From: Paenibacillus albus
Lineage (GTDB): Bacteria > Bacillota > Bacilli > Paenibacillales > Paenibacillaceae
DNA: 64,000 nt
Reading direction: 5' to 3'
Assembly: GCF_003952225.1 (NCBI RefSeq)
Contig: NZ_CP034437.1
Location: forward strand, 2,556,501-2,620,500
Shown: positions 1 through 64,000 of the stretch, piece after piece
Numbering within the stretch: the first letter of the stretch is position 1
Layout of the letters: every line of letters starts with the position of its first letter
Notes under the pieces: generated by a model
What the model was told of the DNA's origin: nothing
Database searches by the model: none
The model's input: the letters and a program-made list of their open reading frames with translations, nothing else
Position numbers and translations under genes: made by a program

Positions 1-1699
<1,699 letters not shown>

Positions 1700-1737
1700 T
1701 AACGCGGGTAGCCGCGTACGATAGGAGGCTTCTATTT

Positions 1738-3135
1738 ATGGCTAAGGAAATGCCTGATTTAGAAGAATATAAATATGGCTTTCGCGACGAGCATAAGGCG
1801 ATTTTCCAGTCTGGTAAAGGACTGACACCTGAAGTTGTTCGTACAATCTCGGAAATTAAAGGCGAGCCGGAATGGATGCTGGAGTTCCGTCTGAAATCGC
1901 TGGAGCAATTCAACAAGATGCCGATGCCGAAGTGGGGCGGCAACATGGATGACCTGGATTTCGATGATATCCAGTACTATGTTCGTCCTTCCGAGAAGCA
2001 AGGTAAGACTTGGGAAGAGGTTCCAACCGAAATTAAAGAAACGTTTGACAAGCTTGGTATCCCTGAAGCGGAACAGAAGTTCCTTGCAGGTGTATCCGCG
2101 CAGTACGAGTCTGAGGTTGTTTACCACAGCATGCAAGAGGATCTCGAGAAGCAAGGCGTAATCTTCACAGATACGGACACTGCGCTTCGCGAATATCCGG
2201 AGCTGTTCAGACAATACTTCGGAACGATCATCCCACCGGCGGACAACAAGTTCGCAGCACTTAACAGTGCGGTATGGTCTGGCGGCAGCTTCATCTACGT
2301 GCCAAAAGGCGTGAAGTGTGAAATTCCGCTGCAAGCTTACTTCCGGATCAACTCCGAGAACATGGGCCAATTCGAGCGTACTCTGATCGTTGCGGACGAA
2401 GACAGCTTCGTTCACTATGTAGAAGGCTGTACAGCTCCAATCTATAGCACGAACTCCCTGCATAGCGCAGTTGTAGAAATTCTCGTACTGAAGAATGCTC
2501 GCTGCCGCTATACAACAATCCAAAACTGGGCGCCGAACATCTACAACCTCGTTACTAAACGTGCAGTTGCAGACGAGAACGCGACGATGGAATGGGTTGA
2601 CGGCAATATCGGTTCCAAGCTGACGATGAAATATCCGGCAGTTGTGCTCAGAGGCCGTGGCGCGAAAGGTATGGTTCTGTCGATCGCAGTAGCGGGCAAA
2701 GGACAACACCAAGACGCAGGCGCGAAGATGACTCACCTTGCACCGGATACAACTTCGACGATCGTATCGAAGTCGATCAGTAAGCACGGCGGTAAAGTAA
2801 CTTACCGCGGTTTGGCGTCATTCGGCCGTAATTCCGAAGGCTCCAAAGCGAATATCAAGTGCGATACGCTCATTCTTGATAATGAGTCGACATCGGACAC
2901 AATTCCGTACAACGAAATTATGAACGACAACATCACGCTCGAGCACGAAGCGACTGTATCTAAGGTATCCGAGGATCAGCTCTTCTACCTTATGAGCCGC
3001 GGTCTGTCAGAAGCGGAAGCGACACAAATGATCGTTATGGGCTTCATCGAGCCATTCACGAAAGAATTGCCGATGGAGTATGCGGTTGAGATGAACCGTT
3101 TGATCAAGTTCGAAATGGAAGGTAGTATCGGATAA
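1738..3135 (+). CDS. sufB: SufB Fe-S cluster assembly scaffold
   Basis: SufB is the scaffold subunit of the cytoplasmic SufBCD complex on which clusters are built. The start ATG 1738 follows TAGGAGG at 1722 with good spacing and gives 465 residues, the standard length. An open frame continues upstream into sufU but has no ribosome site. The conserved core is present, including the [12 protein letters not shown] segment, the EGCTAP segment with the cysteine used for cluster assembly, and the C-terminal ARG/GFIEPF region. It is the last gene of the suf operon, followed by a hairpin pair and a strong terminator. Confidence 0.97.
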
Positions 3136-3173
3136 AACAGGTACTTCGCAGTCGAATGTTCCTCCGATCGCTG

Positions 3174-3224
3174 TTGTAGTTGGAATTCTTGAACAATTGT
3201 ATCGAGGTTGAATTCCAACTACAA
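3174..3224 (+). repeat. Perfect 15-bp inverted repeat after sufB
   Basis: The arms at 3174-3188 and 3210-3224 are exact reverse complements (centre TTGGAATTC / GAATTCCAA), separated by a 21-base loop. There is no T tract after the second arm, so this is not a classical terminator. The real terminator lies about 75 bases downstream. It could be a 3' RNA-stabilising stem of the suf mRNA or the footprint of a small inverted element. Confidence 0.75.
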
Positions 3225-3295
3225 AGGCGAACGCTACGCTTCTCCGGAATCATTCGAACTGCTACGTACACGTTTTATCGATAATGGTAAGAGGC

Positions 3296-3350
3296 AAAAA
3301 AACTCCGAACCACGCTGCATTACGCAGCTGCTGGTTCGGAGCTTTTTTTA
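3296..3350. terminator. Bidirectional terminator, suf operon / HD-GYP gene
   Basis: The stem CTCCGAACCA (3303-3312) pairs with TGGTTCGGAG (3332-3341), with an inner GCTGC/GCAGC pairing. A run of seven T follows on the plus strand and a run of seven A precedes it, so it can end transcripts from both sides. It lies between convergent sufB and the minus-strand gene ending at 3351. Confidence 0.9.
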
Positions 3351-4406
3351 TTATATCGTGATATGTTTGACTTCCAGATCGCGTTCGATCGACAGGTCGA
3401 TGAATTGATCTTCGACGCGTATAAGAGGGCGGAAATAATCTGTTGGATGCGTCATAATAATCGTACCGGTCTCGCCGGTGACCAGCTCAACTTGTTTGCC
3501 GATGAAATTTGGAATCATATGCTTAATGAATGTGTGCGTGGTGTGCGCGTCGAGCTCGCTGAAGCTCATTCGGTGAAGCTCTCTCAAGACGATCAATAAG
3601 TCGCGTTTCTTCTGGTATACGCGTGAAGAGATCATGGCGCTATACACATCGGCGACAGCTACGATCTTAGCAATCGGATCTATCAGCTCGCCTGACACTC
3701 GATTCGGATAACCGGTTCCGTCAATGCGTTCGTGATGCTGAAGAGCCACCGTTGCCGCCATCGATTCACCGAACGATTCGATGATGATTCGGTGTCCATA
3801 CACGGTGTGCTTCTTAATCATTTCGAATTCTTCATCGGACAGCTTGGACGGCTTGTTAAGGATATCGTCGGTAATTTGACATTTGCCGATATCATGCAGG
3901 AACCCCGCTTGTCCAATCTTCACCGTATCTTTGTCATCATACCCAAGCCAACCGGCTAAGTAGTAGGATAACATGCCAACTTGGACGGAGTGCTGATACG
4001 TATAGTCGTCCTTTGTATTGAGTAGCAAGAGCATCGATACAACATCTCGTTCGAGCTTGAAGGTATCGACCAGCGGCTGGAACGTCTCGGCGACGTCTTC
4101 TTCATTGATTACGCCATTCTGATAAGCATCGAGAAACAGCTGTTCACATCCGTTAACCGCATCCTGGTAGATCGGCGTAACGGTCGGCAGCCACTTCGGA
4201 CTGAGACCGCTTTCGATTGTTCGAATGGATACTTCTGTAAATAACCTCGTGTCAATATCAACATAATCTATGTGATGCTGAATGAGCTTGGAAATCTCTT
4301 TCATTTGCAAGCTCGTACCTCTTGAAAGCACGTGGAGCCCATAAGAGTTAAAAATGTCACTGCTCAGGATGTCTCCCTCTTTAAGCTCGGTCACATGAAT
4401 TCTCAT
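3351..4406 (-). CDS. HD-GYP domain c-di-GMP phosphodiesterase
   Basis: This 351-residue protein has an N-terminal region (1-115) of unknown role followed by an HD-GYP domain. HD lies at residues 171-172 (FLHDIGK) and HHERIDGTGYP at 224-234, so the metal ligands and the GYP motif are intact and cyclic-di-GMP hydrolysis is likely. No membrane segment is seen and no GGDEF or receiver domain is attached. The start ATG 4406 follows GAGGTGG. A longer frame begins at 4481, but that position falls on the -35 of a good promoter (4453-4481), which rules it out. Family membership is clear; the signal sensed is unknown. Confidence 0.88.
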   Translation of the reverse strand: MRIHVTELKEGDILSSDIFNSYGLHVLSRGTSLQMKEISKLIQHHIDYVDIDTRLFTEVSIRTIESGLSPKWLPTVTPIYQDAVNGCEQLFLDAYQNGVINEEDVAETFQPLVDTFKLERDVVSMLLLLNTKDDYTYQHSVQVGMLSYYLAGWLGYDDKDTVKIGQAGFLHDIGKCQITDDILNKPSKLSDEEFEMIKKHTVYGHRIIIESFGESMAATVALQHHERIDGTGYPNRVSGELIDPIAKIVAVADVYSAMISSRVYQKKRDLLIVLRELHRMSFSELDAHTTHTFIKHMIPNFIGKQVELVTGETGTIIMTHPTDYFRPLIRVEDQFIDLSIERDLEVKHITI

Positions 4407-4452
4407 AATCCACCTCGAATGGCACATCAAATATGAAGGAAATGATAAGACC

Positions 4453-4481
4453 ATGGTAGCAATAAAATGAAAAATTGGCAA
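4453..4481 (-). promoter_or_regulatory. Sigma-A promoter of the HD-GYP gene
   Basis: On the minus strand TTGCCA (-35, 4476-4481) is followed by a 17-base spacer and TACCAT (-10, 4453-4458), with a TG one base before the -10 (extended -10). The predicted RNA start lies about 40 bases before the chosen ATG 4406. Confidence 0.7.
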
Positions 4482-4547
4482 TAAGAGTGTAAAAGAAGCA
4501 GCGCTCTAGCTGCGAAATAGCGACCAAAGAACTGCTTTTGGATAAGT

Positions 4548-5285
4548 CTAAAGTTGCGTAGTTGTTGGGTTCCAAGGGCCTAATTGATGACCTTTCCACT
4601 CGGAACCGTCTTCCCATATTTCTTTCTTCCAGATCGGGACAATCTGTTTAAGTCTCTCGATTGCATAACGGCTCGCTTCATAACAGTCATCACGATGAGG
4701 CGCGGATACAGCAATGACGACGCTGATCTCGGCAATATCGACAACGCCGATTCGGTGGGCAATGGCACATAATGCACCAGGCCAGCGCTCCATAATCTCA
4801 GTACCGATCTGCTTAAGTGACTTGACTGCCATCGGGACATAAGCCTCGTATTCAAGGCGGACAGTGCGAGTGCCGTGCGTCCATTCGCGTGTCGTGCCGG
4901 TAAACGTCAGTGTTGCTCCGTTGTTTGGCACGATGACGAGTGCAGTGATCGCATCCACAGAAAGCGGATCAGCAGTAACCACATATTTGGCTTGCTCAAG
5001 TGCAGCGCTAGCAATGCCAGTGGACGGCTCCTCGCCTCCTGATACAGGGGGAAGCAGTGCAAGTTCATCTTCTGCTTGAATCGTTTGCTCATCTACAGCA
5101 TAGGCTTGATTACATGCCATAAAGGAGACGGCAAGAAGAGATGCGTGAGCAGGGTAGCGGCTAATTAACTCTTGCTTCAGCTCGAGTACCGTGAGTGTGC
5201 TTTTCTCAAGGGGAAGTGAAATGGCAGATTGGCCGAACCGCTCGGATAATCCGGCAAACAATTGTATATTCCAATTTACAGACAT
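4548..5285 (-). CDS. MoaD-MoaE fusion, molybdopterin synthase
   Basis: Both subunits of molybdopterin synthase are on one 245-residue chain. Residues 1-84 are a MoaD (ubiquitin-like) domain ending in SGG (G83-G84). After a linker, residues about 95-245 are MoaE, with the PIWKKEIWEDG motif. In separate MoaD proteins the GG is the free C-terminus that carries the thiocarboxylate, so here the sulfur carrier must be released by cleavage after G84 or used in another way. Mycobacterial MoaX is a known fusion of this type. ATG 5285 follows GAGAGG; the in-frame codon at 5330 has no ribosome site. The gene is divergent from moaA. Confidence 0.9.
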   Translation of the reverse strand: MSVNWNIQLFAGLSERFGQSAISLPLEKSTLTVLELKQELISRYPAHASLLAVSFMACNQAYAVDEQTIQAEDELALLPPVSGGEEPSTGIASAALEQAKYVVTADPLSVDAITALVIVPNNGATLTFTGTTREWTHGTRTVRLEYEAYVPMAVKSLKQIGTEIMERWPGALCAIAHRIGVVDIAEISVVIAVSAPHRDDCYEASRYAIERLKQIVPIWKKEIWEDGSEWKGHQLGPWNPTTTQL

Positions 5286-5406
5286 GTCGTTAAACCTCTC
5301 GGATCTTAATGTTAATGGTCTCCTTAGCATACCATAATGGGTTCAAAAATGTTATGCTAGAGTATAGAGACTTTAGCGCTTAATGGCGTGGGAAGGAGTG
5401 AGGGCT

Positions 5407-6408
5407 ATGGCTGCATTAACGGATCGTTTTGGGCGCGTACACGATTATTTGCGCATCTCTGTTACCGATCGGTGCAATTTGCGCTGTCTGTACTGTATGC
5501 CTGAGGAAGGCGTGAAGTTCGAGCCTGCGGAAAACTTGCTCAGCTACGACCAAATTACCGAGATCGTTCGCGTAGGTGCTAAGCTGGGAATTACGAAGCT
5601 GCGGATTACTGGAGGAGAGCCGCTTGTACGGCCAGGCCTGGCGGATTTAATCGGCCAGCTCTCAAGTATTCCGGGCATTCGGGATATTTCTTTAACAACA
5701 AACGGTGTACTGCTTGCGGACCAAGCTGAAGGCTTGCGGGCAGCGGGACTCAATCGAGTTAATATTAGCCTCGATACGCTGGATCCGACTCGTTTTAAGT
5801 TTATTGCGCGTCGCGGCGATTTGCAGCGAGTGATGCAGGGAATTGAAGCGGCCGCGAAGGTTGGCTTCGCACCGATTAAGCTTAACTGTGTGCTGCTGAA
5901 AGGCGTCAACGAAGACGAGATTGCCTCATTCCTGAAGATGGCTGCTGAGCAGCCGCTTCATGTGCGGTTTATCGAATATATGCCGATCGGCCACGCGGAT
6001 GACAACTGGCGCAATCATTATTTGCCGTTGTCGCGGGTGCTTGAGATTGCAAGCGAGATCGGTCTCGGCGTAGAGCCAATCAGCGATGTTCTGGGTAACG
6101 GCCCTTCCGAGGACTATCGAATTGCTGGCGGCAAAGGGACTTTTGGCCTTATCCATCCAATCAGCGACCAGTTCTGCAAACGATGCAACAGGCTCCGGTT
6201 GACGGCTGACGGCAGCATTAAGCCATGTCTCTATTGGGTCGATGAGCTGAATGTGAAGCCCGCGCTAGGCAGCCCTGATGAGCTTGAGAAGCTGTTCCTG
6301 CGGGCGATGGATATTAAGCCGCTCAATCATGAGATGGCAGAGAAGCTGGCAGGAGACGCGCAGAGCCACGAGCCGACGACGAGGCGCATGTCCCAGATCG
6401 GCGGCTAG
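5407..6408 (+). CDS. moaA: MoaA GTP 3',8-cyclase
   Basis: MoaA is the radical SAM enzyme that starts molybdenum cofactor synthesis by converting GTP to 3',8-cH2GTP. The SAM cluster cysteines are C23, C27 and C30 (CNLRCLYC). The second cluster is in FCKRCNRLR plus a later PCLY cysteine, and the tail ends in GG as expected. ATG 5407 is preferred because GGAAGGAG lies 8 bases upstream; the earlier ATG 5383 has no ribosome site. The length of 333 residues is normal. It is divergent from the moaD-moaE fusion and followed by a probable molybdopterin-fold protein. Confidence 0.96.
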   Translation: MAALTDRFGRVHDYLRISVTDRCNLRCLYCMPEEGVKFEPAENLLSYDQITEIVRVGAKLGITKLRITGGEPLVRPGLADLIGQLSSIPGIRDISLTTNGVLLADQAEGLRAAGLNRVNISLDTLDPTRFKFIARRGDLQRVMQGIEAAAKVGFAPIKLNCVLLKGVNEDEIASFLKMAAEQPLHVRFIEYMPIGHADDNWRNHYLPLSRVLEIASEIGLGVEPISDVLGNGPSEDYRIAGGKGTFGLIHPISDQFCKRCNRLRLTADGSIKPCLYWVDELNVKPALGSPDELEKLFLRAMDIKPLNHEMAEKLAGDAQSHEPTTRRMSQIGG

Positions 6409-6452
6409 TTAGGGTTGCGTAACAGGATTTGAAAAGGAAGCGAGGGATTGCC

Positions 6453-6935
6453 ATGACGGAGCATGCAGAGACGACGAGGATTACAATAGCATATTTCGGG
6501 CAGGAAACGATTAGTGTAACTCCGGAGGACATGGCAGCACTTGCAGGTCGAGCTTTCCCATTGATAGAGCGGGTTGCAGGCGGTGCAGGCGAGGCGTTTG
6601 ATTTTATGGAATGGCTTGGCGCGTACCGCAGCCAGCAAGGCGTAGCAGAAGACGCGCCGCTGCCGACGCATTTGAAGGTGGAAGCCTTCGATACATTCGA
6701 GGCGGTTATCCCATGGGAGCAGCTGAAGGATGCAGCGGTTCAGTTCGCAGTGGATGGGGCGCCGCTGCCGAAAGGCGGTCCGGTACGGCTGTATGTGCCT
6801 CATGGTTCCAGTGAATGCTTAAATGTAAAAAGCGTCATTGTCTTCCGATTGCTGCTTGATGAAGGTAATCGGGACGAAGCCTCATACGGCTTCAAATCTA
6901 CATTTACACCAGCTGAAATGCGAATGAAGCGATAG
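6453..6935 (+). CDS. Small sulfite-oxidase-like molybdopterin-fold protein (tentative)
   Basis: This 160-residue protein has no signal peptide or membrane segment. Residues about 80-130 contain a GGPVRLYVPHG segment followed by LNVKSV, which resembles the part of the sulfite oxidase/YedY fold that packs against the pterin (usual pattern GxPxRLxVPG then xKWL). It is too short to be a complete sulfite oxidase and lacks an obvious Mo-ligand cysteine in the usual context. ATG 6453 follows GAGGGA. It sits 44 bases after moaA and 23 bases before the nucleotidase gene, so a role linked to the cofactor is reasonable but unproven. Confidence 0.5.
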   Translation: MTEHAETTRITIAYFGQETISVTPEDMAALAGRAFPLIERVAGGAGEAFDFMEWLGAYRSQQGVAEDAPLPTHLKVEAFDTFEAVIPWEQLKDAAVQFAVDGAPLPKGGPVRLYVPHGSSECLNVKSVIVFRLLLDEGNRDEASYGFKSTFTPAEMRMKR

Positions 6936-6958
6936 TCGCTTATAAGCGGGAGGTCAGC

Positions 6959-8401
6959 ATGAACGAAATAGCAACGGATGCGCCAGACGTCGTGCTGCTT
7001 CATAGCAACGACATTCACAGCCGCTTGGAGCAGGCCGCCAGGATGGCCGCGTATATAGAAGAAGTGCGGAGCTCGCATGGAGCCGATCATGTGCTTACCT
7101 TGGATATCGGGGATCATATGGACCGGATGCGAGTTGAAACAGAAGCAAGTGATGGTCTTGCCAATATTGCGTTATTGAATGATGCCGGCTATGATGCCGT
7201 TACAATTGGGAACAACGAAGGGCTTACATTCACACAGCATCAGCTGGATGAAGCGTATGGCGAGCATGCAAGATTTCAAACAGTGTGCGCAAACTTCTTC
7301 AACGCAGATACGAAGCAGCGACCTTCATGGATGCTGCCCTCTACCATAATCCACAAGGCAGGGATACGCTTCGGATTAATTGGCGTGTCTGCAGCATTCG
7401 TAGCTTTCTACGAACTGCTCGATTGGGATGTTACCGATCCGCTCCATGAAGTCGCTGAGCAAGCGAAGCAGCTTCGCACTCAAGTGGACGTGCTGATAAT
7501 CATGTCGCATCTGGGAATTACGCTTGACCGGCGGATGGCGCAGGAGATTCCGGGCATTGATTTAATATTAGGCGCTCATACGCATCATCTGCTCGAAACG
7601 GCGGAAGTGATCGGATCTACGCATGTATGTGCTGCAGGGAAGTTTGGCGAGTATATGGGCCGCGTAGATATTTGGTTCAACTTCGAAACGAAGCAGCCGA
7701 GGTTCCAAGCAGCTTGTACACCCATGGAAGCTCGCGTCGAACAGCCGGAAGCTGCTGCTATTATTGGCCGTTATAAGGCCGAAGGCGAGCTCCGTCTTAG
7801 CCGGGTCGTCGCGGTATTGGACGCGCCGCTGCCGCTGAGCGCTGAGCGGGAGTCTCCGCTTGGCAATTTGCTCGCTGCGGGGCTAAGACGCTGGACGGAT
7901 GCCGATATTGGCATCGTCAACGCAGGGCAGCTGCTCAGCAGCCTCACCGCAGGCGAAGTGACGGCAGGCGACTTGCATGCGCTGTGCCCGTCGCCGATTA
8001 ATCCGTGCCGGATGAAGCTGAGCGGCGAGATGATTCGCTTATCGCTCGAAGAAGCGCTGCTGCCGGAGTATATCGACAAGCCGATTCGCGGCTTTGGCTT
8101 CCGAGGGCTTGTCCTCGGCACGCTTGCTGTAGACGGACTGACGATCGAGTATGTGCCGGGCAATCCCGCGCTTCATCGAATTGTTTCCATTCTGGTGAAC
8201 GGCGAACCGCTTCAGGACGATCGGCTCTATATCGTCGGAACGATCGACATGTTCACGTTCGGCATCGGCTACGAGAAGCTGAAGAATGGGCAGGAAATCT
8301 CTTATTACTTGCCGGAGTTTATCCGTGGCGTATTAGAGCAGGAGCTTCAAAATAAGGAAGCCATTGCCGCTAGCCGCCATAAACGCTGGTTAGCGGTTTA
8401 A
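6959..8401 (+). CDS. YunD-like 5'-nucleotidase / metallophosphatase
   Basis: This 480-residue two-domain protein belongs to the UshA/5'-nucleotidase superfamily. The N-terminal calcineurin-like metallophosphatase domain shows HSNDIHS, DIGDHMD, NNEG and GAHTHH metal-site motifs. The C-terminal nucleotidase domain (from about residue 285) includes NAGQLL and the substrate-binding region. There is no signal peptide, unlike UshA, so it should act in the cytoplasm like Bacillus YunD. ATG 6959 follows GGGAGG. It is likely co-transcribed with the genes before it. The natural substrate is not known. Confidence 0.85.
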   Translation: MNEIATDAPDVVLLHSNDIHSRLEQAARMAAYIEEVRSSHGADHVLTLDIGDHMDRMRVETEASDGLANIALLNDAGYDAVTIGNNEGLTFTQHQLDEAYGEHARFQTVCANFFNADTKQRPSWMLPSTIIHKAGIRFGLIGVSAAFVAFYELLDWDVTDPLHEVAEQAKQLRTQVDVLIIMSHLGITLDRRMAQEIPGIDLILGAHTHHLLETAEVIGSTHVCAAGKFGEYMGRVDIWFNFETKQPRFQAACTPMEARVEQPEAAAIIGRYKAEGELRLSRVVAVLDAPLPLSAERESPLGNLLAAGLRRWTDADIGIVNAGQLLSSLTAGEVTAGDLHALCPSPINPCRMKLSGEMIRLSLEEALLPEYIDKPIRGFGFRGLVLGTLAVDGLTIEYVPGNPALHRIVSILVNGEPLQDDRLYIVGTIDMFTFGIGYEKLKNGQEISYYLPEFIRGVLEQELQNKEAIAASRHKRWLAV

Positions 8402-8445
8402 ACGTTCAATCAGGATTGATATTGGTTCAGATTCAGGAGGCTCTA

Positions 8446-9296
8446 ATGGAAAACATTATTCATGCGGTTATTTTAGGTATTGTAGAAGGCTTAACTGAGT
8501 TTTTGCCGGTTTCGTCATCCGGGCATATGATCTTGACGAACAAGCTGCTGGACATCGCTTCAGACGATCAAGCGATTGTCACCTTCGAGATTGTCATTCA
8601 GCTTGGTGCGATACTAGCGATGGCAATTGTATATTGGAACCGGATTCTCGATCTGTTCGGACTCTCGCGCAAGCAGCATTCTCTTGGCACGCTCTCTGCT
8701 GGTCGCAGCGCATTCAAGCGTTCTAAGCTGAATCTTATTCACGTAGCGCTCGGTATCGTTCCTGCGATGGGGCTAGCCTTTCTGCTGAAAGACATCATTA
8801 AAGGCGAAGGCTTCAACCAGACGCCGGTGCTCTTCTCGCTCGTTGTTGGCGGTATCTATATGATCGTTGCGGAATGGCTGAATCGGACACGCCGAGTTAA
8901 AGTTGTTGCAGAGACGATGGACGATATCTCCTACAAGCAGGCGTTCATGATCGGATTGCTTCAATGTTTGTCGCTCTGGCCGGGCTTCTCCCGTTCGGGT
9001 TCGACAATTGCAGGGGGATGCTGACAGGAACAAGCTATAAAGCGGCTGCAGACTTCTCGTTCCTGATGGCAATTCCGATTATGGTCGCTGCGACAGGATA
9101 CGAAATGCTTGATAACTACAAATATATTGAAGGCGATAACCTGATGTTCTTCATCGTCGGCTTCCTCGTTTCATTCGTAGTGGCATGGCTCGTTATCGTG
9201 TTGTTCCTGCGCTTCATCCAGAAGGTTAAGCTGACTCATTTTGCTATCTATCGTTTCATTTTGGCGGCATTATTCTGGATTTTCGTCATGAGATAA
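8446..9296 (+). pseudogene. uppP: Undecaprenyl-diphosphatase UppP, frameshifted
   Basis: UppP (BacA) is the membrane enzyme that recycles undecaprenyl diphosphate for cell-wall synthesis. The first frame runs from ATG 8446 (CAGGAGG just upstream) with EGLTEFLPVSSSGH and reaches PGFSRSGSTIAGG. It then hits a stop because a base is missing in the run of five G at 9013-9017. The second frame continues seamlessly as MLTGTSYKAAADFSF to 9296 with normal membrane helices. Adding one G restores a protein of about 283 residues, the family length. Both halves are fully conserved, so this looks like a sequence error or a very recent mutation. Confidence 0.9.
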
Positions 9297-9425
9297 GAAT
9301 TTCGGAAGGTATTGTCGATCTTTGACGAATCTTTTGTTGCTCTTTTGCAATAAATCCCTTACATTAAACTTACGAGGATTTGCTCGAAATTACCAATCAA
9401 TGGATGCAAGGCAGGGGTCGATACG

Positions 9426-10541
9426 ATGCGATTATTGCCCATACAGATGTGCCGACCAGGTATGCGCTTAGCCAAGAAGATCTATTCGGAAGAAGGCATC
9501 GTTCTCCTCAGCGAGAATGTCGAATTATCGGTGCGGCTGATAAACCGTCTTTCGGAATGCGGGGTTCATTTCGTTTATATCCAGGACCCGCGCTTGGCTG
9601 ATCTCGTTATACCTGATCTTATCAGCGAAGAGACTAGACAACGGGCGCTTAGTGAAATTCGCACAAATTTCCGTGATCTAATGGATCGGCCCAATCGTAA
9701 AACCGGTGTTACTTATCCTTATATCGCCAAGTCATTCAAACAGATCATGGGAATGGTCATTGATGATTTGACCGATCAGAAGGATGCCATGATTATGCTT
9801 ATGAACATGGGCATCGTGGATGATTATTTATTCCAGCATTCGCTGAATGTTGCCGTGTACACAACACTGCTTGGCATTGCAAATGGATACAGTAAGGACG
9901 AGCTGATGACGCTTGGACTTGGAGCAATGCTTCATGATATTGGCAAGACGCAGATTAGCCCGAATATTCTCAAGAAGCAAGGCTCTCTAACCATGGATGA
10001 ATATGAAGAGATGAAGCGGCATGCTGAGCGCGGCTATTACTTGTTAAAGGATGAGCCGAACATACCGCTCATTGCTGCGCATTGCGCGTACCAGCATCAT
10101 GAACGGCTTGATGGCAGCGGATATCCGCGAGGCATTAAAGGCGATCAGATCCATGAATATGCAAAGTGGATCGGGCTTGTCGATTCTTATGATGCGATGA
10201 CGACAACGCGAATCTATCGCAGACCGATGCTGCCGCATGAGGCGGTTGAGTCGTTGTATGCAGGCACGGGCACGCTGTATGAGCAGCGCATGCTTCAGCT
10301 GTTCCGCGATAAGGTAGCGATCTATCCACTGGGGATAACCGTTAAGCTGCAGACAGGTGAATATGGCGTCGTTGTCGATATTAACTCTTCGTGCCCGCAC
10401 CGGCCGGTTGTACGCGTATTGAATAATGAGAACGGCGAACAGCTAAATACGCCATACGAACTGGATTTATCGACGCAGCTGACAACGATGATTATCGGTG
10501 TGAACGATGATCCGCATTTACCGGAAGCTTCTGGGTCGTAA
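9426..10541 (+). CDS. HD-GYP domain c-di-GMP phosphodiesterase
   Basis: This 371-residue soluble protein has residues 1-120 as an N-terminal region like that of the HD-GYP protein at 3351. The HD-GYP domain follows, with HD at 170-171 (MLHDIGK) and HHERLDGSGYP ending at residue 234. A C-terminal segment (from about 300) has a small beta-rich GEYGVVVD pattern. All metal ligands are present, so c-di-GMP hydrolysis is likely. ATG 9426 is preceded by AGGGGT. It stands alone between uppP and a terminator. It and the gene at 3351 look like paralogs with the same domain plan. Confidence 0.88.
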   Translation: MRLLPIQMCRPGMRLAKKIYSEEGIVLLSENVELSVRLINRLSECGVHFVYIQDPRLADLVIPDLISEETRQRALSEIRTNFRDLMDRPNRKTGVTYPYIAKSFKQIMGMVIDDLTDQKDAMIMLMNMGIVDDYLFQHSLNVAVYTTLLGIANGYSKDELMTLGLGAMLHDIGKTQISPNILKKQGSLTMDEYEEMKRHAERGYYLLKDEPNIPLIAAHCAYQHHERLDGSGYPRGIKGDQIHEYAKWIGLVDSYDAMTTTRIYRRPMLPHEAVESLYAGTGTLYEQRMLQLFRDKVAIYPLGITVKLQTGEYGVVVDINSSCPHRPVVRVLNNENGEQLNTPYELDLSTQLTTMIIGVNDDPHLPEASGS

Positions 10542-10588
10542 TGATACGAAACGAGTCCGAACTCTTAATTCTTTATACGAAATAACAG

Positions 10589-10612
10589 AGGAGCCGATGA
10601 GGCTCCTTTTTG
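10589..10612 (+). terminator. Rho-independent terminator after HD-GYP gene
   Basis: AGGAGCC (10589-10595) pairs with GGCTCCT (10601-10607) around a five-base loop and is followed by a T run. Confidence 0.85.
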
Positions 10613-10782
10613 CTGGATCTCTGAAAAAAGAGAGGCGGCCGGGTTTGCAACAAGCGGGCTTGAACATTACAATAAGAAGAAGTTATCGATATTCTTTGCT
10701 TAGATTTCTCCGCGAAACGTAAGCTTTTGCCGAGAAGACGGCGACAGCCGTTCACATTACTAAAGTCAGGTGCTGAAAATAA

Positions 10783-11913
10783 ATGCAAAATGCAGTACGT
10801 TTAACTGAACCAACTCCAATCTACTCGTCATCAAACGATCATTGGGATCCGATTATATCCTTGCGGGAGCATGGTCGCCATGTCCTGACAAGCGTAGAGA
10901 TGACCATGTCTAATCTGTGCAATATGCGCTGTGAGCATTGTGCCGTTGGAGACACGCTCGTCATGAGTGAACCGGCGAAGCTGCCGCTCGATCAGATGCT
11001 GCGCAGACTTGATGAAGTGGAGCATTTGAAGACGATCAGCATCACCGGCGGAGAGCCGACCTTCTCGTCTCGCACGGTGAAGGAGTATATTATACCGCTA
11101 TTGAAATACGCGCGGAGCCGCGGCTTGTCCTCCCAGATCAACTCCAACATCACGCTTGATTACAGTCGCTATGAGGAGATTGCTCCATACCTCGACGTCA
11201 TGCATATCTCGTTTAACTATACAAACAGCGATGATTTTCACGAAATCGGATTTGCGAAGAGCGGACACCCGGTTCCCAAGGAAACGGCTGCGCGGATGTA
11301 CGAGCGGATGATCGACAATGCTCGCCGTCTCAGCGATGGCGGACTGTTCGTCTCTGCGGAATCCATGATTAACTATCGCACGTATAACAAAATGCCCGAG
11401 ATTCACAAGCTAATCCTCGAGATGGGCTGCAAACGCCATGAGGTTCACCCGATGTATCCAAGCGCGTTCGCTGCAGATCTGCCGGTCATTACGCCTGCTC
11501 AAATGCGCGACGCGGTTAACGACTTGCTCGATAGCCGCGACCCATCCGTCTGGATGCTGTTCGGTACACTGCCGTTCTACTATTGCAATGAGGATGCAGA
11601 GGATCGTAAGCTGCTTCAGCGCCTGGCATCCGAGCGGCTCGTGACTGTTCGGAACGATCCGGATGGCCGTAACCGGCTGAACGTCAATCTGTTTACAGGC
11701 GATGTGTTCGTAACGGACTTCTCCGACGTGCCGGCATTCGGCAACATTGGAACCGATAAACTGGACGAATTGTTCGGGCGATGGCTTGCACATCCGCTTG
11801 CGCGCAGCGTGGACTGTCATTGTCCGGCTGCCGCTTGTTGTGGACCGAATCTGCTTGTGAAAGATATGTATTATCGGGACGTGGATTTCGGTACTCGTCA
11901 AGCTATGCTGTAG
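10783..11913 (+). CDS. yfkAB: YfkAB radical SAM protein
   Basis: This 376-residue radical SAM enzyme matches the Bacillus YfkA/YfkB type, here as one chain. The SAM-cluster motif is CNMRCEHC (CxxxCxxC) near residue 46, followed by ITGGEPTFS. The C-terminal signature DCHCPAAACC gives the CxCxxxxC motif that defines the family and probably binds a second cluster. The substrate is unknown. The start ATG 10783 has a modest AGGTG upstream. It is followed after 79 bases by a CBS membrane protein, without a terminator between. Confidence 0.85.
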   Translation: MQNAVRLTEPTPIYSSSNDHWDPIISLREHGRHVLTSVEMTMSNLCNMRCEHCAVGDTLVMSEPAKLPLDQMLRRLDEVEHLKTISITGGEPTFSSRTVKEYIIPLLKYARSRGLSSQINSNITLDYSRYEEIAPYLDVMHISFNYTNSDDFHEIGFAKSGHPVPKETAARMYERMIDNARRLSDGGLFVSAESMINYRTYNKMPEIHKLILEMGCKRHEVHPMYPSAFAADLPVITPAQMRDAVNDLLDSRDPSVWMLFGTLPFYYCNEDAEDRKLLQRLASERLVTVRNDPDGRNRLNVNLFTGDVFVTDFSDVPAFGNIGTDKLDELFGRWLAHPLARSVDCHCPAAACCGPNLLVKDMYYRDVDFGTRQAML

Positions 11914-11992
11914 AAGCGATCGAAAACGCGAAAGCGATGGTGGCACAAACACCGGCAGCTTGCTTGCTGGGTGAGAGGAGCGTGCAAACGCT

Positions 11993-13348
11993 GTGCATGA
12001 ATTTGAATTCGGTAAGATTGTACTCAATGTTTGTATTGTCCTTTTTCTTGTATTGCTAAACGGTTTCTTCGTTGCGGCGGAATTCTCGCTTGTCAAAGTG
12101 CGGCAATCCCGCTTGACACAGCTGTCCAATGAAGGGCATACGCGCGCTAAATACGCGCTGACAGTAAACAAAAAGCTGGACGCTTATCTATCCGCGACCC
12201 AGTTCGGAATTACGCTCGCATCGCTTGCGCTTGGTTGGGTAGGCGAGCCGGCCATTACAGATCTTATCGTTGAACCCATCTTCGCTGCTGTCGGACTGTC
12301 AGACGGACCGGTTATGCACACCATATCGGTCGCAATCGGCTTCTTGGTTATTACCTTCCTACATATCGTGCTTGGTGAGCTAGCGCCGAAGTCGCTTGCG
12401 ATTCAGAAGTCCGAAGCGACGTCACTTTGGCTGTCGATGCCTCTGCTCTACTTTTACCGGATGTTCCTTCCGTTTATTTGGGCGCTGAACGGCTCGGCGA
12501 ATGCATTGCTGCGCTTCATCGGGGTCGAGCCGGCAAGCGAGCATGATTCCGCACATACCGAGGAAGAAATTCGAATTCTGATGGATCAGAGCGCGAAGAG
12601 CGGCATAATTAACAAAGAAGAGCTGCAGCTGTTCGATAATATATTCGAGTTCTCTGACCGGCTTGCACGCGAGGTCATGCTGCCGCGTACCGATATGGAC
12701 TGCCTGTATGCAGACCAATCTTTTGCCGATAATATGAAGCATGTGTATGCGACGAAGCATACACGTTATCCGGTCTGCGTGGAGGATAAGGATCAATTGA
12801 TCGGCTTCGTACATATTACGGATCTGCTGACAGCGGATCCGGATGAAGAATTATCGCTGCGCCAATTTCTACGTCCGATATTGAATGTGCCGGAATCGAT
12901 GGAGATTAGCCATGTGCTGAAGCTTATGCAGCGCAAGCACTCGCAGCTAGCGATCGTTGTCGACGAGTACGGCGGTACCGCAGGCATGTTGACGACGGAG
13001 TCGATTCTTGAAGAAATTGTCGGCGAAATTCATGACGAATTTGATAATGAACAACCGAATGTTGTCGTGAATGGCGACATCACTTCGGTAGACGGCCGGA
13101 TGTTGATCGAAGAGATGAACGATCTATTCAATCTGGATATTGAAGATGATGATGTGGATACTATCGGTGGCTGGCTGTTCACGAAGCTGGAAGGCAATCC
13201 TGTCGTCGGCAAGAAGATCATGACTGGCGGGTATGTATTTGAAGTGGCAGAGAGTGAACGACTGCGCGTGCTGCGCGTCCACATTTACGCTGCACCAAAG
13301 GAAGCGGAGCAGGATGGCGCCGCTGCTGAGGAGCAAGAACAGGAATAA
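11993..13348 (+). CDS. DUF21/CBS/CorC hemolysin-family membrane protein
   Basis: This 451-residue protein has the three-part layout of the CorB/C (HlyC, YrkA/YhdP) family. The N-terminal DUF21 membrane domain (about 1-200) has NGFFVAAEFSLVKVR and the LGWVGEP segment. Two CBS domains follow (about 215-345; VMLPRTDMDCLY, VVDEYGGTAGMLT), then a CorC/HlyC transporter-associated domain (about 360-435). The family is linked to Mg2+ or other cation export; no haemolytic role is implied. The start is GTG 11993 behind GAGAGGAG, with slightly long spacing. The C-terminus is acidic (EQDGAAAEEQEQE). A terminator follows. Confidence 0.88.
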   Translation: MHEFEFGKIVLNVCIVLFLVLLNGFFVAAEFSLVKVRQSRLTQLSNEGHTRAKYALTVNKKLDAYLSATQFGITLASLALGWVGEPAITDLIVEPIFAAVGLSDGPVMHTISVAIGFLVITFLHIVLGELAPKSLAIQKSEATSLWLSMPLLYFYRMFLPFIWALNGSANALLRFIGVEPASEHDSAHTEEEIRILMDQSAKSGIINKEELQLFDNIFEFSDRLAREVMLPRTDMDCLYADQSFADNMKHVYATKHTRYPVCVEDKDQLIGFVHITDLLTADPDEELSLRQFLRPILNVPESMEISHVLKLMQRKHSQLAIVVDEYGGTAGMLTTESILEEIVGEIHDEFDNEQPNVVVNGDITSVDGRMLIEEMNDLFNLDIEDDDVDTIGGWLFTKLEGNPVVGKKIMTGGYVFEVAESERLRVLRVHIYAAPKEAEQDGAAAEEQEQE

Positions 13349-13362
13349 TGTTGCGAGTCTGT

Positions 13363-13391
13363 GCCTGGTTATCGGGTACAGGCTTTTTTTT
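13363..13391 (+). terminator. Terminator after CBS membrane protein
   Basis: GCCTG (13363-13367) pairs with CAGGC (13379-13383) and is followed by eight T. The stem is short and the loop is 11 bases, so strength is uncertain. Confidence 0.65.
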
Positions 13392-13521
13392 GTTCATGTG
13401 GAGTTAAGTATTACCCGGGAAATCATTTAATGAATCGAAATGGAACTAAAGCTGGGCGAGTGTCATATATTTGAGAAATGAAGCTTTGCTTAAGAAGCGC
13501 ATTGTGAGGAGGAGTACACAG

Positions 13522-13755
13522 GTGAATGTGACGAAGCAAACGCGCGAGTGGTATCCTTTTGTCGGCCCATTTGACCCTTGTCCGCCTAAGTATGTGAAGT
13601 CTTATTCCGTTCCACCCAATCAGTTTATTCCGTATCAGCCAATGAACTTGCCGCAATTTCCGCTCGCTGATGCCTTGAGGCTCGGCACGCTCTGGCCTGC
13701 ATTGTTTAGCCCGTACGAGTCCAAATGCAGGCCGACGGAGGGGAATAACGGATGA
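13522..13755 (+). CDS. cotJA: CotJA spore coat protein
   Basis: This 77-residue protein is rich in proline and aromatics with a WYPFVGPFDPCPP segment typical of CotJA, a mother-cell spore coat component. The start GTG 13522 follows a strong GAGGAGGAG 7 bases upstream; the in-frame ATG at 13471 has no ribosome site. The stop overlaps the cotJB ATG (ATGA). It is the first gene of the cotJABC operon, which in Bacillus is transcribed by sigma-E. I could not find a convincing sigma-E promoter here. Confidence 0.9.
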   Translation: MNVTKQTREWYPFVGPFDPCPPKYVKSYSVPPNQFIPYQPMNLPQFPLADALRLGTLWPALFSPYESKCRPTEGNNG

Positions 13756-14015
13756 ATAAGAAACTGGACGAGAATTATTACAAGAAGCTCCTAGAGCTGC
13801 AGCAGCTGGATTTTGCGCTGGTTGAGCTGACCTTATACCTCGATACACATCCGAATGATCTCCAGGCGTTGCAGCAGTTTAATCAACTGGCCCAGCAGCG
13901 GCAGCAATGTGCGACACAGTTCGAGATGGAATTTGGACCGCTTATGCAATTCGGGCACAGTTTCTCCAAATACCCTTGGCAATGGGTCGAAAGCCCTTGG
14001 CCTTGGCAAGTTTAA
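13752..14015 (+). CDS. cotJB: CotJB spore coat protein
   Basis: This 87-residue CotJB-family protein starts with a charged helix (YYKKLLELQQLDFALVELTL) and has the conserved LDTHPND motif followed by aromatic-rich PWQWVESPWPW at the C-terminus. Its start overlaps the cotJA stop by four bases, so it is translationally coupled. CotJB is a coat component of unknown biochemical role that assembles together with CotJC. Confidence 0.92.
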   Translation: MNKKLDENYYKKLLELQQLDFALVELTLYLDTHPNDLQALQQFNQLAQQRQQCATQFEMEFGPLMQFGHSFSKYPWQWVESPWPWQV

Positions 14016-14042
14016 GCGCGAACGAAGGGGAGGCGCTGCCGC

Positions 14043-14612
14043 ATGTGGATTTATGAGAAGAAGCTGCAATACCCGGTTAGGGTCAGCAAATGCGATCCTC
14101 GGGTCGCTCGCTATCTAGTCGAGCAGTACGGCGGGGCAGACGGCGAGCTGTCTGCGGCACTACGTTACTTAAATCAACGGTATTCGATACCGGATAAAGT
14201 TATTGGCTTACTTACGGACATTGGCACAGAGGAATTCGCCCATTTAGAGATGATAGCGACGATGATCTACAAGCTGACAAAAGACGCGACGCCAAGGCAG
14301 TTGGAGGAAGCCGGACTTGGCTCGAATTATGTCAACCACGATAATGGACTGTTCTACGCCAATTCTGCCGGTGTGCCGTGGACGGCTGCATATATCGGCA
14401 CGAAAGGCGATCCGCTCGCCGACTTGTACGAGGATATTGCGGCGGAGGAAAAAGCGCGTGCGACGTATCAATGGATTATCGATATGACCGACGACGTGGA
14501 TTTGCAGGATGGATTGAAATTTCTCCGTGAGCGGGAAATTGTGCATGCGATGCGGTTCAAGGAAGCTGTCGAGATACTGAAGGCGGATCGAGACACGAAA
14601 AAAGTGTTCTAA
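14043..14612 (+). CDS. cotJC: CotJC manganese-catalase-like coat protein
   Basis: This 189-residue four-helix ferritin-like protein of the Mn-catalase family sits in the spore coat. Metal-ligand residues are visible in the TEEFAHLEM helix and in the AAEEKARATY and REREIVHAMRF helices (E and E-x-x-H pairs). It begins MWIYEKKLQYPVRV as CotJC does. The RBS is GGGGAGG. It follows cotJB by 27 bases and ends just before a terminator. Catalase activity is inferred from the family. Confidence 0.93.
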   Translation: MWIYEKKLQYPVRVSKCDPRVARYLVEQYGGADGELSAALRYLNQRYSIPDKVIGLLTDIGTEEFAHLEMIATMIYKLTKDATPRQLEEAGLGSNYVNHDNGLFYANSAGVPWTAAYIGTKGDPLADLYEDIAAEEKARATYQWIIDMTDDVDLQDGLKFLREREIVHAMRFKEAVEILKADRDTKKVF

Positions 14613-14633
14613 TGGGTCAGGTAGAGGGCAGAC

Positions 14634-14667
14634 AGCTGGCGTGCCATTACGGTATGCTGGCTTTTTT
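14634..14667 (+). terminator. Terminator of cotJABC
   Basis: A 12-pair stem (AGCTGGCGTGCC, 14634-14645, with GGTATGCTGGCT, 14651-14662) uses several G-T pairs around a five-base loop and is followed by a T run. Confidence 0.75.
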
Positions 14668-14789
14668 GTCGTGCGCGAAATCTCAAAGATTATGTAAAAT
14701 TTTATGCATGGCTGAAACTTTTCGGAGAGAGATGGCGTCTACATGGTACGAACATTACTTGAATTATGGAAATGAGGCAGCTTTCATAG

Positions 14790-15956
14790 ATGGAAACGAA
14801 TTTACCTGCACGAAGCAGAACGGGATCTTCCTCTGTTCCGCCAAGAAGAACGAATCCCCCGCAGACACCTTTTGCTAAACGGCTTAAGCGGATCGTCAAA
14901 GGTGTCGCAATTACTGCAACGGTGTTGTTCATGCTTGGCATTGGAGGCATTATCTGGATGTTTATTACGCCTTCAGGCAACAATTTTCGCTATTTGATCG
15001 CGGATACGCTAATTACGACGCAGCATCGTTATTTGGCCAAATATATTATTGGACAGCATGAGCTCGACGGACGAGTGAAAGCCTACCAGAACCGCTTCGA
15101 TGCTATGGGTGAAGAGCGGGATACGCATCAGATTAACCCTTCTGCAGGAGAGCAGTCAGGTACGGACAGCGGTGCATCAGAGCAGGAGAAGCCGCTCGTG
15201 GAGATTGAGAAGATTTCCGGGCATGGATACAGCGGCTACGTCATGACCGTCAATGATCCGAAGAAAATTCGCATCGGTGTGCCGGAGAAGGCGGGCAGAG
15301 GCGAACGGGTGCTGAGCATGGTTCAGCGGACCGGTGCGATTGCGGGCGTGAACGGCGGAGGCTTCGCTGATCCGAATTGGCAGGGGAACGGCTTTCAACC
15401 GATTGGAATCGTGATGTCGGGCGGAGAGCTGTTCTACAGCGACCTGGGCAAGTCGCGTTCTACCCAAGTCGTCGGGCTCGATAAAGAAGGTAAAATGGTC
15501 GCTGGCCGCTATTCGCTAGCCGAGCTGCAGAAGCTTGGCGTGCAGGAAGCGGTGACGTTCCAGCCGCGCATTATCGTCAACGGCAAAGGACTGATTAAGA
15601 ACGCCGCAGACGGCTGGGGCATTGCGCCAAGAACGGCGATGGGTCAAAGGGAGGACGGTGCCATTCTGTTCGTCGTCATCGACGGCCGCCAGCCGGGCCA
15701 CAGCATCGGAGCTAACTTATACGATGTGCAAAATATTATGCTCTCGCATGGCGCAGTCATCGCCGCGAACCTCGACGGCGGTTCCTCCACGATGCTCGTG
15801 AAGGACGGTGAGGTGCTGAACAAGCCGTCAACGAAGAGCAGCGAGGGCCGGTACTTGCCGTCGGCATGGCTTGTGTTCGAGCATCCGGAGCAGGCGGTTA
15901 TCTCGAATGTGTGGGCGGGATTGAAGCCGGGGGATATTGATCCGGGGAAATGGTAG
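14790..15956 (+). CDS. Membrane-anchored phosphodiester glycosidase domain protein
   Basis: This 388-residue protein has a short basic cytoplasmic tail, one membrane helix (about 38-59) and a large extracellular part. Residues about 170-380 form a NAGPA/DUF2233 domain (GVNGGGFADPNWQGNG, AANLDGGSSTMLV), the fold of the N-acetylglucosamine-1-phosphodiester alpha-N-acetylglucosaminidase family. In bacteria such proteins are linked to cell-wall glycan metabolism. The linker before the domain is acidic and Ser/Gly-rich. The ribosome site is weak (TGAGG). It stands alone between cotJC and a repeat-rich gap. Confidence 0.82.
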   Translation: METNLPARSRTGSSSVPPRRTNPPQTPFAKRLKRIVKGVAITATVLFMLGIGGIIWMFITPSGNNFRYLIADTLITTQHRYLAKYIIGQHELDGRVKAYQNRFDAMGEERDTHQINPSAGEQSGTDSGASEQEKPLVEIEKISGHGYSGYVMTVNDPKKIRIGVPEKAGRGERVLSMVQRTGAIAGVNGGGFADPNWQGNGFQPIGIVMSGGELFYSDLGKSRSTQVVGLDKEGKMVAGRYSLAELQKLGVQEAVTFQPRIIVNGKGLIKNAADGWGIAPRTAMGQREDGAILFVVIDGRQPGHSIGANLYDVQNIMLSHGAVIAANLDGGSSTMLVKDGEVLNKPSTKSSEGRYLPSAWLVFEHPEQAVISNVWAGLKPGDIDPGKW

Positions 15957-16219
15957 AGCTAACGGAAGAGAGCGGGGCTAACGGGCTAACTGGCGCTGAA
16001 CGCGACGGGAGTCAACGGGAGCTAAAGAGTGCTAACGGACACCAGACGCCTTATTTGGAGCAAATGGCTCGTTTCTAGAATGTAACGGATCACAGCGACG
16101 CTATTTCGGCGAAAGCAGCCTTTTTAGGCTGTTGAAGCAGCGAATAGGGCTTCTGGAGTCCGTTACATTTTTTTGTGGGCTGATTTTGAACGAATAAGGT
16201 TTGTACGATCCGTTAGCCG
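15957..16219. repeat. TAACGGA repeat cluster in intergenic gap
   Basis: This non-coding stretch carries TAACGG at 15960, 15979, 16033 and 16083 and the reverse complement CCGTTA at 16160 and 16210. The last four form two nested inverted pairs. Each is followed inward, after 15-20 bases, by a TATT-containing block, so a unit of about 30 bases is present twice in each direction. The inner pair (TGTAACGGA 16081-16089 with TCCGTTACA 16159-16167) encloses a CAGCCT/AGGCTG hairpin and is followed by seven T, so it may end transcription of the upstream gene. From 16220 to 16379 I see only the promoter at 16330. Confidence 0.7.
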
Positions 16220-16329
16220 AGAGAGCAGTGGCTGGTTGGCGGAGGAGAGCCAGTGGTGAGAGGCGGTCGATGCTCAATTTGCAGAACGGGGCAGTCTATA
16301 CGACAGACTGATGGTCAGCCTTGCGAGTC

Positions 16330-16359
16330 TTGCACCTCTGGCTTCTTTTCCAGTATGAT
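16330..16359 (+). promoter_or_regulatory. Sigma-A-like promoter of the HAD gene
   Basis: TTGCAC (16330-16335), an 18-base spacer and TATGAT (16354-16359) lie just upstream of the HAD phosphatase gene. The leader would be only about 15-30 bases. Confidence 0.5.
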
Positions 16360-16379
16360 AAAATGCAATAAATGGTGAA

Positions 16380-17075
16380 ATGGGGTTTGTTCCGTTGAGC
16401 AGCTTGGGGCAGTTAGCGAGACCAGAAGCAATAATTTTTGATATGGACGGTACGTTGTTTGAGACCGATACGCTGCTTGTTCACGTACATGAGCGGATCT
16501 TCGAGACGCTTCGCAAAGAGGGGCTGTACATGCAGCCTACTCCGCCGGTGGAGAAGCTGCTCGCGTGTCTCGGCATGCTGCTTGAAGATATTTGGCGCAA
16601 AGTGATGCCCGATGCCTCGGAGGCAGCGCAGCGCCGAGCGGACGAGCTCATGCTGCAATATGAGCTGGAAGGACTCGCGGCTGGCGAGGGCAGTCTCTAT
16701 CCGCATGTGGAGGAGACGCTGCGGCAGTTGAATGAACGTGGGTTTAAGCTGTTCGTCGCGAGCAACGGGCTGGAGAAGTACGTGAAAGAGGTAGCGAGCC
16801 ACAAGGGCATCGCAGCGCTGTTCGATGGCTTGTACAGCGCAGGCGAGTACGGCACCGCTTCGAAGGTTCAGCTTGTCGCGCGGCTGATGGCCGATCACGG
16901 CGTTACTTCCGCCTGGATGGTCGGTGACCGCTCCTCGGATGTGGAAGCGGGTAAAGGCAATGGCTTACAGGTCGTAGGCTGTGCCTACGCCGTCTATGGG
17001 CGCCAGGAGGAGCTGCAGGGCTCCGATGCGCTGATCAGCGACTTCCGTCAGCTGCTGGAGCTGGCGGGGGAGTAG
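16380..17075 (+). CDS. HAD-superfamily phosphatase
   Basis: This 231-residue HAD hydrolase has the nucleophile motif DMDGT with D21 as the expected nucleophile, motif II FVASNG and motif IV GDRSSDVEAGK. An alpha-helical cap lies between residues about 30 and 110. The layout is that of phosphoglycolate phosphatase/PpaX-type enzymes, but the substrate cannot be told. The start is uncertain: ATG 16380 has little ribosome site, while TTG 16395 has GGGG at a good distance. It converges with the YheC/YheD operon, with a shared terminator between. Confidence 0.82.
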   Translation: MGFVPLSSLGQLARPEAIIFDMDGTLFETDTLLVHVHERIFETLRKEGLYMQPTPPVEKLLACLGMLLEDIWRKVMPDASEAAQRRADELMLQYELEGLAAGEGSLYPHVEETLRQLNERGFKLFVASNGLEKYVKEVASHKGIAALFDGLYSAGEYGTASKVQLVARLMADHGVTSAWMVGDRSSDVEAGKGNGLQVVGCAYAVYGRQEELQGSDALISDFRQLLELAGE

Positions 17076-17104
17076 GCTGGGCTCACAACCGCAATGCACA
17101 ACAA

Positions 17105-17145
17105 CAGAGAACCCACCATTCTCACTAGGAAGGTGGGTTTCTCTG
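17105..17145. terminator. Terminator between HAD gene and YheC/D operon
   Basis: CAGAGAACCCACC pairs with GGTGGGTTTCTCTG with one bulged base, forming a long stem over a roughly 12-base loop. It lies between two convergent genes and probably serves both. T tracts are short. Confidence 0.7.
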
Positions 17146-17148
17146 TGC

Positions 17149-18279
17149 TTAGTCATAGGTCGACGGGACGAGCTTCTCTTTCCGTCGTTTTTTTTGTTCG
17201 TACAGCCAGATGGCGTATTCAAGCGGCCTGATGATAGCCGTCCGGTAGGTGTCGCGTTCACCGGCTTGGATGAACACTTCGCGAGCTGGCTTCGGGTTGA
17301 CCTCGAGCAGCCAGATTTGGCCCTTGCGGTCAATTGCAAGGTCGAGCGCAAGCTCGCATAGGCGGCCATAGGACTGCTCCAGAAATTCGGCGATTTCGAC
17401 GCCGAGCAGCTCTGCTCGCGCCATGATGTCTTGCGTGGCTTTATCGTCCTTGATCCACTCGCTGAGCAGCTCTTTCATTCGGATCGCTTGCCCGCCGCCG
17501 TGCAGATTGGACGTGATGCTGCGAGAAGCGCCGATCCGGCCGGCACAACCGGTTACCTCCCATTCGCCTAGCCCATTTTTCTGCACGAGCATCCGGTAGT
17601 CATGGACACGCCCGTTCGGAAGCTTCAGCTGGATGCCCTGCTGCACGAGGTAGTTATTATCCTTCAGATTCCAAGATGACAGCCTGCTCTGAATGCTGGA
17701 GAGCGCGACCCGCTGCGGCGACACGATCCGGCGATCCTGGTCACGGCCTTGAATCGAGTAGCTGGCTCCTTGTTTCTCAATCCGAAGAATGCCGCGGCCG
17801 CCGGTGCCGTTAATCGGCTTTAAGTAGACGAGAGGATACTTGCGGATCATCTCCATCAAGTCATTCGAGCTCTCATACAAGCGCGTTTGAGGCAGATGCT
17901 CCTTGAAAACCTCTTCCTTGCGCATGGTTTTGTAAACCGTCCATTTGTTGCGAAGCACGCGGTTAAGAAAGGTGAGATGCCCGTACTTCCTGCGAAAATT
18001 ACTCAGCTCCACGAAACGATGGCTCTTCTGAATTCGGCACCGATCATAGATCATGTGCGGAAAAGAACGCCATCTTCGCGTCCAGCTCTGCGTTGCAGCA
18101 TCATACATATGTGCGTTAATCCGGTTCTGCGCATAGTTCACGTCAGAAGGCGTAAATACGAACACCTCAAGGCCGAGCTTCTTTCCTGAAATGATCATCT
18201 TCTGATAGACAGGCCTCTCCTCGAGCAGGCCATTGTCATTGAGATAGAGGGTTAGGATGCCGAGAACCGGCTGACCCAT
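17149..18279 (-). CDS. YheC/YheD-family ATP-grasp protein (short form)
   Basis: This 376-residue protein is of the spore-coat-associated ATP-grasp family, which by fold should join a carboxylate to an amine or similar using ATP; no substrate is known. It lacks the N-terminal barrel of YheD and begins directly with GQPVLGILTLYL. The ATP-binding loop is YLKPINGTGGRGI, and the catalytic C-terminal motif WLLEVNPKPAR keeps the E-x-N metal ligands. ATG 18279 follows AGGAGGAG. It is the last gene of the operon, 98 bases after the acetyltransferase gene, and is less like the other short copies. Confidence 0.85.
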   Translation of the reverse strand: MGQPVLGILTLYLNDNGLLEERPVYQKMIISGKKLGLEVFVFTPSDVNYAQNRINAHMYDAATQSWTRRWRSFPHMIYDRCRIQKSHRFVELSNFRRKYGHLTFLNRVLRNKWTVYKTMRKEEVFKEHLPQTRLYESSNDLMEMIRKYPLVYLKPINGTGGRGILRIEKQGASYSIQGRDQDRRIVSPQRVALSSIQSRLSSWNLKDNNYLVQQGIQLKLPNGRVHDYRMLVQKNGLGEWEVTGCAGRIGASRSITSNLHGGGQAIRMKELLSEWIKDDKATQDIMARAELLGVEIAEFLEQSYGRLCELALDLAIDRKGQIWLLEVNPKPAREVFIQAGERDTYRTAIIRPLEYAIWLYEQKKRRKEKLVPSTYD

Positions 18280-18377
18280 AATAACTCCTCCTAAACATTT
18301 TTGCATTCGTTACCGAAGGTGGAGTGACAAGCTCACTACCGAAGCGTGGGGCTTAATCTTGCTCTAGCCGCGCAGCT

Positions 18378-18854
18378 CTAGCTCTCAAACCGAAGCGTCG
18401 GCTTCCCTGTTGGTCCGATATGAAGGCTGACCGCCTTCATGCCGGCACGGAAGCACATGTTCATGCTTGACGGGTTATCGGCAGCAACCGCGCAAGTAAG
18501 GCGCCCGAGGCGCCGATGCAACGCCGCAAGCAGCGCGCTTCCGGCGCCTTGGCCGCGAAATTCCGGCGAGACGACGACGAAGCAGGCACTCTCGCCGCCG
18601 TCCTCCGCGAAAGCGACGGCGGCGAGCTTGCCGCTTATCACCGCGATGGCAATCGCCGCTTCAGCGCCTGCTTCGCCACCGCCACTGCCGCCACTACTGG
18701 CCGCTCGGCTTGCCGCAAGCCGCGCCGGAGCAAGCCCCTGAAGCGCAGCGAGCGCTGCGGTCGTAATCCGTTTATCTCCGTACCGATACAGAAAACGAGT
18801 GATCTTCTCTTTCGATGCCGACCACTGGGACGGCGACAACAGCTTTACTTTCAC
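18378..18854 (-). CDS. GNAT N-acetyltransferase in the YheC/D operon
   Basis: This protein of about 158 residues has the GNAT acetyl-CoA loop VSPEFRGQGAGSALL (R/Q-x-x-G-x-G) and a typical C-terminal NPSSMNMCFRAGMKAV segment. A Gly/Ala/Ser-rich stretch (SSGGSGGGEAGAEAA) interrupts the N-terminal half and coincides with very G+C-rich DNA. GTG 18854 is chosen because AAGGAG lies 11 bases upstream; an earlier GTG at 18890 has none. Lying between two ATP-grasp genes on the same strand, it may acetylate the product or a substrate of those enzymes. That link is inference only. Confidence 0.75.
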   Translation of the reverse strand: MKVKLLSPSQWSASKEKITRFLYRYGDKRITTAALAALQGLAPARLAASRAASSGGSGGGEAGAEAAIAIAVISGKLAAVAFAEDGGESACFVVVSPEFRGQGAGSALLAALHRRLGRLTCAVAADNPSSMNMCFRAGMKAVSLHIGPTGKPTLRFES

Positions 18855-18951
18855 GGGGGAACTCACTCCTTGCGTGCACGTTGCCCGCACCTAAAGCGCA
18901 TGATCCCCATCGCACTAGAGCAACAAATCGCGACCCGCCCGATGCTGTCTG

Positions 18952-20097
18952 CTACAGCCCTCGCATCTTCAGCAAATACTGGCTGTACTGAAAGATCCGG
19001 TCAAGCGAACGTTTGCGAATGTCCGGTTCATCGAACTTCATCGGCTTTGCATTGGCCTCGAAGAACCAGACATGGCCGTCTTGATCGACGCCGAGATCCA
19101 TCGACATTTCCATCAGCTTGCGGCGGGAGCCGCGCTCGATCTGCCTCGCGATGATGAGCGCCGTATTGCGAGTCTTTATAAGCAGTTTACGTGCTTCATC
19201 TTGGCCAAATACGCTGACAAGCAGTTTCTCCGGGTCCTCGATGCTGCCGCCGCGAGGCACATGCGTCGTAATGCTGTAAGAGCCTGCAACCCGAGCGCCG
19301 ATGCCGCTGATATCCCATTGGCCGCGCCGATTCTTCTGCACAAGCGTTCGCAGATCGAAGGACCGCTCATTGAATGCAGCGAGCTGAATGCCTTGCTGAG
19401 CGATATACCGCTCGCCGCTGCTTTCTTTTACAATCCGAGCCCAGAGCTTCGCAATCGTGCCGCAATTGTAGGTGGTGCTGCCCTTATCGCCTTGAATCTT
19501 CAGCGTATAGGGGAGCGTCTTCTCCGGCTGCAGCTGAATCGTCATAATGCCCTTGCCCGCTTTACCGCTGACCGGCTTCAAGTACAGAAAACGGTGCTTC
19601 AGCATCATTTTGCCGAGGCCTCCCGCTGTCAAGAGACGCCGTGTAGCGGGAATGAACGGCTGCGTCGTGCGGGACTGGCGCAGCCATTTGAATAGGCTCC
19701 ACTTGTTGAAGAACGAAGGGTTAAAGATTTGAATTTCCGGATGATTGACGCAAGCTGCGATCTTCCGCCTTGCTTCCGGTTGCAGCTCATCCTCGCGCAG
19801 CGGAATCCGGTTATAGATCAAGTTCGGAACAGGGAACTTCTGCCCAATCCACGTATCGGTATCTCTGTCATAGGTGAAGCCGTCAAGCAGCTTCCGACGA
19901 AGCTTCAGCTGCTTGACAGTAACCACGTAAACGAGGAAGCCGTGATCGGCACCTGCTGCAATAATGTCGGCGAAGTTGCTCCGGTTGCCGCGAAACAGCT
20001 GGATGTCGTCTTCAATCGTCAATATTGCAAGAACGGACTGCTTGCTCTGAATGATGGCGGCTTCGTCCGCTGAATCCTCGTGAAATACGAGTGCCAT
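18952..20097 (-). CDS. yheC: YheC-like ATP-grasp protein (short form)
   Basis: This 381-residue YheC/YheD-family protein lacks the long N-terminal barrel. The N-terminal third reads SVLAILTIEDD and includes a VPNLIYNRIP segment found across the family. The ATP loop is YLKPVSGKAGKGI, the lysine-binding strand is LRTLVQKNRRGQW, and the catalytic tail is WFFEANAKP with E and N preserved. The start ATG 20097 overlaps the stop of the preceding gene (TGATG), so translation is coupled. With the long-form gene upstream it forms a yheD-yheC type pair. The symbol is at family level only. Confidence 0.85.
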   Translation of the reverse strand: MALVFHEDSADEAAIIQSKQSVLAILTIEDDIQLFRGNRSNFADIIAAGADHGFLVYVVTVKQLKLRRKLLDGFTYDRDTDTWIGQKFPVPNLIYNRIPLREDELQPEARRKIAACVNHPEIQIFNPSFFNKWSLFKWLRQSRTTQPFIPATRRLLTAGGLGKMMLKHRFLYLKPVSGKAGKGIMTIQLQPEKTLPYTLKIQGDKGSTTYNCGTIAKLWARIVKESSGERYIAQQGIQLAAFNERSFDLRTLVQKNRRGQWDISGIGARVAGSYSITTHVPRGGSIEDPEKLLVSVFGQDEARKLLIKTRNTALIIARQIERGSRRKLMEMSMDLGVDQDGHVWFFEANAKPMKFDEPDIRKRSLDRIFQYSQYLLKMRGL

Positions 20098-21473
20098 CAG
20101 ACTTCGCCTCCTTGCCCCGTGAACTTGCTGAGGTACATGCAGTGCTCCAGGATATGATTAACCGACTCCCGTCCTTGCGCGCGAAGTGCCGGATGGCTGA
20201 AGATCGAACGGCCCGGCTTGGCGTTCGCTTCGAACATCCACACCTCACCGTCCTTGTCGATGCCGATATCCAGGCCAAGCTCACCGAGCGTATGCGGGAA
20301 GTTGCGCTCGATGGCTTCCGACAGCTTCACGGAAACTTCTTTCGCTTTGGTCAGCATCTCGTCGGAGCGCTCGCCGAAGGCTTGCTTGAGCGCCTGTTCC
20401 GGCGTGAGCAGTTGGCCGCCGTTCTTGATATGCGTCGTTACGCTGCCGCGGCCCGCTTTCTTCGCGCCGATGCCGACCGGCACCCATGCGTTGTTGCCGT
20501 TCTTATGCATATGAAAGCGGAAGTCGATCGGGCAGCCATCGATTTCGATGAGCCGAACGCCTTGCTGGCTCACATACCGGCCGAGTCCGCTGCCATGCCT
20601 CGTTTCCAGCATCCGCATTAAGCTGTTGAAGTTCGTAAATCGCAGCAGGACGTTCGTGCCGCCTCTGCGATAACGGGCGAAATATCCGCGCTTCGGATGA
20701 TACGTAAGCCGGTAAATACCGATGCCAAGGCTGCCTGCAGTCGGCTTGTAATAGATGAATTGATGGTTCTCGAGCATCTCTTTTATTTTATCCGAGCGTG
20801 GGTTCGTGACGGACTCCGGCAAGTGTTCGAGAGCCTCTACGTCCTTGTCGAGCAGCTTATATACATCCGATTTGTTGAAGAAGCTCCAGTTGAAGAACGG
20901 AACACCTTTACGGATGAATCGCTCCCTGAGCGACATGATCGTAGAAGTGGTCTCTGCAACGCGGCTCGGCAAACGGTTATAAACAACATCGGGAAGCGGA
21001 ACGACTTTGCGATACCAGCCGCCGGTGCTGTTCAAGAAGTAGCCGTTAATCGTGCCTTGATTCCAGTTCACGTCTCTCGGAGTAAAGGCGAAGAAATAGG
21101 CCTTGCGTTCCCCTATCCGAAGCAGTTGGCGAATATATCCGGAGCGGGAGCCAAACGGGGACTCGCTGGAACGACTGCCGTCTGTCAGGACTCCGATCAG
21201 CGGACCAAGCTGAACCTCATTGTCGTCTCCTTGAATAAAGGAGATGCTGCCGGCTTTCGGCACACGGATGGATTGGCGGACGCCAGCGGACAGATAGAGA
21301 TGGTGACCTTGCCGCTCAATGGTTTTGACCGCTGCGGTTATAACCTCGTGGCCGAGCTTTAATTGAATTGTCTTTTTGCCGGCAAGCTTCAGCGACTTGA
21401 GGAGTGAGCCCGACAGATAGACGATACGGTCGCTTGATGGTGAGAAGTGTACATGACAAGATGTCAAACTCAT
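20097..21473 (-). CDS. yheD: YheD-like ATP-grasp protein (long form)
   Basis: This 458-residue protein is close to Bacillus YheD in length. An N-terminal beta-rich domain (about 1-95) ends in LGPLIGVLTDG and is followed by the ATP-grasp region. Motifs are PDVVYNRLPSR, YYKPTAGSLGIGI (ATP loop), RFHMHKNGNNAW and WMFEANAKPGR (catalytic E and N). YheD of Bacillus localises around the forespore as part of the coat. It overlaps the genes on both sides by a few bases. The substrate is unknown. Confidence 0.87.
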   Translation of the reverse strand: MSLTSCHVHFSPSSDRIVYLSGSLLKSLKLAGKKTIQLKLGHEVITAAVKTIERQGHHLYLSAGVRQSIRVPKAGSISFIQGDDNEVQLGPLIGVLTDGSRSSESPFGSRSGYIRQLLRIGERKAYFFAFTPRDVNWNQGTINGYFLNSTGGWYRKVVPLPDVVYNRLPSRVAETTSTIMSLRERFIRKGVPFFNWSFFNKSDVYKLLDKDVEALEHLPESVTNPRSDKIKEMLENHQFIYYKPTAGSLGIGIYRLTYHPKRGYFARYRRGGTNVLLRFTNFNSLMRMLETRHGSGLGRYVSQQGVRLIEIDGCPIDFRFHMHKNGNNAWVPVGIGAKKAGRGSVTTHIKNGGQLLTPEQALKQAFGERSDEMLTKAKEVSVKLSEAIERNFPHTLGELGLDIGIDKDGEVWMFEANAKPGRSIFSHPALRAQGRESVNHILEHCMYLSKFTGQGGEV

Positions 21474-22663
21474 GGATGAACCTCCTGGATGTATCTCCCT
21501 TGATTTCGGTTTGAATGGAATAATGGTTTCTGGCGAGCAGCGAGATGCAGGGCATACTGCAGCGGCCGCATGACCGCAGCTTCATACGTGTGCTCATCAT
21601 CCTCAAAAGATTGACGGCCAGGCTTGCTGTTTGCTTCCAGCAGCCATATTCGGCCGTCCTGTTCAATGCCGAAGTCTAGCCCAAGCTCGGCAAAACGTCC
21701 GAAATGCTGCTCCAGCACTTCGGCTGCACATTCGCTGATACGGCGGATGAGCTGCAGCATTCGAGCTGCGACTTCTTCACCGAAGCGCTCTGTAAGCACA
21801 TCTGCAGCATTCGCTGCGGTGCCACCGCCGTGCAAATTCGAGGTAACGCTTCCGCTCTCGCCCGTGCGAATGGCAGCGCCGGTGAAAGTCCACCTTCCAA
21901 AGCCGTCCTTTTGCACAAGTGCACGAACGTCGAAGGGACAGCCGGTCTCGTCAATCAACTTGAGACAGGGCTGGATAACGTAAGGTGCTCCAGCGGTGAA
22001 CCGGAAGATCCAGCTGCATACATTACGCCAACTGGAGAACGCATGTGAAAGAGGACGGTTCCTTCGGTCTCTGCCATCAATCTGCCAGCCGTTTGCCGCC
22101 CGTATGAGTCGAAATGCACCTTTGCCCTGCGCACCGGCAGATGGTTTCATGAAGATGCCGTCCTCGTGCTGGCTTGCTGCAAGCTCGAGACTATGCGCGC
22201 CGGAATAACCCACCGAGCTCGGGACATGCGGCGCTAGCTTGGTATTGCCACTCAGCACGCTGTAGACATATAGCTTGCCGGGAAGCGAACCATTCAATAG
22301 AGTATACGGCTTCAATCGTTTTAGTTCGTTCAGCGCCTCCACTATCAGCGCGTAATGATCGGATGACTTAGGCAGCGCCCGGTCATAGACAAGGTCGGGA
22401 AGCGGGAAGCTTCCCGCATGCCATGCTCCGTCCCGCAGCTGATAACCGTGAAGCGTTCGGTTCACTGCGTACGGGACGCTGGTGGCGCAGAAGAAATATA
22501 CGAGCAGCCCAAGTGATTGCGAGAGGCTGTTCAGCAGACGGCAGAAGGAGTCCTCCGGCAATGCGGAAGGCGCCTTGCTCTCGCCTTGAGCACCGGAGAC
22601 GGACTTCGGGCGAATTTCACTGATCATAACGCCAAGTACGGGAAATTGTTCAGAGATAGCCAT
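21470..22663 (-). CDS. yheC: YheC-like ATP-grasp protein (short form)
   Basis: This 397-residue short-form family member begins FPVLGVMISEI and carries an extra, probably disordered, loop around residues 20-35 (SVSGAQGESKAPSA). Motifs are LPDLVYDRALPK, MKPSAGAQGKGAF (ATP loop), VRALVQKDGFGRW, SVTSNLHGGG and WLLEANSKPGR. Catalytic residues are kept. The stop overlaps the start of the next gene by four bases (ATGA), and it begins 21 bases after the preceding long-form gene, so it is the second gene of the operon. Confidence 0.86.
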   Translation of the reverse strand: MAISEQFPVLGVMISEIRPKSVSGAQGESKAPSALPEDSFCRLLNSLSQSLGLLVYFFCATSVPYAVNRTLHGYQLRDGAWHAGSFPLPDLVYDRALPKSSDHYALIVEALNELKRLKPYTLLNGSLPGKLYVYSVLSGNTKLAPHVPSSVGYSGAHSLELAASQHEDGIFMKPSAGAQGKGAFRLIRAANGWQIDGRDRRNRPLSHAFSSWRNVCSWIFRFTAGAPYVIQPCLKLIDETGCPFDVRALVQKDGFGRWTFTGAAIRTGESGSVTSNLHGGGTAANAADVLTERFGEEVAARMLQLIRRISECAAEVLEQHFGRFAELGLDFGIEQDGRIWLLEANSKPGRQSFEDDEHTYEAAVMRPLQYALHLAARQKPLFHSNRNQGRYIQEVHP

Positions 22664-22684
22664 GCGGTCGCTACCTCCTTTTCG

Positions 22685-24046
22685 TTAAAATTCGGCAAGA
22701 TGCCGGGCATAGCGAATCAAATTGCGGACAGACGGGCGGATTTTGTTATCCTGCAGCGGCGTATTATCGTTCTTGGACGGCTTCGAGTTGACCTCGAGCA
22801 GCCAGACCCGGCCGCTCGTATCGAGCGCCAGATCGATACCAAGCTCACCGAAGTGAGCAGGGATGTGCGTATCAATACCCTTCGCAATTTCAAGAGCTGC
22901 GCGGGTCAGTTTTCCAGGTGCATCACTGCTGTTGGATAGGTTTGACTTTGCGACCGCCTCACGAACCGTGCTGAGCGTACCGCCTCTGGCAAGATTGGAG
23001 ACGAAATGATTGCTTCCGGCTGTACGCGCGACGATGGATGTGAGCATCCATTTGCCGAGCTCATTCTTCTGCACAAGCGCGCGGAAATCGACGGGCCGCC
23101 CCAAAATATCAATCAGATGAAGACCTTGCTGGATCTGATAACGGACCGTTTTCATTTTGCCGGAGATGGATGCGTACAGTTTGGCGATCCCGTTAAAATG
23201 CTGTCTCCGCGTCCCGAGCGTAGTCGCATATTGTGCAGAATAAGAATCGGTATCGACTCTGGTGATGCGGATAATGCCTTTGCCCAGACTGCCGCGCACC
23301 GGCTTGAGGAAGACGGTGTTGTGCTTACTGCACATCGCCTTGAGCATCGGCAAGCTGCGCAGCACATGCGATTCCGGCAAATATTTGATGAGGGAGCCGT
23401 CCTTCACCAATGCTTCGAACACTTCGGATTTATCGAGAAACTTCTCGTTGAACACCGTACTTCCATGCCGGAGCTTCACTTCTTTAATAAATTGCTGCAC
23501 GTTCACGCGATTCTCCAGCTTGCGGCTCGTTAAACGGTTGTTAACGACATCGGGAACGGGCATCATCACTTTCCGCCAGCCATCGGAGTAGACCCATCCC
23601 TCAACATGATTGAAATTATCAGTTACATGATCCGGCGTAAAAAAATAAACATGAGCGCCTTGGGCGGCGCAGGCATCGACGAGTTCCTTGCAGAACATAG
23701 TGATGGAGCCGAAAGGCCGGTCTCTTGTTTCGGGATCGTCGCGGCTGATAAGAACACCGATGAGCGGTCCAAGCGAGAGAGTAGATGTATCGTAGTTGTA
23801 ACGGATGCGAAGCGATGTACCTACGAACAAGCCCATCTTCCTTGCTAAGCTTTGACCGATGCGCATGCCGTCATATCGCTCAACGGGCACTACTTTGACA
23901 TAATGGCGAAGCGCTCCAAACTTCAGGATGACCGGCTGTCCTTGCGGAATTTTCCACTGTCTTAAATAAGCATCGCCGAGCATTATGGCATCATCCGGCA
24001 AGATGCCTGGGCTGATGACCTGAACGGCGACTTTCGATTTGAGCAT
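22685..24046 (-). CDS. yheD: YheD-like ATP-grasp protein (long form)
   Basis: This first gene of the five-member cluster encodes 453 residues, the same length as Bacillus YheD. An N-terminal barrel domain (1-95; SPGILPDDAIMLG, LSLGPLIGVLIS) precedes the ATP-grasp region with PDVVNNRLTSR, FLKPVRGSLGKGI, FRALVQKNELGKW and WLLEVNSKPSK. ATG 24046 follows AAGGAG; the upstream in-frame codon at 24094 would add 16 low-complexity residues and has no ribosome site. A sigma-K-like promoter lies about 80 bases upstream. It differs clearly in sequence from the other long-form copy, so the duplication is not recent. Confidence 0.87.
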   Translation of the reverse strand: MLKSKVAVQVISPGILPDDAIMLGDAYLRQWKIPQGQPVILKFGALRHYVKVVPVERYDGMRIGQSLARKMGLFVGTSLRIRYNYDTSTLSLGPLIGVLISRDDPETRDRPFGSITMFCKELVDACAAQGAHVYFFTPDHVTDNFNHVEGWVYSDGWRKVMMPVPDVVNNRLTSRKLENRVNVQQFIKEVKLRHGSTVFNEKFLDKSEVFEALVKDGSLIKYLPESHVLRSLPMLKAMCSKHNTVFLKPVRGSLGKGIIRITRVDTDSYSAQYATTLGTRRQHFNGIAKLYASISGKMKTVRYQIQQGLHLIDILGRPVDFRALVQKNELGKWMLTSIVARTAGSNHFVSNLARGGTLSTVREAVAKSNLSNSSDAPGKLTRAALEIAKGIDTHIPAHFGELGIDLALDTSGRVWLLEVNSKPSKNDNTPLQDNKIRPSVRNLIRYARHLAEF

Positions 24047-24123
24047 CGACGAAGCTCCTTCCAGGCTGGAGGATGACGAGGTGCAGCTTCTCAAGGTCTT
24101 AGGCAGTTACACACGAATTAATT

Positions 24124-24152
24124 CATCATATGAGGACAGATATACCTTGGTG
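24124..24152 (-). promoter_or_regulatory. Candidate sigma-K promoter of the YheC/D operon
   Basis: On the minus strand CACC (24149-24152) is followed by 16 bases and CATATGATG (24124-24132). This fits the sigma-K pattern mACm-N16-CATAnnnTA with one mismatch at the last base. The RNA start would be about 70 bases before ATG 24046. Sigma-E was also considered, but its -35 element is missing. Confidence 0.5.
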
Positions 24153-24225
24153 ATTGGCGGACAGCGTCCGAACAGCGAAAAATAGGCATATGCCCCCCGT
24201 TTTTTCTGAAAACTTGACCTGCTTC

Positions 24226-24234
24226 TGCTACAAT
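24226..24234 (+). promoter_or_regulatory. Extended -10 promoter of ytoI
   Basis: TGCTACAAT is a good extended -10 element (TGnTATAAT with one mismatch), 37 bases before the GTG start of ytoI. No -35 is seen at the right distance, as is common with extended -10 promoters. Confidence 0.45.
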
Positions 24235-24271
24235 AGAACGTACCCTAGTACTAGAAAAGGAGTGACCGTCC

Positions 24272-25615
24272 GTGGCTTCCGGAGTAAATGGGCTAGAAGC
24301 GCTAACGAAACACGAGCGTCTTATGCAATATATTAATGCTCTCGAGATCGGTACCAAACTATCGGTGCGCACGATGGCAGAGGAGCTCGAAGTAAGCGAG
24401 GGCACAGCATATAAGGCGATCAAGGAAGCGGAAGCGGCCGGGCTTGTCAGCACGAAAGAACGGATCGGCACGGTCCGCATTCAGCGCCGCAACCGAGAGA
24501 CGCTCGAGCGGCTGACGTTCGGCGAGGTTGTTGAAATTGTGCAAGGCGAGCTGTTCGGAGGCTCGGCGGGTCTTGATAATACGCTGCATAAGTTTGTGAT
24601 CGGCGCGATGGAGCTGGATGCGATGGTGCGGTACATCGACGCCGGCAGCTTGCTGATCGTCGGTAACCGGGAAGGGGCGCACAGATGCGCGCTCGAGCAG
24701 GGCGCGGGCGTACTGATTACGGGGGGATTCGGCACAAGCGAAGAGATCAAGCGGCTCGCAGATGTGAAAGGGCTGCCCATCCTCTCCTCCAAGTACGATA
24801 CCTTTACCGTTGCTTCGATGATTAACCGGGCGATGTTCGACAGGCTGATCCGCCAGAAAATCATGCTCGTCGAAGACATCGTCACGTATAGCCGTCCGGT
24901 AGAGACGATGCGGCTTGGCGAGACGAAGAACGATTATATGCTGCTTGCGGCCAGAGTTGGCGGCTCGCGTTTTCCGGTGCTGGATGATCGAGGCCGGGTA
25001 GTCGGGATGATGACAGCTAAGGATGCCGAAGGCGAGCAAGATACACAGCTCGTGGACAAGCTGATGACACGCAGCCCGATTACAGCTGCGCCGAATATTC
25101 CGATTGCCTCCGCGGCGCATACGATGGCGGCTGAAGGCATTGATCTGCTGCCGATCGTCGATAAGAACCGCAAGCTGCTCGCTGCGCTCAGCCGAACGGA
25201 AGTGCTGGAAGCGATGCGTTATGCAGGAAAGCAGAAGGAGTCCGGTGAAACGTTCGATGAATTGATCGGTGCGGGCTTCGTGAAGAAAGAGAATGAACAG
25301 AGCGATTGGCTCTATGAAGGGCGAATTACTCCGCAAATGTCAGGGACGTTCGGTACAATTTCAGAAGGGGTGCTGGTCACCTTAATGACGCAGGCAGCTC
25401 GGGTGCTTATTCGAGAGATGGGGAAGCGGGATTATATTATCGAGAGTATGACGACCTATTTTGTAAGGCCGATACAGCTGGAGAGCGAAGTGGTCATTCA
25501 GCCGAGCCTGCTGGAGATGAGCCGCAAGAGCGCTAAGCTCGAGATCGAGCTAAAGGACCCAAGCGGCCTTGCTGCCAAAGCAATGCTTACCGCACAATTA
25601 ATTGATCCGTACTAA
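24272..25615 (+). CDS. ytoI: YtoI: HTH-DRTGG-CBS-hotdog protein
   Basis: This 447-residue multi-domain protein is like Bacillus YtoI. It has a winged-helix region (about 10-65; VSEGTAYKAIKEAEAAGLV), a DRTGG domain (about 70-185), two CBS domains (about 190-310, including LPIVDKNRKLLAALSR) and a C-terminal hotdog thioesterase-like domain (about 325-445; SGTFGTISEGVLVTLM). CBS and DRTGG domains suggest it senses a nucleotide and may regulate transcription. The start is GTG 24272 behind AAAGGAG. It is convergent with ytpI and overlaps its end by four bases, the same neighbour pair as in Bacillus. Confidence 0.88.
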   Translation: MASGVNGLEALTKHERLMQYINALEIGTKLSVRTMAEELEVSEGTAYKAIKEAEAAGLVSTKERIGTVRIQRRNRETLERLTFGEVVEIVQGELFGGSAGLDNTLHKFVIGAMELDAMVRYIDAGSLLIVGNREGAHRCALEQGAGVLITGGFGTSEEIKRLADVKGLPILSSKYDTFTVASMINRAMFDRLIRQKIMLVEDIVTYSRPVETMRLGETKNDYMLLAARVGGSRFPVLDDRGRVVGMMTAKDAEGEQDTQLVDKLMTRSPITAAPNIPIASAAHTMAAEGIDLLPIVDKNRKLLAALSRTEVLEAMRYAGKQKESGETFDELIGAGFVKKENEQSDWLYEGRITPQMSGTFGTISEGVLVTLMTQAARVLIREMGKRDYIIESMTTYFVRPIQLESEVVIQPSLLEMSRKSAKLEIELKDPSGLAAKAMLTAQLIDPY

Positions 25616-25908
25616 CCTTTCATCGAGCGGTAAATGCTGTTGTTGCGCAATCCCGCGAACAGATTGAACAGGCCAAGAACGATAAACAACGTGCCGATAA
25701 TGACTTTAATTGTCGAGCCGTTGTAAGCAAGCATGGCGAAAAGGGCAATGAAGATGAGCATGATGCCCATGTAGATGTTCATGCGTGCGGCATAGATGCC
25801 TCGCTGCCGAGTGTCGGTTGATCGGCGTGCTTTATAGCTGTTGTAAACCGAGAACAGCGATGTGCCGATAATCACGATGACGATCAGCCAGTGAAGTGTA
25901 CTTTCCAT
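25612..25908 (-). CDS. ytpI: YtpI family membrane protein
   Basis: This 98-residue protein has three hydrophobic helices (about 5-23, 45-65, 68-87) separated by short basic loops, matching YtpI of Bacillus, which also lies next to ytoI. The function is unknown. The start ATG 25908 has AAGGAG about 12 bases upstream. An extended -10 element lies at 25959-25967. Confidence 0.82.
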   Translation of the reverse strand: MESTLHWLIVIVIIGTSLFSVYNSYKARRSTDTRQRGIYAARMNIYMGIMLIFIALFAMLAYNGSTIKVIIGTLFIVLGLFNLFAGLRNNSIYRSMKG

Positions 25909-25958
25909 GAGGTTATTGCAGCTCCTTTTTAGTTGTGCAGGTTATACATGTTTGTCCC

Positions 25959-25967
25959 ATTGTAGCA
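25959..25967 (-). promoter_or_regulatory. Extended -10 promoter of ytpI
   Basis: TGCTACAAT on the minus strand, about 50 bases before ytpI. It is the same nine bases as the ytoI element at 24226. The -35 region is poor. Confidence 0.4.
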
Positions 25968-26011
25968 TGAATTGCCGCATCAGCGAAAATAAGCCTGTGC
26001 CCCCACCTGTG

Positions 26012-26530
26012 TCAATTATGTGATCGGTCGGGGTCGTACGGCATCGCTTTAAACCACACCTGCAGCACATTATCGACGACGAGCATCGTCCGAATTTCGA
26101 CGGTGAATTCTTTGCCGCTCGTCAGCAAATAGACTTTGTTATCCATCAGCTCCCGGCCGAGCTCGCCATTGGCATTGATCTTATAAATACTCGTGCCGAC
26201 GAAGACGCTGAGGTCCTTCCTCAGCTTATCCTTCAGCTCCAGCTTCAACTGCTCGTCCGTCAAGGCGGGACTATCCGATGCTCTATTGTCCAGCAAGATC
26301 GGCTGTATCGTCTTAATGACGGTATGCTGGTCTTTAAATTTATTCAGCTTTTCTACCCGATCTTCATACTCAATCAATTTATCCTCGAGCTCCGTGTTGC
26401 TGTCGCGCAAGGCGTTGAAACTCATGAAGAAGACTGCGTGATAGGCCATTGCGCCTAGTATGGCGCCAAGCACGACAAATGCGCATGCCTGGACCAGCCT
26501 CGTATACCGTTCAAAGGGCGGAACGCGCAT
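26012..26530 (-). CDS. ytrI: YtrI sporulation membrane protein
   Basis: This 172-residue protein has an N-terminal membrane helix (about 12-36), a coiled-coil region (about 42-70; NTELEDKLIEYEDRVEKLN) and a C-terminal soluble beta-rich domain. This matches YtrI, a mother-cell protein needed for normal spore formation in Bacillus. It follows ytrH on the same strand after three bases, so the two form the ytrHI operon under the sigma-E promoter upstream of ytrH. Confidence 0.86.
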   Translation of the reverse strand: MRVPPFERYTRLVQACAFVVLGAILGAMAYHAVFFMSFNALRDSNTELEDKLIEYEDRVEKLNKFKDQHTVIKTIQPILLDNRASDSPALTDEQLKLELKDKLRKDLSVFVGTSIYKINANGELGRELMDNKVYLLTSGKEFTVEIRTMLVVDNVLQVWFKAMPYDPDRSHN

Positions 26531-26533
26531 GAG

Positions 26534-26869
26534 TTAGACCGCCCCTCTGCACAGCCAGCGAATCAGCTCTGTCCCCATATGCGCGCCGAGGAAGGCGCAC
26601 AGAATGTAGGCGATCTGGAGCGCGACCGGCGATAGATGACCTTCGATCATATTGCTTTCAATGACCCTCATCGGATCAATCGTGCCGCCGACAGCGGCAA
26701 CTAGCGCCCAAATTTTGAGCCGCGAAGCGGTTTCCAGCATAATGGCAGCAGGTGCGGCAAGTACGAATACCGAGCCAATTCCGGCCAGCATAGAGCCGCC
26801 GAATACGACGCCGAAGGCGATGAAGAAATCAATCGTAGCTTTCGATAAGAAGGAGTCCATCCTTTTCAT
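26534..26869 (-). CDS. ytrH: YtrH sporulation protein
   Basis: This 111-residue protein has about three membrane helices and the conserved AFGVVFGGSMLAGIGSVF and GGTIDPMRVIESN segments of YtrH. AGGAGGG lies just before ATG 26869. In Bacillus ytrHI is a sigma-E operon required for full spore resistance, and here a near-consensus sigma-E promoter is found about 60 bases upstream. It is divergent from dnaE, as in Bacillus. Confidence 0.9.
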   Translation of the reverse strand: MKRMDSFLSKATIDFFIAFGVVFGGSMLAGIGSVFVLAAPAAIMLETASRLKIWALVAAVGGTIDPMRVIESNMIEGHLSPVALQIAYILCAFLGAHMGTELIRWLCRGAV

Positions 26870-26927
26870 TACACCCTCCTGTGAAATGCATAGGATACAG
26901 CTTCACAAGCAGCTCGTCCCTTAGTCC

Positions 26928-26957
26928 ATTCTATGGGCGAGCAAGGCGGCAATATGA
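26928..26957 (-). promoter_or_regulatory. Sigma-E promoter of ytrHI
   Basis: On the minus strand TCATATT (26951-26957) matches the -35 pattern kmATATT exactly. After 15 bases CATAGAAT (26928-26935) matches seven of eight bases of CATACAhT. The predicted leader is about 50 bases. Confidence 0.8.
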
Positions 26958-27004
26958 TAAACTAGTATAAATGCTTTTTCTTTGAAAGAAAGAAGGGACG
27001 ATCA

Positions 27005-30000
27005 ATGAGCGGCGAACGCGATTTTGTCCATTTGCACGTGCATAGCGAATTCAGCCTGCTCGATGGGGCTGCTCGGATAAAAGATTTGGTGAACCAAGCT
27101 TCCGCGCTTGGCATGAAGGCTCTCGCCTTAACAGATCACGGCGTCTTGTACGGCGCTGTGCCATTCTATAAAGCTTGTATCGCTAGAGGCATCAAGCCGA
27201 TTATCGGCTGCGAGGTATATTTCACGACGGGATCGCGCTTCGACAAGGGCGCGCGCAAGGATAATCCGATCTATCATTTGATTCTGCTGGCCAAGAACGA
27301 GACAGGCTACCGGAATTTGATGAAGCTGAGCTCGATTGGCCATTTGGAAGGTTTCCATTACAAGCCTCGGATCGATCTTGAAGTGCTGTCCGAATACTCG
27401 GAAGGGCTCATCTGTCTCAGCTCCTGCCTGGGCAGTGAGATTGCGCAGCACCTCTTGCATGACCGATACGAGCATGCGCTGAAGTCTGCTGAGCGCTACC
27501 GCTCCATATTTGGCGAAGATTTCTATCTGGAGCTGCAAGACCACGGTATGCTGGAGCAGAAGAAAGTACTGCAGGCGACGCTGCGGCTAGCTCAGGAGAC
27601 AGGCATTTTGACGGTAGCGACGAACGACGTTCATTACTTGAACAACACGGATGCCGCTGTTCAGGATGTGCTGATCTGCATCGGCACGGGCAAGACGGTT
27701 GAAGACGATGACCGTCTCAAAATGATGACGGACCAGATGTACCTCAAAAGTGCCGATGAGATGGAGATGCAGTTCCGCCAGGCGCCGGATGCTGTCGCTC
27801 GTACGGTAGAAATTGCGGATAAATGCCAGCTGGAGCTGACATTCGGTCGCGCGCTGCTGCCAAGATTTAGTCCGATTCCGACCGGAATGAACTCGGCGGA
27901 CTACTTGTCTGCGCTCTGCCATGAGGGGCTTGAGACGCGTTATTCCGGGGAACAGGCATGGAGTTCGGATGTGGACTATAAGCATCGCATCACGGAACGG
28001 CTCGATTATGAGCTTGGCGTTATTGACAAAATGGGCTTCAGCGACTATTTCCTCATCGTGTGGGACTTCATTAGGTTTGCGCATGAGCAGGGTATTCGGA
28101 CTGGTCCGGGCCGGGGCTCGTCGGCAGGCAGCCTCGTTGCGTACACGCTTAATATCACGGATGTCGATCCGATCAAATACAAGCTGTTGTTCGAGAGATT
28201 CCTCAATCCCGAGCGGATTACGATGCCGGATATCGATATTGACTTCAACGATGAGCGTCGTGACGAAGTAATCAGCTACGTGTCTGCGAAGTACGGCGAT
28301 GAGCATGTGGCGCAGATCATTACATTTGGTACGATGGCGGCAAAAGCAGCCGTTCGCGACGTTGGACGCGCGATGGCCGTTCCGTTCGGCGAGGTGGACC
28401 GGGCGGCGAAGCTGATTCCGAACCAGCTCGGCATTACGCTTGAGGAAGCGATGCGCGTCAGCACCGAGCTTCGCGAAGCGGCCGAGCGCCAGCCTAAGAC
28501 AGCCGATCTGCTGCGGATGGCGCTGAAGGTGGAGGGAATGCCCCGCCATGCCTCAACGCATGCGGCAGGTGTTGTCATCTCTGGCGAACCGCTTACTAAC
28601 TACGTGCCTTTGCAGGCAGGCAGCGAGAAGACGGCTCTGACGCAATATTCGATGGAGCATCTCGAGTCAGTCGGACTGCTGAAGATGGACTTCCTCGGCT
28701 TGCGCACGTTATCCATTCTTGAACGCACGCTGGACTGGGTGAAGAAGCAGCAGGGGATCACAGTGGATTTTCGCTTCATCCCCGACAACGATCCGGCAAC
28801 CTACGCGATGCTCTCGCGAGGCGAGACGACGGGTATCTTCCAACTTGAGTCTGCTGGCGTTCGGCGCGTGCTGAAGGAGCTGAAGCCGACTCAGTTCGAG
28901 GATATTGTCTCGGTATGTGCACTGTATCGTCCGGGTCCGATGGAGTTTATCCCGAAATATATCGCCGGTAAGCATGGACTTACCGCTGTTGAATATCCGC
29001 ATCCGTCTCTTGAGCCGATTCTTGCCGACACGTACGGCATTATCGTGTATCAGGAGCAAATCATGCAGATTGCCTCGACGATGGCGGGCTTCTCGCTTGG
29101 CGAGTCGGACTTGCTGCGCCGAGCCGTATCGAAGAAGAAACGCGAGGTGCTCGACGAGGAGCGCGCTCACTTCGTAGCGGGCAGCTTGAGCCAAGGCTAC
29201 GCGGAGAAAGATGCGAATGCTGTGTACGATATGATCGTCCGTTTCGCGGACTACGGCTTCCCGCGCGCGCATGCGGCGGCGTATGGCGTGCTCGCGTTCC
29301 AGACGGCATGGCTCAAGGCGAATCATCCTATACCATTCATGGCTTCTATGCTCGCGTCGGTCACAGGCAGCCAGCGGAAGACGGCGGAATATGTGGACGA
29401 ATGCCGCCGAATGGACATCGAAGTGCTGCCGCCGGATGTGAATGAGAGCAATGTGACGTTCACGCCGGTGAACGGTGCGGTTCGTTTCGGCCTCGCATCA
29501 ATTAAGAACGTAGGGACGCAAGCAATTGAATCACTCTTGAAGGAGCGGGATGACCGTCCGTTCGAGAGCCTGCTCGATCTATGCCGCCGCGTAGACCTGC
29601 GTGTCGTGAACAAACGAGTGCTTGAATCCCTGATTCAAGCTGGTGCTTGCGATTCGCTTGGCGGACATCGCGCGCAGCTGGTCGCTGTGCTCGATGAGAC
29701 AGTCGAAGCGGCGCTCAAGTGGAGGAAGGAGCGAGAGGAGCTCCAGATCGAGCTGTTCGGCTTCGATGAAGTACAGAACTGGGATGTTGAGATGCCGGAG
29801 GTACCGGCTTATACGACAGGCCAGAAGCTGTCGCTGGAGCGGGAGTTGCTTGGCATGTATTTGTCCGGGCATCCGCTCGACGCTTATGAAGCGGAGCTTG
29901 CAGAGCTGCCGCTTGATCGGCTTGTTGATCTGATGGATGTGCCGGATGGTGCTTATGCGATTGTGAGCGCAATGGTTGTATCGGCGAAGCATTTTACGAC

Positions 30001-30766
30001 GAAGAAAGGACAGGCGATGGCCTTCCTTGAGATCGAGGATCGCATTATGCGCGTCGAGGCGGTCGCATTCCCGACGATCTGGAAGCGCCACTCGGCTGCG
30101 CTCGATCCTGGCAGCCTCGCCATTGTGCTCGCCAGCGTGCAGCATCAGGAGGAGGACTATAAGCTCCTCATCGAGGATGTCGTGCCGCTTGGCGGCGGCG
30201 TCTCGGGCATGGGCAGCGCGCCCGCGGATGTGGCCGCAGGCGTACAGCGGCTGCAGCGGCAGGCACGCAGCCGCAGCGGCGAAGCAGCGGCTCGCGGCGG
30301 CGGCTCCGCGGCCGGAGCCAGCGGCACGGCCGCGCCGCGGCCGGCGCCGGCGGTGCAAGCTCGCGGCGCTAGCGCTGGCGCTTCGCAGCCGGGCAGCGCC
30401 GGCGGAGCCGCACCGCGGCAAGCAGCGCCTGCTGCGCCAGCTCGCGCGAATGCGCCAGCCCGCAGCGGCGAGGCTGCGCCGCCGGCTGTCTCCCGCGGCA
30501 GCGCTGCTTCGCAGCCAGCCGCAGCTCCGGCCAAGCGGCCGCAGCGCCTCTACGTCAAGATCGCCGCAGGCCGCGAAGACTCGGCATCGCTGGCGAAGCT
30601 GAAGTCGCTGCTGACGGCAAGCTCAGGCGTCTATGAAACTGTCTTGTTCTATGAGAGCGAAGGACGAACTGTCGCGCTGAGCGACGCTTTCCGTATCAAA
30701 CCATCTGAGCAGCTGCTCTCGCAGATCGAGTCGATATTTGGTAAAGGCTCGGCGGTTGTGAAATAA
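27005..30766 (+). CDS. dnaE: DNA polymerase III alpha subunit DnaE
   Basis: This 1253-residue C-family replicative polymerase has a PHP domain (HVHSEFSLLDG near residue 12), a polymerase core with GPGRGSSAGSLVAY and the catalytic aspartates in MPDIDIDF, a helix-hairpin-helix region (YRPGPMEFIP onward) and a C-terminal OB domain (about 985-1065). Residues about 1072-1177 are an Ala/Gly/Pro/Arg-rich insert coded by extremely G+C-rich DNA, after which a folded tail resumes (QRLYVKIAAGRED). That makes it roughly 100 residues longer than usual DnaE of Firmicutes. The start ATG 27005 follows AAGGGACG. Confidence 0.96.
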   Translation: MSGERDFVHLHVHSEFSLLDGAARIKDLVNQASALGMKALALTDHGVLYGAVPFYKACIARGIKPIIGCEVYFTTGSRFDKGARKDNPIYHLILLAKNETGYRNLMKLSSIGHLEGFHYKPRIDLEVLSEYSEGLICLSSCLGSEIAQHLLHDRYEHALKSAERYRSIFGEDFYLELQDHGMLEQKKVLQATLRLAQETGILTVATNDVHYLNNTDAAVQDVLICIGTGKTVEDDDRLKMMTDQMYLKSADEMEMQFRQAPDAVARTVEIADKCQLELTFGRALLPRFSPIPTGMNSADYLSALCHEGLETRYSGEQAWSSDVDYKHRITERLDYELGVIDKMGFSDYFLIVWDFIRFAHEQGIRTGPGRGSSAGSLVAYTLNITDVDPIKYKLLFERFLNPERITMPDIDIDFNDERRDEVISYVSAKYGDEHVAQIITFGTMAAKAAVRDVGRAMAVPFGEVDRAAKLIPNQLGITLEEAMRVSTELREAAERQPKTADLLRMALKVEGMPRHASTHAAGVVISGEPLTNYVPLQAGSEKTALTQYSMEHLESVGLLKMDFLGLRTLSILERTLDWVKKQQGITVDFRFIPDNDPATYAMLSRGETTGIFQLESAGVRRVLKELKPTQFEDIVSVCALYRPGPMEFIPKYIAGKHGLTAVEYPHPSLEPILADTYGIIVYQEQIMQIASTMAGFSLGESDLLRRAVSKKKREVLDEERAHFVAGSLSQGYAEKDANAVYDMIVRFADYGFPRAHAAAYGVLAFQTAWLKANHPIPFMASMLASVTGSQRKTAEYVDECRRMDIEVLPPDVNESNVTFTPVNGAVRFGLASIKNVGTQAIESLLKERDDRPFESLLDLCRRVDLRVVNKRVLESLIQAGACDSLGGHRAQLVAVLDETVEAALKWRKEREELQIELFGFDEVQNWDVEMPEVPAYTTGQKLSLERELLGMYLSGHPLDAYEAELAELPLDRLVDLMDVPDGAYAIVSAMVVSAKHFTTKKGQAMAFLEIEDRIMRVEAVAFPTIWKRHSAALDPGSLAIVLASVQHQEEDYKLLIEDVVPLGGGVSGMGSAPADVAAGVQRLQRQARSRSGEAAARGGGSAAGASGTAAPRPAPAVQARGASAGASQPGSAGGAAPRQAAPAAPARANAPARSGEAAPPAVSRGSAASQPAAAPAKRPQRLYVKIAAGREDSASLAKLKSLLTASSGVYETVLFYESEGRTVALSDAFRIKPSEQLLSQIESIFGKGSAVVK

Positions 30767-30980
30767 TATCGATAATGAACGCGATTAATCGTTTTGCTCA
30801 GGCAGGCACATGTTGATATGAAGCTGCATACATTTAGGAGACACAGAGCTATAAGCAACTCCAAGATGTTGCTTACAGCTTTGCATTCGCCGCTTGTATG
30901 GGCTGAAGAAGCCAGGGAACTTACTATCGATTCTCCTGTCTCCACCCGATTCGTACAAGCCGGACAGTGGGGGATGAACT

Positions 30981-31475
30981 GTGTCGTCCGAGATGGAGAA
31001 ATGGCTGAACAGACGTGGTGTTTCGGTTAGCGATGTTGCAGATATCGTATTTTCGCTGCAGCGTCCATATAATGCGGCTTTGACCTATGAGGAATGCGAG
31101 GAGAGCGTGCTCGCCGTGCTTGGCAAACGTGAGGTGCAGTATGTCCTGTTTACGGGCATTGCGCTGGATGAGTTGGCAGAGCAGAAGCTGCTGCCGGCGC
31201 CGCTGCAAGCGATTATGGAAGCTGATGAGTCGCTCTTCGGCGTAGACGAAACGCTCGCGCTTGGCATTACAAATGTTTATGGTATGATCGGACTTACCAG
31301 CTTCGGCTATCTGGACAAAGTGAAGCCGGGCATCATTCGCAAGCTTAATGAGAAGGGCACGCATGTGCATGTTTTTCTCGACGATCTCGTCGCGGGCCTT
31401 GCTGCTGCTGCATCCGCAAGGATAGCGCATCAGGATCCAAAGGCGAATCGGTACGAAATCGCAGACACGCCTTAA
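30981..31475 (+). CDS. Phosphatidylglycerophosphatase A family protein
   Basis: This 164-residue protein matches the PgpA/YutG-type family by its EECEESVLAVLGKREVQY, ADESLFGVDETLALGITN and VFLDDLVAGLAAAASARI segments. The family removes the terminal phosphate in phosphatidylglycerol synthesis in other bacteria, but this soluble short Firmicute form is less well tested. GTG 30981 follows GGGGGA. It lies 214 bases after dnaE; the gap holds no gene I can support. Confidence 0.75.
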   Translation: MSSEMEKWLNRRGVSVSDVADIVFSLQRPYNAALTYEECEESVLAVLGKREVQYVLFTGIALDELAEQKLLPAPLQAIMEADESLFGVDETLALGITNVYGMIGLTSFGYLDKVKPGIIRKLNEKGTHVHVFLDDLVAGLAAAASARIAHQDPKANRYEIADTP

Positions 31476-31528
31476 CTCGCGTTAACGCCGCTTTTCGGGA
31501 CTGGAATATACGTACAGCCCTTGCGCCG

Positions 31529-31558
31529 TTGCGATGAAAACCAAACATATGCTATCAT
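31529..31558 (+). promoter_or_regulatory. Sigma-A promoter of the acc region
   Basis: TTGCGA (31529-31534), an 18-base spacer and TATCAT (31553-31558) with a TG one base before it (extended -10). The likely transcript covers the small gene at 31659, accD, accA and perhaps pyk, because no terminator is seen until 35589. Confidence 0.6.
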
Positions 31559-31658
31559 GATGACATCATATGTCCAATAACATGTGTTCATTTTGCGGCT
31601 AATGCCTATACAAGTGTGTTCAGATGTTCTTTTTATCATTGCAAGGAGGATACCTTTC

Positions 31659-31853
31659 ATGTGGACGGTTATCTATATCGCGCCTACGGCAAAAATTGCG
31701 GAGAGCATCAAAAACCGGCTGACCCAAGAAGGGTTTCTCGTTAAAATCAGACCAATTAACGTATCGAAACAACAATACGAGATATTGGTCCCATCTGGCG
31801 AACTGGAAGAAGTGCAGGAAGTGCTGAACAATATTCTAAACTCGGGGCGGTAA
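31659..31853 (+). CDS. Small conserved protein upstream of accD
   Basis: This 64-residue protein ([18 protein letters not shown]) has a strong AAGGAGGA 8 bases before ATG 31659. Predicted alternation of strands and helices suggests a small alpha/beta fold that ends with an amphipathic helix ([11 protein letters not shown]). I do not recognise a function. It lies 35 bases before accD on the same strand, suggesting co-expression with fatty acid synthesis. Confidence 0.7.
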
Positions 31854-31888
31854 TACTTACTGCGCTCCGCTCCAAAGAGGTGTCACTC

Positions 31889-32761
31889 GTGTTCAAGGAC
31901 TTATTTCATAAAAAGAAGTATGCCACAATTCCATCGGGTCAGCCGCGTACGAAGCCGGATATTCCGGAAGGCTTAATGTCCAAATGCCCGAAGTGCGGCA
32001 ACATTCAATTTAGTAAAGAAGTCGAGAAAAATTTAAAGGTTTGTCCGAGCTGCGGGCATCACTTCCGGCTTAACGCCTGGGAGCGCATCGCCATTACGCT
32101 TGATGAGGGCAAACTAACGGAGCTGGATGCGGATCTCGAATCCGTCGATCCGCTCGGTTTCCCAGGTTATGCGAATAAGCTGGAAGCGCAGAAGAAGAGC
32201 TCAGGACTTAAAGATGCGGTTGTTACGGGAGTAGGGACGATCGGCGGTCTGCCGGTCGTTGCCGCTTTCATGAGCTTTGATTTCTTCGCAGGCAGCATGG
32301 GTTCCGTCGTCGGCGAGAAAATCACTCGTGCAATCGAGCATGCGCATGCGAAGAAGCTTCCGCTGATCATCTTCTCCACATCCAGCGGCGCGCGTATGCA
32401 AGAGAGCATCCTCAGCCTGATGCAGATGGCGAAGACAAGCGCAGCACTTGCGAAATTCCAAGGTGACGGCGGTCTGTATATTTCTATTATGACCGATCCT
32501 ACAACAGGCGGCGTCTCCGCAAGCTTCGCATTGCTTGGCGACTTTAATTTGGCCGAGCCCGGCGCGCTTATCGGCTTTGCAGGCCGCATCGTAATCGAAC
32601 AGACGATCCGCCAGAAGCTGCCGGATAACTTCCAAACCGCAGAGTTTAATCTGCAGCATGGACAGCTGGATAAAGTCGTTCACCGTAAAGAAATGAAAAC
32701 AACGCTTGCAAAATTGCTTGATATGCATTCGGTAAAGGGGGAAATTATCAATGGCGGGTGA
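31889..32761 (+). CDS. accD: Acetyl-CoA carboxylase carboxyltransferase beta (AccD)
   Basis: AccD is the beta half of the carboxyltransferase that makes malonyl-CoA with AccA. The zinc ribbon is formed by C33, C36, C52 and C55 (CPKC...CPSC), followed by the crotonase-like domain with SSGARMQES and [15 protein letters not shown] 31889 is chosen because AAAGAGG lies 8 bases upstream; a GTG at 31880 overlaps that site. The length of 290 residues is normal. The end overlaps accA by 11 bases, so translation is coupled to give equal subunits. Confidence 0.95.
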
Positions 32762-33758
32762 GCTGCCGTTTGAGAAGCCGCTTAACGAGCTGCAAAAGAA
32801 AGTCGAAGAGTTGAAGAAATTCGGCCTAGAGTCGGGTATTGATTTCAGCGATGAAATCGCCCGTTTAGAAGAACGCTGCAAACAGCTGCAAGAAGATCTG
32901 TACAACGAGTTGACGCCTGCGCAGAAGATGCATTTGGCGCGTCACCACGGTCGCCCTACGACACTTGATTACATAGGGATGATTTTTACAGACTTTATCG
33001 AGCTTCATGGCGATCGGCTGTTTGCCGATGACCTCGCAATCGTTGGTGGTCTGGCGAAGCTGAACGAAGTGCCGGTGACCGTTATCGGTCATCAGCGCGG
33101 CAAGGATACGAAGGATAATATTGCCCGTTTCTTCGGCAGTCCACATCCGGAGGGATTCCGTAAGGCACTCCGTCTGATGCAGCAGGCGAACAAATTTGGC
33201 CGCCCAATCGTAACGTTCATCGATACGAAGGGTGCTTATCCAGGCAATACAGCGGAAGAACGCGGTCAATCCGAAGCGATTGCCCGTAATTTGCGCGAGA
33301 TGGCGATGTTCGGTGTACCGATTATTTGTGTCGTCATCGGCGAAGGCGGAAGCGGCGGCGCACTCGGCCTTGGCGTTGGCAACCGCGTCCTCATGCTTGA
33401 GAACGCGATTTATTCGGTTATTTCGCCGAATGGCGCGGCATCCATTCTATGGAAAGATGCGGCTCGCGCTGACGAAGCGGCTGCTGTCATGAAGATAACA
33501 GCTGCTGACCTGCACGGGTTTGGCATCATTGAAGAAATTATCGCCGAGCCGCAAGGCGGAGCGCATCGTGATCTTGCCGAGCAGTCGGAGACGATCAAAG
33601 AAGCGATCTGGCGTCACCTTGGAGAATTGTCGAAGCTGTCGTCCGAGGAATTGATCGAAGACCGGTACGAGAAATTCCGCCGTATCGGGGAGTTCCGCTC
33701 ACCGGAGCCGGATGCTGATCGTGAACAGATCCAAGAGGCTGAATCAGCCGGAGTTTAA
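32751..33758 (+). CDS. accA: Acetyl-CoA carboxylase carboxyltransferase alpha (AccA)
   Basis: AccA is the alpha subunit of the malonyl-CoA forming carboxyltransferase. The 335 residues start with the helical [13 protein letters not shown] region and contain [31 protein letters not shown] and the [13 protein letters not shown] motif. It starts inside accD behind AAGGGGG. Pyruvate kinase follows after 55 bases; pfkA, which lies between accA and pyk in Bacillus, is not present here. Confidence 0.96.
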
Positions 33759-33813
33759 ATAATGACTGTATGACGACACTGTGATCGTGCAGACGGAGGA
33801 TGGAAAATTACTT

Positions 33814-35568
33814 ATGCGTAAAACGAAAATTGTATGTACAATCGGACCTTCCAGCGAATCGCTCGAAAATACGAAAAAACTAATTAACGCGGGCATGAAC
33901 GTTGCTCGTCTTAACTTCTCCCACGGAGACTTCGAAGAGCACGGCAACCGAATCAAAAACATTCGTCAAGCTTGCGAAGAGCTCGGCAAAACAGTAGCGA
34001 TTCTGCTCGATACGAAAGGTCCTGAGATTCGTCTGGGCAAATTGAAAGAAGAGCCGATTGAGCTCGTTCAAGGCGATACGATTACATTGACGACGGAAGA
34101 GATTCTCGGCGACCGTAATCGTATTCCAGTTACGTACTCGAACCTGCCTGCTGATGTAGAGGAAGGCTCCACGATTTTGATCGACGACGGTTTGATCGGC
34201 CTTACGGTTGAAGAAATCGAAGGCACGGAGATTAAATGCCGTATCGTCAACAGCGGTCCAATCAAAAGCAAGAAGGGTGTAAACGTTCCTGGCGTACACA
34301 TCTCCTTGCCTGGTATTACGGAGAAAGACGCGAACGATATCATCTTCGGAGTTCAGCAAGGAGTTGACTTCATCGCAGCTTCCTTCGTGCGTAAAGCGAC
34401 AGATGTGCTCGAAATTCGTGAGCTGCTTGAGAAGCATGGAGCGAGCCACATCCAGATCATCTCGAAGATCGAGAACCAACAAGGCGTTGACAACCTGGAC
34501 GAAATTCTTGAAGTGTCCGACGGCTTGATGGTTGCGCGCGGTGACCTCGGCGTAGAAATTCCTGCTGAAGAAGTTCCGCTCGTACAGAAGAAAATGATCC
34601 AGAAGTGTAACTTGGCAGGCAAGCCGGTTATCACGGCTACGCAAATGCTTGATTCCATGCAGCGCAATCCGCGTCCGACACGTGCGGAAGCAAGCGACGT
34701 TGCGAATGCGGTCTTCGACGGTACGGACGCAATTATGCTCTCCGGTGAGACAGCTGCCGGCAAATATCCGGTAGAATCGGTTCAAACGATGTCCCGCATC
34801 GCAGTTCGTGCGGAAGAGACGCTGAGCTACCGCGAGATCTTCACGCGTCAAGCGAATGCGCAGCAAAAAACAGTAACAGAAGCAATCAGCCAAGCTGTTG
34901 CGAACTCTGCACTTGATTTGAACGCGAAGGCGATCATCACGTCTACAGAGAGCGGCTATACAGCACGGATGATTTCCAAATACCGTCCGAAATCGCCGAT
35001 CATCGCGGTAACGCCTGTTGAGCAAGTAATGCGCCGTTTGGCTCTGATCTGGGGCGTAACGCCAGTGCTTGGCACGCCTGCTGAGACTACGGACGAAATG
35101 TTCGACATCGCTGTTCAAGGCGGCATCAGCTCCGGTATGGTGAAGCTTGGCGATACGGTTATCATTACAGCTGGCGTACCAGTTGGCCGTTCGGGCTCGA
35201 CGAACTTGATCAAGATCCACACAATCGGCGAAATGATCGCTAAAGGTCAAGGCATCGGCACACAAAGCGCAACAGGCAAAGTTGTTGTAGCGCGCACGCC
35301 GCAAGAAGCGATCGCTAAGACAACGGAAGGCTCGATTCTTGTTACCGTTTCGACGGACAAAGAATATATGCCGGCAATTTCCAAAGCAGCAGCAGTGATA
35401 ACAGAGCAAGGCGGCATTACGAGCCACGCTGCAATCGTTGCGCTTAACCTGGGCATCCCGGTTATTCTCGGCGTACAGAACGCGCTTGAGCTTCTGCACG
35501 ACGGCTCTGAAGTAACGGTATACGCTGAAGTTGGCGTTATCTACTCCGGACAAGCTAAAGTAATGTAA
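33814..35568 (+). CDS. pyk: Pyruvate kinase
   Basis: Pyruvate kinase makes pyruvate and ATP in the last step of glycolysis. The 584 residues begin [15 protein letters not shown] as in Bacillus Pyk. Catalytic motifs include KIENQ (lysine of the active site) and [12 protein letters not shown]. The C-terminal 100 residues are the extra domain with the [15 protein letters not shown] phosphohistidine-like motif found in Bacillus-type enzymes. ATG 33814 is chosen by homology; GGAGG is 14 bases upstream, rather far. A terminator follows at 35589. Confidence 0.96.
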
Positions 35569-35588
35569 TGGTTTAAAAGATAGATAAG

Positions 35589-35621
35589 AAGCGATGGTGC
35601 CATGGGTGCCGTCGCTTTTTG
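35589..35621 (+). terminator. Terminator after pyk
   Basis: AAGCGATGG (35589-35597) pairs with CCGTCGCTT (35609-35617) with one G-T pair, the stem extends inward by GCC/GGT-type pairing, and a T run follows. Confidence 0.8.
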
Positions 35622-35642
35622 TTCAGAGTGGGTGATAAGGTG

Positions 35643-36164
35643 ATGAAGGAAGAAATCGCAACAGAGGCGAAAGCGCTCTGGCATATGCACCCGCTGCGCG
35701 TCCGCTATCAAGAGACGGACCAGATGGGCGTTGTGTTTCACGGGAACTACTTGACTTGGTTTGAGATTGGACGAACCGAGCTGGTCAGGTCGCTTGGACT
35801 GTCCTATATCGAGATCGAGAAGGCAGGTCTTCTGCTGCCGGTCGTTGATGCGAACATCTCATATGTGTCGCCGGCTCGCTATGATGATATTGTATTTATC
35901 TGTACACGGATTGAGGAGCTTAGCCCAATTCGGATGGCATTCTGTTCGGAGATCCGGATGGCAGAAGAGCAGGTGGCGCTTCCGCAGTCACAGTGGTGGC
36001 ATGAAGCAGAGCCGCCTGGTAAGCTGCTTACAAGAGGCGGCACCCGCCATGTGTGGGTTAACCGGGATTGGCGTCCAGCGCGGCTGGATAAGGCGTTTCC
36101 GGCTGTCTATGGGCGTCTACAGGCAGCGGCTGCCGGCGTTGTACAAGAGGAAGGGAGCGAGTAA
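35643..36164 (+). CDS. Hotdog-fold acyl-CoA thioesterase
   Basis: This 173-residue single hotdog domain of the 4HBT/YbgC type has the conserved RYQETDQMGVVFHGNYL stretch containing the catalytic aspartate, followed by the long hotdog helix WFEIGRTELVRSLG. An insert around residues 115-135 (SQWWHEAEPPGK) is longer than in most relatives. ATG 35643 is only weakly supported (AAGG close by); longer starts run into the pyk terminator. It lies three bases before fxsA. Confidence 0.8.
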   Translation: MKEEIATEAKALWHMHPLRVRYQETDQMGVVFHGNYLTWFEIGRTELVRSLGLSYIEIEKAGLLLPVVDANISYVSPARYDDIVFICTRIEELSPIRMAFCSEIRMAEEQVALPQSQWWHEAEPPGKLLTRGGTRHVWVNRDWRPARLDKAFPAVYGRLQAAAAGVVQEEGSE

Positions 36165-36167
36165 CCG

Positions 36168-36560
36168 ATGTTAAAATGGCTCATTGCAGCTATTATCCTT
36201 ATTCCTGCAATTGAAATCTGGGGCATCATCCGAGTCGGCCACGCCATCGGCGGCTGGGCCACGTTCGGTCTTATCCTGCTCACCGGCTTCGTAGGCGCGC
36301 AGTTTGCACGTCTTGAAGGACGCAAAGCGGTCGCCGAGGTGAAATTACATCTCCAAAGCGGCAAGCCTCCGGGCCATGCCATGCTGAATGGCATCTGCGT
36401 TCTTCTCGGAGGCTTACTGCTGCTCATGCCAGGCTTCTTCACCGACATTGTTGGCATCACAATGCTGTTCCCGCTAACTAGACCGTTCTATCGCATGATG
36501 ATCTATCGCTGGCTGGAGAATAAAATGCGCAATGGCTCGATCACGGTATGGAGAAGGTAA
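36168..36560 (+). CDS. fxsA: FxsA family membrane protein
   Basis: This 130-residue protein has four hydrophobic helices and the FxsA signature: IPAIEIWGIIRVG near the start, the GxxxA-rich LTGFVGAQFARLEG stretch and LMPGFFTDIVGI. FxsA proteins are inner-membrane proteins; in E. coli the protein lessens exclusion of phage T7 by the F plasmid, while the native role is unclear. It sits between pyk and ytvI as in Bacillus (ytzA). Start ATG 36168 with AAGGGAG upstream. Confidence 0.87.
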   Translation: MLKWLIAAIILIPAIEIWGIIRVGHAIGGWATFGLILLTGFVGAQFARLEGRKAVAEVKLHLQSGKPPGHAMLNGICVLLGGLLLLMPGFFTDIVGITMLFPLTRPFYRMMIYRWLENKMRNGSITVWRR

Positions 36561-36580
36561 CCACAATAACCGTCGAAAAT

Positions 36581-36836
36581 GAGCTGAGAGTGGAGAGTCA
36601 GTACTCTCAGCACGAAACTTGGCCTCTCGTAGCTCTGAGCGTGCGTAATCAGCACTCTCAGACACAGAACCAGCCGAAATCGGTAGCTGGGCGGAGCTGA
36701 GAGTGAGTAATCCGAACTCTCATCACGAGAATCGGCCAATTGCAGCTCTGAGCGTGCAGAATCAGCACTCTCAGGCACGGAACGAGCCGAAATCATCAGC
36801 AGGGCAGAGCTGAGAGCGCGATCGTACTCTCAGCTC
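36581..36836. repeat. 113-bp tandem repeat with CTGAGAG hairpins
   Basis: GAGCTGAGAG occurs at 36581, 36694 and 36807, exactly 113 bases apart. The first two units match over most of their length and the third is cut short at about 36836. Each unit contains two hairpins: CTGAGAGT pairing with ACTCTCA(G) about 11 bases on, and CTGAGCGTGC pairing with GCACTCTCAG. This gives five hairpins in 256 bases. There is no credible reading frame. Confidence 0.85.
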
Positions 36837-36849
36837 CAAGGTACAAATG

Positions 36850-36884
36850 AAAAACACGCTTGGCCACAGGCCAAGCGTGTTTTT
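36850..36884. terminator. Perfect bidirectional terminator
   Basis: A 16-base stem (36850-36865 with 36869-36884; AAAAACACGCTTGGCC) has a three-base ACA loop, A5 on the left and T5 on the right. It is symmetrical and should stop transcripts from fxsA and from minus-strand ytvI. Confidence 0.9.
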
Positions 36885-36900
36885 CGTGCGTGCGCCGAAC

Positions 36901-37060
36901 GTAAAGCGTGTCCCGTAGGGACGAAAGCGAACAAAGCACGCAGCTACTCCCACGCATCTCTGCTTCACTCCACGTTCCCATGGTCCCGCAGGGACACCAG
37001 GTAACTAAACACCTCACAAGTAAAGCGTGTCCCGCAAGGGACGAAAAGCGAGGACACGCA
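36901..37060. repeat. GTAAAGCGTGTCCC direct repeats
   Basis: A block of about 41 bases beginning GTAAAGCGTGTCCCG is present at 36901 and again at 37020 (period 119) with a few differences. Each copy holds a small hairpin GTCCC-GYA-GGGAC, and a third isolated hairpin of this kind (GGTCCCGCAGGGACACC) lies at 36982-36998. I see no gene here. Confidence 0.7.
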
Positions 37061-37182
37061 CAACGTACCTCGCGAGCACTTCTCTGCAGCTCTAACGTTA
37101 AACCTTCCGGGTGTCCAGAGGGTTGGTAAACCCTTGGGGTCCCCCTTCCAGGGGGATTTAGGGGTGGTTCCCTTCTAGGGGG
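37061..37182. other. G/C hairpin-rich non-coding stretch before ytvI end
   Basis: This stretch contains short hairpins such as TCCCCCT-TCC-AGGGGGA (37140-37156) and CCCT-TCT-AGGG (37171-37181). There is no gene and no clear terminator T run. The role is unknown. Confidence 0.5.
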
Positions 37183-38301
37183 TTAAGGTTTCGGTCCCCG
37201 AACCACAAACAAATACAAATCTCGAAACACATTTGCCTTATGTACCGTTGTAAATATCACGAGAGAGACCGGCCCTATTATAAGGCCAACGACGCCGAAC
37301 AGCTTGAGCCCGACGAACATGGCGATCAGCGTCGGCAATGCTTCGAGACCGACACTGCTCGCAAGCACCTTCGGTTCGATTGTCTGTCTGCAGACCAGAA
37401 TGATTCCGTAGAGGATTGACAGGCTGACGCCGAGAGATACCTCGCCGTAGATGAACGTATATGCGATCCATGGAATCATGGCTGCACCAACGCCAAGATA
37501 AGGCAGAAGATCGACGAGACCGATCAGCATGCCGATCGTAATCGCGTAATTAACGCCGATGATGAGCAAGCCAATCGTCACAACGACCGCCGTGATGGAG
37601 ATCATAATGAACTGGGCTCGCAAATAACCGAATAATGCTTTTTGCAGGTCAACCCAGACAACGGATGTGGACTGCCTCATTTGCTCAGGGAACCAGTTCG
37701 ACAGCCGTTTCACATAGATGCTCCAATCCTTCGAGATGAAGAAGGCGGCGAGCAGGACGACGATCATAATAGTGGCTACATTTGGCAAGGAAGTAATAAT
37801 ATTCACAATGCTATTTAAGAAATAGGTTATAATATTGGTACTTGTTTGTGCGAGTAAATTGGCCGTATCAGATATTCTGGCGTTGATGGTATCGTGATAG
37901 TTCGGATTCGCATCATAGAAGGAATTGAGCTTGCCGATGAGATTTTGAATTTCCGGCGAAGCCACAATGGATTCGAACTCGTCGCGCCACCAGTCAATCG
38001 AGCTGCTGACTGATTTCGATAGATGAATGATTTCAACGACAATGCGCGTCACAAGCGCGGATACAATCGTAAGCATCGCGACGACGAAAACAAACAGCGT
38101 CAGAGTAACGCCGATCCAACGTGGAAGCTTCAGCTTCCGGTTCAATAAGTTTACGATCGGATTAATGGCATAAGCCAGAAGCCAGCCGAGTAGAAATGGA
38201 TACACAAGCGGCGTTACATAAATAACAGCGAGCACTGCGCCTACCAGTCCGAGAAGCAGCAGAAACGCGCGCCATATTCGTTTCCAAATGACACGATCCA
38301 T
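37183..38301 (-). CDS. ytvI: YtvI sporulation membrane protein (AI-2E permease family)
   Basis: This 372-residue protein has about eight membrane helices arranged as in the AI-2E/PerM family, with two helices near the N-terminus, a soluble segment (about 80-160) and a bundle with IGLVDLLPYLGVGAAMIPW. YtvI is the sporulation member that lies beside fxsA and citZ in Bacillus. ATG 38301 follows AAAGGAG by 11 bases; a GTG at 38313 overlaps that site. The transported molecule, if any, is unknown. Confidence 0.87.
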   Translation of the reverse strand: MDRVIWKRIWRAFLLLLGLVGAVLAVIYVTPLVYPFLLGWLLAYAINPIVNLLNRKLKLPRWIGVTLTLFVFVVAMLTIVSALVTRIVVEIIHLSKSVSSSIDWWRDEFESIVASPEIQNLIGKLNSFYDANPNYHDTINARISDTANLLAQTSTNIITYFLNSIVNIITSLPNVATIMIVVLLAAFFISKDWSIYVKRLSNWFPEQMRQSTSVVWVDLQKALFGYLRAQFIMISITAVVVTIGLLIIGVNYAITIGMLIGLVDLLPYLGVGAAMIPWIAYTFIYGEVSLGVSLSILYGIILVCRQTIEPKVLASSVGLEALPTLIAMFVGLKLFGVVGLIIGPVSLVIFTTVHKANVFRDLYLFVVRGPKP

Positions 38302-38406
38302 ATGAGCGATCACTCCTTTATATAATGCAGGCGGGCTTCATCTTTCACCTTACAGTTTAGCATAGGCTGCTCACAATTTACCAAATAAAGAACGTATGCC
38401 GCTAAG

Positions 38407-38445
38407 TTTACGCCTTATTTACAAATCGTTAACATGTGATAAACA
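38407..38445 (+). promoter_or_regulatory. Pho box (PhoP binding repeats) upstream of ppk
   Basis: Four hexamers of the TTHACA type stand exactly 11 bases apart: TTTACG (38407), TTTACA (38418), TTAACA (38429) and TAAACA (38440), with five-base spacers. This is the PhoP binding pattern of Bacillus. A fifth, weaker copy (ACTTCA, 38451) keeps the same phase. The array ends about 48 bases before the ppk ATG, so PhoP would activate ppk under phosphate limitation. Confidence 0.8.
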
Positions 38446-38492
38446 TTGACACTTCATAATTGTATTATTCGACAAGCAGGAGGACTACAGAA

Positions 38493-40553
38493 ATGAACAA
38501 ACTAATGTCGCCTTATGTAAACCGCGACTTGAGCTGGGTCGAGTTCAATCGCAGGGTGCTCGAGGAAGCGCAGGACCAAGACAATCCTCTACTTGAGCGG
38601 GCCAAATTTCTGGCGATTGTCGCAAGCAATCTCGATGAGTTTATGAGCGTACGCGTAGCTGGCATTCAAGATCAGATAAAAGCCGGATATACGAAGCATG
38701 ATTTTACCGGCTATTCGCCCGCGGGACTATGGAAGCGCCTAATGAAGCGCACAGGTCTAATGGTGGCTGAACAATATCGCACTTATCGTGAAGTACTGCG
38801 AGGCTTAACGAAAGAAGGCATTTGTTTCCGCCAAATAGACGAGCTTAACGCGCATCAGCTGAAAGCGGTCGACGATTATTTCTTGGAAATCGTTTTTCCC
38901 GTGCTGACTCCGATGGCGGTGGATCAGAGCAGACCTTTCCCGCTTTTGCATACTAAAGAGCTCTATCTATCTGTACTGCTCGGCCGTGAGAATATGCCCG
39001 AGGAAGAAGAGCCGTTCTTTGCAATTGTACAAGTACCGTCCATACTTTCGCGGTTCATACCACTTCCTAACCGAGTGAATAGCAAGAAGAGTGAATATTT
39101 GCTGCTTGAGCAGTTGATCGAGCGGCACATTAGCACGCTCTTTAACGGTTATACGATGATTTCAGTCGATCCGTTCCGTTTAACGCGTAACGCGGATCTC
39201 ACGTTGAACGAAGAAGGCGCGGAAGATCTGCTAGAGGAAATCGAGAAGGAGATTCGCCGCCGCCGCTGGGGGCTTCCGGTACGGCTGGAATATGGCAAAG
39301 ACATGCATCCCTATGCGCTGCAGATGCTTAAGGAAGAGCTTGAGCAGGGCGAGAATTTGTTCGAAATCGACGGGCCGCTCGACCTAAGCTTCTTGATGAA
39401 GTTTGCTTCTGCTTTGCCGGGCTATGATAATCTTCGGTTTGAGCGAATAGAACCGGAATACCCGCACGAATTCGACGAAGATGACATGTTCTCGGTCATT
39501 CGCCAGGAAGACGTACTGCTCTACCATCCTTACGAATCGTTCGAAGCCGTAACCGATTTCGTGACAGATGCGGCGCATGACCCAGATGTTCTCGCCATCA
39601 AAATGACGCTTTACCGCGTGAGCGGCCAATCCGCGCTCGTTCAAGCGCTTGCAATGGCGGCCGAATCAGGTAAGCAAGTGACCGTTGTACTGGAGCTGAA
39701 AGCACGCTTCGACGAGGAACGGAACATCGCGTGGGCGCGCCAGCTTGAGAAGGCGGGCTGTCATGTCGTGTACGGACTCGTAGGCTTGAAGACACATGCG
39801 AAGATAACGCTCGTCGTGCGCAAGGAGCAAGGCATGCTGCGCCGTTATGTTCATGTTGGCACTGGCAATTACAACGACAGTACGGCGAAGCTGTATACCG
39901 ATATTGGCTTGTTTACTTCACATCCGATTATCGGCGCGGATGCATCTGCGTTGTTTAACGAGATTACTGGTTACTCTTCTCCATATGAGTGGAAGGCATT
40001 CGGCGTTGCGCCTACTGATTTGAAGCAGAAGCTGTTCGATCTGGTGGAACGTGAGAAGCAGCATGCTGCTAACGGGAAGCCGGCACATATTATTGCCAAG
40101 ATGAACAGCCTGTCAAATCAGGAGATGATCGATAAGCTGTATGAAGCATCGCAAGCCGGTGTAAGGATCGAGTTGATCGTGCGAGGCGTATGCTGCCTTC
40201 GTCCCGGAGTACCTGGACAGAGTGAGAATATTCGGGTTATTAGTATCGTAGACCGGTTTTTGGAGCATTCGCGGATTATGTATTTCCATAACGGGGGCGA
40301 TGAAGAGGTTTACTTGTCCAGCGCGGATTGGATGACACGTAACTTAACCCGCCGGATCGAGCTCATGTGCCCTGTTTTTGATGCCAAATTGCGCAAGACG
40401 TTAATGAACGTGCTGAGGCTCAATTTGGAAGACAATAAGAAGGCGCGCGAGCTGCGATCCGACGGCAATTATGAGTCGGTGCAAAATGAACTGCCAGCAC
40501 TCAGAAGCCAATTCCAAGCGAAAAATATTCGCAAATGGAAGAGCTACCGGTAG
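38493..40553 (+). CDS. ppk: Polyphosphate kinase 1
   Basis: Ppk makes inorganic polyphosphate from ATP. The 686 residues include the four-domain PPK1 layout, the active-site histidine H435 in KTHAK and the second conserved H592 in LEHSRIMYF, the same numbers as the E. coli enzyme. ATG 38493 follows CAGGAGG; an in-frame ATG at 38460 lies in the promoter region. It converges with ppx, with a ten-base overlap of the two ends, so synthesis and breakdown genes are paired. A Pho box lies upstream. Confidence 0.97.
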   Translation: MNKLMSPYVNRDLSWVEFNRRVLEEAQDQDNPLLERAKFLAIVASNLDEFMSVRVAGIQDQIKAGYTKHDFTGYSPAGLWKRLMKRTGLMVAEQYRTYREVLRGLTKEGICFRQIDELNAHQLKAVDDYFLEIVFPVLTPMAVDQSRPFPLLHTKELYLSVLLGRENMPEEEEPFFAIVQVPSILSRFIPLPNRVNSKKSEYLLLEQLIERHISTLFNGYTMISVDPFRLTRNADLTLNEEGAEDLLEEIEKEIRRRRWGLPVRLEYGKDMHPYALQMLKEELEQGENLFEIDGPLDLSFLMKFASALPGYDNLRFERIEPEYPHEFDEDDMFSVIRQEDVLLYHPYESFEAVTDFVTDAAHDPDVLAIKMTLYRVSGQSALVQALAMAAESGKQVTVVLELKARFDEERNIAWARQLEKAGCHVVYGLVGLKTHAKITLVVRKEQGMLRRYVHVGTGNYNDSTAKLYTDIGLFTSHPIIGADASALFNEITGYSSPYEWKAFGVAPTDLKQKLFDLVEREKQHAANGKPAHIIAKMNSLSNQEMIDKLYEASQAGVRIELIVRGVCCLRPGVPGQSENIRVISIVDRFLEHSRIMYFHNGGDEEVYLSSADWMTRNLTRRIELMCPVFDAKLRKTLMNVLRLNLEDNKKARELRSDGNYESVQNELPALRSQFQAKNIRKWKSYR

Positions 40554-42073
40554 TCTGGCAAATGCAGTGTAGGCGTTAAGTTCCACAGCTTCTTGAAGTC
40601 GCTTGCGAGCGAATCTACTTCCTTGCGTTCAACGGCGAGCATTCCTTCGGCGCGCAGCGCTCGCAGGTGGAGCTTACCGCCAGCGGCTTCAACGCTCAGC
40701 TTCCCGATCGCCTGCGTTTCGCTGCGGTCGAGCGCGATTGCAAGCAGAAGCACGGCGCCAAGCTTGCATACCGTTTCGGTATCTTCTTCGCTTAACAGCG
40801 GCTTGTATGCGGCAGCCGTCTGTTTTACCCGGTTTTTGCCTTTATAAGAAGCGATCAGGGAACAGATGAGATGCTCCCGGTGCGACAGACCGTTAATATG
40901 CGAATTGATCATCAGATAGAAGGTGTGCTTCTTGTAGTCGTAATAGTCAATGCTTGCTCCGATTCGGTGCAGAATGGAAGCAATGTCGAGAAATTGCCGT
41001 GCGCGGTCAGGCTCAGGCAGCTTTGAGCCGAGCAGATCAATCAAGCTCAGAGCGTTGCGATTAACCTGCGAGGTATGCTGCATCGGCGCTTCCGGATGGA
41101 GGGCAGCAAGATTATTCACGCTGTACGTAACGACATCTTCAAGCCTTGGCCGCTCCGGGAAACGGGTAGCGTAGAATAAGCCATCCCGCAGACCCGCCGC
41201 GCATATTAGATAATGAGAAGCACCGATTGCACGGTAGATTGTGCGTAAGATCGCAATTCCTGGTACGATAATATCGACTCGCTCTTTCGATAAACCAGGA
41301 ACTTTGTTACGCTTATCCAGAGGCTGCTGACGCAATAGCTCGAACAGTTCATCGGTTGAAGCGGCGTCAATCGGATAATTATTCGTACTTGGGAACGGAT
41401 ATTTGACATGTGCCTGATGCACTTTGCCAAGCGCTCGCGCCGTGCCTCCGATGCCGACGAGCGGCAGGTTAGGTGAGTTGCGGAGCCAAGTCTCTTGCTC
41501 TACTTTATCCTCAATGTGCTTCTCAAGTTCCTTGAGCTGCTGATCGGACAGCATCCCGCCTTTGGCATATCTCTTCGTCATGCTTACGCAGCCGAAAGGA
41601 AATGAAATTGCATGGACAAGTTTGCGATTCTTGAACAGGGAAACTTCCGTACTTCCGCCGCCGATGTCGATTAGGAAGCCGTTCTCGGTAGCCATGGAGT
41701 TAATCATGCCGAGGTAGCCATAATCGGCTTCTTGCTCGCCGGAGAGCAGCTCAATCGTCAGACCGGATTCCGCTTCGACGCGGTGAAGGATATGACTTTG
41801 GTTCGTCGCGTTACGGATTGCGGCAGTTGCAACGGCACGAATATGGCCTGTGCGATGATGCGCGCAAATGAGACGGAAGTGATTCATCATATCGACAAGC
41901 TCATCTATGGATTGCTCAGGAAGCGCGCCAGCTTCATCAAGCTGCTCGCTAAGACGGGCGGAATGTTTGCTGCCATCGATAACGCGGTTAGCACCGCCAA
42001 CCGTACGTTCATAGACGACTAGCCGAATGGAGTTGGATCCGATATCAATGATGCCAATGCGCTGTTCTGTCAT
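40544..42073 (-). CDS. ppx: Exopolyphosphatase Ppx/GppA
   Basis: This 509-residue ASKHA-fold phosphatase removes terminal phosphates from polyphosphate or pppGpp. The N-terminal phosphate loop is GIIDIGSNSIRLVV, the second DIGGGSTE motif is intact, and a C-terminal HD-like helical region (IASILHRIGASIDYYDYKKH) follows. ATG 42073 follows AAAGGGG. Whether polyphosphate or pppGpp is the main substrate cannot be told, but pairing with ppk favours polyphosphate. Confidence 0.93.
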   Translation of the reverse strand: MTEQRIGIIDIGSNSIRLVVYERTVGGANRVIDGSKHSARLSEQLDEAGALPEQSIDELVDMMNHFRLICAHHRTGHIRAVATAAIRNATNQSHILHRVEAESGLTIELLSGEQEADYGYLGMINSMATENGFLIDIGGGSTEVSLFKNRKLVHAISFPFGCVSMTKRYAKGGMLSDQQLKELEKHIEDKVEQETWLRNSPNLPLVGIGGTARALGKVHQAHVKYPFPSTNNYPIDAASTDELFELLRQQPLDKRNKVPGLSKERVDIIVPGIAILRTIYRAIGASHYLICAAGLRDGLFYATRFPERPRLEDVVTYSVNNLAALHPEAPMQHTSQVNRNALSLIDLLGSKLPEPDRARQFLDIASILHRIGASIDYYDYKKHTFYLMINSHINGLSHREHLICSLIASYKGKNRVKQTAAAYKPLLSEEDTETVCKLGAVLLLAIALDRSETQAIGKLSVEAAGGKLHLRALRAEGMLAVERKEVDSLASDFKKLWNLTPTLHLPDYR

Positions 42074-42234
42074 TCGCGTTATTCCCCTTTAGAGGCGTAA
42101 AGCCAGTCATGTTATACTGCACATATTACCATTTGGGACGGACGCAAGAAAGTGTTGTTTTGAACGGGTAAAAGAGTAATGTTTAGGGAAAAATCATTGC
42201 AGGTTAAGTAGAAGAAAAAACCTTTATGGTAGCG

Positions 42235-42249
42235 ATAAAGCAATTTTAT
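42235..42249 (+). promoter_or_regulatory. CcpC-type operator upstream of citZ
   Basis: ATAA-N7-TTAT (42235-42249) is the exact dyad recognised by the citrate-responsive repressor CcpC at Bacillus citZ and citB. A second overlapping palindrome, CTTTAT-N7-ATAAAG (42222-42240), shares the ATAA half. Both sit just upstream of the citZ -35 region. Confidence 0.6.
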
Positions 42250-42260
42250 GTCCGATTTTG

Positions 42261-42289
42261 TTCACTTCCTGGTCAAAATCCGATATGAT
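42261..42289 (+). promoter_or_regulatory. Sigma-A-like promoter of citZ
   Basis: TTCACT (42261-42266), 17 bases and TATGAT (42284-42289). The leader to ATG 42376 is about 80 bases. The -35 is only four of six, in keeping with a regulated promoter. The rest of the 302-base ppx-citZ gap shows nothing else I can name. Confidence 0.5.
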
Positions 42290-42375
42290 TAAAGCGACGA
42301 TTGTGGAACTCGAATCCAATTATTGTTAACGTAACCCCATTTATTTAAATAAAAGAGACTAAAGGAGAGAGAAAC

Positions 42376-43488
42376 ATGACAGTGACCAAAGGTCTGGAAG
42401 GTATTGTCGCAACGACATCCTCGATCAGCTCCATTATTGATGGCGTACTGACATATCGCGGGATCAACATCGATGATCTTGCTGAGCATGCTTCTTTTGA
42501 AGAAGTGGCTTACTTGCTCTGGTACGGTAAGCTTCCGAACCAATCTGAGCTGGATGAGCTGATTAAGAAATTTGGCGAATCTGCAGCAGTACCGGCGCAA
42601 GTGCTGGATCAAATCAAGCTGTACCCAAGCAAAACGAACTCAATGGCAGCACTTCGCACGGCTGTTTCGAGCCTGGCGCTATATGATGAATCCGCTAACG
42701 AGATGTCGCAAGAAGCGAACATTAAGAAAGCCATCAAGCTGCAAGCACAAATCCCGACGATCGTTGCTGCGTTTGCCCGCATTCGCGAAGGCAAAGAGCC
42801 GGTGGCACCGAAGTCTGGCGTATCTATTGCTTACAACTTCCTGTACATGCTGACTGGCCAAGAGCCGGATCAAGTTGCCGTTAAGGCGCTTGACCAAGCA
42901 CTTGTGCTTCACGCAGACCACGAGCTGAACGCATCCACATTCGCTGCACGCGTTACAGTTGCTACGCTATCGGATATTTACTCCGGCGTAACTTCCGCAA
43001 TCGGCGCTCTCAAAGGTCCATTGCACGGCGGCGCTAACGAAGCAGTAATGGTGATGCTCGAAGAAATCGGTTCGTTCGGCAACGTAGAATCGTATATCAA
43101 CGAGAAGCTTGCGAACAAAGAGAAAATTATGGGCTTCGGCCACCGTGTTTACAAAAACGGTGATCCACGTGCAAAGCATCTGCAGAAGATGTCCCGTGAG
43201 CTTGGCAAATTGACAGGCAACATGGAGCTGTACGAAATGTCTGTTAAGATTGAAGAGCTAGTAACAGGTCAGAAGGGTTTGAAGCCTAACGTTGACTTCT
43301 ACTCCGCATCTGTTTACACTACACTTCAAATCCCGCGCGACCTGTTCACGCCGATCTTCGCGATCAGCCGTTGCACAGGTTGGACTGCACACATCCTTGA
43401 GCAATACGAGAACAACCGCTTGATCCGTCCGCGTGCTGAATACACAGGACCGGTAGATCAAAAGGTAACTCCGATCGCTCAACGTTAA
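42376..43488 (+). CDS. citZ: Citrate synthase
   Basis: Citrate synthase condenses oxaloacetate and acetyl-CoA. The 370 residues have the short Firmicute-type layout with HGGANEAVM and GFGHRVYKNGDPRAK (two active-site histidines) and NVDFYSASVYTTL (catalytic aspartate). AAAGGAG precedes ATG 42376. It is the first gene of the citZ-icd-mdh cluster, with a CcpC-type dyad upstream. Codons are strongly biased to common ones, as expected of a highly expressed gene. Confidence 0.96.
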   Translation: MTVTKGLEGIVATTSSISSIIDGVLTYRGINIDDLAEHASFEEVAYLLWYGKLPNQSELDELIKKFGESAAVPAQVLDQIKLYPSKTNSMAALRTAVSSLALYDESANEMSQEANIKKAIKLQAQIPTIVAAFARIREGKEPVAPKSGVSIAYNFLYMLTGQEPDQVAVKALDQALVLHADHELNASTFAARVTVATLSDIYSGVTSAIGALKGPLHGGANEAVMVMLEEIGSFGNVESYINEKLANKEKIMGFGHRVYKNGDPRAKHLQKMSRELGKLTGNMELYEMSVKIEELVTGQKGLKPNVDFYSASVYTTLQIPRDLFTPIFAISRCTGWTAHILEQYENNRLIRPRAEYTGPVDQKVTPIAQR

Positions 43489-43510
43489 GCTGAAAGAAGC
43501 GGCCTTGTCG

Positions 43511-43565
43511 TGACGGGGTGCCGACTGCCAGCGCCTTAATAAGCGCAGCCAGCCGGCTCCCGTCA
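43511..43565 (+). other. Long GC-rich hairpin between citZ and icd
   Basis: TGACGGG (43511-43517) pairs with CCCGTCA (43559-43565), and further GCCG/CGGC, CTG/CAG and GCGC/GCGC pairs continue inward with small bulges to an A/T-rich loop. No T tract follows, so it is unlikely to be a complete terminator. It may set the relative mRNA levels of citZ and icd by processing or 3' end protection. Confidence 0.65.
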
Positions 43566-43616
43566 TGTTATGTATAGCGATTATATGAACTTCAAATTAT
43601 AGGAGGATTTCAACTA

Positions 43617-44908
43617 ATGAAACTCGAAAAATTCGCGTCACCAACTGAAGGACAACAAATTACAATCGATAACGGCGTGCTTCAAGTGCCGAACAACCCA
43701 ATCGTACCTTTCATCGAAGGCGACGGCACAGGCCGTGACATCTGGAAAGCGTCCAAGCGCGTTCTGGATGCAGCTGTTGAGAAAGCATACGGCGGCGAGA
43801 AGAAGATCGCTTGGTACGAAGTGTTCGCCGGCGAGAAAGCATTCAATACTTACGGCGAATGGCTGCCAGCTGATACGCTGACTGCAATCCGCGAATATAT
43901 CGTAGCGATCAAAGGTCCTTTGACTACGCCAATCGGCGGCGGTATCCGTTCCCTGAACGTTGCGCTTCGCCAAGAGCTTGACCTGTATGTATGCTTGCGT
44001 CCAGTTCGTTACTTCGACGGCGTGCCTTCCCCGGTTAAACGTCCTGAGCTGGTAGACATGGTTATCTTCCGTGAGAACACTGAAGATATCTACGCTGGTA
44101 TCGAGTACCAAGAAGGTTCCGCAGAAGTGAAGAAAGTCATCTCGTTCCTGCAATCTGAAATGGGCGTTAACAAAATCCGCTTCCCAGAAACTTCGGGTAT
44201 CGGCATTAAGCCAGTATCTGCAGAAGGTTCGAAACGTCTTGCACGTGCTGCGATTGAATACGCGCTGAAGCATGGCCGTAAATCGTTGACACTTGTTCAT
44301 AAAGGCAACATCATGAAATTCACTGAAGGTGCATTCAAAACTTGGGGCTATGAAGTCGCTGAGCAAGAATTCGCTAATGAAACATTCACATGGGGTCAAT
44401 ACGATCGCATTAAAGAAGCAGAAGGTACTGACGCTGCAAACAAAGCACAAAAGAAGCAGAAGCAGCTGGCAAGCTTATCGTGAAAGACGCAATTGCGGAT
44501 ATCGCGCTTCAACAAGTTTTGACTCGTCCAACAGACTTCGACGTTATCGCTACGTTGAACCTGAACGGTGACTACCTGTCCGATGCACTGGCTGCACAAG
44601 TTGGCGGTATCGGTATTGCACCAGGAGCGAACATCAACTACTTGACTGGCCACGCAATCTTCGAAGCAACTCACGGTACTGCGCCTAAATACGCTGACCT
44701 TGACGTTGTAAACCCAGGCTCGGTTATCCTCTCCGGCGTTATGCTGCTTGAGCACCTTGGCTGGCAAGAAGCGGCTGATTCCATCTACAAAGGTCTGGAA
44801 ACAGCTATTAACAACAAAACAGTTACGTATGACTTCGCTCGCCTGATGGAAGGCGCTACAGAAGTGAAATGCTCCGCATTCGCTGACGAAATCATCAAAA
44901 ACCTATAG
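43617..44908 (+). pseudogene. icd: Isocitrate dehydrogenase Icd (NADP), frameshifted
   Basis: Icd is the TCA-cycle enzyme that converts isocitrate to 2-oxoglutarate. The first frame (288 residues from ATG 43617, RBS AGGAGG) has the [11 protein letters not shown] start and the [13 protein letters not shown] substrate site. It then goes off frame at the A run 44449-44452, reading [10 protein letters not shown] then stop. Adding one A gives [17 protein letters not shown] and continues through the second frame ([17 protein letters not shown]) to 44908, about 430 residues in all, the normal size. Conservation on both sides and an essential-type role point to a base-calling error. Confidence 0.92.
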
Positions 44909-44973
44909 GGAGCGCTCCTATTTATTCCTTACGTTACAGACACACAATATAGAGTGGTACGTGCACCGCTTTC

Positions 44974-45010
44974 GCAAAAACCGCATAGCATCCGCTATTG
45001 CGGTTTTTGC
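44974..45010. terminator. Terminator after icd
   Basis: GCAAAAACCGCA pairs with TGCGGTTTTTGC, with inner TAGC/GCTA pairing. An A5 on the left and T5 on the right are part of the stem. It would separate icd from mdh, at least partly. Confidence 0.8.
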
Positions 45011-45145
45011 TCGCTTTTAGCGTGTTGGAGCAGATAGGCCGCTTGAGGCGGCTGTGCTCGGCGCGAAGAGGAGCAATAGAGGCAGAGCTATAAAGATATT
45101 GCAATCGGGGAAACTAATCCTATGTCTATTAGGAGGTAGTGTACG

Positions 45146-46099
45146 ATGGCGATTAAACGGAATAAAATTACGGTTGTAGGTGCGGGCTTTACCGGGGCGA
45201 CGACGGCTTTAATGCTTGCGCAGAAAGAGCTTGGCGATGTCGTGCTAGTGGACATCCCGCAGCTTGAGAACCCGACTAAAGGCAAAGCGCTCGACATGAT
45301 GGAGTCAACGCCTGTCCAAGGCATCGATTCTAAAATCATCGGAACATCCAGCTATGAAGATACGAAGGATTCTTCCGTAGTTATCATTACTGCGGGTATT
45401 GCGCGCAAGCCGGGTATGAGCCGCGATGACTTGGTAAACACCAATGCTGGCATCGTCAAATCAGTCTGCGAAAGCATTAAAGCGACAAGTCCGGATGCCT
45501 ACATCATCATTCTCTCTAACCCGGTCGATGCGATGACATATGTTGCGTATCAGGCGCTAGGCTTTCCGAAGCACCGTGTCATTGGACAGTCAGGCGTTCT
45601 TGACACCGCACGTTATTGTACCTTCATTGCCGAGGAGCTGAATGTCTCGACTGAGGACGTTCGCGGCTTCGTGCTCGGCGGTCACGGCGACGATATGGTA
45701 CCGCTCGTTCGTTATTCGAACGTCGGAGGCATTCCAATCGAGAAGCTTATACCGGCAGACCGGATTGAGGCCATCGTTCAGCGGACACGTGTCGGTGGCG
45801 GCGAGATTGTTAATTTGCTCGGCAACGGCAGTGCCTATTTCGCCCCTGCCGCTTCGCTTGTTCTGATGACAGAAGCAATACTCAAAGACAAGAAAAGAAT
45901 ACTGCCCGTAATCGCGCTGTTAGAAGGCGAGTACGGCTACAATAACTTGTTTATGGGCGTGCCTGTTATTCTTGGAGGCGACGGGATCGAGAAGATTTTC
46001 GAATTGGAGCTGTCAGCCGAAGAGAAGGAAGCGCTGGAGAAGTCGGCGAATTCGGTCCGCGGCGTCATCGCAATCGTCGACGGCGGAAGCAGCAAATAG
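45146..46099 (+). CDS. mdh: Malate dehydrogenase
   Basis: This NAD-dependent malate/oxaloacetate enzyme is of the LDH-like MDH class, 317 residues. Motifs include the Rossmann loop [14 protein letters not shown] (NAD preference), the [13 protein letters not shown] arginine loop, and the catalytic histidine in [20 protein letters not shown] lies 10 bases before ATG 45146. A CTAAT/ATTAG pairing just upstream could partly hide the ribosome site. In Bacillus phoPR follow mdh; here recQ follows after a terminator. Confidence 0.96.
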
Positions 46100-46135
46100 A
46101 AGCAATAGAGCACGATAACCTCATGAAGCACATGA

Positions 46136-46172
46136 GACCCTGACTGCGTTCTACGTCAGGGTCTTCATTTTT
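46136..46172 (+). terminator. Terminator after mdh
   Basis: GACCCTGAC (46136-46144) pairs exactly with GTCAGGGTC (46155-46163) over a ten-base loop and is followed by TTCATTTTT. Confidence 0.85.
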
Positions 46173-46195
46173 GATCATGGAAGGAGGAACACGAG

Positions 46196-48445
46196 ATGAT
46201 ACATGAAGAAGCGCTGCGTACGCTAAAGCAGGTGTATGGCTATGACAGCTTCCGTAAAGGTCAGAGCGACATCATTGCAGGCGTGCTGGAAGGGAAGGAT
46301 ACGCTCGCCATTCTGCCAACAGGCGGTGGTAAGTCCATCTGTTATCAGCTTCCCGCACTGCTGCTGCCTGGTACGACAATCGTCGTATCGCCGCTAATCT
46401 CGCTTATGAAAGACCAGGTGGATTCGCTTAATCGGCTTGGTGTATCGGCTGCCTATCTTAACAGCTCGCTTAGTGCAGAATCGTACCGTGAAGTGGTGCG
46501 TCAGACTGCGCAAGGCGTGTACAAGCTGTTATATGTCGCGCCGGAGCGGCTCGACAGCACGATGTTCGACTCCTTATCGAGTCAAATGCATATCCCGCTC
46601 ATTGCGATTGATGAAGCGCACTGCGTATCGCAATGGGGCCATGATTTCCGCCCGAGCTACCGGCAGCTGGCAGGCTGGATCGGAAGACTCGAGAACCGTC
46701 CGCCTGTAGCGGCATTTACGGCAACGGCGACACCTGAGGTTTCCGAGGATATTGCGGCAATGCTGGGGCTGCGACAACCGAATATTTTCGTAACGGGGTT
46801 TGCGCGTACGAATCTTACATTATCGGTCGTGACAGGGACTGATAAAAGGAAGTTTCTGCGTGACTTCGTAAAGCAGCGTCCTGACCAATCCGGGATCGTG
46901 TATACCGCGACTCGCAAGGAAGCCGAAGAAGTGAGCGAGGATCTGATGAAGCTTGGCATCGCAACAGGCAAGTACCACGGCGGCTTGAACGATGAGGAGC
47001 GAGGGGACGCGCAGGAAAAGTTCCGGTTCGACGAATACCGGGTCATGGTGGCGACGAATGCGTTCGGCATGGGCATCGATAAGCCCAACGTACGTTATGT
47101 CATTCACTGGCAGATGCCAGGTGATGTGGAATCGTACTACCAGGAGGCCGGACGTGCTGGGCGAGACGGAGAAGAGAGTGATTGCGTCCTGCTGTTTGAG
47201 CCTCAGGATGTGCAGGTGCAGCGGTTTCTGATCGACCGCAGTACGACAGATCAAGAGCGTAAGACGATTCAGCTGAACAAGCTGTACACGATGATGCATT
47301 ACAGCCGGTCGGAGAAGTGTCTGCTGCAATATATCGTGCGGTATTTCGGTGAAGCGGATGTGCCGGAATGCGGCAAATGCAGCAACTGTCTCGATCAGAG
47401 CGCGATGATTGACACGACGGAGGATGCTCGCAAAGCGTTATCCTGCGTCGGTCGGATGAAGGGCCGCTTCGGCATATCGTTGGCCGCGAAAGTGCTCAAG
47501 GGCTCGCGAGAGAAGCGAATTCTCGAGTTCGGGCTCGATAGGCTATCGACTTATGGTCTCATGCGCAGCTGGGCGGAGAAGGAGATTACCGACCTGCTCT
47601 ATTATCTTGTCGCGGAAGGTTATCTACGGATTAGTGAAGGGGAATATCCAACGGTGTCACTGACAGCGGAGGCGCTGCCCGTATTAGAAGGCAAGGTGAG
47701 CGTACACCGCCGGCAGAGCGCTGCAGCCAAGCGAAGAGAAACAGCGGGAACGAATGTATCAGCCGCGAATACGCCGCTGTTCGAAGCGCTGCGAGAATGG
47801 CGCCGCGTAACGGCCGCAAGAGAGAGCGTCCCGCCGTTCATGCTGTTCTTCGATGCGGCGCTGCGTGAAATTGCCGGCAGGCAGCCGATTACGACCGAGC
47901 AGCTGCTTGGTGTGAAAGGTGTCGGCGAGGCGAAGGCGCGCAAATATGGCAGTGATGTCATAGCAATTGTACGTGATTTCAAAGAAGGTACGACGGCTTT
48001 AGGAGCAGCTTCATTGGCGGGTGGGGACTCGCCGCTGCAGACAACAGAATCCGCACAAGCGAGTAGAGCGGCGGCTGTACCGAAGACGCAGGTGCAAGTT
48101 AGTCAGGAGGATGCCGCAGAGCTGGCGGAGCTTGAGAGCCTGCCGAGTCATATGCAGACACTCACCTTGATTGGCAGAGGCAAGTCGCTTGCTGATATTG
48201 CAGCCATACGCGGCATGAGTCGTATGACGATCGAGAACCATCTGCTGCGCTGCGCTCAGGAAGGCGAGGAGTTAGACTGGACCATGTTCATCCCCGAGCA
48301 GTATGAGTCGCTCATCGTGGAGACGATTCTGCAGATCGGAAGCGATAAGCTGAAGCCGATCAAAGAGGCGCTTCCGGAGGATGTCGATTATTTTGCTATA
48401 AAGGCGGTTATGGTTAAGCATCAGTTGTCCCCTTCATACGAATAA
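46196..48445 (+). CDS. recQ: ATP-dependent DNA helicase RecQ
   Basis: This 749-residue 3'-5' helicase acts in recombination and fork repair. The helicase core has TGGGKSICYQLP (Walker A), IDEAHCVSQWGHDF (DEAH) and QEAGRAGRDG (motif VI). A zinc-binding RQC region contains ECGKCSNCLD, a winged helix follows, and an HRDC domain lies at about 525-600 (QLLGVKGVGEAKARKYG). A C-terminal helicase HTH domain (about 650-745, MSRMTIENHLLRC) is as in Firmicute RecQ. ATG 46196 follows AAGGAGG. Confidence 0.95.
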   Translation: MIHEEALRTLKQVYGYDSFRKGQSDIIAGVLEGKDTLAILPTGGGKSICYQLPALLLPGTTIVVSPLISLMKDQVDSLNRLGVSAAYLNSSLSAESYREVVRQTAQGVYKLLYVAPERLDSTMFDSLSSQMHIPLIAIDEAHCVSQWGHDFRPSYRQLAGWIGRLENRPPVAAFTATATPEVSEDIAAMLGLRQPNIFVTGFARTNLTLSVVTGTDKRKFLRDFVKQRPDQSGIVYTATRKEAEEVSEDLMKLGIATGKYHGGLNDEERGDAQEKFRFDEYRVMVATNAFGMGIDKPNVRYVIHWQMPGDVESYYQEAGRAGRDGEESDCVLLFEPQDVQVQRFLIDRSTTDQERKTIQLNKLYTMMHYSRSEKCLLQYIVRYFGEADVPECGKCSNCLDQSAMIDTTEDARKALSCVGRMKGRFGISLAAKVLKGSREKRILEFGLDRLSTYGLMRSWAEKEITDLLYYLVAEGYLRISEGEYPTVSLTAEALPVLEGKVSVHRRQSAAAKRRETAGTNVSAANTPLFEALREWRRVTAARESVPPFMLFFDAALREIAGRQPITTEQLLGVKGVGEAKARKYGSDVIAIVRDFKEGTTALGAASLAGGDSPLQTTESAQASRAAAVPKTQVQVSQEDAAELAELESLPSHMQTLTLIGRGKSLADIAAIRGMSRMTIENHLLRCAQEGEELDWTMFIPEQYESLIVETILQIGSDKLKPIKEALPEDVDYFAIKAVMVKHQLSPSYE

Positions 48446-48562
48446 AGCTGCTTTTTTGTATTGGAGCGTGCGTTTTAGTATAATTGAAAGGATAATACAT
48501 TATTGCGGATGATGAAGTTAGCTAATGTATCATGTATCGAACCTTTGAGGAGGAAGTAAAGC

Positions 48563-48985
48563 ATGTATGATTTTATGTTATTTTTGCACGTAATCGGTGC
48601 GACTGGGATGGGGTTTTATATCGTATTGCCGCTGATGGCAAGCCGCGCTTCCAAGCTTGACGGCTCTGGACAAGCTGGACTTGCCGAAGGGCTCGTATCT
48701 GCCAATCGGATTGCCCAATATTTCCTTGTTCTGCAGCTGCTGACTGGCGGCTACTTGATGTCGCAAAATGATTACAAAGTGATCTGGATGATCATCGTAA
48801 CGCTGCTCTTCCTAGCAATCGCAGCGCTTGGCGGTATCGTAACCAAGCCTCTGAAACGTATTGTTACCGCTATTCAAAGCAGCGAGAGCGCATCGGCTCA
48901 CATTGCCAAAGCGCGTGTGCTGAGCATGCTCATTCTTGTCATTTATCTTGTTATTCTTTATTTCATGAAATATCCGATCAGATAA
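48563..48985 (+). CDS. Small four-helix membrane protein
   Basis: This 140-residue protein has about four membrane helices (about 3-25, 48-66, 73-93, 117-137) and a conserved-looking first helix (FLHVIGATGMGFYIVLP) with a histidine, as in DUF2269-like and cytochrome-b-related small membrane proteins. I do not recognise the function. GAGGAGG precedes ATG 48563. It lies 118 bases after recQ and 39 bases before the sugar kinase gene. Confidence 0.7.
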   Translation: MYDFMLFLHVIGATGMGFYIVLPLMASRASKLDGSGQAGLAEGLVSANRIAQYFLVLQLLTGGYLMSQNDYKVIWMIIVTLLFLAIAALGGIVTKPLKRIVTAIQSSESASAHIAKARVLSMLILVIYLVILYFMKYPIR

Positions 48986-49024
48986 ACTTCTAACCTGCCC
49001 GTAAGTCTATTTGGAGGGGAAACC

Positions 49025-49981
49025 ATGACGAAGACAGCGCCGGATTTATTAACATTTGGCGAGACAATGGCTCTATTCATGCCACCGGATCATCGATCGA
49101 TAGAAGGGGCGGCAATGCTGGAGCAGAGCTACGGCGGCGCAGAGAGCAATGTCGCAATCGGCGTAGCGAGGCTTGGCGAATCTGTTGGCTGGTTCGGCGC
49201 GCTTGGAGACGATCCATTCGGCCGTTCCATTCTGAAGCGGATTCGCGGTGAAGGCGTCGATGTGTCAAGGGCGACTCTGTCCGCGGATGCACCGACAGGC
49301 ATGATGTTCCGCGAGATCGTCTCGGGCAAGCTGGCGGTGCATTATTACCGTAAGCATTCGGCGGCGAGCAAAATGATGCTGAGCGACCTCGATCTGGAGT
49401 ACATACGCAGCTGTAAGTTTTTGCACATTACAGGCATTACGCCAGCCCTGAGCGATAACTGCCGCGAGACGATCTTTGCCGTCGTGGCCGCAGCGAAGGA
49501 AGCAGGCGTGAAGATCAGCTTCGATCCGAATTTGCGTCTGAAGCTATGGTCGATTGAGCAAGCGCGTGAAGTGGTGCTGCCGCTTGCGGCGCAGGCGGAT
49601 TATTTCTTGCCTGGTTGGGACGAGCTGAGACTGCTGTATGATACGGATGATTTTGAGGCTGTGAAGGAGAAATTGGCTCACTTATCTGCCGTTAGCATCG
49701 TGAAGGGCGTCGGCGACACGAACGTCGTTCTGGAGAACGGGCAAGTGGTGGAGGTGCCATTCTATCCGATTGATCGCGTCATCGACACGGTTGGTGCAGG
49801 GGATGGCTTCTGTTCTGGTTTCCTCGCAGGTCTGCTCAAAGGGATGAGCGTGCTGGAAGCGGTTCGTCTTGGCAGCATTAGCGGCGCGCTGGTCGTGCAA
49901 AGCCGCGGTGACTGGGAAGCACTGCCTGACTGGACATCCGTGGAACGCCGATTATCGGATAAAGGCTGGGTGGAGCGATAG
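49025..49981 (+). CDS. PfkB-family sugar kinase, KDG-kinase-like
   Basis: This 318-residue ribokinase-fold kinase has the N-terminal GGAESNVAIGVARLG substrate motif and the C-terminal DTVGAGDGFCSGF with the catalytic aspartate. The overall pattern (LTFGETMALFMP start, HYYRKHSAASKM) is most like 2-dehydro-3-deoxygluconokinase (KdgK), but other hexose acids or sugars are possible. No KDPG aldolase or uronate genes are nearby. The regulator gene follows with no gap (TAG then ATG), so the two form an operon. Confidence 0.82.
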   Translation: MTKTAPDLLTFGETMALFMPPDHRSIEGAAMLEQSYGGAESNVAIGVARLGESVGWFGALGDDPFGRSILKRIRGEGVDVSRATLSADAPTGMMFREIVSGKLAVHYYRKHSAASKMMLSDLDLEYIRSCKFLHITGITPALSDNCRETIFAVVAAAKEAGVKISFDPNLRLKLWSIEQAREVVLPLAAQADYFLPGWDELRLLYDTDDFEAVKEKLAHLSAVSIVKGVGDTNVVLENGQVVEVPFYPIDRVIDTVGAGDGFCSGFLAGLLKGMSVLEAVRLGSISGALVVQSRGDWEALPDWTSVERRLSDKGWVER

Positions 49982-50785
49982 ATGGCTGAAGCTGGTTCGT
50001 CAAAAGGACAGCGGCGGCGTGATCAGATTATGAACGTGCTGAAGCGGCAAGGGCGGATTACGATCCAGGAGCTTGTAGACCGCTTCGGCATTTCGGAGGC
50101 GACGGCGCGCCGCGACCTCGAGCTGATGGAGAAGTCAGAGCCGGTCATTCGTACGATTGGCGGCGCGATGTATGACGGGATGAACGCGGTGCGTGAGTTG
50201 CCTTTTGCGGAGAAGGAAGGGCTGTCGTTTCTGGAGAAGGAACGAATTGCGGCTGCAGCTGCAAGTCTTATCCTTGAAGGCGACGTTGTAGGCTTGTCCG
50301 GCGGGACGACGAACTATTATCTCGCCAAGCTGCTCAAGACGCGCAGAGGCATTACCGTTGTAACGAATGCAGTCAATGTCGCGATGGAGCTGGCAGGCAG
50401 CGATATTAACGTTGTTGTGACAGGCGGCATGATGCGCCACAACAGCTTCGAGCTGTGCGGTCCGCTCGGTGAAGGCATGATCGGCCAGCTGCATATCGGC
50501 AAAATGTTCCTCGGCGTTGATGGTGTCTCTTCGACAGGCGGCATCACAACGTACTCGGAGCAGGAGGCGCATATCGCAAAGGCGATGATACGCCGCTCGC
50601 AGGCGACTTACGCGATGTTCGACCATACGAAGATCGGTCGTACCTCCTTGTTCTCGATAGCGCCGCTGTCGCAGCTGCAGGGCTTCATTACGGATGAAGC
50701 ACTGCCGCAGCAGCTTGCATCCATCGCGCAGACGCATGGTATTCAAACGGTAGTCGCCGATGCGCAGTATGGAGCGAGTGTCTGA
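49982..50785 (+). CDS. DeoR-family transcriptional regulator
   Basis: This 267-residue protein has an N-terminal DeoR helix-turn-helix (about 11-65; RITIQELVDRFGISEATARRDL) and a DeoRC sensor domain (about 85-245) with GDVVGLSGGTTNYYLA and MFLGVDGV motifs that bind sugar phosphates. The start ATG directly follows the kinase stop, so it very likely regulates the kinase or its pathway. A terminator follows. Confidence 0.87.
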   Translation: MAEAGSSKGQRRRDQIMNVLKRQGRITIQELVDRFGISEATARRDLELMEKSEPVIRTIGGAMYDGMNAVRELPFAEKEGLSFLEKERIAAAAASLILEGDVVGLSGGTTNYYLAKLLKTRRGITVVTNAVNVAMELAGSDINVVVTGGMMRHNSFELCGPLGEGMIGQLHIGKMFLGVDGVSSTGGITTYSEQEAHIAKAMIRRSQATYAMFDHTKIGRTSLFSIAPLSQLQGFITDEALPQQLASIAQTHGIQTVVADAQYGASV

Positions 50786-50805
50786 GTTATATGGAATGAA
50801 CGATG

Positions 50806-50841
50806 AAGGCAATGGCTGCAGCTGGCGGCTGTTGCCTTTTT
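50806..50841 (+). terminator. Terminator after deoR-type gene
   Basis: A 14-pair stem (AAGGCAATGGCTGC, 50806-50819, with GCGGCTGTTGCCTT, 50825-50838) includes three G-T pairs, has a five-base loop, and is followed by T. Confidence 0.82.
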
Positions 50842-50928
50842 CTATTATTTTCCCAAATCGTTCCTTGTGTGCCTCTCCATATTTGGTATACTTGGGGATG
50901 TACGAAACCATGAAGGGAGACATGTGAC

Positions 50929-51861
50929 GTGTCAGAGAAATTGGTAATTGGTAATGCATCTCACTCCTATGAAGTTGCACAAGGCTGGGGTAAGCTTCCG
51001 GAAGGAATTGCTTACGGCTATACACACGGTATCGTCGTGGATGAAAATGACAACGTTTACGTACATAATACCGGCAAAGACTCCGTTATCAAATTTGATA
51101 AAGACGGAAATTTCATTACTGCTTGGGGACCTGAGTTTGAAGGCGGTGCACACGGCTTCTACCTCCATCGCGATAATGACGGCATCGAATATCTCTATTT
51201 TGCAGATACGAACCGCGGGCTAGTGGTCAAAACGACGCTCGATGGCGAGACGCTGCTTGAGATCGGGCGTCCAGACCGTCCTGATCTGTACGATGCAGAA
51301 CGCCGCTATGTACCGACGGATGTTTGCGTGGCTCCAAACGGCGACATCTATGTTTCGGACGGCTACGGCCAATTCCATATTCATCACTACGATGCTAAGG
51401 GCAACTATATTCGCTCGTGGGGCGGACGCGGTTCCGAGCCAGGCAAAGTTATTGAGCCGCATGGCATCTCGATTAATCTCCGTGGTGAAGAGCCAGAAAT
51501 CTATGTAGCTGACCGCCGCAATAGCCGGATTCAAGTATTCACGCTAGAAGGCGAGCACAAGCGCTTCGTTGATCACAACCTCGATCTGCCTTGCAGCTTC
51601 TATTTCTTCGGCGACGAAGTGTACATTCCGGATCTCGACAGCCGTATTACGGTGCTTGACCGCAATGACCGCCTCATCACGCACCTCGGTGAGGATCAGC
51701 AGGCGTACAAGCAACAGGGCTGGCCAAACCTGCCAAAATCGTACTACCGCCCAGATAAATTCAGCTCCCCGCACGGTGTTTGCGTCGATTCGCAAGGCAA
51801 TGTGTACGTAGCGGAATGGATCTTCGATGGTCGTATAACGAAGCTGGTTAGACAGCAATAA
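50929..51861 (+). CDS. NHL-type beta-propeller protein
   Basis: This 310-residue soluble protein is made of NHL-like blades, for example GIVVDENDNVYVHN, DVCVAPNGDIYVSDGYG, GISINLRGEEPEIYVADRRN and GVCVDSQGNVYVAEW. There is no signal peptide. The fold is shared with peptidyl-alpha-hydroxyglycine alpha-amidating lyase and other propellers, and automated labels of that kind should be treated with caution. GTG 50929 follows AAGGGAGA. It is a single-gene unit with its own terminator. The function is not known. Confidence 0.75.
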   Translation: MSEKLVIGNASHSYEVAQGWGKLPEGIAYGYTHGIVVDENDNVYVHNTGKDSVIKFDKDGNFITAWGPEFEGGAHGFYLHRDNDGIEYLYFADTNRGLVVKTTLDGETLLEIGRPDRPDLYDAERRYVPTDVCVAPNGDIYVSDGYGQFHIHHYDAKGNYIRSWGGRGSEPGKVIEPHGISINLRGEEPEIYVADRRNSRIQVFTLEGEHKRFVDHNLDLPCSFYFFGDEVYIPDLDSRITVLDRNDRLITHLGEDQQAYKQQGWPNLPKSYYRPDKFSSPHGVCVDSQGNVYVAEWIFDGRITKLVRQQ

Positions 51862-51888
51862 TTATTTGATAGGATCGTTGTGTTGTAG

Positions 51889-51915
51889 AAGCAGGCCTAC
51901 TGGGCCTGCTTTTTT
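51889..51915 (+). terminator. Terminator after propeller gene
   Basis: AAGCAGGCC (51889-51897) pairs with GGCCTGCTT (51903-51911) over a five-base loop and is followed by T6. Confidence 0.9.
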
Positions 51916-51978
51916 GTATGCTCGAGTATGGTGGAAGAGCACAACATTGAGCCGATAGATGAATCACATAAAAACAAA

Positions 51979-52012
51979 AAGAAGCAGGCCCGAGATCAAT
52001 GGCCTGCTTCTT
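51979..52012 (-). terminator. Terminator of nagBA
   Basis: A 12-pair stem AAGAAGCAGGCC (51979-51990) with GGCCTGCTTCTT (52001-52012) carries A-rich sequence to its left, which is a T tract on the minus strand. It contains the same AAGCAGGCC core as the facing terminator 90 bases away. Confidence 0.88.
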
Positions 52013-52024
52013 TTACTGAGATGC

Positions 52025-53203
52025 TTATCCGTAAATCTGACGTCCATTCACCCACGTGCGGCGCACGTTCGTGAACGAGGTGTCCGTCAATACGAGGTCG
52101 GCGAGCTTGCCTTCGGCAATGCTGCCTGTGACATCGTCAATGCCGAGCTGTCTCGCCGGGTTGCGGCTAGCCATCTGGCTCACTTCAGCAACGCTGAGGC
52201 CCGTATGCGCGAGCATAAAGCGGAATGCGTCGATCATCGTCAGTGTACTTCCCGCAAGAGCTCCGCCTTCATGAAGGCGGGCGACGCCGTCATTCACCTC
52301 GACCGCTAAGCCGCCGAGGTCGTACTGGCCATCGCCAAGTCCGGCTGCAGCCATCGCGTCCGTGATCAGAATGACACGGTCCTTCGGCTTCGCAGCGACT
52401 AGCAGGCGAATTGCTGCCGGATGGACGTGATGCCCGTCGGCGATGAGCTCCGCATGGATGCGGTGGTCGGTCAGAACCGCGCCGACTGTTCCCGGCTCGC
52501 GGTGATGTAAGCCGCGCATGGCATTGAACGTATGCACCGCTTGCGTCAGACCAGCTTCCGCTGCGTCGATTACTTGCGTATAGATCGCATCAGTATGACC
52601 GGCAGCGGCAACGATTCCGCTTGCTGCGAGGTATTCCGTCAAAGCGATCGCATTTTCTTTCTCAGGAGCGAATGTAACTTGCTTCAATAGTCCAGGGTAC
52701 TGCTCGTTCCAAGCTTGAATAAGGTCAACCTGGGGCGGAATGATGAAAGCCGGATTCTGCGCGCCAGGCCATTTTTCACTAATGAAGGGACCTTCTAGAT
52801 GAACTCCTTGCAGCACAGCATGCTGCATGTCACCGTCGCGGTAAGCATCCGACGCTTCGAGCACGGCCGTAATCGCTTCTGGTGAAGCGGTAACCGTCGT
52901 TGCCAGCATTCTTGTCGTTCCTTTGGATGCATGGAAACGGGTGATCACATCATATGCTTCTCGGCTGGCATCCATGAAGTCGCCGCCTCCGCCGCCGTGA
53001 ACGTGCATGTCGATGAAGCCCGGCAGCAGCCAGCCGCCATGTCCGTCTACCGTCTCAAGCTGCTCATATTCGGCTGGAATCGCGTCGCCTTCAATGATTT
53101 TTGCAATTTTACCATCTGCTACAACTAAGCTGCCCTCTACAACCGCGTCCGAAACGATGGTTTGGACATGCTTGATGAGCCATGAGTCACCTTTAGTTTG
53201 CAT
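52025..53203 (-). CDS. nagA: N-acetylglucosamine-6-phosphate deacetylase
   Basis: NagA removes the acetyl group from GlcNAc-6-P, feeding NagB. The 392 residues have amidohydrolase motifs: GFIDMHVHGGGG (metal site), GVHLEGPF, AAGHTDA, TQAVHTFNAM and LITDAM with the catalytic aspartate. The start could be ATG 53203 (12 bases from GGAGG) or TTG 53206 (9 bases), which touches the nagB stop; the ATG is reported. It lies directly after nagB and is co-transcribed with it. Confidence 0.95.
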   Translation of the reverse strand: MQTKGDSWLIKHVQTIVSDAVVEGSLVVADGKIAKIIEGDAIPAEYEQLETVDGHGGWLLPGFIDMHVHGGGGGDFMDASREAYDVITRFHASKGTTRMLATTVTASPEAITAVLEASDAYRDGDMQHAVLQGVHLEGPFISEKWPGAQNPAFIIPPQVDLIQAWNEQYPGLLKQVTFAPEKENAIALTEYLAASGIVAAAGHTDAIYTQVIDAAEAGLTQAVHTFNAMRGLHHREPGTVGAVLTDHRIHAELIADGHHVHPAAIRLLVAAKPKDRVILITDAMAAAGLGDGQYDLGGLAVEVNDGVARLHEGGALAGSTLTMIDAFRFMLAHTGLSVAEVSQMASRNPARQLGIDDVTGSIAEGKLADLVLTDTSFTNVRRTWVNGRQIYG

Positions 53204-53206
53204 CAA

Positions 53207-53929
53207 TTATAATAGCCTCCCTGCCTCACGATCGACGAGTACAATTACATTCTTGTGCGTTTGCAAGAGCGATGCCGGCACTTCTGTCGTAATCGGTCCT
53301 TGCAGCGCTTGTTTTACGATGCCAGCCTTGTCGGCGCCTTTCACGACGAGGAGAATGGAATCAGCCTTTAGGATCGACCCAACACCCATCGTAATCGCCT
53401 GTGTAGGCACTTCTTCCAGCTTGTCGAAGAATCTTGCGTTCGCTTCACGTGTCGATTCCTCCAGCTCTACTACATGCGTACCGCCCTGCAGCTCTTGATC
53501 GGGCTCGTTGAAGCCGATATGGCCGTTCAGCCCAAGGCCAAGCAGTTGAATGTCAATCGGCTGTTCAGCAAGCATCTGATCGTAGCTCGTGCATTCTGAT
53601 TTCAAGTCTGCTCCGATGCCTTTCGGCAAGTGGGCATTTTGCAGTGGCAGATCGATATGATTGAACAATTGCTCCTTCATGAAGTGCGCATAGCTCTGCT
53701 CATGCTCTGGCGCCAGGCCGACATATTCATCGAGGTTGAACGTAGTAGCGTCTTTAAAGGAAATGCTGCCATTCTTGTACATCTCTATTATTTTTCCATA
53801 AATGCCGACAGGTGTCGAGCCTGTAGCGAGGCCTAGCGTTGCATTCGGTTTATCTTTCAGCTTCTCCGCAAATAGCTGGGCAGCGAACGTATCGAGTTCA
53901 GTAGTATTGTCAAATGTCTTTACTTGCAT
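53207..53929 (-). CDS. nagB: Glucosamine-6-phosphate deaminase
   Basis: NagB converts GlcN-6-P to fructose-6-P and ammonia, joining amino-sugar breakdown to glycolysis. The 240 residues carry LGLATGSTPVGIYG, FNLDEYVGL and LGLGLNGHIGFNEP motifs of the NagB family. AGGAGG lies before ATG 53929. The stop is immediately followed by the nagA start codons. A good sigma-A promoter is at 53966-53994. I do not see a clear NagR/DasR operator. Confidence 0.96.
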   Translation of the reverse strand: MQVKTFDNTTELDTFAAQLFAEKLKDKPNATLGLATGSTPVGIYGKIIEMYKNGSISFKDATTFNLDEYVGLAPEHEQSYAHFMKEQLFNHIDLPLQNAHLPKGIGADLKSECTSYDQMLAEQPIDIQLLGLGLNGHIGFNEPDQELQGGTHVVELEESTREANARFFDKLEEVPTQAITMGVGSILKADSILLVVKGADKAGIVKQALQGPITTEVPASLLQTHKNVIVLVDREAGRLL

Positions 53930-53965
53930 ATTTGAGCGCCTCCTGTGTAGTCATCTTCTGCTTTT

Positions 53966-53994
53966 ATTATACGATCTTATGTAGTAAACAACAA
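53966..53994 (-). promoter_or_regulatory. Sigma-A promoter of nagBA
   Basis: TTGTTG (53989-53994), exactly 17 bases and a perfect TATAAT (53966-53971) on the minus strand. The RNA start would be about 30 bases before the nagB ATG. Confidence 0.75.
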
Positions 53995-54139
53995 TGAAAA
54001 TGATTGTGTTAATCAAAAATAAGATTAAAATAATCAAAAACACGCGTAACTCGACCGAATTTGCTCTAACCCTGCTTCATGTGCGATTATAGCTTTAATG
54101 AAGAAGAGCTTTTTGCGAAAAAGGAGAACGTAGACTAGA

Positions 54140-55207
54140 ATGACAGACAAGTTGAATGAAGAATATCTTGATACCTCCAGACGAAAAGGCGAGCATATCC
54201 GCATTTGTCTAACGGAGGATGTACAAAGCGTCGGTACGGAGCCGGGCTTCGCAAACTATAGGTTCCGCCATCTTGCGCTCCCGGAACTGGCGTTTAACGA
54301 TATTGATCTTTCTACGACATTTCTTAATCGCGCCATGGAAGTACCGCTATTGATCAGCTCGATGACCGGAGGTACTTATGAAGCGGCTGCCATCAATGTT
54401 AGGTTAGCTGAAGCAGCCGAAGTACGAGGCTGGGCAATGGGACTTGGCTCCATGCGTGCTGCAATCGAGAACGAAGCTTTAGCGGAAACGTTCCAGGTAC
54501 GGCAATATGCACCGACGATTCCGATTATTGCGAACCTTGGCGCTGTGCAGCTCAATTATGGGTACGGCGTCACCGAATGCCTCAGAGCAGTGGAGCTTGC
54601 CGAGGCGGATGCGCTCGTCCTTCATCTTAACAGCATGCAGGAAGTGTTTCAGCCCGAAGGCGACACGAATTTCCGCGGTCTGTTCAGCCGCATCGAAGAT
54701 GTGTGCCGCAGCATTGGCGTTCCCGTAGGTGTGAAGGAAGTTGGCTGGGGAATCGATGCAGAGACAGCGGAGCGCCTCATCCAAGCCGGTGTATCTTTCA
54801 TTGATGTTGCAGGCGCGGGAGGCACCTCGTGGAGCCAGGTTGAGAAGTATCGCGCCAGCACGGACCCGCTGCGCGCTGAAGCGGCCGAGGCGTTCGCCGG
54901 CTGGGGCATTCCGACAGCGACCTCCGTTCGCGAGGTCAGAGCTGCGCTGCCGCAAGCGACCATTATTGCGAGCGGCGGACTGCAGAACGGCGTCGATGCC
55001 GCCAAAGCGATTGCCCTTGGCGCCGACTTAGCCGGCTTCGGCCGATCTCTGCTTGCCGGAGCTGCCGAAGCAGCAGCGGGCGGCAGCGAGCGGGACCTGC
55101 ACCAGCAGATGGAGCGCATGGAATTCGAGCTGCGCACCACGATGTTTGGCATTGGAGCAGGCTCGGTGCGAGAACTGAAAGGCACGAACCGGCTGCTCCG
55201 GATCTAG
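54140..55207 (+). CDS. fni: Type 2 isopentenyl-diphosphate isomerase
   Basis: This FMN- and NADPH-dependent enzyme interconverts IPP and DMAPP for isoprenoids. The 355 residues start with the RRKGEHIRICL motif and have the LISSMTGGTYEAA, ANLGAVQL, HLNSMQEVFQPEGD, VKEVGWG and DVAGAGGTSW motifs and the ASGGLQNG phosphate site of type 2 isomerases. AAGGAGA lies 11 bases before ATG 54140. It stands alone and converges with the ger operon. Confidence 0.94.
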   Translation: MTDKLNEEYLDTSRRKGEHIRICLTEDVQSVGTEPGFANYRFRHLALPELAFNDIDLSTTFLNRAMEVPLLISSMTGGTYEAAAINVRLAEAAEVRGWAMGLGSMRAAIENEALAETFQVRQYAPTIPIIANLGAVQLNYGYGVTECLRAVELAEADALVLHLNSMQEVFQPEGDTNFRGLFSRIEDVCRSIGVPVGVKEVGWGIDAETAERLIQAGVSFIDVAGAGGTSWSQVEKYRASTDPLRAEAAEAFAGWGIPTATSVREVRAALPQATIIASGGLQNGVDAAKAIALGADLAGFGRSLLAGAAEAAAGGSERDLHQQMERMEFELRTTMFGIGAGSVRELKGTNRLLRI

Positions 55208-55242
55208 CTCACAATCTGCCTTATGCTTTTGAAATTTGAGCT

Positions 55243-56340
55243 CTACCGAACAATGCCTGAACCTTCAATAACGACTTTCGCCTGCACGTCGAACTTCAGC
55301 CTTGGATAAATCGACTGCCAGTCGCTCCAAGTCTTCGCGGTTCCGGCATGTGTTGCGCGAAATTTAAGTCCGAAGCCAAATGGATCAACGCCTGCTTGCT
55401 GAGCCTTCTCAAGCAGGCTTTTTGCTTCTTGTTCTACCTGCGTATTGAATGTTTGCTCCAGCTTCGTCCAGCTTTGATCATAAACACCGATCGGCGCTTC
55501 CTCGAAGATTCCTCGGATATTCAGCTTAAGCCTGAGCACCCATCCTTCGCTCGTTCTGATAATTTTGGAGCGTGATGAGATGCTATCCACAGACATGACC
55601 ATATTCTGCCCATCGAAAGTGGCGGCAACCGTCGATTTCTTATATTCATTACGTATTTGATTGTACATTTCGGTTTCCTGCGGATTCAGCACCGCGACGA
55701 GCTTCGATTTATTAAGCAGCCCAAGTCTAGTGACTACATAACCGTTCTTCTCCTTGCGCATGATCGGAAGAATCGGGTCCATCCCGAGTTCTCCTGTACG
55801 CCGCACAAAGTCAAAGAAATATTCGAAGATCGTATACGACGACTCCGAACCATCATTGCCGAACATCAGGAAGATCGCGTTGCCGGGCAATCGCTCATTC
55901 GGCGGCTCAATCTCGATGATTGTCTTCGCATCCGGTTTTCCTATGGCAACAAAAGCGACGTTCTGAATATCGCGGCGGCGTGACAGCCAGTTCAGCGGCC
56001 CTCGAAAATCCTTCTTCACCAGCTCATCGCCAAACAGCAGCAGCTTGCAATGACCGAAATCCAGCTCCTTATCGACATGCGATTTCAGCAGTCGAACCGC
56101 TTCCGCAATGGTCGTAGCCTGAATCGTTTCCACCTGAGACTTGGCAGCTCCCGGCTCCACCTTCGGTGAAGGCACGGCCATACGAAGCGATACCGTATAG
56201 CCCTTAGCGCCTTCAGGTGCCGGATCAATGCCGATTGCGACGACATAGAACCGTTTGTCGATGTCTTTAAACCCGCATCCGCCCGTAAGAACTAGCAGCA
56301 GCGACACAATAGTTATTACCAGCAAATGTTTACACTTCAT
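55243..56340 (-). CDS. gerAC: GerAC-type germination lipoprotein
   Basis: This is the C subunit of a GerA-family nutrient germinant receptor. The 365 residues begin with a lipoprotein signal ending LTGGC, with C22 as the predicted lipidation site. The Ger(x)C domains follow (GIDPAPEGAKGYTVSLRM, DFGHCKLLLFGDE, FEYFFDFVRRTGE). It is anchored outside the spore inner membrane. The start overlaps the stop of the B gene (ATGA), so it is the last gene of a coupled A-B-C operon. Confidence 0.9.
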   Translation of the reverse strand: MKCKHLLVITIVSLLLVLTGGCGFKDIDKRFYVVAIGIDPAPEGAKGYTVSLRMAVPSPKVEPGAAKSQVETIQATTIAEAVRLLKSHVDKELDFGHCKLLLFGDELVKKDFRGPLNWLSRRRDIQNVAFVAIGKPDAKTIIEIEPPNERLPGNAIFLMFGNDGSESSYTIFEYFFDFVRRTGELGMDPILPIMRKEKNGYVVTRLGLLNKSKLVAVLNPQETEMYNQIRNEYKKSTVAATFDGQNMVMSVDSISSRSKIIRTSEGWVLRLKLNIRGIFEEAPIGVYDQSWTKLEQTFNTQVEQEAKSLLEKAQQAGVDPFGFGLKFRATHAGTAKTWSDWQSIYPRLKFDVQAKVVIEGSGIVR

Positions 56341-57446
56341 GCGGATCGCTTCTTTCCGCCTGCTCCGATGCTAAGGACAAAGAGAAAGAGCACCATGACG
56401 ACTTCCACGAATACGCGCAGGATGAGCCAATTTTTGGCGATCGCCAAGTTCTGCTTCTCATCTAGGAAGTACGTAGTCATGACGGTGATCAGTCCCAGCA
56501 CACCGGCGATAATCCAGTTGGACAGCGGCGTACGCTCGGGATCAATCTCCGGCTTTGCACCAGGCAAGCAGCTCTTGAAGAGCTCCATTGTGATATGCCA
56601 GACGTTCGTTGTATACACAAGCGTCAGATTTAAGTAGAGCAGCAGAAAAATAAACACGACCCGTTCGAGAAACCCATACTCCATCGTCATTGAATCAGCC
56701 GTAACACTCCATACGTACAGATAGTTAGCCGCTGTCTCGGTGCCGTGAAAGCCAATAGGGACAAAGAAGGAGCTCACCATAATAAAGCAGCCGATGAGCG
56801 GAATGAGCCAGCGGTACCGGAGGCGAAAGTTCGGCGGGTTGAGCCGGTTAAAGATGGCGTATCCTGAATAACCGGTAAAAATATATACCGCCGCAGCGTA
56901 ACTGGTCAGCTTAGGCGGGTGGTGCCAATATTGAGCAACGGTGCGCATGGCATCCCAATCCAGGGACGGACTGCGGTAAGATTTGAACAAAATCATAATG
57001 ATTAGCGGTGCGCAAATAATTAATCCCATCTCAATAATGAAGATATTGGATAAGGTAGAACGGGTCGCGCCGTAAATACATGCGATTGAAAGCAGGCTCA
57101 GCACAACGATGGAGCTGGTATCCGGGTTCAGAAACCGGTTAATAAGCACGGAGAAGCCGACGAGCACCATAGAACCGGACGTAAAGTACATACAGCCCAT
57201 AAAGAACATGAACGGCGCAGTTACCCATTTTGGGAAGAACACACCGAATATCTCCGGTAATCCTTTGCCAGGGAACACTTTCATCACATGCGTAAACAGA
57301 AACGCGATCAGAGAGCCGCCGACAGCAGCGGCGATCATGGACGATACAGCCCCTGTATAACGCTCCTGAATCAGTAAATACGGGACAAACAGCATCAAAT
57401 TGAGCATGCTCACAATCGTCACGCAATAGTAAAAATAACGGTTCAT
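56337..57446 (-). CDS. gerAB: GerAB-type germination permease
   Basis: The B subunit has 369 residues with about ten membrane helices of the amino-acid-permease-like spore germination family (TIGR GerAB type), with the conserved SGSMVLVGFSVLINRFL and YIFTGYSGYAIFN regions. The B subunit is thought to hold the germinant binding pocket. It overlaps both neighbours by four bases. Which nutrient it senses cannot be read from the sequence. Confidence 0.9.
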   Translation of the reverse strand: MNRYFYYCVTIVSMLNLMLFVPYLLIQERYTGAVSSMIAAAVGGSLIAFLFTHVMKVFPGKGLPEIFGVFFPKWVTAPFMFFMGCMYFTSGSMVLVGFSVLINRFLNPDTSSIVVLSLLSIACIYGATRSTLSNIFIIEMGLIICAPLIIMILFKSYRSPSLDWDAMRTVAQYWHHPPKLTSYAAAVYIFTGYSGYAIFNRLNPPNFRLRYRWLIPLIGCFIMVSSFFVPIGFHGTETAANYLYVWSVTADSMTMEYGFLERVVFIFLLLYLNLTLVYTTNVWHITMELFKSCLPGAKPEIDPERTPLSNWIIAGVLGLITVMTTYFLDEKQNLAIAKNWLILRVFVEVVMVLFLFVLSIGAGGKKRSA

Positions 57447-58771
57447 CCTTGATCCACCTGCCCGATATCACCTGATTGCGAAGGCGTTTTGCTAAAGATG
57501 CGAAAATACGGCTTGCCAAAGCTGCGCATGTCGGCTAGATATACAAAATAAATAAACAAGCCAATCGTCACCCCCGATATGCCGAAGAATATGGCCATGA
57601 AGATGAGCGGATATTTCATGAACCGTATGGCCGTGGACATGTTGTTGATCGGAATGACGAAGTTCGAGATCGCGACAACAGAAGTAACAATAATCATAAT
57701 GCTGCTGACGAGGCCGGCTTGCTGAGCGGCTTGTCCGAGAATGAGACCGCCGACGGTTGTTGCGGTAGAACCGATATATTTGGGCAGCCGCACGCTTGCT
57801 TCGACGAGTGATTCGATCATAAGCAGCATAATGAATACTTCAATGAAGGACGGATATGGCACAGCTGAACGGCTTCCCGCAATGGAGAAGGTCAGTTGAA
57901 CACGAAACAGCTCCGGGTTATAGGAAACGATGGCAACATACAAGGCAGGGAGCGAGATGGTCAGCAAGACAGCAATGTAACGGAGGACGAGAAGCGTCCG
58001 TGTCATCCAGAACGAATCATACTGATCATCAACTGCGCTTAAGAAATCATAGAACGTAACCGGCAGCACGATGGCGAACATGGAACCCTGAAGGAGCAGT
58101 ACGACTTTTCCATCCTGAATCGCATTGCAGACACGGTCCGGCCGTTCCGTGATAATCATTGTCGGAAACAGCTTATACCGATCACCAAGCGCTCGGCTAA
58201 GCTGACCGGAAGCTGTCACCATAGGAACCACGATGCGATCAAGCCTTTTTCTGACCATATTCAGTACATTTGAATCAACACTTCGTTTGTCGTACAGCAG
58301 AAGCACGCGAGTCCGCGAGGTGGTGCCGACCGTCCGTTCTTCCGTTGCAAGCTCAGGGCTTGGGTACCGGCTGCGGATAATATTGATTGAATCGATGACA
58401 TCCTCGCTGAGGGCGATCTGCGGCCCGGTAATGACCGTTTCCACCATCGTTTGCGGATTCTCGTTACGGATGATCCGCGCGGCATCCAGCTTATAGATCT
58501 TGTCTTTCACCTGGATGAGGACGAAGCCAAGCAGCAGTGTATCCGTCCATTTGGCCGGGTCGTCCAGCGGCTCGTAGACGGGATTGATCTTTATAATTTC
58601 GTCAAAAGGCTGCTGCTGCTTCGTGAAAGGGACGAGTATAAAGTCACTCACTTTACTTCCGTCGCAGAGCGTCTCGATATAGGCGATCTCAATCGTCATT
58701 TCATCATTTTTCAGCTGGTGCATCGTTAAATCTCGGGACTCGGCAAACAGGGACTCGATCCGCTTCAGCAT
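57443..58771 (-). CDS. gerAA: GerAA-type germination receptor subunit
   Basis: The A subunit has 442 residues. A soluble N-terminal domain (about 1-230) has the family patterns RRDL-like VLLLYDKRSVDSNVLN, QGSMFAIVLPVTFYDFLSAVDDQYD and the RVQLTFSIAGSRSAVPYPSF loop. A membrane domain of four to five helices follows, with GLILGQAAQQAGLVS. It is somewhat shorter than many A subunits. The RBS is AAAGGAGG. A near-perfect sigma-G promoter lies upstream, so it is made in the forespore. Confidence 0.92.
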   Translation of the reverse strand: MLKRIESLFAESRDLTMHQLKNDEMTIEIAYIETLCDGSKVSDFILVPFTKQQQPFDEIIKINPVYEPLDDPAKWTDTLLLGFVLIQVKDKIYKLDAARIIRNENPQTMVETVITGPQIALSEDVIDSINIIRSRYPSPELATEERTVGTTSRTRVLLLYDKRSVDSNVLNMVRKRLDRIVVPMVTASGQLSRALGDRYKLFPTMIITERPDRVCNAIQDGKVVLLLQGSMFAIVLPVTFYDFLSAVDDQYDSFWMTRTLLVLRYIAVLLTISLPALYVAIVSYNPELFRVQLTFSIAGSRSAVPYPSFIEVFIMLLMIESLVEASVRLPKYIGSTATTVGGLILGQAAQQAGLVSSIMIIVTSVVAISNFVIPINNMSTAIRFMKYPLIFMAIFFGISGVTIGLFIYFVYLADMRSFGKPYFRIFSKTPSQSGDIGQVDQG

Positions 58772-58803
58772 GTTGCTTCAATCCTCCTTTCCTTGGCATG
58801 GAA

Positions 58804-58834
58804 TAGTATGGATATTTAGGAAGAGAATTATGCC
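58804..58834 (-). promoter_or_regulatory. Sigma-G promoter of the gerA operon
   Basis: On the minus strand GGCATA (58829-58834) is followed by 18 bases and CATACTA (58804-58810), matching the sigma-G pattern gnATA-N18-CATnnTA. The leader to ATG 58771 is about 27 bases. Confidence 0.8.
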
Positions 58835-58848
58835 GTTTCTTATGTCTT

Positions 58849-58878
58849 TTGCCAGAATAGCAAACCGTGAAGTACAAT
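58849..58878 (+). promoter_or_regulatory. Sigma-A-like promoter of the methyltransferase gene
   Basis: TTGCCA (58849-58854), an 18-base spacer and TACAAT (58873-58878), about 35 bases before ATG 58912. Confidence 0.55.
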
Positions 58879-58911
58879 AGAGGGCAGTGAAAAGAGAGAG
58901 GGGAATCGCTT

Positions 58912-59667
58912 ATGTCGACATGGTTTGAGCAGAGCTTTGGCTCTGATTACATGATTGTGTACAGGCATCGAAATTGGGAGCAGGCGAATCGCGAGGTGCA
59001 GCGGATGGCGGCCTGGCTAGAGCTTCCTTCAGGCGCGGCGATTCTCGATGTTGGCTGCGGCATGGGCAGGCATGCGCTTGCGCTTGCACAGCTGGGGTAC
59101 GAAGTAACGGGCATGGATCTGTCGAAAGCGCTGCTGAAGAAGGCGCGCGAGCACAATGATGAAGGCTTGATCAAAGAGCTCATCCAGGGCGATATGAGGG
59201 AGCTGCCGTTCGCGGACCATTCCTTTGATGCGACAGTCAATTTGTTTACATCATTCGGCTATTTCGTGGAAGAGGACGATAACAAGCGGGTGCTTGCTGA
59301 AATTCGCCGCGTGCTGAAGCCTGATGGGCAGTTTTTGATTGATTTTTTGAACGCAGCCTATGTGATTGATCATCTTGTTCCGCGCTCTGAACGTTTGGAC
59401 GAGGAAACGGGCTTACATATTGAAGAACTGCGGTCCATCACGGAGGACGGGTGGGTCGTTAAACAAATCGCAATCCGTGCTGCAGGAGATGAAGCGAGTA
59501 TTAGGTGCTACGAAGAGCGTGTCCGCTTGTTCTCACTGACTTGGTTCGAGCAGGCGCTGTCCGAAGCAGGTCTGCTGCTGACACATGTATATGGCGACTA
59601 CGAGGGACACGCTTATGATGAGCAGCGCTCGCCTCGATTGATTTTGAAAGGGAGGGCTAACCATTGA
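58912..59667 (+). CDS. Class I SAM-dependent methyltransferase
   Basis: This 251-residue Rossmann-fold methyltransferase has SAM motif I LDVGCGMGRHALALA, motif II GMDLSKALL, post-I QGDMRELPF and motif III LKPDGQFLIDFLN. The motifs give no clue to the substrate. Start ATG 58912 with AGAGGGGA upstream. Its stop overlaps the start of the MBL hydrolase gene (TTGA), so the two are coupled. Confidence 0.85.
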   Translation: MSTWFEQSFGSDYMIVYRHRNWEQANREVQRMAAWLELPSGAAILDVGCGMGRHALALAQLGYEVTGMDLSKALLKKAREHNDEGLIKELIQGDMRELPFADHSFDATVNLFTSFGYFVEEDDNKRVLAEIRRVLKPDGQFLIDFLNAAYVIDHLVPRSERLDEETGLHIEELRSITEDGWVVKQIAIRAAGDEASIRCYEERVRLFSLTWFEQALSEAGLLLTHVYGDYEGHAYDEQRSPRLILKGRANH

Positions 59668-60686
59668 GTGAAACGAACAAGCCTCTAGTCAGCAAAAGAT
59701 GGTCATGCGGCGTTATTCAAGTGAAGGTGCCGCTGCCCTTCTCCTTGAAGTATGTAAACAGCTACTTGCTGCAGGACGAGCGCGGCTTCGTGGTAGTGGA
59801 TCCAGGCTTGCATACACCGGAAGCGTTGCAAGCATGGCAGGAGACGCTGGACGAGCATGGAATCTCGATCCGCGAGATTCATACCATTGTGCTGACACAT
59901 CAGCATCCCGATCATTACGGGCTCGCCGGGTGGTTCCAGGAGCAGACAGGCGGCGCGCCGGTGTACATCTCCGAAGCTTCCTATGCCTATACGCAGCGGT
60001 TGTGGGGAAGCGATGCGGGAGCTGCGTTTGCTGCAGATCTGACGCAGCTGTACGAAGTGCACGGCATGCCTCAGCAGGTGCTTGAAGAGATTGCGCCGCA
60101 TCTTAACAGCTTCATTGCGAAGGTGTCGCCGCAGCCGAAGGTGACCTTCATAGAAGCGGGGCAAACGATTGAAATGGGCGGCTTTACTTGGCAGACCATC
60201 GACGTCCCTGGCCACGCGAAGGGGCAGCTCTGCTTCTACGCTGCGAGTGAGAAGCTGATGCTGTGCGGAGATCAGGTGCTGCCCGATATTACTCCGAACA
60301 TCAGTGTCGTTCCGGGTGACGGCGAGGATCAGCTGCAGCAGTTTCTGGATAGCTTAGAACAGATTCGCAGCCTTGAGGTGGAGCTAGCTTTTCCCGGTCA
60401 TCGGGACCCGTTCACGAACTATAAGGAGCGGATTGAACAGCTCATCGCGCATCACGAGCGCAGGCTGACGCATATGTATAGTTTGATTCAATCAGGCGCG
60501 AATACGGGTTATACGTTATGTATGCAGCTGTTTGGCGAGCGAATTGCCGGAAATACGCATAATTTGCGGTTTGCCATGTCTGAGACGCTTGCCCATATGT
60601 TCCATCTGGAGAAGCACGGACGCATCGAACGAAGCAGCCAGGACGGCAAGGTTTATTTTACGATCAAGGCGGAACAGCAGCCGTAA
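59664..60686 (+). CDS. MBL-fold metallo-hydrolase
   Basis: This 340-residue metallo-beta-lactamase-fold hydrolase has the zinc motif HQHPDH at residues 79-84, later ligands in VPGHAKG and LCGDQVLPD, and FPGHRDPF. The C-terminal 100 residues form a helical/winged domain as in LACTB2/glyoxalase-II-like proteins. The start is TTG 59664 behind GGGAGGG, overlapping the methyltransferase stop. The substrate is unknown. Confidence 0.85.
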   Translation: MSETNKPLVSKRWSCGVIQVKVPLPFSLKYVNSYLLQDERGFVVVDPGLHTPEALQAWQETLDEHGISIREIHTIVLTHQHPDHYGLAGWFQEQTGGAPVYISEASYAYTQRLWGSDAGAAFAADLTQLYEVHGMPQQVLEEIAPHLNSFIAKVSPQPKVTFIEAGQTIEMGGFTWQTIDVPGHAKGQLCFYAASEKLMLCGDQVLPDITPNISVVPGDGEDQLQQFLDSLEQIRSLEVELAFPGHRDPFTNYKERIEQLIAHHERRLTHMYSLIQSGANTGYTLCMQLFGERIAGNTHNLRFAMSETLAHMFHLEKHGRIERSSQDGKVYFTIKAEQQP

Positions 60687-60762
60687 AAATTTTCCTTTAC
60701 TCGCTCGCAAATGCGGTATAATAAATGCGTCAATGTTTGAGAGAAAAGGAGCTTAGCCGACT

Positions 60763-62109
60763 ATGCACGCATCAAGGTCTGAAACACATCAGCACCAGAA
60801 GAAGCAGCGCTCACGCCGGTTGAAAAGGCTGCTCGCCATTAATATCTCCATGCTATGCATCATAGGCGTGCTTGCAGTCGTCTATTTCGTGCAGCGACAG
60901 GACGAGGCAGGGAAGCCAGAGATTGCTTCGGATAATAGCGATTCATCGAATACGCCTGCAAACAGCGGAACGAATTCGAATTCGGATGCCGATCCCAATG
61001 AGGCTGCGAGCGGTTCGGGAACAGATGCTGATACAGGCTCAGATCAAGCCAATCAAGGGGATCAGCAGCCTGCCGCGGATCAAGAGCAGACTGGTTCAAA
61101 TGGGACGGATAGCTCGAATTCAGGTACAGATTCAGCTGTAACAGCCCCAGCTTCAACGTCTGGCGATTCCATCACGCTTTCTTTTGCCGGAGATGTGCTG
61201 CTAGCGGCATCGGTTGAGACTTTAATGCTGAAGAACGGATACGAATACCCGTATACATACGTTGGGCCGTTTCTAAAGAAGCCGGATTTAATGGCGGCGA
61301 ATCTGGAGACGCCGGTAACGACAAGAGGGATTCCTGCTCAGAAGAAACAATATGTATATAAATCCTCGCCTGATGCGCTGCCAGCCTTGAAGGCATCGGG
61401 CATCGACGTCGTCAATCTGGCGAATAACCATACGATGGACCAAGGTGAAGAGGGGCTGCTCGATACAATCGGTCACCTCGATTCCGCAGGCATTCCGAAT
61501 ATGGGAGCCGGACGTGACGATGCAGAGGCGTTCAAGCCTGTGCTGCTTGAGGCAAAAGGCATCAGCGTTGCCTACATCGGTCTGTCGCGTGTTATTCCGG
61601 AAGGCTCGTGGAAAGCGGCCAAGGATCATCCTGGTTTAGCGGAGACGTATGATTCGACGCGAGCTGTGAAAGCCATTCAGGATGCGAAGAAACAAGCGGA
61701 TCTTGTTGTGGTCATGGTGCATTGGGGCATTGAACGCGAAGATAACCCGAACGATGACCAGAAGCGCTTGGCACATGAATATATTGATGCAGGAGCCGAT
61801 TTGGTCATTGGCAGTCATCCTCATACTTTACAAGGCTTCGAGTCGTATAAAGGCAAGTGGATTGCGTACAGCTTGGGTAATTTTATATTCCCGGGCATGA
61901 CGCCGGACAAGACGAAAGACACCGGTGTTGTTGATGCTCGGTGCAGTGCAGATGGCAAGTGCTCGCTGCTCATGCATCCGATGCGCTCGAACCAGTCCCA
62001 GCCAGTGCCGCTTGAAGGTGAAGAGGCAGCTGCGCTGTTTAAGCGCATCTCAGCGATTTCGATTCACGCGTCGCTTGACGCAGCAGGTAACGTGAAGCCG
62101 AAGGAGTGA
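60763..62109 (+). CDS. CapA-family membrane-anchored protein
   Basis: This 448-residue protein has a basic cytoplasmic start, one membrane helix (about 23-43), a long Ser/Asn/Asp/Gly/Thr-rich linker (about 50-135) and a CapA/PgsA-type metallophosphatase-like domain (136 on; FAGDVLLA, NLETPVTT, NLANNHTMDQG, HWGIERE, GSHPHTLQG). CapA takes part in poly-gamma-glutamate capsule formation in Bacillus, but the other capsule genes are absent here, so the role is open. A TATAAT -10 lies at 60717; AAAGGAG precedes the ATG. Confidence 0.85.
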   Translation: MHASRSETHQHQKKQRSRRLKRLLAINISMLCIIGVLAVVYFVQRQDEAGKPEIASDNSDSSNTPANSGTNSNSDADPNEAASGSGTDADTGSDQANQGDQQPAADQEQTGSNGTDSSNSGTDSAVTAPASTSGDSITLSFAGDVLLAASVETLMLKNGYEYPYTYVGPFLKKPDLMAANLETPVTTRGIPAQKKQYVYKSSPDALPALKASGIDVVNLANNHTMDQGEEGLLDTIGHLDSAGIPNMGAGRDDAEAFKPVLLEAKGISVAYIGLSRVIPEGSWKAAKDHPGLAETYDSTRAVKAIQDAKKQADLVVVMVHWGIEREDNPNDDQKRLAHEYIDAGADLVIGSHPHTLQGFESYKGKWIAYSLGNFIFPGMTPDKTKDTGVVDARCSADGKCSLLMHPMRSNQSQPVPLEGEEAAALFKRISAISIHASLDAAGNVKPKE

Positions 62110-62117
62110 ATGATCGA

Positions 62118-62843
62118 ATGCTCAATCCTTGTGTTGCTCATCGGGGGGCATCCGGGCTTGCGCCGGAGAATACGATGGCTGCTTTTCGGGAGGCGATGCG
62201 CTTTCCTTTCGTGCAATGGATCGAGCTTGATGTTCAGCTGTCCAAAGACGGCATACCCGTCGTAATCCACGATGATACGCTCAGGAGGACGACAAGAACA
62301 TCGGGTAAGGTGAACGATTATACGGCAGAGCAGCTCGGGAAGATGGATGCCGGCGGCTGGTTTGATAAAGCTTATGCCGGGGAATGCATTCCGACTCTGG
62401 AGCAGGTCATGCTGGAGACAATCGGCCGCTGCCGTCTCAATATTGAGCTGAAGACGTACGGCGGACGCTATCCGGGCATCGAGAAGAAGGTCGTCGATCT
62501 ACTGAACAAGCACAGTCTTCAGCATGACTCTGTTATTACTTCATTCGATCGCGATTCGCTGCGGATTGTACGCTCGTTAACAGCAGATGTGCGCACGGGG
62601 CTGATTTTGGATGCATCGCCATGGACGCTTGTGCAGGAATTGAAGCAGCTAGGGACGACGTTCCTGTCAATCGGATACACGCATGTATCGAATCAGCTGC
62701 TCGAACAGATGCGAGGAGTGGGAGTTGCGGTGATGGCATGGACCGTCAATGATGCGCCAATGATGAAGCGGCTTGGGAGCATGGATCCGAATCTCATGAT
62801 ATGCACGAATTATCCGGATCGCTTCCAGCAGGCTGCGACTTGA
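62118..62843 (+). CDS. Glycerophosphodiester phosphodiesterase
   Basis: This 241-residue cytoplasmic GDPD-family enzyme hydrolyses glycerophosphodiesters to glycerol-3-phosphate and an alcohol. It has the signature VAHRGASGLAPENTMAAF, metal ligands in ELDVQLSKDG and VIHDDTLRRTT, and the late WTVNDA motif. ATG 62118 is preferred, with AAGGAG 11 bases upstream; a GTG at 62106 overlaps that site and the capA-like stop. It is likely co-transcribed with the CapA-like gene. Confidence 0.9.
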   Translation: MLNPCVAHRGASGLAPENTMAAFREAMRFPFVQWIELDVQLSKDGIPVVIHDDTLRRTTRTSGKVNDYTAEQLGKMDAGGWFDKAYAGECIPTLEQVMLETIGRCRLNIELKTYGGRYPGIEKKVVDLLNKHSLQHDSVITSFDRDSLRIVRSLTADVRTGLILDASPWTLVQELKQLGTTFLSIGYTHVSNQLLEQMRGVGVAVMAWTVNDAPMMKRLGSMDPNLMICTNYPDRFQQAAT

Positions 62844-62857
62844 AGGGTACTGAATAA

Positions 62858-62898
62858 AGAGAGACCGGCAATCACATGAAGTGATAGCCGGTCTCTTC
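62858..62898. terminator. Terminator between GDPD and GAF/HD-GYP genes
   Basis: AGAGACCGGC (62860-62869) pairs with GCCGGTCTCT (62887-62896) and the stem extends by ATCAC/GTGAT over a five-base loop. The T tract is better on the minus strand (TTTATTC), but it probably serves both genes. Confidence 0.8.
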
Positions 62899-62900
62899 GC

Positions 62901-64000
62901 TTATAAATCGCTGTAGCGCTCGCGGATTTCTAGAATGGCAGGCAGCTGGTCGTTTAGCACATCGACGAGGCGGGCATCGAAGTGACGATCGCGCTCCTCA
63001 TTGAACATGGAGAGAATACGGTCAAGCTCCCACGCTTTCTTGTAGACGCGCTCACTGCCGAGCGCATCGAATACGTCTGCAATTGCTGTGATGCGGCCGT
63101 ACAGATGAATTTCTTCGCCCTTCAGCCCTTGCGGGTAGCCGGTTCCATTCCATTTCTCATGATGCTGGTGTGCGACAATCGCTGCCGTCTTCAGCAGCTC
63201 TCGAGCGGAAGACTTGAGCAAATTATAACCGATCTCCGCATGATTCTTCATGAGCTCAAATTCTTCTTCAGTCAGCTTGCCCGGCTTATTCAGCACAGAG
63301 TCTGGAATGGCAACCTTGCCAATATCATGCATAGGCGAGACGAGCTTGAGCAGTTCAGCTTCCTCTGGCGGCAAACCGAAACCGACCGCGAGGATATACG
63401 AATATTCCGCCACACGTTTGACATGGTTCCCGGTTTCCTTGGAACGGCTTTCGCCGATTTCGCCCATAGTGGTAATAATTTCGCGCTGTGTCGCGACGAT
63501 CTCTTCATGCAGCATGACGGATTCGAGCGACTTGCCTGCATAAGAAGCGGCCAGCTTCAACTGCTCCAGATCGCGCTCCGTGAATACCGCTTGCGGCGTT
63601 AATTTATTAATGGCCTGGTAGGCGCCGATGATGCTGCCATCATTGCCGACGAACGGCACGGTTATGATTGATTTGGTCCTGTAGCCGGTTCTGATATCAT
63701 TCGCATTGTTGAAGCGAGGGTCTGCATAAGCATCCTCAATTAGCAGGTTCTCGCCCGTCATGACGGAATGGCCGACGAAGCCTGATCCGAGCGGCTGGCG
63801 AATCTCGTTGACACCATGTGCAATGGTGGTGAACAGCTCCCCGCTGCTGCGGTCTATGAGCCACACGGTGCACCTGTCAGCCAATATCATTTCACGGCCC
63901 ATATTAGCCATCAGAAGGAGCACGCTCTTCAAGCTTCGCTGACTTCCGATTCTAGCGGTATAATCAAAGATAATACGAAGGAGCTCTTCCGGCGTTCTCT
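62901..64000 (-). CDS. GAF and HD-GYP domain protein (partial, 5' end off window)
   Basis: The frame stays open through the right edge (TPEELLRIIFDYTARIGSQ), so the true start is outside. A GAF domain covers the first part (LADRCTVWLIDRSSGELF, SGFVGHSVMTGENLLIEDAY). A short helical linker leads to an HD-GYP domain with MHDIGKVAIPD and HHEKWNGTGYP, so metal and GYP residues are intact. The GAF domain should sense a small ligand and control c-di-GMP hydrolysis. A TTG at 63932 could be taken for a start but falls inside the GAF domain. Confidence 0.87.
   Translation of the reverse strand, partial: RTPEELLRIIFDYTARIGSQRSLKSVLLLMANMGREMILADRCTVWLIDRSSGELFTTIAHGVNEIRQPLGSGFVGHSVMTGENLLIEDAYADPRFNNANDIRTGYRTKSIITVPFVGNDGSIIGAYQAINKLTPQAVFTERDLEQLKLAASYAGKSLESVMLHEEIVATQREIITTMGEIGESRSKETGNHVKRVAEYSYILAVGFGLPPEEAELLKLVSPMHDIGKVAIPDSVLNKPGKLTEEEFELMKNHAEIGYNLLKSSARELLKTAAIVAHQHHEKWNGTGYPQGLKGEEIHLYGRITAIADVFDALGSERVYKKAWELDRILSMFNEERDRHFDARLVDVLNDQLPAILEIRERYSDL

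Follow-up and report, generated by a model that had tools for sequence, protein, structure and literature searches.

A row of five YheC/YheD-family ATP-grasp genes and a GNAT gene in Paenibacillus albus is best read as a full form of the yhe locus of Bacilli, holding five anciently separate ATP-grasp lineages. Sequence comparisons and a predicted structure suggest what these enzymes might do: at a probability of about 0.47, we read the cassette as encoding protein-modifying carboxylate-amine ligases of the mother cell that would act on spore-surface proteins.

Gene row, catalytic residues and sporulation setting

The window, a stretch of 64,000 nucleotides, carries the cassette at 17149–24046, where five PF14398 genes and one GNAT gene lie on the minus strand and are transcribed in the order Y1, Y2, Y3, Y4, GNAT, Y5. 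Y1 (22685..24046, 453 aa) and Y3 (20097..21473, 458 aa) are the long members; Y2 (21470..22663, 397 aa) and Y5 (17149..18306) are short, and Y4 (18952..20097, 381 aa) has no long N-terminal domain in this genome. The GNAT acetyltransferase-like gene (18378..18890, 170 aa) adjoins Y4, as it does in other families. The open reading frame of Y1 extends over 22685–24094 and encodes 469 aa counting from a TTG, while the ATG at 24046, immediately preceded by GGAAGGAG, gives 453 aa; Y5 has 385 aa from its first ATG and 376 aa from a later one. By coordinates, Y1 and Y2 are 21 nt apart, Y2 and Y3 overlap by 4, Y3 and Y4 overlap by 1, and gaps of 61 and 71 nt separate Y4 from GNAT and GNAT from Y5. The ORF list and PF14398 thus confirm a preliminary description of five same-strand YheC/YheD ATP-grasp genes with a GNAT between the fourth and fifth, and its lengths (453, 397, 458, 381 and 376 residues) match the ORFs given the ATG at 24046 for Y1 and the later ATG for Y5. 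The upper limit of its range, 17149..24152, falls at a conserved upstream element, outside the coding part.

All five genes match PF14398 (ATPgrasp_YheCD), the family of Bacillus YheC and YheD, with E-values of 8e-66 to 5e-83 and 222–279 bits, far above the curated cut-off of 26.8; the GNAT gene only narrowly exceeds the cut-offs of two GNAT models. The K-P-x-x-G-x-x-G loop and the E-x-N-x-[KR]-P tail are present in all five copies, and the key residues are also conserved across 59 related loci. Counting the window with these loci, they are invariant in Y1, Y2, Y3 and Y4 (60/60 each) and occur in 50–51 of 51 Y5 sequences, depending on the site, the odd one probably being the short copy of locus L061. 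The five enzymes apparently are catalytically intact, as judged from these residues.

Are they enzymes at all, or building blocks of the coat? Passages of PMC7911427 term YheD a coat protein of unknown function, describe it as forming rings and then a shell around the spore, and report self-binding in a two-hybrid assay. This would suit proteins that are mainly structural and in which any ATP binding only drives self-assembly. However, the ATP-grasp residues are strictly conserved in every lineage, including Y2, the fastest-evolving of the five copies, and five lineages are maintained side by side. A mainly structural role therefore seems quite improbable.

Upstream of Y1 lies a conserved element, AC-N17-CATATGATG (24124..24151, minus strand), found across families by motif comparison. 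Its conserved form, AC-N16/17-CATAnnnT[AG], which we take to be sigma-K-like, precedes the cassette in 58 of the 60 sequences (59 loci plus the window). Genes for CotJB, Mn-catalase and YtrH lie within about 3.5 kb, and together with the element they bear out the sporulation setting proposed earlier. The cassette is probably co-transcribed, and its products are probably made late in sporulation by the mother cell. The sigma-K-like element differs from the control by sigma-E/SpoIIID that has been reported for B. subtilis. Scans for sigma-70 promoters and terminators gave no yield above that of shuffles.

Five separate lineages in Bacilli

In the tree, each of Y1–Y5 has a clade of its own that also contains relatives from other families (support for clade Y1 is 100/100), which identifies the genes as old separate lineages. 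Of the Bacillus-type genes, the YheC-like one falls with Y2 and the YheD-like one with Y3 (bootstrap/SH-aLRT 100/98 each). This placement rests on Bacillus-type loci, with B. subtilis itself outside the tree, and within the Y2 clade a long branch carries the YheC-like pair. By this tree, orthology to YheC and YheD holds for Y2 and Y3 only, and Y1, Y4 and Y5 are paralogues. An alternative mapping of YheC/YheD to Y3/Y4 had been based on incomplete loci and was overturned by three others (L320, L324 and L325).

The lengths do alternate long-short-long-short in the window, a pattern that had been taken as the sign of a doubled yheD-yheC pair with one further short copy. Would recent tandem duplication, leaving redundant copies, explain it? 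Pairwise identity among the five is 25–34%, so they are no recent duplicates. The AU test rejects Y2+Y4 as one clade (p 1.7e-24) and Y1+Y3 as one clade (p 8e-4). These tests, with the grouping of YheC with Y2 and YheD with Y3, refute the two-pair arrangement, and the alternation fails as evidence for it. Given these results and the relatives of each clade in other families, recent duplication is extremely improbable.

How far does the arrangement extend? All 59 fetched Paenibacillus/Cohnella loci have Y1–Y4 in the same order; Y5 is present in 50 and the GNAT gene in 44, one of these (L060) being a weak match of 35 bits. Since GNAT is missing from 15 of the 59, it is not obligatory for the cassette, though at 5 of 7 loci selected from three other families a GNAT gene accompanies it. 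The Y1–Y2 pair recurs in at least nine other families of Bacilli, mostly with a sigma-K-like element upstream. Outside Paenibacillus/Cohnella, YheB-like (DUF445) and YlbF-like genes adjoin the cassette, as they do the Bacillus-type yhe genes. Fetched stretches from other lineages hold partial sets: Y2+Y3, Y1+Y3+Y4, Y3 alone and, in three loci, Y1, Y2 and Y4. Bacillus-type loci have one to three of the genes in the stretches read, compared with Y1–Y5 and GNAT here.

A shorter relative, a yheCD-like orf that Paenibacillus carries between gyrB and gyrA, is attributed to Iiyama 2014 in a passage of PMC5627462. It belongs to the same Pfam family, and the copy in this genome is at L073:8326-9138; unlike the cassette genes, this orf falls in a separate 'mini' clade of about 224–270 aa that lacks the N-terminal half.

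In family f32, a repeat protein adjoining the cassette (L193:6904-7911 and L194:2855-3598) was considered as a multi-core client. Its repeat is also found in L227, for which PF04259 (gamma-type SASP) gives E 6e-14; the L194 protein itself has no Pfam match. Within the class, 33 of 250 genomes gave a match, by coordinates often distant from YheC/D genes, and this genome gave none. Because it is SASP-like, often lies away from YheC/D genes and is absent here, it is not claimed as a client.

A sister clade paired with collagen-like genes

What, then, might the ligases act on? No collagen-like gene adjoins the cassette, but members of a sister YheC/D clade form divergent pairs with exosporium-type, collagen-like genes at 22 of 26 loci, which were picked among the best matches (leaving aside C16, a C-terminal fragment in G018). 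Overlapping ORFs in the gene listings had been thinned greedily; two collagen genes (L141, L155) and one YheC gene (L146) lay outside the thinned listing and were confirmed separately. The same pairing recurs at 39 of 40 further loci, the best new matches at 39–70% identity in 38 genomes (two used twice), chosen after the idea had formed and assigned to the sister clade by similarity, outside the tree. Eight partial matches were left out of this set (two each in G447 and G445, one each in G373, G334, G412 and G381). The collagens of L255 and L259 have seven repeats, below the cut of eight, and L263 is counted as the miss, its neighbour being only a BclA_C-like ORF (E 2.7e-6) under the cut-off.

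The paired collagens also share their start. In the further set, 38 of 39 begin MG[RK]. In the first, a strict motif script found the start in 20 of 22, 18 of these with MG[RK] and those of L159 and L160 without R/K; inspection by eye added L139, where the start position is an artefact, and L151 (MGRLPGPPGPAG). The contrasting 1 of 24 for unpaired PF01391 loci (19 of the 29 loci counted in four genomes, plus five of this genome) is soft, because several are low-complexity matches and probably no collagens. Sigma-K-like elements occur in 5 of 40 strand-regions between 20 of the divergent pairs, against 0.7 expected, and are therefore no general feature of them. No literature linking the YheC/D family to collagen-like proteins was found at the level of titles, abstract starts or passages, a coverage outside which PMC8303946 (words collagen-like, ATP-grasp and spore) falls. 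The neighbours of the sister clade point to protein modification over a free polymer.

Possible reactions and their meaning

The AlphaFold model of Y1 (pLDDT 91.7) comprises an N-terminal domain (residues 1–93) and an ATP-grasp part (residues 94–453). Its best structural matches are LysX/ArgX, RimK and glutathione synthetase, with D-Ala ligases also good, in a comparison that hardly covered the N-terminal domain (1–92). The Y1 model shares the overall ATP-grasp fold of RimK and LysX/ArgX, and Y1 and Y3 differ in carrying the extra domain. In Y1 (23768..24046, minus strand) it is modelled as strand-strand-helix-strand repeated twice, and its homologues give weak CDC48_N/PEX1-N-like matches and ProQ_C as well; the counterpart in Y3 lies at 21195..21473 (minus strand). 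Among PDB chains there is no close sequence relative, the best match being glutathione synthetase at E 1e-4. Y1 and Y5 reach 25–30 bits with the RimK (TIGR00768) and MptN models, far below the cut-offs of 143 and 350, and Y2–Y4 do not match either model.

These resemblances, and glutathione synthetase among the best fold matches of Y1, could fit ligases making a mother-cell metabolite (e.g. a thiol, osmolyte or cofactor derivative) independently of coat proteins. YheD is located on the spore, however, according to passages of PMC7911427, and the sister clade is paired with collagen genes, both of which make a metabolite set improbable. A rather unlikely option, though less so, is the assembly line proposed earlier, in which the ligases act in turn on small substrates to build a short non-ribosomal peptide or amide polymer in the coat, capped by the GNAT. 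Several distinct ligases stand in one row with a GNAT, and the Y1 model fits glutathione synthetase and D-Ala ligases well. There is also a precedent in ATP-grasp ligases of the R2K.2 and R2K.3 types whose genes are linked, in some cases together with a GNAT gene; passages of PMC4431377 interpret them as ligating a peptide, with a second ligase or capping as the next step. Yet the row holds only ligases and GNAT, with no export, supply or carrier gene, and the sister clade has a protein gene as its regular partner. In the fetched stretches of other lineages members are also lost singly, so a fixed assembly line would be odd.

In the protein-modifying reading, each enzyme would use ATP to turn a carboxylate of a coat or exosporium protein (the C-terminus or an Asp/Glu side chain) into an acyl phosphate, which would then be joined to an amine of an amino acid, a peptide or another protein. 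RimK and LysX/ArgX offer a precedent by analogy for ligation on protein substrates. We infer both the action on proteins and the client-binding parts: the N-terminal domain of Y1 and Y3 may hold the protein client, fast-changing Y2 may track a fast-changing surface client, and the GNAT would acylate the amine donor or the product. As to graspetide ligases such as PsnB, no precursor peptide was recognised at the cassette in an unsystematic inspection.

A broader version, put forward tentatively and with some doubt, is that YheC/D is a spore-specific protein-ligation system with its own client in each lineage. The collagen-linked clade would add a group to exosporium-type collagen filaments starting MG[RK]xx[CG]PPGPPGP, for example at their C-terminus or at the glycine that removal of the first Met uncovers; the cassette would do likewise on coat proteins, and its GNAT would acylate the donors or products.

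If the two Bacillus genes are a remnant of up to five active-looking ligases, and a sister clade goes with one kind of surface protein gene, then this poorly defined family can be put to the test. The sister clade has a candidate client in its collagen-like partner, whose start is a candidate recognition sequence, and the partner and ligase genes are small enough for joint expression. In L072, for instance, the collagen-linked YheC/D gene lies at 7693-8805 and its neighbour at 8991-9926. This would be a new class of protein modification on the spore surface, bearing on adhesion, resistance and germination. Should the protein-ligation system prove true, spores would wear a layer of amide-linked protein modifications, so far unsought.

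A conserved cassette of five YheC/D genes

Five YheC/D ATP-grasp genes, Y1 to Y5 in transcription order, lie with a GNAT gene on the minus strand at 17149-24046. Y1 (453 aa), Y2 (397 aa), Y3 (458 aa) and Y4 (381 aa) are followed by the GNAT gene (170 aa) and Y5 (385 or 376 aa), with junctions of 21, -4, -1, 61 and 71 nt (negative values are overlaps). The five proteins all score 222-279 bits with PF14398 (cut-off 26.8), confirming the preliminary description of five same-strand YheC/D genes plus a GNAT gene. CotJB and manganese catalase genes (13752-14612; the catalase is CotJC-like by position) and a YtrH gene (26534-26869) all fall within ~3.5 kb of it; judging by their names, CotJB and YtrH belong to spore families. 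The whole P. albus genome (6.63 Mb, one contig) holds 12 PF14398 matches, and each of 59 relatives has 4 to 18, the nearest named ones being Paenibacillus sp. OV219 (Y1 98% identical) and P. taihuensis (95%). Five matches in this genome are mini proteins of 224-270 aa without the N-terminal half (L073:8326-9138, L074:7696-8370, L075:7856-8602, L077:7548-8288 and L078:7907-8674) that form their own clade; one of these genes sits between gyrB and gyrA.

How is the cassette expressed? Upstream of Y1, at 24151-24124, lies AC-N17-CATATGATG. The form AC-N16/17-CATAnnnT[AG] recurs in 58 of 60 sequences (the window and 59 loci), in all six cassettes examined from other families, where the spacer sequence has changed, and in 24 of 29 loci of a class-wide sample, against 0.8 expected by letter shuffling; the last two sets share three genomes. 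We take this element to fit the sigma-K consensus, which makes it a candidate sigma-K promoter. Sigma-K and sigma-E/SpoIIID control are both exerted by mother-cell factors. In B. subtilis, PMC517825 places yheC and yheD under sigma-E with SpoIIID control, whereas the cassette here carries a sigma-K-like element.

A scan with Y1 as query gave 59 named Paenibacillus/Cohnella loci, two of them filed as Bacillus sp.; since Y1 selected them, counts among them show linkage, not prevalence. The order Y1-Y2-Y3-Y4 is kept in all 59, Y5 is present in 50 and the GNAT gene in 44. In the 50 loci with all five Y genes, identity to the window has a median of 70% for Y1, 41% for Y2, 71% for Y3, 62% for Y4 and 65% for Y5; Y2 thus evolves much faster than the other four. 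Even so, K206, K248, P249, G252, G255, Q306, D320, R322, W333, E401, D405, E418 and N420 (Y1 numbering) are invariant in Y1, Y2, Y3 and Y4 (60/60 for each) and kept in 50 or 51 of the 51 Y5 proteins, the deviant probably being a short copy of 328 aa (L061). With these ATP-grasp residues invariant even in the fast Y2, all five lineages look catalytically competent, as had been suggested from the window. A structural role for the proteins is quite improbable.

A probably old arrangement in Bacilli

The five genes had been read as two yheD-yheC pairs plus one short copy. This view does not hold: a 99-protein tree resolves Y1-Y5 as one clade apiece (SH-aLRT 95-100), and constraining Y2+Y4 or Y1+Y3 to group, the pattern expected from a duplicated pair, is rejected (AU p 1.7e-24 and 8e-4, respectively). 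Neighbour mapping, proposed in the same description, extended the kept order to other Bacilli families, where best hits run Y1-Y2-Y3-Y4 in 6/7 selected loci and the GNAT gene accompanies the cassette in five. Only Y1, Y3 and the GNAT gene were seen in the seventh (L197), and one of the six (L196) has Y4 as two ORFs (L196:1558-2861), a broken or frameshifted copy. Neighbours in other families include YheB-like (DUF445), YlbF-like and DRTGG-CBS genes. Class-wide, the Y1 query hit one or more YheC/D proteins in 109 of 151 genomes, and 29 loci were fetched besides this genome's own, 10 from its family and 19 from nine others. Y2 directly follows Y1 in 28, the sole miss being a contig end; next comes Y3 in 18 and Y4 instead in 3, and elsewhere the flank ends.

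Two loci of family f24 (L320 and L324, Bacillus-type) have 363-aa and 452-aa YheC/D genes beside YheA/YheB-like neighbours and a gene that, by eye, we take to encode an alpha/beta SASP. The 363-aa proteins, on a long branch, group with Y2 and the 452-aa proteins with Y3 (bootstrap/SH-aLRT 100/98 each), so these genes are the counterparts of YheC and YheD; synteny and gene lengths suggest that the f24 genomes are Bacillus. Other f24 stretches carry Y1+Y3+Y4 or Y3 only. The most economical interpretation is an old long cassette in Bacilli, part of which Bacillus retained.

Proteins with several F-x-P-G-F-A-G-T-N-x-Q-[EQ]-V-R repeats were also seen (L193:6904-7911, L194:2855-3598 and loci L200-L227); their gene adjoins the cassette in one family, and a divergent relative (L227) matches gamma-type SASP.

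A sister clade paired with collagen-like genes

Two of the seven other YheC/D copies in this genome adjoin collagen-like genes: L072:7693-8805 (neighbours 6017-7555 and 8991-9926) and L076:7388-8581 (neighbour 8751-9800). Collagen-linked proteins form a separate clade (SH-aLRT 98; 22 paired and 3 unpaired proteins). The collagen-like gene is adjacent and transcribed away from the YheC/D gene in 22/26 fetched loci; the unpaired ones are L157, L158 (a short copy left out of the tree), L161 and L162. Genes further out vary, so the pair is kept as a unit. Among 40 further loci, picked after the pairing idea was formed, 39 have a collagen-like neighbour in divergent orientation (37 at first cut, two with seven repeats), and the other has only a BclA_C-like ORF beside YheC/D. 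These collagens start MG[RK] in 38/39 and MGQ in one, and paired collagens differ in their C-terminal domains; of seven tested, two pass a BclB-related exosporium model, with E-values of 8e-62 and 4e-52, and a BclA_C match in one lies under the cut-off. No collagen tract of at least 8 repeats occurred within 1.5 kb in 51 fetched loci of other YheC/D clades, and none at 12 repeats in the window or 59 cassette loci. An MG[RK] start occurs in one of 24 unpaired collagen-like loci from five genomes, several being low-complexity matches; this one (L271, MGK) lacks a YheC/D gene within the 5 kb fetched. In place of the collagen gene, L161 and L162 have small neighbours without Pfam matches, starting MGRRGCRC (L161:2624-2875) and MGVRPGGCPC (L162:1063-1278).

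What would the ligases join?

The YheC/D family is already known; the literature covered assigns it no reaction. A search of open-licence papers found neither the cassette-level history nor the ligase-collagen pairing. PMC11952670, on spore appendages, reports that Bacillus has anchor and tip proteins of the collagen-like type and that a Paenibacillus bears fibres; its main text does not contain the word ATP-grasp. Among the literature searched, the closest idea, from PMC4431377, concerns other ATP-grasp genes, some GNAT-linked, for which ligation followed by a second ligase or acyl capping was proposed. A peptide or polymer line seems unlikely for the cassette, slightly strengthened by ProQ_C hits and fold matches to non-ligases, which slightly weaken a protein-ligase reading. 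That small-molecule ligases share the fold also counts against protein ligation. A metabolite pathway is itself quite improbable. Two further points weigh against protein ligation: any client of the cassette is putative, and the G355-G356 loop is missing from the collagen clade, which is distant. The favoured reading, at a probability of a little under one half, is nevertheless that the cassette encodes predicted protein-modifying ligases. It draws on the fold, the invariant residues, the location of YheD on the spore (PMC7911427), the pairing with collagen-like genes and the rapid yet constrained change of Y2. Such enzymes would use ATP to join a protein carboxylate to an amine, forming an amide.
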